From: Candidatus Neomicrothrix sp. UBA7388
GTDB taxonomy: Bacteria; Actinomycetota; Acidimicrobiia; Acidimicrobiales; Poriferisodalaceae
Length of the DNA: 17,211 nucleotides
Direction: 5' to 3'
NCBI GenBank assembly: GCA_002470695.1
Contig: DKNM01000019.1
Coordinates: forward strand, 104,170 to 121,380
A model generated the notes under the pieces. That model ran no database searches. It had not been told where the DNA came from and worked only from the letters and a program-made list of their open reading frames with translations. Below are positions 1-17,211 of the stretch, piece by piece. The position numbers and the translations under genes are program-made. Position 1 is the first letter of the stretch. Every line of letters begins with the position of its first letter.

Positions 1-50
1 CTATCAAGCGCTCGCAGGTCTGCAGGGCTTTTAATCTTTTCAACGTACAT
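1..50 (-). CDS. dxs: 1-deoxy-D-xylulose-5-phosphate synthase, N-terminal fragment (runs off left edge)
   Basis: An ATG at 50-48 on the minus strand opens a frame that stays open to the window edge and reads MYVEKIKSPADLRALD. This resembles the conserved start of Dxs, which in many bacteria opens with a short hydrophobic/acidic stretch followed by a P-A-D-L-(R/K)-x-L motif. Dxs condenses pyruvate and glyceraldehyde 3-phosphate in a thiamine-diphosphate reaction, the first step of the MEP isoprenoid pathway in the cytosol. The ATG lies 8 bases after the stop of the PAP2 gene on the same strand, so the two probably share a transcript. Only 16 codons are visible and there is no catalytic motif, so the call rests on N-terminal resemblance alone. 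No strong Shine-Dalgarno sequence is seen. Confidence 0.6.
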   Translation of the reverse strand, partial: MYVEKIKSPADLRALD

Positions 51-58
51 GGGAACAA

Positions 59-883
59 CTACCGAATGTCAGCACCACATGGAACGCTATCGGCTGAACG
101 GTTAATGGCCCCGTCATCGGGATAACGGAATCGCATGAGCCAATTGGCACAGAGCATTCCTGCGAACAAGACACCTAACCCGACGGCGCCATCTATCCAA
201 TAGTGATTGCCGGTTACAACGATTCCGAAACTTGTGGCCACCGGGTATAGCCAGATCAGCCAGCGGCTCCACAAAGACCTCAACACTGGTGCTAATGCCA
301 CCGAGCACCAAGCAGCCCAGGCCAAGTGGAGGCTTGGCATGGCTGCCCATTGGTTCGAGATTGCTTGAAGGGTGCCAGAGTCGAATGACCAAAGGCCTCC
401 ATAAACGGACAAAGTGTCAATGAAGGAATATTCAGTCATTGAACCCCCGTAAGGGGGTGGCGACGCAAGCAGACGAGGTGGCATCAAAGGAAATATTGAG
501 AAACCAATTAGGGCGAGTGCTGTCGTGTTTGCCAAAGCGGTTCGGTAACGAATAAATCGGAATGGAAATTTTCGGTACAGGAAAATACCAACTCCGATGG
601 TGACAACGAAGTGAAGACTTCCGTAAAAGACATTCCAAAACCAAAGAAACCAGTCCCAGTCAAGAAACACCGCTTGCAAGCGCTCCTCAAAAAATAGGCC
701 TAACTTCTTTTCAAAGTCGATGACCCTCCTAGCGTTATCTGCGGCGGCGGTGCTCGAAGCGGCAAAAAAACCGTTTGAACCGAACTGGTTTCTAATTCGG
801 GCATAGACCAGATAAAACGCCAGGACGAAGATCACTTCTTTCCACCAGCGTCTCTTGGCAACAACGGCTGCGGCTCGGCTCAA
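59..883 (-). CDS. PAP2-superfamily integral membrane phosphatase/phosphotransferase (Aur1/PAP2_3-like)
   Basis: 274 residues with about six hydrophobic segments (near 17-30, 76-104, 115-135, 185-200, 207-225, 232-250). PAP2 signature residues are present: MPPRLL at 134-139 as the Arg-containing element, AMPSLH at 181-186 with catalytic His186, and GNHYWIDGAVG at 225-235 with His227 and Asp231. A further Y-x-x-x-H occurs at 87-91. This arrangement is typical of the PAP2_3/inositolphosphotransferase-like branch, which acts on lipid phosphates or transfers phospho-head groups at the membrane. The substrate cannot be read from sequence; polyprenyl or phosphoinositide lipids are possible. The start is TTG at 883-881, overlapping the stop of the upstream membrane gene as TTGA, which indicates translational coupling. 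The N-terminus is basic (AKRRWWK), suggesting it faces the cytoplasm. Confidence 0.82.
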   Translation of the reverse strand: MSRAAAVVAKRRWWKEVIFVLAFYLVYARIRNQFGSNGFFAASSTAAADNARRVIDFEKKLGLFFEERLQAVFLDWDWFLWFWNVFYGSLHFVVTIGVGIFLYRKFPFRFIRYRTALANTTALALIGFSIFPLMPPRLLASPPPYGGSMTEYSFIDTLSVYGGLWSFDSGTLQAISNQWAAMPSLHLAWAAWCSVALAPVLRSLWSRWLIWLYPVATSFGIVVTGNHYWIDGAVGLGVLFAGMLCANWLMRFRYPDDGAINRSADSVPCGADIR

Positions 884-1914
884 GCTTTACCCCCTGCGTC
901 TGACTGGCGCGAACCTAATATGTAGGGAACAGCCCCAACCAGGCTCGCAATCAGGGTAATAGCGTAGACAATGAGCCCGAGAACCACACTCTGCCCGCTG
1001 CTGACGCCAAAACTACTCAGAAATAGAACCAGGGCTGCCTCTCGAACGCCAAGACCTCCGATAGCTATAGGCAAGACTTGAGCAACGAAGACGATAGGCA
1101 CGAAAGCGAACCACACGACCAAAGAGATTTCGATGCCAATCGCATTCGCTGCGCATATAACCGCGACGATAAGAAAAAATTGAAAAGCCACTGCGATCAA
1201 CAAGAGCTCAGTCATGCCCCTTGGAATGCTTCGGTAGCTTTTAAGTCCTTGGTGAACCGCTGCTAGCGCTGCTGAGAGCCTATTCTCGCCACTTAATCTT
1301 CCGCCAAAATTAGGGTGTTCTGCCAAGAAAATCAGAACTACCAAAATGGCGAGAGTGGCCAAAGCCCCGGCAAGAGCGATTGTTCCTGCCCGGGAACCAA
1401 CGAGGTCAGGTCGCACAACCAATGCAACAAACGTAATCACTGGCAGAACTATCCAACCCGTCAACCGTTCGATAATCACAGATGCAAAAGCACCCGAAGG
1501 GTCCCGAATCTCTGCCCCCATTCGTGTGACTCTCAAGATATCTCCACCAACTGTTGTCGGGAGAAAATTGCCCACGAACTGGCCAGCCAAGAAGTGGCTG
1601 GAGACCCTGGAAAAGGTCGGGCTATAGCCAAGAGTTTTGCAAACTTGAAGCCAGCGAAGAGATGCCAACATAAATGCGCTCAATGTGGCGAGAAGGGAGG
1701 CGACAAGCCAGACCCAACTTCCCCGTTGCCAGTCCGGCCACCTTTCTTGAAGGTCGTCGGCAGGAAAGCGGGTCAGCAAATACGCGAGCAATATCGCGCT
1801 AGCGATCAGACGCAGAGCGAGAGATGCCTTTCTAGGCAAGCGGGGTAACTGTTTTTGCTTTCTAAACACGAGAGATCGAAGATTACGCCGAAGTTGGCGC
1901 TGTGAGAAGTCCAA
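880..1914 (-). CDS. Lysylphosphatidylglycerol synthase-TM / flippase-like (UPF0104) membrane protein
   Basis: 344 residues with a basic N-terminal 30 residues and then multiple hydrophobic segments. Family markers of the LPG_synthase_TM (UPF0104, AglD-like) domain are visible: LRW at 86-88, FVGNFLPTTVGGDILRVTR at about 113-131, SVIIERLTG at 145-153, and a late IGGLGVREAAL motif followed by three more hydrophobic helices. The protein has only the membrane domain, with no C-terminal aminoacyltransferase domain, so lysyl-PG synthesis is not implied. Stand-alone members are usually called flippase-like proteins and often sit with glycolipid or polyprenyl-lipid genes. The TTG at 1914-1912 gives the longest frame, but a GTG at codon 16 is an alternative start. 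It is the first gene of a minus-strand run with the PAP2 gene and dxs. Confidence 0.83.
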   Translation of the reverse strand: MDFSQRQLRRNLRSLVFRKQKQLPRLPRKASLALRLIASAILLAYLLTRFPADDLQERWPDWQRGSWVWLVASLLATLSAFMLASLRWLQVCKTLGYSPTFSRVSSHFLAGQFVGNFLPTTVGGDILRVTRMGAEIRDPSGAFASVIIERLTGWIVLPVITFVALVVRPDLVGSRAGTIALAGALATLAILVVLIFLAEHPNFGGRLSGENRLSAALAAVHQGLKSYRSIPRGMTELLLIAVAFQFFLIVAVICAANAIGIEISLVVWFAFVPIVFVAQVLPIAIGGLGVREAALVLFLSSFGVSSGQSVVLGLIVYAITLIASLVGAVPYILGSRQSDAGGKA

Positions 1915-1973
1915 AAGCTCGCTAAGGCGGGTACTGTGTCGCCATCACCGCAATTCACTCGATTGAGGACAAT

Positions 1974-3383
1974 ATGCAATCAAAGTCAACCTCCCCGCTC
2001 ATCGATAAAGAAATTGTTGCAAGAACATTGGCTTCGGCAATGAAAAACGGTGGAGAGTGGGCCGAAGTATTTGTGGAAGACCGTCAAAATGCTTCAGCTG
2101 ACTTCGACGAGGGGCGCGTCGAAGCGATGACCTCTAGCCGAGATTTAGGTGCTGGCATCCGCGTCACGGTCGGAGAAGTAACGGGCTTTGCTCATACGTC
2201 AGATCTCAGCCCAGCCGGCCTCGATGAAGCCGCACGCGCGGCAGCAGCTGCTGCCAAGGGGAGCACTATGAACATCCCTATTGCTCTAAGGGGCTCTGGA
2301 ACCTCCAAAAATAATGTTGCTATTCCGCCATCTTCCGTACCGAAGTCAGAAAAAGTAAAGCTGCTCAGGTTAGCCGACGCCTCCGCTCGAGCCGAAGATC
2401 ATCAAATTACCCAGGTAAACGTTAGATATTCCGAAGGTTGCAGGCAGGTGCTTGTTGCGAACACAGATGGAGTTTTTAATGCAGATAACCAAACCAGAAC
2501 TCTGCTATCCGTCAACTGTGTTGCAAGCGGAGATCAAGGACTCCAAACCGGTCGCGAAACCGTCGGGTACACCGTGGGTTTTGAGTTGTTCGATGAGCAC
2601 GATATTGAAGCGATGGCCCGTCGGGCTGCCAACCGGGCGATCACCAAGCTCTTGGCCCGACCTGCGCCCAGTGGTCAACTGCCAGTGGTGATAGAGAAAG
2701 GCGGCGGTGGTGTGCTTTTCCATGAGGCCTGTGGACATGGCTTGGAAGCTGACCTGGTAAACAAAGGCGCTTCGGTTTTTCGTGATCGTTTAGGTGAACT
2801 AGTAGCGGACCCCTCGGTAACCCTTGTCGACGATGGCACAATGGGGGTTGAGTGGGGGACCGTCGCTATTGACGACGAAGGATGTCCAACCCAAAAAAAT
2901 GTCCTTATAGAAGATGGCGTACTGACTGACTACATGTGGGATCACATGCGCAGCCGAGCAGAAGGTCGCTCTCCGTCGGGAAATGGTCGTCGTCAGAGTT
3001 ACCAGCATCTTCCGATGGTGAGGATGACGAATACCTTCGTGATGAATGGTGAGGTGGAACCTCAAGCGATAATTAGTGATACAAAAAGCGGCGTTTATGT
3101 GGCCCAGCTAGGAGGCGGACAAGTTAATACAGCTACCGGCGATTTCGTGTTTGGGATGACAGAGGCATACCTGATCGAAAACGGCGAAATTACGACACCG
3201 CTCCGAGAAGGAAACCTCATCGGTAATGGTCCCGAAGTTCTCAAAAATATTGAGGTAATTGGTAACGACTTTGCAATGGGTAGTCCTGGAACTTGCGGCA
3301 AAGATGGTCAAGGCGTCCCCGTAGGAGACGGCCAACCGACCCTGCGAGTCGCTGCCCTAACTATTGGTGGGACTGCAAATTGA
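1974..3383 (+). CDS. tldD: TldD, metalloprotease subunit of the TldD/TldE complex
   Basis: 469 residues, close to the usual 480 of TldD. The zinc motif HEACGH (HExxxH) lies at residues 250-255 inside the glycine-rich context GGGGVLFHEACGHGLEAD. The third zinc ligand expected from the E. coli structure appears as Cys441 in GTCGKDGQ near the C-terminus. TldD pairs with catalytically inactive TldE in a heterodimeric cytosolic protease that degrades unfolded peptides. In E. coli it also trims the microcin B17 leader and degrades the CcdA antitoxin. The start is ATG at 1974, preceded by TTGAGGA at 1963-1969. tldE follows with a TTGA overlap, so the subunits are probably translationally coupled. 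The 59-base gap to the divergent flippase-like gene must hold the promoters for both directions. Confidence 0.95.
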   Translation: MQSKSTSPLIDKEIVARTLASAMKNGGEWAEVFVEDRQNASADFDEGRVEAMTSSRDLGAGIRVTVGEVTGFAHTSDLSPAGLDEAARAAAAAAKGSTMNIPIALRGSGTSKNNVAIPPSSVPKSEKVKLLRLADASARAEDHQITQVNVRYSEGCRQVLVANTDGVFNADNQTRTLLSVNCVASGDQGLQTGRETVGYTVGFELFDEHDIEAMARRAANRAITKLLARPAPSGQLPVVIEKGGGGVLFHEACGHGLEADLVNKGASVFRDRLGELVADPSVTLVDDGTMGVEWGTVAIDDEGCPTQKNVLIEDGVLTDYMWDHMRSRAEGRSPSGNGRRQSYQHLPMVRMTNTFVMNGEVEPQAIISDTKSGVYVAQLGGGQVNTATGDFVFGMTEAYLIENGEITTPLREGNLIGNGPEVLKNIEVIGNDFAMGSPGTCGKDGQGVPVGDGQPTLRVAALTIGGTAN

Positions 3384-4729
3384 AAGAAGCCGTCGAACTC
3401 CCAGATCTTGCAAATGGGCTCCTTTCGGTAGCGCATGACAGCGAGCAAATAGAAGTCTGTGTTTCGAGAAACCGCAGCACTTCGGTGAAGGCATATCAGG
3501 GAGAAGTTGAATCTATTAAGTCAGGTATGACGGAAGCCGTAGGAGTCAGAGTCATCGTTGATGGTCGGCAAGGTTTTGCTAGTGCAGGCTCGCTCGAGCC
3601 ACGTGTCCTGAGTCAATTAATTGATGAGGCTCGAGAAAATCTTAAATTTGCCGAACATGACCCGTATCAAGAGCTGGCGTCACCGGATGGGGTTGCCCCC
3701 CCAGGATTACTTCTAAGCGATCCAGCAATCCGCTCCATATCGGAGAGTCATAGAGCAGCTGTAGCTATCGAACTTGAGAAACGCTGTTTGGCGGCGGATC
3801 CGCGTGTTAAAAATGTTCGCTCTGCTTCTTGGTCAGACGGGTGGGGTGAGTTCGCACTTGCTTCGACTTCGGGTATTTCAGTTCACAGCGAGGGTGGAAG
3901 TTGTTCGGTTGGTGTTCAGCCGCTGGCTGAAGATGGAACTGAAACTCAAATTGGTTTTGCTGGAGACGCTGCACGACGACCGGATGGTTTGGATTTAGAT
4001 CGGGTAGTCAATGAAGCCGTCGAGGGCGCAACTGGCATGCTGGGGGCTACTCAACCGGACACCGAATCGGTCACTGTTGTCTTGGAGCCGTCGGTGACAG
4101 CGGCATTTTTGGGAATCGTCGCAGGTGCTCTTACGGGCGATCGGGTGATAAAGGGAAGGTCGCCATTCGCAGAACGTTTAGGTGAGTCGATCGCAGCGGC
4201 CGCTTTGCAGTTAGTAGATGATCCTACAGATATTGATTCGCTTGGTGCTGATAACCATGATGGAGAAGGATTAGCGACTCGTGTTAACTCAATCATCGAA
4301 AACGGTGTCCTTTCCAAGTTTCTGCATAACTCTTATACAGCTCGTCGTGCGGGTGAAATATCCACCGCCTCTGCGGTGCGAGGTACTCGATCGACGCCCG
4401 GAGTTGGGCTGCATGCTCTTTCATTAGTTCCTGGCACGGCAACTCGACAACAACTATTCGACGAAGTAGGGGATGGGATCTTCATTCGTGGGGTGAATGG
4501 TCTCCACAGCGGAGTTAACCCTATTAGCGGGGATTTTTCAGTGGGAGCTTATGGGCACCGTATCGCCGGTGGGGAGCTCGGAGAGCCTTTTCGTGAGGCG
4601 ACGATTGCTTCGACACTCCAGCGAATGCTTCTGGACATAGAAGCGATTGGGGGCGATTTTGAGTTCTTACCTAACGGATCCGGAATGGCCTCGATCGTGA
4701 TCAGTGGTATCGCGCTATCCGGTAGTTGA
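3380..4729 (+). CDS. tldE: TldE/PmbA, non-catalytic subunit of the TldD/TldE protease
   Basis: 449 residues from TTG at 3380, matching the roughly 450 of E. coli PmbA. The frame can be extended upstream to 3293, but that stretch reads as an Arg/Pro-rich shadow of the TldD C-terminus. The TTG at 3380 overlaps the tldD stop as TTGA and has GGTGGG at 3366-3371 upstream, so it is preferred. The sequence aligns in layout with TldD (N-terminal RNRSTSVKAYQGEVESI region, then the TAAFLGIVAGALTGDRVIKG core, then a C-terminal FSVGAYG segment). It lacks the HExxxH motif, as expected for TldE, which shapes the substrate chamber rather than binding zinc. Cytosolic. The next gene starts 45 bases downstream on the same strand. 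Confidence 0.92.
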   Translation: MKEAVELPDLANGLLSVAHDSEQIEVCVSRNRSTSVKAYQGEVESIKSGMTEAVGVRVIVDGRQGFASAGSLEPRVLSQLIDEARENLKFAEHDPYQELASPDGVAPPGLLLSDPAIRSISESHRAAVAIELEKRCLAADPRVKNVRSASWSDGWGEFALASTSGISVHSEGGSCSVGVQPLAEDGTETQIGFAGDAARRPDGLDLDRVVNEAVEGATGMLGATQPDTESVTVVLEPSVTAAFLGIVAGALTGDRVIKGRSPFAERLGESIAAAALQLVDDPTDIDSLGADNHDGEGLATRVNSIIENGVLSKFLHNSYTARRAGEISTASAVRGTRSTPGVGLHALSLVPGTATRQQLFDEVGDGIFIRGVNGLHSGVNPISGDFSVGAYGHRIAGGELGEPFREATIASTLQRMLLDIEAIGGDFEFLPNGSGMASIVISGIALSGS

Positions 4730-4774
4730 CTGACTGAAGGCGAATCACCCGAGGTCATTGCTACCCTGCTTCAC

Positions 4775-5488
4775 GTGCCATCTATACCCACTCCCGAAGC
4801 GGTTGAACGCCACCCGCACCTAGGAGAAGCCTGTCCCGAGGGTTGGGTCAGAGTTGATTTCCATTCCCACACAATGTGGTCAGGCGATTCGACAACAACC
4901 CCTGAGGAATTAGTTGAATGTGTAGCTGCGTCTGGGATCGACGTTCTATGTGTGACCGATCACAACGCAATAAAGGGAGCTGAGGCGCTCGTCGAACAGT
5001 TGCCGTGTCGAGTAGTTATAGGGGAAGAGCTAAAGACCCACGCAGGCGAAATAATCGGTCTTTTCTTGAATGAGCGAATCCCCCAAGGAATAAGACCTGA
5101 AGAGGCAGCTCAAAACATCCGTGATCAAGGCGGCATCGTATACATACCGCATCCCTTTGATCCGTTGCGGAATAACTTACGCGAGGACGTTCTCGACCAA
5201 CTTGTTGAAGCGAGTCTCGTTGACGGTATCGAGGTGATAAACGGAAAAACGAGTCTTCAAAGTCTGAATCGACGCGCCTATACCTACGCGCAAGAAAACG
5301 ATTTGGCGATAGGAGCGGGAAGCGACGCTCATGTTGCTGAGGCAATAGGCGCCGCGTATATGGAAATGCCTGACTTCGAAACTCCGCAAGAATTTTTGGC
5401 AGCAATGCGGCTTGGGCAACCAGTTGGCCATTTCTACGACCCTCCGAGGCGCTGGAAACCGCGCATTGTGCCGTCGACAGCAGATTAA
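4775..5488 (+). CDS. PHP-domain metal-dependent phosphoesterase
   Basis: 237 residues from GTG at 4775. The PHP metal-site motifs are in order: HSHTMWSGD at 30-38, TDHN at 61-64, Glu84/Glu85 in GEE, His89, IPHPFD with His126, and GSDAH with Asp184 and His186. All ligand positions expected of the fold are present, so it is likely an active di- or tri-metal phosphoesterase. Stand-alone proteins of this size include nucleoside 3',5'-bisphosphate and histidinol-phosphate phosphatases; nothing visible picks a substrate. The N-terminal 25 residues precede the first strand of the domain. No clear ribosome-binding site is seen just before the GTG; GAGG at 4751-4754 is too far. It lies between tldE and uppP on the same strand with short gaps, so co-transcription is plausible. 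Confidence 0.85.
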   Translation: MPSIPTPEAVERHPHLGEACPEGWVRVDFHSHTMWSGDSTTTPEELVECVAASGIDVLCVTDHNAIKGAEALVEQLPCRVVIGEELKTHAGEIIGLFLNERIPQGIRPEEAAQNIRDQGGIVYIPHPFDPLRNNLREDVLDQLVEASLVDGIEVINGKTSLQSLNRRAYTYAQENDLAIGAGSDAHVAEAIGAAYMEMPDFETPQEFLAAMRLGQPVGHFYDPPRRWKPRIVPSTAD

Positions 5489-5518
5489 CTTTACCTACCT
5501 TCAACGAATGCGATAACT

Positions 5519-6346
5519 ATGCCGATATTCCACGCAATCGTTTTGGGAGTAGTTCAAGGTCTTACGGAATTCATCCCAGTATCTTCAAGCGGACATTTGG
5601 AGGCTGTTCCGTGGTTACTTGGATGGAAGGATTTCGCTGGAGATCCCAGACTAGAAAACACTTTTGATGTAGCTCTGCACCTAGGAACCTTAGTTGGTTG
5701 CCTTATAAGCCTTTGGAGCGATGTAAGCAGATACTCGAAGGCGGGAGTCAAAGCGTTGACGGGGCGCGGTAAGTGGACGAATGATGCAAAGGTGTCAATT
5801 CTGATTATCGCAACTGCTGTTCCGGCATCGCTTTTTGCAGTGTCATTGGAGTCTTTCCTGCTCAAGCAGGGCGAACGAATAGGAATAATTGCCACATGCC
5901 TGATTATTTTTGGCGTTGCTTTGTGGCAAGTGGATAAGCGGGCCCCGGCAAAACGCGTTGTGACGGATTTATCTTTTCGACACACGCTTGGCTTGGGCTT
6001 AGGACAGTGCTTAGCTCTATTGCCCGGCGCGAGCCGCTCTGGTGTTGCAATAACAACCGCTCGATCACTCGGATATGAGCGAACGGGCGCCGTACGTTTA
6101 GCATTCCTGATGGGTCTCCCCATTATTGCGGGTGCGGCGCTTTTTCGATCGGTAGGAGTCGTGGCTGATGGGATGCCACCAGACGTTTGGCCAGCGTTAC
6201 TGATAGGAGCAGTTGCGTCGGGGGTAACAGGCTGGTTGGCGCTCAGGACAATGCTTAATTGGGTGCATTCGAGAAGCTATTTGGGATTTGCGTTATATCG
6301 AATTCTTTTCGCAACAGTCCTTTTGGGTGCGTTGACAGCTCAGTGA
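5519..6346 (+). CDS. uppP: Undecaprenyl-diphosphatase UppP (BacA)
   Basis: 275 residues, a usual family length, very hydrophobic throughout. Both diagnostic motifs are present: GLTEFIPVSSSGHL at 14-27 with Glu17 and His26, and LPGASRSG at 168-175 with Arg173 followed by ARSLGYER. UppP dephosphorylates undecaprenyl diphosphate at the membrane, recycling the lipid carrier for peptidoglycan and other glycans; overexpression gives bacitracin resistance in model species. The start is ATG at 5519, 30 bases after the PHP gene stop, with no strong ribosome-binding site. The gene ends 19 bases before the stop of the convergent zinc-ribbon gene. UppP is structurally unrelated to the PAP2 protein at 59-883, so the window encodes two lipid-phosphatase-like families. 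Confidence 0.95.
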   Translation: MPIFHAIVLGVVQGLTEFIPVSSSGHLEAVPWLLGWKDFAGDPRLENTFDVALHLGTLVGCLISLWSDVSRYSKAGVKALTGRGKWTNDAKVSILIIATAVPASLFAVSLESFLLKQGERIGIIATCLIIFGVALWQVDKRAPAKRVVTDLSFRHTLGLGLGQCLALLPGASRSGVAITTARSLGYERTGAVRLAFLMGLPIIAGAALFRSVGVVADGMPPDVWPALLIGAVASGVTGWLALRTMLNWVHSRSYLGFALYRILFATVLLGALTAQ

Positions 6347-6365
6347 AAGCTTGTTCGTCGCTGAA

Positions 6366-6674
6366 CTAGTCGCTCGTAGAACTTGAACTGCTGCCTGAGC
6401 TCTTTTCCTTTGTTGTACTTGAGGAGGTCTTAGTTTCCGTAGTACTTGATTTAGCGGAATCTCCCGAGCTCTCTGAACCAGTGGACTTTCCGCTGCTAGA
6501 TCTGCTGTCGTTTTTATAGAACCCGCTGCCCTTGAATGCTATTCCCACATTGCCGAAAACTTTTTTTACCGGGCCGCTACAGACTGGACAGATGCTAATA
6601 GGGTCATCGCTAAACGACTGACGCACTTCAAACTGGTGTTCGCACTCGGTGCACCGGTATTGGTAGGTAGGCAT
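6366..6674 (-). CDS. FmdB-family zinc-ribbon protein with serine-rich tail (Ruc-like)
   Basis: 102 residues from ATG at 6674. A TTG two codons earlier is possible, but MPTYQYRC is the standard family start. The N-terminal half is a CxxC...CxxC zinc ribbon with Cys8, Cys11, Cys29 and Cys32. From about residue 54 the protein is low complexity, mostly Ser/Thr with Lys, Glu and Gly, and is predicted to be disordered. The Mycobacterium tuberculosis protein Rv0991c (Ruc) has the same plan and is a redox-regulated chaperone: cysteine oxidation releases zinc and turns on anti-aggregation activity that cooperates with the Hsp70 system. Ruc also lies close to, and divergent from, a moeA gene, as here. 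The chaperone role is inferred from architecture and neighbourhood; many FmdB proteins elsewhere are uncharacterised. Confidence 0.87.
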   Translation of the reverse strand: MPTYQYRCTECEHQFEVRQSFSDDPISICPVCSGPVKKVFGNVGIAFKGSGFYKNDSRSSSGKSTGSESSGDSAKSSTTETKTSSSTTKEKSSGSSSSSTSD

Positions 6675-6792
6675 TATCAATTAAGCTTTTCGTTAATCCT
6701 AGGGGCCGACGGAAATTGTAGCGATGACTGGGGGCACCTACACAAAGCGCTGCTCTTGAGACTCCGAAGTCTATAACCGCTAGATTGCCTTC
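6675..6792. promoter_or_regulatory. Divergent intergenic region between the ruc-like gene and moeA
   Basis: About 118 bases separate the two start codons, so the promoters for both directions should be here. A possible minus-strand -10 reads TACAAT (6720-6715) and a possible plus-strand -10 reads TATAAC (6772-6777). No convincing -35 box is found at normal spacing for either. The plus-strand box would place the start of transcription very near the moeA ATG, and no Shine-Dalgarno sequence precedes it, so moeA may be leaderless or nearly so. Confidence 0.25.
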
Positions 6793-7986
6793 ATGATTTC
6801 GCTTGAAGAGGCAAGAGCATATGTAATGGACGCTTGTGGGCGTCGACCGAAGATTTCGACCAAAGTCTCGGAGGCATTGGGGTTAGTAACGGCAGAAGAC
6901 GTGATCGCTCGGGAATCACTTCCTCCCTTTGCCAATACTGCGATGGACGGTTTCGCAGTTCGGTCTGAAGATTTGCAAGACACTCATACGCGACTACGCG
7001 TTGTTGAAACGATTGCAGCGGGTCATAACCCCCAAAAAACACTTCACCCAGGGGAAGCAAGCCGAATCATGACAGGTGCTCCAGTGCCAGTTGGAGCTGA
7101 CGCCATCGTAATGGTCGAGAAAACATCGGTCGATGGGGATTGGGTGACAGTCGAAGGTTCTGTGACGCCTGGAAATCACATACGACCGGTTGGTGACGAC
7201 GTTGCTGCTAACGATTTGGTCTTTTCCAATGGCTCGGTCCTTAGCGCGGGGCATCTGGGAGTCCTATGTAGCCTTGGAATCAACGAGATAGCTACGTACC
7301 CTCGACCGCGAGTTGGAGTTATCTCAACCGGCGATGAACTTGTTGACGATGGTAGGGACTTGGAACCTGGCCAAATTCGCGACTCGAACAGACGAACGCT
7401 TCTCTCGTTGGCGCGTGGCGACGGATTTGACCCAGTTGATCTCGGTTTGATCCCAGATATTGAGAGCGAAATTGAGGCTGCACTCCTAGCAGGGATTGAA
7501 AGTTGTGACGCGATAATTACATCTGGTGGCGTCAGCATGGGTGACTACGACTATGTCAAGGCTGTGCTAACCAGGATTGCCGATATGCGGTGGATGCAGA
7601 TTGCCATCAAGCCGGCAAAGCCTTTGGCGTTTGGAACGGTTGGCGAGACACCTATTTTTGGATTACCTGGTAACCCGGTTTCTTCGATGGTTTCATACGA
7701 ACTTTTTGCTCGGCCTGGATTGCGATCGATGATGGGGTTTCCTCACCCTGTGAGAACTTCTCTTAAAGGTGTAGCGGCTGGAGCTTTGACAAGAAAAGCG
7801 GATGGCAAAATTCATTACGCTCGAGTCACTGCTGAATTCGCTGACGGCGATTTGATTGTGACTCCCATGTCGGGGCAGGGTTCTCACATGCTTGCTTCCA
7901 TGGCGCGGGCAAATGCCCTTGCCGTCCTTCCTGATGGCGAAGGGTGCAATGAGGGGGAAACAGTTCAAGTCCTGCTTCTTGACTGA
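6793..7986 (+). CDS. moeA: Molybdopterin molybdotransferase MoeA / gephyrin-like protein (possible Glp)
   Basis: 397 residues, full length for MoeA. Visible motifs are PPFANTAMDG at 44-53 with Asp52, STGDE at 178-182, SGGVSMGDYD at 244-253, KPAKP at 273-277 and GLPGNPVS at 290-297, followed by the C-terminal domain. MoeA inserts molybdate into adenylylated molybdopterin to give molybdenum cofactor in the cytosol. The residues normally linked to catalysis appear intact. In Corynebacterium glutamicum a MoeA homologue named Glp binds the FtsZ tail and the membrane receptor GlpR and acts in cell division. A GlpR-like gene lies three genes downstream here, so a division role is possible. Sequence alone does not separate the two roles. 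It is the first gene of the plus-strand group, divergent from the zinc-ribbon gene. Confidence 0.93.
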   Translation: MISLEEARAYVMDACGRRPKISTKVSEALGLVTAEDVIARESLPPFANTAMDGFAVRSEDLQDTHTRLRVVETIAAGHNPQKTLHPGEASRIMTGAPVPVGADAIVMVEKTSVDGDWVTVEGSVTPGNHIRPVGDDVAANDLVFSNGSVLSAGHLGVLCSLGINEIATYPRPRVGVISTGDELVDDGRDLEPGQIRDSNRRTLLSLARGDGFDPVDLGLIPDIESEIEAALLAGIESCDAIITSGGVSMGDYDYVKAVLTRIADMRWMQIAIKPAKPLAFGTVGETPIFGLPGNPVSSMVSYELFARPGLRSMMGFPHPVRTSLKGVAAGALTRKADGKIHYARVTAEFADGDLIVTPMSGQGSHMLASMARANALAVLPDGEGCNEGETVQVLLLD

Positions 7987-8031
7987 CAAGCCGAGTGTCA
8001 GCAAGTGCAACGGCGTCTATCTAGGTACGCT

Positions 8032-8036
8032 AGAGG
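8032..8036 (+). promoter_or_regulatory. Ribosome-binding site setting the moaA start
   Basis: AGAGG lies 4 bases before the ATG at 8041. It favours that start over the in-frame GTG at 8005, which has no such element and would add 12 basic residues not expected in the family. Confidence 0.5.
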
Positions 8037-8040
8037 CAGT

Positions 8041-9039
8041 ATGCAACCGCAATCCAGTGCAGAGGACTTAATCGACCCACATGGGCGCACAGTCCGTGAT
8101 CTTAGAATTTCTGTCACTGATCGTTGCAATTTCCGTTGTCAGTACTGCATGCCGGCTGAAGGAATGCAGTGGTTGCCCCGCGAAGAAATTCTCTCGTTTG
8201 AAGAGATTGAGCGTTTTGCGCGGATATGTACCGAGCACTTTGGTTTTGATGGAATTCGGCTGACGGGAGGGGAACCTCTGGTACGAGCCCACCTTCCTGA
8301 GTTAGTCCAGCGTCTTGCAAGTCTGAACGTAGACATTGCGCTTACTACAAATGGAGCGACGCTTCGGCTCCACGCAGCGGCGCTTGCTAAAGCGGGACTG
8401 AAGCGCATCAACATAAGCCTTGACTCGCTAAGGCGTGATCGTTTTTTAGAACTGACGAGGCGCGATGAGCTAGATCGCGTAATGGATGGAATTGATTCGG
8501 CATTATCCGCCGGCTTGAATCCAGTCAAGATCAACGTAGTGATGATGCGAGGAATTAATGATGACGAGATAGTGGATTTCGCTCGCTTTGGAAGAGAGAA
8601 GGGTGTCACTGTTCGCTTCATTGAATTCATGCCACTCGAGGCAGGCGATGTCTGGAATGAGAGCCTTGTAGTCCCAGCGGAGGAAATCGTTGAGACGATT
8701 AACGATGCGATTCCTATGGAGCCGATTACTCGCGGCAGTGAACCAGCTGAACGTTGGCGCTATACGGACGGTAATGGGGAGGTAGGTGTCATCGCCTCTG
8801 TTACACGCCCATTTTGTGGAAATTGCGATCGAGTGCGCATAACCGCTGAAGGGCAATTTCGAACTTGCCTGTTTGCGGTGGACGAGTTTGATATGCGAAC
8901 CCTTCTACGAGAAGAAGCTGACGATAATAAGTTAGTTGAAGCAATCAAAGCTGCGGTCGGGACAAAATGGGCGGGCCATTCAATTGGCCAAGTGAATTTC
9001 ATTCGTCCAAGCCGGACCATGAGCCAAATCGGGGGATGA
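8041..9039 (+). CDS. moaA: GTP 3',8-cyclase MoaA (radical SAM)
   Basis: 332 residues from ATG at 8041. The radical-SAM cluster motif CNFRCQYC gives Cys29, Cys33 and Cys36 (CxxxCxxC). The second [4Fe-4S] cluster, which holds GTP, is formed by Cys259, Cys262 and Cys276. The LTGGEPL motif follows the first cluster, and the protein ends in Gly-Gly, the C-terminal signature needed for MoaA activity. MoaA converts GTP to 3',8-cyclo-7,8-dihydro-GTP in the cytosol, the first step of molybdenum cofactor synthesis. All key residues are present, so it should be active. The stop codon is one base from the moaC ATG, so the two are almost certainly co-transcribed. The gap from moeA is about 54 bases. Confidence 0.96.
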
Positions 9040-9040
9040 C

Positions 9041-9529
9041 ATGAACGAAACCGGCGGCCCCGAACTCACTCACCTAGATGCGGCGGGACATGCCCATATG
9101 GTTGACGTCTTATCAAAAGAAAAGACGAGAAGGCGGGCAGTTGCGCAGTGCAGCGTTTCAATGTCTGAGCAAGCGGCTTCTGCTATCGCAAACGGCGATG
9201 TCGTTAAGGGCGACGTTCTTGCTGTAGCTCGGGTGGCGGGTATTCAGGCGGCAAAGCGCACTGCAGATCTGATCCCACTTTGTCACCCATTGATGATCGG
9301 AGCGGTATCAATCGAATTCGACTTAGAAGAGAGAAGCGTCCGGATAGCAGCCTCCGTAGAAACTCTTGAAAGAACTGGCGTCGAGATGGAGGCTTTGACT
9401 GCCTGTTCAGTTGCGGCTCTCACAATTTATGACATGTGTAAGTCGATTGATAAAGGAATGACAATCGGGGAGCTCACACTTCTGGAGAAAACTGGCGGAA
9501 AATCTGGTACGTACTCCCGCGACGAGTAG
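9041..9529 (+). CDS. moaC: Cyclic pyranopterin monophosphate synthase MoaC
   Basis: 162 residues, the normal MoaC length. Family signatures include DLIPLCHPL at 77-84 with His82, [11 protein letters not shown] at 110-120 with Glu115 and Glu117, YDMCK at 130-134 with Asp131 and Lys134, and KTGGKSG near the C-terminus. These correspond to the active-site residues of E. coli MoaC. MoaC takes the MoaA product to cyclic pyranopterin monophosphate in the cytosol. The start is ATG at 9041 with GGGGG at 9031-9035, an appropriate Shine-Dalgarno overlapping the end of moaA. MoaD, MoaE and MogA/MoaB are not in this window, so the rest of the pathway must be elsewhere. Confidence 0.96.
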
Positions 9530-9702
9530 CACAATTTTAAACCGCTAATAGGCCCATTTAGATATTGCATCATTCGAGCGGGCTCGTAATAATAAAGGGC
9601 GCACCCCGTTAGAAGTTCTCTTGGAGAGTCGGAAGACGGTTTGCCTTTTAGCCACACGCTGCCAACTGGGCTAGCAGAATAAAGGAGAGGAGGACGAGTC
9701 AC
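9530..9702. other. Non-coding gap between moaC and the sepX/glpR-like gene, with one perfect palindrome
   Basis: The gap is 173 bases and has stops in all plus-strand frames. It holds a 12-base perfect palindrome-like element CGAGC-GG-GCTCG at 9575-9586, with no T-run after it, so it could be a weak hairpin or an operator. A second small hairpin CTCT-TGG-AGAG sits at 9618-9628. A promoter for the following gene is expected here, but I could not define one with confidence. Confidence 0.3.
9687..9693 (+). promoter_or_regulatory. Strong ribosome-binding site of the sepX/glpR-like gene
   Basis: GAGGAGG lies 9 bases before the TTG at 9703 and is the best Shine-Dalgarno match in the window. It supports the TTG start, since no ATG or GTG lies at that point. 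Confidence 0.7.
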
Positions 9703-10215
9703 TTGACAGAGATAGTCCTTCTCGCGTTAGTGGCCATCTGGGCTGTAGTTCTTGTGCCCGGGTGGATACGTGCTTTTCTCGATCGAGGTGGGCGACGCAC
9801 CCCGATGACGGCTTGGCGCAAGCAACTAGACACTCTTTCTGGCTCCACCCCAGCTGCTGGAATACCAGCACCTTTTGGGGCGCGTGTAGCAACGGTAGAT
9901 CGTCGAGGGATTTATTTGCGGCCTCGTAGTTCAATACCGACCAACAGCCGCGAAGCAGCTGTGCGGCGACGAGACGTTTTACGTCTCCTAATCTTTGGCG
10001 CCGCAATGACGCTCTTCGGCTGGCTGGCCGGTGGTATAGCGATAGTTGGCATTACGCACGTAGGTCTCGACTTAGCTCTTCTTGGCTACTTGTTTCTATT
10101 GAATCAACGCCGCAAAAAAGAAGTCTTAAGGCTTGCTCAGATTCACTTCTTGCAACCTCAAGTGGCTGTCGCAGGGGAAGCTAGCGAGGGTGACAGTGAA
10201 CAAATCGCTACTTAG
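9703..10215 (+). CDS. Divisome membrane protein of the SepX/GlpR family
   Basis: 170 residues from TTG at 9703. Layout: a membrane segment near 4-21 (AIWAVVLVPGWIR context), a basic stretch to about 45 with a QLDTLSG element, a linker, a basic RRRD at 88-91, two adjacent membrane segments near 92-110 and 112-136, and a short polar tail. This three-helix plan, with an N-terminal W-A-x-x-L-V-P-x-W-(I/L)-R signature, matches my recollection of SepX of Streptomyces and GlpR of Corynebacterium. Those are membrane proteins of the division site; GlpR is the receptor for the MoeA-like protein Glp. Known family members are longer, mainly in the linker. Clustering with moeA and moaC fits the known neighbourhood. 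There is no enzymatic motif. The family call rests on a recognised signature plus context, not a search. Confidence 0.72.
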   Translation: MTEIVLLALVAIWAVVLVPGWIRAFLDRGGRRTPMTAWRKQLDTLSGSTPAAGIPAPFGARVATVDRRGIYLRPRSSIPTNSREAAVRRRDVLRLLIFGAAMTLFGWLAGGIAIVGITHVGLDLALLGYLFLLNQRRKKEVLRLAQIHFLQPQVAVAGEASEGDSEQIAT

Positions 10216-10294
10216 CTTGTCGAGTTAACGCGACGAGTATGATTCTGGGCCTTCTGCATTGTTCAGTTTTCCGGTATCGTCCAAAGGTCCCTTT
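10216..10294 (+). promoter_or_regulatory. Possible promoter for tRNA-Ala, overlapping a hairpin
   Basis: TATGAT at 10238-10243 is one mismatch from a consensus -10 box. TTGTCG at 10217-10222 could be a -35, but the spacing is only 15 bases. The same region forms a 7-base-pair stem (10216-10222 with 10231-10237, one G-T pair) around an 8-base loop just after the preceding stop codon, without a T-run. The two readings (promoter or weak terminator) cannot be separated by eye. Confidence 0.3.
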
Positions 10295-10367
10295 GGGGGT
10301 GTAGCTCAGTTGGTAGAGCGCTTCGGTCGCATCGAAGAGGCCAGGGGTTCAATTCCCCTCACCTCCA
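10295..10367 (+). tRNA. tRNA-Ala (anticodon CGC)
   Basis: A 73-base cloverleaf. The acceptor stem GGGGGTG pairs with CACCTCC and includes the G3-U70 wobble that is the alanyl-tRNA synthetase identity element. The D-arm is GCTC-AGTTGGTA-GAGC. The anticodon stem CTTCG/CGAAG encloses the loop GTCGCAT with U33 and anticodon CGC, reading GCG codons. The variable loop is AGGCC, and the T-arm is AGGGG-TTCAATT-CCCCT. The discriminator base is A. No CCA is encoded (CTC follows), so CCA must be added by nucleotidyltransferase. The sco ATG lies 32 bases after the 3' end with no terminator between, so read-through is possible. Confidence 0.96.
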
Positions 10368-10399
10368 CTCGAATCTTTAGCAGTTTCTGGCGTTATCGA

Positions 10400-10990
10400 A
10401 TGACGCGCCTGGCCCGATTCATCCTCCTCGTACTTCTGATTTGTGGATGCGGTAATTCCAGCGAGCCGGGAATATATGCGGGCTTGGAAGTTTCCGATCC
10501 CTCTGTAATGCCTAATCCCATATTGACGGACACAAACGGGCAACCTTTTGCAATGAAAGCTGATACGGAAGGGTCGGTCAGACTCGTTTACTTCGGCTTT
10601 TCATCTTGCCCCGATATTTGTTCAGTTCATCTGGCTCAATTGAGTGACGTTATAGATCGTCCCGGCATGCCTCCAAACATCACCGTAATCTTTGTGACCG
10701 TCGACCCAGACGTCGATACGCCTGAAGTGATGCGGTCTTTTCTTGACCAATTCAATAGTGACTTTGTTGGATTGACAGGTACGAAAGAAGAGTTGGTTGA
10801 GGCCCAGCGTCAGTTTTCTGCGCTAATCGCTTCGCCTGTATTGGACGACGAAGGCCAAATGGAAACAATAGGACATGATGGTCGGGTCTTTGCGTTCTCG
10901 CCCGACGGAATTGGGCGCACGCAATACCCACATCCCACGAGACAAACGACCTGGACGCGAGACTTACCCATCCTTGCGAGCCTCCGATAG
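10400..10990 (+). CDS. SCO1/SenC/PrrC-family copper chaperone lipoprotein
   Basis: 196 residues from ATG at 10400. The frame can be opened further upstream, but that would run through the tRNA gene, so this ATG is chosen. An N-terminal signal with lipobox ICGC and Cys17 predicts a lipoprotein anchored on the outer face of the membrane. The thioredoxin-like domain carries the copper motif CPDIC (Cys70 and Cys74) and the distal ligand His159 in GHDGRVFAF. These are the three residues used by SCO proteins to bind copper. SCO delivers copper to, or reduces, the CuA site of cytochrome c oxidase. The CtaG gene follows 47 bases downstream, which supports an oxidase-assembly role. Oxidase subunits themselves are not in the window. 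Confidence 0.9.
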   Translation: MTRLARFILLVLLICGCGNSSEPGIYAGLEVSDPSVMPNPILTDTNGQPFAMKADTEGSVRLVYFGFSSCPDICSVHLAQLSDVIDRPGMPPNITVIFVTVDPDVDTPEVMRSFLDQFNSDFVGLTGTKEELVEAQRQFSALIASPVLDDEGQMETIGHDGRVFAFSPDGIGRTQYPHPTRQTTWTRDLPILASLR

Positions 10991-11023
10991 CGTCTTTCAC
11001 AACGATTTATTTTCAGTAACTTA

Positions 11024-11029
11024 GAAAGG
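11024..11029 (+). promoter_or_regulatory. Ribosome-binding site setting the ctaG TTG start
   Basis: GAAAGG lies 8 bases before TTG at 11038, a normal spacing. The next in-frame ATG is 25 codons further on, inside the first membrane segment, so the TTG start is favoured. Confidence 0.5.
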
Positions 11030-11037
11030 TCGAAAAG

Positions 11038-11889
11038 TTGCGATTTTGGTGCTCAACGCTAGAGGAACCATGGTCATGGTCCTTTCGCGCGTACCCAGGT
11101 GTTTGGGTGGCGATGCTTTGTCTAACCGTCCCATACCTTGTGTATCTCCGGAAGGCCCCCAAAGTTTCTCCTGCACATCAGAAACAACGTTTGCTATTTT
11201 TGGCGGGCATTCTTTTTCTATGGTGCGCGACGGATTGGCCGCTTGGATTGCTTGGGGCGAGCTACCTTGCATCCGCTCACATGATGCAATTTTTGATCTA
11301 CACGATGGCGGCTGCTCCTCTGTTGCTCTTGGGTACTCCAGAGTGGATGGCTCGGCGCTTTGTCGGTCGCCTCCGGCTATACCGTCTGCTCGGTCGCTGC
11401 GCCAAGCCGGTCGTAGCAGGTCTCGTTTTTAACGCTGTTCTTATTGCGACGCATTCCCCCTGGGCTGTCGATAATTTGCGAGTAAACCAGTTCGGGTCTT
11501 TTGTGATGGATCTAATTTGGCTTGTCGGTGGACTTGTGGTTTGGGCCCCGATTGTTTCGCCAATTCCTGAGCATCGAATGACAAGTTACCCGGGGCGGAT
11601 GGCGTATCTCTTCCTAGCCTTGGGTGTCGTTCCCGCTGTTCCCGGCGGGTTTTTGACATTTGCGGGATTCCCACTCTACGCAACGTATGAATTAGCTCCC
11701 AGAGTTCACGGTCTAGGAGCTACCACCGACCAGCAACTAGCTGGTCTCGTAATGAAACTGGGGGGCGTTCCGGTGGTATGGGGAACGATTGCTGCGCTCA
11801 TGCATAAGTGGACCGAGGCCACCCGAAAAGCAACTGAAGCTGAGCGAAGTGTCTTGTCTGCGCCCAATCATTCTGACCAACGCAACTAG
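11038..11889 (+). CDS. ctaG: caa3-type CtaG family cytochrome c oxidase assembly protein
   Basis: 283 residues from TTG at 11038, with about six to seven hydrophobic segments. It matches the caa3_CtaG family rather than the Cox11-type CtaG: the SAHMMQFLIYTMAAAPLLLLG segment at about 79-99 with His81, His139 in ATHSPW, and DQQLAGLVMKLGG at 231-243. The His residues in membrane segments are typical of the family. It is involved in assembly of the copper centres of aa3/caa3 oxidases, and its pairing with SCO is a common arrangement. The C-terminal 25 residues are polar. The gene ends at a CTAG palindrome that also supplies the stop codon of the convergent small ORF. Confidence 0.87.
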   Translation: MRFWCSTLEEPWSWSFRAYPGVWVAMLCLTVPYLVYLRKAPKVSPAHQKQRLLFLAGILFLWCATDWPLGLLGASYLASAHMMQFLIYTMAAAPLLLLGTPEWMARRFVGRLRLYRLLGRCAKPVVAGLVFNAVLIATHSPWAVDNLRVNQFGSFVMDLIWLVGGLVVWAPIVSPIPEHRMTSYPGRMAYLFLALGVVPAVPGGFLTFAGFPLYATYELAPRVHGLGATTDQQLAGLVMKLGGVPVVWGTIAALMHKWTEATRKATEAERSVLSAPNHSDQRN

Positions 11890-12038
11890 TTGAGTGCAGA
11901 ACTAGACCAGTAGACCACAGCCAAAACCAAGCCTGCTGCGAGTACAACTGAAACAAGCGAAGACCAAAGCGTGTAACGCGGGCCAAATCTTTTCTTAGTT
12001 GGTCGACCAAACAATCGGCTCTCCGTAGGTATCGACAT
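11886..12038 (-). CDS. Small single-pass membrane protein, 50 residues, unknown function
   Basis: ATG at 12038-12036 opens a 50-codon frame ending in TAG at 11888-11886. The first 22 residues are hydrophilic and basic (Arg8, Arg12, Lys15, Lys16, Arg17, Arg21). They are followed by one strongly hydrophobic segment at about 24-44 (VSVVLAAGLVLAVVYW) and a short Ser-rich end. This predicts one membrane helix with the N-terminus inside. It begins 12 bases after the stop of the aminopeptidase gene on the same strand, so it may be the last gene of that transcript. Its stop shares the CTAG palindrome with the convergent ctaG. No family is recognised and no strong ribosome-binding site is seen. The clean membrane pattern and placement are the only support for coding. 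Confidence 0.55.
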   Translation of the reverse strand: MSIPTESRLFGRPTKKRFGPRYTLWSSLVSVVLAAGLVLAVVYWSSSALN

Positions 12039-12050
12039 CAATTTAGTAAC

Positions 12051-14612
12051 TCAGCGACCAACCTGGCTGCTTTCCCTTTCCCGAAGCTTTACGTTCACTT
12101 GTAATTTTTCAAGGTGTTGGTCCAAGGTTTGTTGGCCCTGTGGAATCGGATGTTCTTCGAAAAATTGGGTAACCTCAGCGGCCAGTTTGGGAGTGGATAG
12201 AGAGCGGATACCGCCCACCATTCTGGGGATCGAATTCTGTGGAAAGGCCGTATTTAATTCTTCCCACCTGTCACGGATGAATTGCCAAGCTAATTCGCCG
12301 TGCTTTCGGTGACCCATTGCTGCGCCCAGTAGATATGGCGCATTCTGCGACCGCACTTCCGAAACGAATAATTCGAGAGTTTTGTGGAAAAGCTCTACGT
12401 CTCCTACCTCAAGTAAAGACATCAAATAGCGCACTTCGAGTTGTGGTGTCGGAGCGTCCCTATATAGCTCCACTAATTCAGCGTGTGTCTCGTAGTCTCC
12501 AGCGGACGCTACAACTCGAATTGACGCGGCCGCAAGGTTAGGTTCTGTCGGCCTTCCTTCTTTGTCGTCGGCGAATATCGCTGCCGCTAAATCCCTGATG
12601 GATTGGTCTTCGCCTGTAGTGCCAGCTGCGGCAAATAGTAGAGCTCTTAGCTCTCGGTCCAAGTCCGGTTCGCCATCGATAGGCTCAAGCCCAAGAACCC
12701 CTAAGGCTGTAGTTGATAGGTCTCTGATTAACACCTGCAGATGCTGCTGCCCCAGTTCGTCGGCAATGAAGTGAAGCTGCTCGAGTGCCGAGATTATTCT
12801 TTGCCAGACTCCCAAATCGGTTTCCGCTACCAGGCCTGTAACAAGTGCAATAAAAGTGGCTGCTTGTGTACTGCCAGCGAGGACTGAGGACCAAGTGTCG
12901 TCAACCAGTCCGTAACGTTCTGCGGGCGAGAGAACATCGAGTGCTCGACTTGATAGGGCCGCAAGGAGTTCGTCGTTATAGGTGACTCGATAAAAGCCAT
13001 GACCGCCCGCGTTGACCACTACCCAGTCTGGAGAAGCCCCTAGATTAATGACGACATCGGAATCCTCAAGAAGAAGACGTGTTTCGGTGACTTCGGAGCC
13101 AATTTGGCATCGAATAATTAACGGTACGTGCCATAAAGCTGTGGCGACCTGTGAATAACCGAACCGGGACTGACTTACTCTGATTCCGTTGTCGTGGGGA
13201 TCTACGGTTATCAATGGATACCCACCCTGAAATATCCAAGTATCCATGGCAGCTCGAACTGGGACCCCTGTTGCGACCTCGAGAGAGTCCCAAAGGTCAG
13301 TAGTCGTAGTGTTAGCGAAACTGTGATCCATCAGATATTGCTTTACACCACCTCGAAATTGATCAACGCCCAAGAACTGCTCCAGCATTCTTACGACGGC
13401 CGCACCTTTCTCGTAGGTGAGAATGTCGTACATTGCCTCTGCGTCCTCTGGCGAAATCACCTCGAACTCAATCGGGCGAGTCGAAACGAGGGAGTCGGTG
13501 TCGAAGGCCGCAGCCCTTTCGACGCAAAATCCATCCCAACGACGCCATTCGGGTCGAAATGCGTCCGTAGTAGCTACTTGCATGAAGGTCGCAAAAGCCT
13601 CCTTAAGCCATATGCCGTTCCACCAGTCCATAGTCACTAAATTGCCAAACCACATGTGCGCTATTTCATGAGCGATAACATCAACAATGCGCGTCAGTTC
13701 AGCTTGAGTGGTCCGTTCTGGGTCTGCGAGCAAAAGAGTTTCTCTGAAAGTGACGCAACCAAGATTTTCCATGGCTCCAAACGCGAAATCGGGCACCGCA
13801 ACTAAGTCGAGCTTTCCCGCTGGATATGGAATCCCGTAATAGTTGACAAGCCATCGAAGGCTAAACTCTCCTGCTTGCAAGCCGAAGTCAGTGAGATTTG
13901 CTTTGCCTGGGACATGGACGATGCGGAGTGGCACTCCATCCACATCCACCGGGTCCGTAGCCTCGAGTTCCCCAACAATGAAGGCAACTAGATAAGTAGA
14001 CATAATCATCGTGTCTGCGAAGCGATCTTCTCGCTTTCCATCTTCGATGGGAAGCGAACTCACCAGCTCGCCGCAACTAATCGCCATTAGCGAATCTTTG
14101 ACGCGAAGTGTTACGCCGAATGACGCCTTAAGGTCGGGCTCGTCAAAGCAGGGAAAAGCGCGTCGAGCGTTAGTCGATTCGAATTGAGTTGTCGCAATAA
14201 CATGCTCCAGGCCAGACTCGTCTTTCCAGGTGGATCGGTAAAACCCCCTGAGTTTGTCATTAAGAATTCCTTTGAAAGAACATCGCAAATTGGCTCGGCC
14301 TGGTTGTAGGACCACCGGAAAAGCAAAGTTCACCCGTTCGAGATCCTGATCGAAGTCCACCGAGCTTGCCTGAACGGCTTCGTTCTGTTCAATCCACACG
14401 TTGTCAATCTCTAACTCCGCTGCATTGAGCACTACCGTGTCAGTCTCACTGACAATGTCTAGGGTTATGCTGACCTCCCCTACGAATGATGCGTTGTCAA
14501 GATCGGGTTCAAGTTCGAGCTCATAATGCACAGGCAATATGTGCCTGGGTAGCCGGTGGGGGTTCTGCTGGGTCACAGGCCGAACCCTAGCGGGCGTAAT
14601 AGCGGACTTCAC
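12051..14612 (-). CDS. pepN: M1-family aminopeptidase N
   Basis: 853 residues from GTG at 14612. The exopeptidase motif GAMEN lies at 279-283 and the zinc motif HEIAH at 315-319 with the third ligand Glu338 (HExxH-18-E). The transition-state tyrosine is Tyr400 in LTYEKG. The remaining ~450 residues form the helical C-terminal ERAP1_C-like domain. There is no signal peptide, so it should be cytosolic and remove N-terminal amino acids from peptides. The active site is complete. Another GTG at codon 13 (before TQQNPHRLPR) is an alternative start, since family similarity begins near NPHRLPRHILPVHYE and neither start has a clear Shine-Dalgarno. The 45-base gap to the divergent kinase gene must carry both promoters. 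A 50-codon ORF follows 12 bases downstream. Confidence 0.94.
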   Translation of the reverse strand: MKSAITPARVRPVTQQNPHRLPRHILPVHYELELEPDLDNASFVGEVSITLDIVSETDTVVLNAAELEIDNVWIEQNEAVQASSVDFDQDLERVNFAFPVVLQPGRANLRCSFKGILNDKLRGFYRSTWKDESGLEHVIATTQFESTNARRAFPCFDEPDLKASFGVTLRVKDSLMAISCGELVSSLPIEDGKREDRFADTMIMSTYLVAFIVGELEATDPVDVDGVPLRIVHVPGKANLTDFGLQAGEFSLRWLVNYYGIPYPAGKLDLVAVPDFAFGAMENLGCVTFRETLLLADPERTTQAELTRIVDVIAHEIAHMWFGNLVTMDWWNGIWLKEAFATFMQVATTDAFRPEWRRWDGFCVERAAAFDTDSLVSTRPIEFEVISPEDAEAMYDILTYEKGAAVVRMLEQFLGVDQFRGGVKQYLMDHSFANTTTTDLWDSLEVATGVPVRAAMDTWIFQGGYPLITVDPHDNGIRVSQSRFGYSQVATALWHVPLIIRCQIGSEVTETRLLLEDSDVVINLGASPDWVVVNAGGHGFYRVTYNDELLAALSSRALDVLSPAERYGLVDDTWSSVLAGSTQAATFIALVTGLVAETDLGVWQRIISALEQLHFIADELGQQHLQVLIRDLSTTALGVLGLEPIDGEPDLDRELRALLFAAAGTTGEDQSIRDLAAAIFADDKEGRPTEPNLAAASIRVVASAGDYETHAELVELYRDAPTPQLEVRYLMSLLEVGDVELFHKTLELFVSEVRSQNAPYLLGAAMGHRKHGELAWQFIRDRWEELNTAFPQNSIPRMVGGIRSLSTPKLAAEVTQFFEEHPIPQGQQTLDQHLEKLQVNVKLRERESSQVGR

Positions 14613-14657
14613 AGTGAGAAGTCGCTAGTGTGCTGAAAGTCGACACAGAAACGAATT

Positions 14658-15656
14658 ATGACTCCTGTAAGCCCTCAACTTGACATTGACGTGGTTGGTT
14701 TTGGTAACGCCCTTGTTGACGTATTGTCTCATCAGGAAGACCAATTCATTGATGATATCGGAGCCATAAAAGGCGCTATGAATCTCATTGACAAAAAGCG
14801 CTCAAACCACTTATACGGATTAGTGGAGGAGCGGACTACCGTCTCCGGAGGATCGGCTGCAAACACAATTATTGGTGTCAATTCGTTTGGTGGCTCATGT
14901 GCCTATATAGGTCGAGTCGCTGCGGACGATCTGGGCGAAGTTTTTCACGAAGACATGAGCCGCCTCGGCATAGTGCATACAACCCCCTTCGCTCCGACTG
15001 AGGATCCAACCGGGCGGTGCATTGTTTTTGTTACCCCCGATGGAGAAAGAACGCTAAACACCTTTCTCGGCTCCTCTAACGGACTTAAATCCTCGGATGT
15101 CGATATGGAGCTTGTGAAACGAGCCAAGCTGCTTTTCTTGGAGGGCTACCTTTGGGATCCCCCCGAGGCCAAAGCCGCCATGCGTTACGCCGCATCTGGA
15201 GTGGAGCCAGGTGGCAGAGTTGCTCTGACATTGTCGGACCAATTTTGTGTTGATCGTCATCGCGCCTCCTTCATGGATCTTATTGATGACTATGTAGATG
15301 TCTTATTTGCTAATGATTTCGAAATCCAATCATTATTTGAGGTAGAGCAACTCGAACCGGCACTGAACTTGATAAGTGAGCGGGTTGAATTAGCCGCAAT
15401 AACGTTGGGGGCAGAAGGTTCCGTATTAATTACTCCCGGTGATCGAACTTATATCGCAGCCGACCCAGTAGCCCGTGTTATCGACAAGACCGGAGCTGGA
15501 GACCTTTACGCATCAGGGGTCCTATACGGTTTGGCGAGAGGATACGACCTTGAAAGGTCTGGAAAGTTAGGTTCCTTGGCCGCCGAAGAAGTTATAGGCC
15601 ACATTGGTCCAAGACCCGAGGTTTCACTGAAGGCTCTCGCTGGCGACCTTGCCTGA
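14658..15656 (+). CDS. PfkB-family carbohydrate/adenosine kinase (adenosine kinase-like)
   Basis: 332 residues. Signatures are GFGNALVDVL at 14-23, SGGSAANT at 63-70 in the nucleoside/sugar site, EGYLWDPP at 162-169, TLSDQFCVDRHR at 191-202, LFANDFE at 216-222, and KTGAGD at 277-282 with the catalytic base Asp282. The EGYLWDPP and LSDxFCVDRHR blocks are those seen in bacterial proteins annotated as adenosine kinase, in contrast to ribokinase or fructokinase. It would phosphorylate adenosine to AMP with ATP in the cytosol. The substrate has been tested for few bacterial members, so related nucleosides or sugars remain possible. The start is ATG at 14658, close to the divergent pepN start, and no strong ribosome-binding site is seen. 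Its stop is 8 bases from that of the convergent mutase gene. Confidence 0.87.
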   Translation: MTPVSPQLDIDVVGFGNALVDVLSHQEDQFIDDIGAIKGAMNLIDKKRSNHLYGLVEERTTVSGGSAANTIIGVNSFGGSCAYIGRVAADDLGEVFHEDMSRLGIVHTTPFAPTEDPTGRCIVFVTPDGERTLNTFLGSSNGLKSSDVDMELVKRAKLLFLEGYLWDPPEAKAAMRYAASGVEPGGRVALTLSDQFCVDRHRASFMDLIDDYVDVLFANDFEIQSLFEVEQLEPALNLISERVELAAITLGAEGSVLITPGDRTYIAADPVARVIDKTGAGDLYASGVLYGLARGYDLERSGKLGSLAAEEVIGHIGPRPEVSLKALAGDLA

Positions 15657-15664
15657 TTGGCGTT

Positions 15665-17211
15665 TTAGGTAAACCACGACAAAACAAAAGTTCCGAGCGA
15701 AGCTAGATCTTGTTTACTTGCTGATCTTGCTTCTCGAATATTTGTTGGAGCTTCTAGGGTTACTTGCTCCATGTAGATCTTGACCTTTGGTTCCGTGCCA
15801 CTCGGCCGAATTGCGACCCTAAGGCCACCCTCAGCGCGAAACTGAAGCAGATTAGTAGAACTAGGCGCAGGCGCATCCAACCAATCGATTACTTCTGTCA
15901 CCTCATGCCCGTTGAGATGAAGAGGTGGCTTGTTCCTCAAGGAGTTGAGCGTAGCGTCGACTAATTCGGGATCGAATTGGCCACTCACTTGGTCCGTTAC
16001 AAATAAACCGATTTGTTGGGCCAGTTCGTCCAGGCGCTCTAAGGGGCCTTTGCCAAGTGCTTTAAGGTCAGAAACGAGCCTCAGAAAGGCAATTGCTGAA
16101 CTAATCCCATCCTTGTCGAGCACTTCGCTAGTGACGGAGTACCCGAGCGCTTCCTCATATCCGAAGATCCATTGCTTTGTGGGGTGCGTGATAGCGGGCT
16201 CCATAATCCACTTAAAGCCGGTAAGGGTTCGTACATGTTCAATGTCATGGGCTTTACACAAAGCAATAACGGCTTCGGAAGAAACGACAGAACTTGCGCT
16301 TAGCCGCGTGTCACCTGAAGTCACTCTTATCTGGTAATCACACAGGAGTAGACCCAATTCATCGCCAGTGAGTTGGCGCCACTCTTCGTCGGAGCGAATA
16401 ACAACGGCCAAACGATCTGCATCAGGGTCGTTCGCTAAAATAAGTCCTACACCCTCGTCTTCCGCTTTGAGTTTTGCCAGGTGTAGTGTCCCGGGCTCCT
16501 CAGGGTTTGGGAATGGCAGTCCGGGAAATGATCCGTCGGGATCAAATTGTTTTTCAACTCTTATTGGTGGCTGTAATCCCGCTCGAACACAAGCACTCTC
16601 CAATGCGTCGCCTCCAACTCCACAAAGCGGTGTGTAGACCCAATTGATTCCATCAGCCTTGCAATTATCTTCACCGGGAGTTATTACGGATTTGACATAA
16701 CCTGCCACGGCTTGGGATGCGTTTAAATAACTAATTTCCGATTCCGAAGAAAGTTCAGCCTCCAGAGGCAAGGAGGAAAAATCCATGAACGACTCAATTG
16801 CCTTGGCGGCAACTGGACGAATTTGAGTTCCGTCGCTTCCATACACTTTGTAACCGCCATCACTAGCAGGATTATGACTCGCAGTAACCACGATGGCTGC
16901 CCCCGCAGCCTGATGGCGCTGGTTCCAGACGACGACGGGAGTAGGACAAGGTTCGTCAATGAGCCAACAAGGAATGCCCAGAGCGGTTAAGAGTCGAGCA
17001 GTATCTGTCGCGTACAAGTTGGAGTCTGGGCGAGCATCATACCCGATTACGACCCCCCGCTCTTCTAGACCCTCACGCAGAAGGTAGAAGCCTATGGCTC
17101 TAGCCGCCACGCGAACCGTAACCCGGTTCATCCGAGTTGGACCTATCCCTCGCTCTGCTCTAAGCCCGGCGGTACCGAAGGAAATCTGGGAGGCAAATAA
17201 TTTCGCAATAC
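15665..17211 (-). CDS. Phosphomannomutase/phosphoglucomutase (alpha-D-phosphohexomutase), 5' end beyond the window
   Basis: Over 514 residues are visible. The frame is open to position 17211, so the ATG at 17131 is internal: upstream codons encode SFGTAGLRAERGIGPTR, the conserved family N-terminus. The true start lies to the right of the window. Motifs in order are TASHNP with the phosphorylated serine (codon 16879-16877), the metal loop DPDADR (about 16400-16430), the sugar-binding GYEEALGY (about 16139-16162) and the phosphate-binding RPSGTEPKVKIY (about 15770-15808). All four active-site loops are intact. It interconverts hexose 1- and 6-phosphates, supplying mannose-1-P or glucose-1-P for polysaccharide and glycolipid synthesis. 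Length and motif forms fit the long bacterial PGM/PMM type; mannose versus glucose preference is not readable. Confidence 0.93.
   Translation of the reverse strand, partial: IAKLFASQISFGTAGLRAERGIGPTRMNRVTVRVAARAIGFYLLREGLEERGVVIGYDARPDSNLYATDTARLLTALGIPCWLIDEPCPTPVVVWNQRHQAAGAAIVVTASHNPASDGGYKVYGSDGTQIRPVAAKAIESFMDFSSLPLEAELSSESEISYLNASQAVAGYVKSVITPGEDNCKADGINWVYTPLCGVGGDALESACVRAGLQPPIRVEKQFDPDGSFPGLPFPNPEEPGTLHLAKLKAEDEGVGLILANDPDADRLAVVIRSDEEWRQLTGDELGLLLCDYQIRVTSGDTRLSASSVVSSEAVIALCKAHDIEHVRTLTGFKWIMEPAITHPTKQWIFGYEEALGYSVTSEVLDKDGISSAIAFLRLVSDLKALGKGPLERLDELAQQIGLFVTDQVSGQFDPELVDATLNSLRNKPPLHLNGHEVTEVIDWLDAPAPSSTNLLQFRAEGGLRVAIRPSGTEPKVKIYMEQVTLEAPTNIREARSASKQDLASLGTFVLSWFT

Follow-up and report, generated by a model that had tools for sequence, protein, structure and literature searches.

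Ruc is an oxidation-activated chaperone, which is controlled by HrcA in Mycobacterium tuberculosis. The available text of its description defines it by a four-cysteine zinc ribbon and a disordered hydrophilic tail (PMC7448276). Glp is a gephyrin-like, repurposed MoeA, and its signatures include an altered MoeA active site and an FtsZ-binding loop delimited by Met361 and Tyr369. SepX/GlpR proteins are characterised by three transmembrane segments with two cytoplasmic regions, by localisation to the septum and by interaction with Glp, Wag31/DivIVA or DynB. As far as the available text of two studies goes, Glp, which is mostly confined to the class Actinomycetes, and its membrane partner GlpR occur together where they are present (PMC10522489), and Glp is found in genomes with two or more MoeA copies (PMC11733289). 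A literature search linking SepX or gephyrin-like to Acidimicrobi, which covered texts other than supplementary distribution tables, returned nothing.

Here we analyse a stretch of 17,211 nucleotides (the window) from Candidatus Neomicrothrix sp. UBA7388, for which an earlier note proposed that, if the host is a deep-branching actinomycetote, the Glp-GlpR division module would be old and have arisen within a working cofactor operon. The host very probably belongs to the Acidimicrobiales, outside the class Actinomycetes; the named close matches are Acidimicrobiaceae/Acidimicrobiales MAGs. The old part of the locus, however, looks to be glpR adjoining moeA/moaC rather than Glp, which appears to have come later.

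The locus and its genes

An fmdB/ruc-type gene on the minus strand is followed by moeA, moaA, moaC and a SepX/GlpR-like gene, all on the plus strand. The open reading frames of the five genes were confirmed at the coordinates below, and Pfam and NCBIfam matches bear out the identities first proposed for the fmdB/ruc-type gene, moeA, moaA and moaC.

1974..6346, plus strand: upstream syntenic block tldD-pmbA-PHP hydrolase-uppP, retained beside the cluster in family relatives
6366..6680, minus strand: fmdB/ruc-type gene, divergent from moeA (PF09723, E 3.3e-16; TIGR02605, CxxC_CxxC_SSSS, 1.5e-20)
6681..6792, no strand: divergent fmdB/moeA intergenic region, where many relatives have galU or a UDPGP-type gene
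6793..7986, plus strand: moeA, with MoeA_N, MoCF and MoeA_C domains
8005..9039, plus strand: moaA, GTP 3',8-cyclase (TIGR02666, 385 bits; cut-off 284)
9041..9529, plus strand: moaC, cyclic pyranopterin monophosphate synthase (TIGR00581, 208 bits; cut-off 141.5)
9703..10215, plus strand: SepX/GlpR-like membrane protein of 170 aa (family-level profile evidence)
9706..9783, plus strand: predicted helix 1 of the GlpR-like protein, residues 2-27 (AlphaFold2, low confidence; hydropathy)
9946..10032, plus strand: predicted helix 2, residues 82-110 (AlphaFold2, low confidence; hydropathy)
10036..10146, plus strand: predicted helix 3, residues 112-148 (AlphaFold2, low confidence; hydropathy)
10295..10368, plus strand: tRNA-Ala(CGC), following the glpR-like gene

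The moaA product has the radical-SAM CxxxCxxC motif and a C-terminal GG, and the glpR-like gene has a TTG start with a GGAGAGGAGG ribosome-binding sequence ahead of it. No sigma-70-like promoter was matched in the fmdB/moeA intergenic region. The genome holds seven matches to the Mo-cofactor-binding family PF02738, some of them partial, and the proposed working cofactor operon is therefore likely.

In the fmdB/ruc-type product a four-cysteine zinc ribbon is joined to a hydrophilic tail rich in Ser/Thr, so that both elements of the Ruc definition are present, the tail being probably disordered as judged from its sequence. By gene order and family match, the gene corresponds to FmdB of the mycobacterial-type cluster. 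No CIRCE element was found in the window, allowing up to three mismatches to the consensus.

A diverged SepX/GlpR homologue

The 170-aa protein had been described as a three-helix membrane protein of SepX/GlpR type. On its own it gives a marginal match to the SepX_GlpR_2 model (E 0.0037; 17.3 bits against a cut-off of 150), falls far under every curated NCBIfam SepX/GlpR cut-off (110-160 bits) and matches no Pfam family. Six other Acidimicrobiia members that were scored match SepX/GlpR significantly, all of them under the cut-offs. The family as a whole is more informative: 37 of 41 members, the window protein included, match SepX_GlpR_2, 31 match SepX_GlpR_1 and 29 SepX_GlpR_4, with a best E of 5.2e-14. 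In the reverse direction, a profile built from Acidimicrobiales alone recovers the syntenic SepX of mycobacterial type (6.6e-8) and of Streptomyces type (3.6e-10 and 1.1e-5). Alignment of the 170-aa family with SepX/GlpR by hhalign gives 96.1%, and three control pairs that involve UppP or CtaG reach 0.3%, 0.1% and 1.8%; with the six closest sequences alone the figure is 73.9% over 22 columns.

It is very improbable that the protein, though small and membrane-bound, has no kinship with SepX/GlpR and only occupies the same position. The marginal match of the single sequence and the lack of a Pfam family would fit such a reading, but the profile evidence in both directions, the hhalign controls below 2%, the synteny across the phylum, and the RRR motif and C-terminal tail common to relatives all speak against it. 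We therefore take the protein, on family-level evidence, as a divergent SepX/GlpR homologue lying under the NCBI naming cut-offs. By hydropathy, one hydrophobic segment lies at the N-terminus and another stretch at about residues 91-133, and AlphaFold2 places helices at 2-27, 82-110 and 112-148. Because the mean pLDDT is 58, the three-helix membrane topology is graded as likely rather than shown. The RRR motif lies before or at helix 2 in relatives, and predicted helix 2 of the window protein begins inside the conserved RRRD region. A C-terminal R..A(N/G) tail, found in 31 of 54 order relatives, is absent from the window protein.

DivIVA was considered as an obligate GlpR partner, and the window genome does have a DivIVA (PF05103) match on the same contig as ftsZ; the idea was rejected, since the eleven sampled genomes of one genus have no PF05103 match, yet ten of them carry GlpR.

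Gene order in relatives

In 39 of 61 Acidimicrobiales stretches moeA, moaA, moaC and glpR lie together, although 20 of the 61 had been chosen because MoeA or GlpR seemed missing, weak or apart, and among the 39 one has moaC (L045) and one moeA (L112) on the other strand. Because of this recurrence, the order fmdB-moeA-moaA-moaC-glpR is judged not to be due to chance. It is also seen in 18 of 21 named MAG loci, several of which are the same contigs as loci counted without a name; the three that deviate are cut off upstream (L183), carry moaA in two pieces (L195) or retain glpR only (L199). The proposed relation to the clusters of other actinomycetotes holds as well: the neighbourhood recurs across the phylum and matches both the mycobacterial type (FmdB, 5-formyltetrahydrofolate cyclo-ligase, galU, moeA, rimJ, glpR) and the Streptomyces type (cyclo-ligase, galU, moeA, moaC, rimJ, glpR).

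The genes for galU, rimJ and the cyclo-ligase had been reported missing. For the window this is correct: phmmer finds none of the three, and the UDPGP-type enzyme that stands in for galU in relatives is not found there either. It does not extend to the order for galU, which is present in 41 stretches examined. In nine others of a wider set, two of which recur under other locus entries, a UDPGP-type UTP-glucose-1-phosphate uridylyltransferase lies at or near the galU place, and the two enzymes never occur in one stretch. Simple loss of galU in the window's family was discarded as an explanation, since the UDPGP-type enzyme occupies its place in many family relatives. Relatives of rimJ or the cyclo-ligase were not found in any Acidimicrobiia stretch by single-sequence phmmer (E 1e-4).

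The MoeA is of catalytic type

The window MoeA is the sole MoeA found in a genome that is 91% complete and whose complement is this MoeA, a CinA-like and a MogA-like protein. Among 99 order genomes, 91 have one over-cut-off MoeA and none has two. Of 13 active-site positions compared with E. coli MoeA, the window protein retains the residue at twelve, the exception being K275, which is Q. The mycobacterial-type Glp, which matches PDB 8BVE at 523 bits, differs at D228, D259, K275 and K279; D228 and D259 are both kept in 53 of 55 glpR-adjacent MoeAs (counted by eye, window included). Single active-site residues are weak signs, because D259 is E in two mycobacterial paralogues other than Glp as well, and K279 is highly variable. 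The FtsZ-binding loop of Glp is absent: the window loop is shorter and has no Met/Tyr.

In a MoeA tree built without the C. glutamicum sequence, the Acidimicrobiia form a clade (UFB 98), and both Glp sequences fall within an Actinomycetes clade (UFB 99), where they group with mycobacterial paralogues. The UFB tree places the Acidimicrobiia MoeA beside Proteobacteria (89) and not Actinomycetes; common descent of the Acidimicrobiia and Actinomycetes proteins remains compatible with an AU test (p 0.573). A Proteobacterial origin was not adopted, as the joint clade has a slightly higher score under a mixture model and is not rejected.

Two classifiers were dropped. The window MoeA reaches no NCBIfam MoeA equivalog cut-off (E. 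coli type 381 against 440, Glp 374 against 475, actinobacterial MoeA 350 against 560), and the NCBIfam Glp model was abandoned as a Glp caller, given its score here and the fact that plasmid records attach the product name Glp to MoeAs of several phyla. Foldseek, queried with a medium-confidence model (pLDDT 69.6), does not separate catalytic MoeA from Glp, since its matches to gephyrin, E. coli MoeA and 8BVE/8BVF all have E values of about 1e-33 to 1e-36. By sequence, the solved structures rank as gephyrin (221 bits), E. coli MoeA (217) and C. glutamicum Glp (168).

To judge from its domains and residues, the window MoeA is of catalytic type and is not Glp. The idea that the Glp-GlpR module itself is old is thus not supported here, where a single-copy catalytic-type MoeA bears none of the published Glp signatures that could be tested.

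GlpR-like genes with and without MoeA

Seven order genomes lack both MoeA and MoaA. A GlpR-like gene is present in four of them (G046, G060, G071 and G083; 92-97% complete, no MoeA, no over-cut-off MoaA), as matched by a profile trained on none of the four, and no match was found in the other three. As glpR lies outside the usual cluster in these four genomes, its function there could differ. In the phylum sample, 11 of 114 GlpR-positive genomes have no MoeA, two genomes being common to this set and the order set. Six further MoeA-less order genomes came from the phylum sample, and five carry GlpR (G291, G305, G313, G374 and G384, the match in G305 reaching only 1.6e-8); G379 has none. Most of the sampled order genomes pair a GlpR-like gene with just one MoeA of catalytic type, and so do 42 of the other 82 GlpR-positive genomes in the phylum sample. 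In the 68 phylum genomes with a checkable MoeA place, moeA is near glpR in 50 and elsewhere in 18.

This close neighbourhood is one reason to ask whether the catalytic MoeA of Acidimicrobiia moonlights, making cofactor and also docking at the septum on GlpR, perhaps on FtsZ too, in the way gephyrin does with its receptors, so that Glp would only be a later specialisation of this double role. The FtsZ tail is intact in the window genome (...DVPSFLK), Glp and gephyrin show the fold to be capable of this in the available accounts (PMC10522489, PMC11733289), and C. glutamicum GlpR without its disordered C-terminus is there described as partly phenocopying Glp loss (PMC10522489). We nevertheless hold moonlighting to be rather unlikely, given the missing FtsZ-binding loop, the GlpR-positive genomes without MoeA and a conserved C-terminal tail whose presence shows no clear link to a MoeA in the locus (26/44 against 5/14, Fisher p 0.22). 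On the same figure, the C-terminal tail of the GlpR-like relatives is not supported as a MoeA-binding peptide.

The 50 of 68 genomes would also fit a GlpR-like protein that serves Moco synthesis or Mo enzymes as a membrane anchor or adaptor, in which case division in Streptomyces and Corynebacterium would be a derived role; so would the place of glpR as last gene of the moeA-moaA-moaC operon, seen in 39 of the 61 order stretches, and the Mo-cofactor-binding proteins of the genome. Its presence in the four order genomes without MoeA or over-cut-off MoaA, and in five of the six further MoeA-less ones, makes such a role quite improbable.

A proposed old neighbourhood and later Glp

We favour, with moderate confidence, an old actinomycetote neighbourhood in which GlpR is an older membrane or division protein, independent of MoeA, whose neighbour MoeA was later recruited as Glp. 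The gene pair would be old and Glp later because the MoeA is not Glp and GlpR-like genes occur in MoeA-less genomes; that the adjoining MoeA looks fully catalytic suggests a division gene and neighbours that predate the Glp partnership. The locus would then consist of a working moeA-moaA-moaC operon, closed by a diverged sepX/glpR homologue, and a divergent Ruc/FmdB gene beside it. MoeA, MoaA and MoaC would simply produce cofactor, and the GlpR-like protein, fixed in the membrane by three helices, with loop and tail facing the cytoplasm, would support Z-ring or DivIVA-linked membrane organisation with no need of MoeA. The direct Glp-FtsZ link would have arisen later, in a Mycobacteriales-type lineage, as a MoeA beside glpR was duplicated and repurposed, lost catalytic residues and gained the FtsZ-binding loop; neighbour recruitment would thus be the likely origin of the Glp-GlpR module.

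A GlpR-like gene that accompanies a single catalytic-type MoeA, or no MoeA, separates the histories of Glp and GlpR. It yields a sequence of events that can be tested, in which the membrane protein came first and the neighbouring enzyme was recruited afterwards, and a comparison case for gephyrin, the other instance of a MoeA turned scaffold. Were moonlighting true instead, this would be a bacterial moonlighting gephyrin that ties cofactor supply to division, from which a non-catalytic Glp later split off in Mycobacteriales.

Comparison with known systems

The window FmdB resembles Ruc (Rv0991c) in its four-cysteine zinc ribbon and hydrophilic, probably disordered tail, and its gene lies on the flank of the galU/moeA cluster that FmdB occupies in the mycobacterial-type locus; it differs in having no detectable CIRCE element. 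With Glp (8BVE/8BVF) the window MoeA shares the MoeA family and a place beside glpR, whereas it keeps the active site, is the sole copy found, has no FtsZ loop and falls outside the Glp group. Catalytic E. coli MoeA (1FC5/1G8L) and the gephyrin E domain are its top solved-structure matches; unlike the E. coli enzyme, it has Q at K275 and its gene shares an operon with a SepX/GlpR-like gene. Compared with GlpR of C. glutamicum and SepX of Streptomyces, the window protein is only 170 aa long, with a much shorter loop and tail, falls under the NCBI naming cut-offs, has no C-terminal R..A(N/G) tail and occurs in a genome in which no Glp was found. In common with them it has probably three helices, a loop between helices 1 and 2, a W..VLVP motif in helix 1, a basic RRR motif at helix 2 and a gene downstream of moeA/moaC.

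Gene layout and conservation of the neighbourhood

The window (17,211 bases; GC about 51%) belongs to contig C75, one of 144 in a 2.31 Mb genome with 91% completeness. The nearest named relatives are Acidimicrobiaceae and Acidimicrobiales MAGs, including the marine actinobacterium MedAcidi-G3, and they place the genome very probably in Acidimicrobiales. The genes described in an earlier note are present on the strands claimed for them:

6366-10215, start of the segment, minus strand: FmdB/Ruc-type zinc ribbon gene
6366-10215, downstream part, plus strand: moeA, moaA, moaC and then an ORF of 170 codons (9703-10215)

Spacing is 18 bases between moeA and moaA, 1 base between moaA and moaC, and 173 bases between moaC and the 170-codon ORF, which starts with TTG preceded by GGAGAGGAGG. 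The 173-base interval (9530-9702) is the sole long gap of the operon, and scanning revealed neither a promoter match nor a terminator-like match within it. Across 6300-10450 the scan gave no promoter-like matches against 2.9 expected, and terminator-like matches were at chance level (5 against 4.2).

The gene order recurs among relatives. We compared 61 Acidimicrobiales stretches, namely 40 around GlpR hits, 20 picked because MoeA or GlpR seemed missing, weak or apart, and locus L128. In 39 of the 61, moeA, moaA, moaC and glpR occur together, with one member on the opposite strand in two cases (moaC in L045, moeA in L112). The common core, shared with mycobacterial-type and Streptomyces-type loci, is fmdB, a uridylyltransferase gene, moeA, moaC and glpR. 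In Acidimicrobiales, as in L129, moeA and moaC are separated by moaA. The genes for 5-formyltetrahydrofolate cyclo-ligase and rimJ are present in mycobacterial-type, Streptomyces-type and some other loci, and single-sequence phmmer (E 1e-4) found them in no Acidimicrobiia stretch.

The uridylyltransferase position is variable. galU was found in 41 stretches, 34 of them Acidimicrobiia-side and other loci counted together with the mycobacterial-type and Streptomyces-type ones; in the family of the window it was found in L110 alone. A UDPGP-type UTP-glucose-1-phosphate uridylyltransferase relative (PF01704; the two proteins scanned gave E 8e-29 and 1e-27) lies between fmdB and moeA, the position of galU in other relatives, in eight further stretches of that family (L034, L036, L037, L040, L071, L072, L073 and L111). 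The same place is taken by a UDPGP-type gene in L136, L197 and L198. As galU (41 loci) and the UDPGP-type gene (11 loci) never occur in one stretch, it looks as if one enzyme has been exchanged in place for another of a different family. Neither lies between fmdB and moeA in the window and its closest relatives. The reported absence of galU, rimJ and the cyclo-ligase gene thus holds for the window, but loss of galU is not general.

The 170-residue protein as a SepX/GlpR homologue

The product of the 170-codon ORF is present at 65-74% identity in 18 other genomes among 99 searched. Taken by itself it matches no Pfam family, and its SepX_GlpR_2 match (E 0.0037) is far under the cut-off. When it and 40 relatives from the order were each scanned singly, SepX_GlpR_2 was matched by 37 of the 41, SepX_GlpR_1 by 31, SepX_GlpR_4 by 29 and SepX_GlpR_3 by 16 (best E 5.2e-14); CcmI was also matched by six, and other families by a few single members. 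In the reverse direction, the Acidimicrobiales profile recovered the syntenic SepX of mycobacterial-type L124 (E 6.6e-8) and Streptomyces-type L127 (3.6e-10) and L126 (1.1e-5). The L124 and L126 proteins are themselves over cut-off, at 339 bits on SepX_GlpR_1 and 227 bits on SepX_GlpR_2, respectively. Profile-profile comparison with 18 mycobacterial-type and Streptomyces-type SepX sequences gave 96.1% over 48 columns, dropping to 73.9% over 22 columns with the six closest sequences alone; the controls gave 0.3% (Acidimicrobiales profile against UppP), 0.1% (the same against CtaG) and 1.8% (SepX against UppP).

A C-terminal tail R..A(N/G), a pattern drawn up after inspecting the tails and so descriptive rather than a test, occurs in 31/54 Acidimicrobiales, 2/6 other Acidimicrobiia and 6/9 other actinomycetote members (background: 4/350 control proteins; 340/6439 ORFs of all kinds). 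The window protein is without it.

The proposed SepX/GlpR assignment is therefore marginal for the single sequence and stands at the family level. We conclude from these comparisons that the protein is a divergent SepX/GlpR homologue, lying under curated naming thresholds.

MoeA is of the catalytic type

Glp, the gephyrin-like FtsZ-binding protein, is a repurposed MoeA. PF00994 occurs at three places in this genome: the window MoeA and, judged from sequence, a CinA-like and a MogA-like protein. Across the order, MoeA_N is over cut-off in 91/99 genomes, each time in one copy, with a second match under cut-off in G044, G047 and G069. We compared 13 E. coli MoeA positions (D59, T100, R137, D142, E188, D228, D259, K275, K279, P298, P301, R350, S371), nine of which are mutant names in PDB titles; D259, K275, P298 and P301 we take to be active-site positions. 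The window MoeA retains 12 of the 13 (K275 is Q), and the mycobacterial-type Glp rows L124 (523 bits against PDB 8BVE) and L125 retain nine, with changes at D228, D259, K275 and K279. Because D259 is likewise E in L156 and L167, two mycobacterial paralogues, and many rows carry Q or R in place of K279, D228 and whole motifs (SGGVS, KPxKP, LPGNP) are more telling than single residues. By eye, both D228 and D259 are kept in 53 of 55 glpR-adjacent MoeAs, the window and Streptomyces-type ones included, the sole exceptions being L124 and L125.

Streptomyces-type MoeA adjoining sepX (L126, L127, L153) retains both catalytic acids, unlike mycobacterial-type Glp, and active-site loss may thus be limited to the mycobacterial side.

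In Corynebacterium glutamicum Glp, a loop from Met361 to Tyr369 binds FtsZ (PMC10522489); the equivalent loop of the window MoeA is shorter, without counterparts of either residue. The window MoeA reaches no NCBIfam equivalog cut-off, for MoeA or Glp. The genome has seven PF02738 matches, two of them partial, from which a working MoeA would be expected.

A tree of 81 MoeA rows gathers the 52 from Acidimicrobiia in a single clade (UFB 98), placed next to the MoeAs of E. coli, Halomonas and Shinella (89). Both Glp rows fall with a pair of mycobacterial paralogues (86), inside a 14-row Actinomycetes-side clade (99). When 44 rows were analysed under a mixture model, union of the Acidimicrobiia and Actinomycetes-side MoeAs was not rejected (p 0.573) and scored slightly better, so that descent may have been vertical. 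The window MoeA is not a Glp: it is the only copy found in this genome, keeps the active site, has a shorter loop at the FtsZ-binding place and lies outside the Glp group of the tree.

The name 'gephyrin-like molybdotransferase Glp' also stands in plasmid records on MoeAs of Shinella, Rhizobium, Bacillus, Moraxella and others; borne by such varied bacteria, it is no indicator of a division protein.

GlpR-like genes in genomes without MoeA

The GlpR profile, whose 41 training sequences come from the same 99 genomes, matches 90 of them at E 0.01 or better. Seven have neither MoeA nor over-cut-off MoaA. Four of these (G046, G060, G071 and G083; 92, 97, 97 and 96% complete) have a GlpR-like gene (E 4.6e-23 to 2.7e-38; 6e-8 to 1.2e-11 against SepX_GlpR_2), their sequences standing outside the training of the profile that found them. 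The gene sits away from the usual cluster, adjoining an ABC transporter gene in G060 and G083. The other three (G016, G086, G093; 85-90% complete) have no GlpR-like gene by profile.

A second profile, including three sequences from genomes lacking the cofactor genes, matched 138 of 296 genomes sampled across the phylum (at least 90% completeness requested) at E 0.001; we retained 114 with E up to 2e-10, leaving out 24 weaker ones. MoeA numbers one in 25, none in seven and two or more in none of the Acidimicrobiia, and one in 42, two or more in 36 and none in four of the other classes, two of these four (G225, G283) being scored none because the list of 248 matching genomes does not include them. 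Among the matches listed, the best MoeA lies within 15 kb of glpR in 50 of 68 genomes and not in 18.

In family f23 of the order (G060, G291, G305, G313, G374, G379, G384) none of the seven sampled genomes has MoeA and six have a GlpR-like match, that of G305 at only 1.6e-8. Locus L133 of the acidimicrobiial genome G282 (97% complete) reads tldD-pmbA-uppP-fmdB-galU-moaC-glpR, with moaC still adjoining glpR; there is no MoeA_N candidate in G282, and neither MoeA nor MoaA was found in the stretch.

A proposed division role and comparison with known systems

GlpR-like proteins would act at the membrane in division, with MoeA not required. In Streptomyces, SepX is needed for cross-walls and has been suggested to stabilise the divisome together with DynB (PMC8748795); in C. 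glutamicum, GlpR binds Wag31 directly (PMC10522489). One FtsZ match was found in this genome, in an ORF ending ...DVPSFLK; the contig that carries it also has a DivIVA match.

DivIVA was rejected as a strict GlpR partner, as 10 of 11 genomes of genus g4 have GlpR without a PF05103 (DivIVA) match. None of the 11 (G003, G012, G018, G022, G026, G030, G032, G034, G036, G037, G038) has such a match, although one is present in the rest of the genomes sampled from the family.

The earlier note had proposed, should this be a deep-branching actinomycetote, an old Glp-GlpR division module arisen inside a working cofactor operon. Its glpR neighbourhood recurs, but its Glp falls away, the window MoeA being single, of catalytic type and no Glp. 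If GlpR is the older protein and does not need MoeA for its role, Glp would most probably have arisen when the gene next to glpR in the operon was recruited.

Full-text search found no paper joining SepX or gephyrin-like with Acidimicrobi; supplementary tables may hold part of the distribution. According to PMC10522489, glp and glpR are found together wherever they are present, and Glp is largely confined to Actinomycetes. Our Glp distribution agrees with that account, and our results show that GlpR-like genes extend well beyond Glp.
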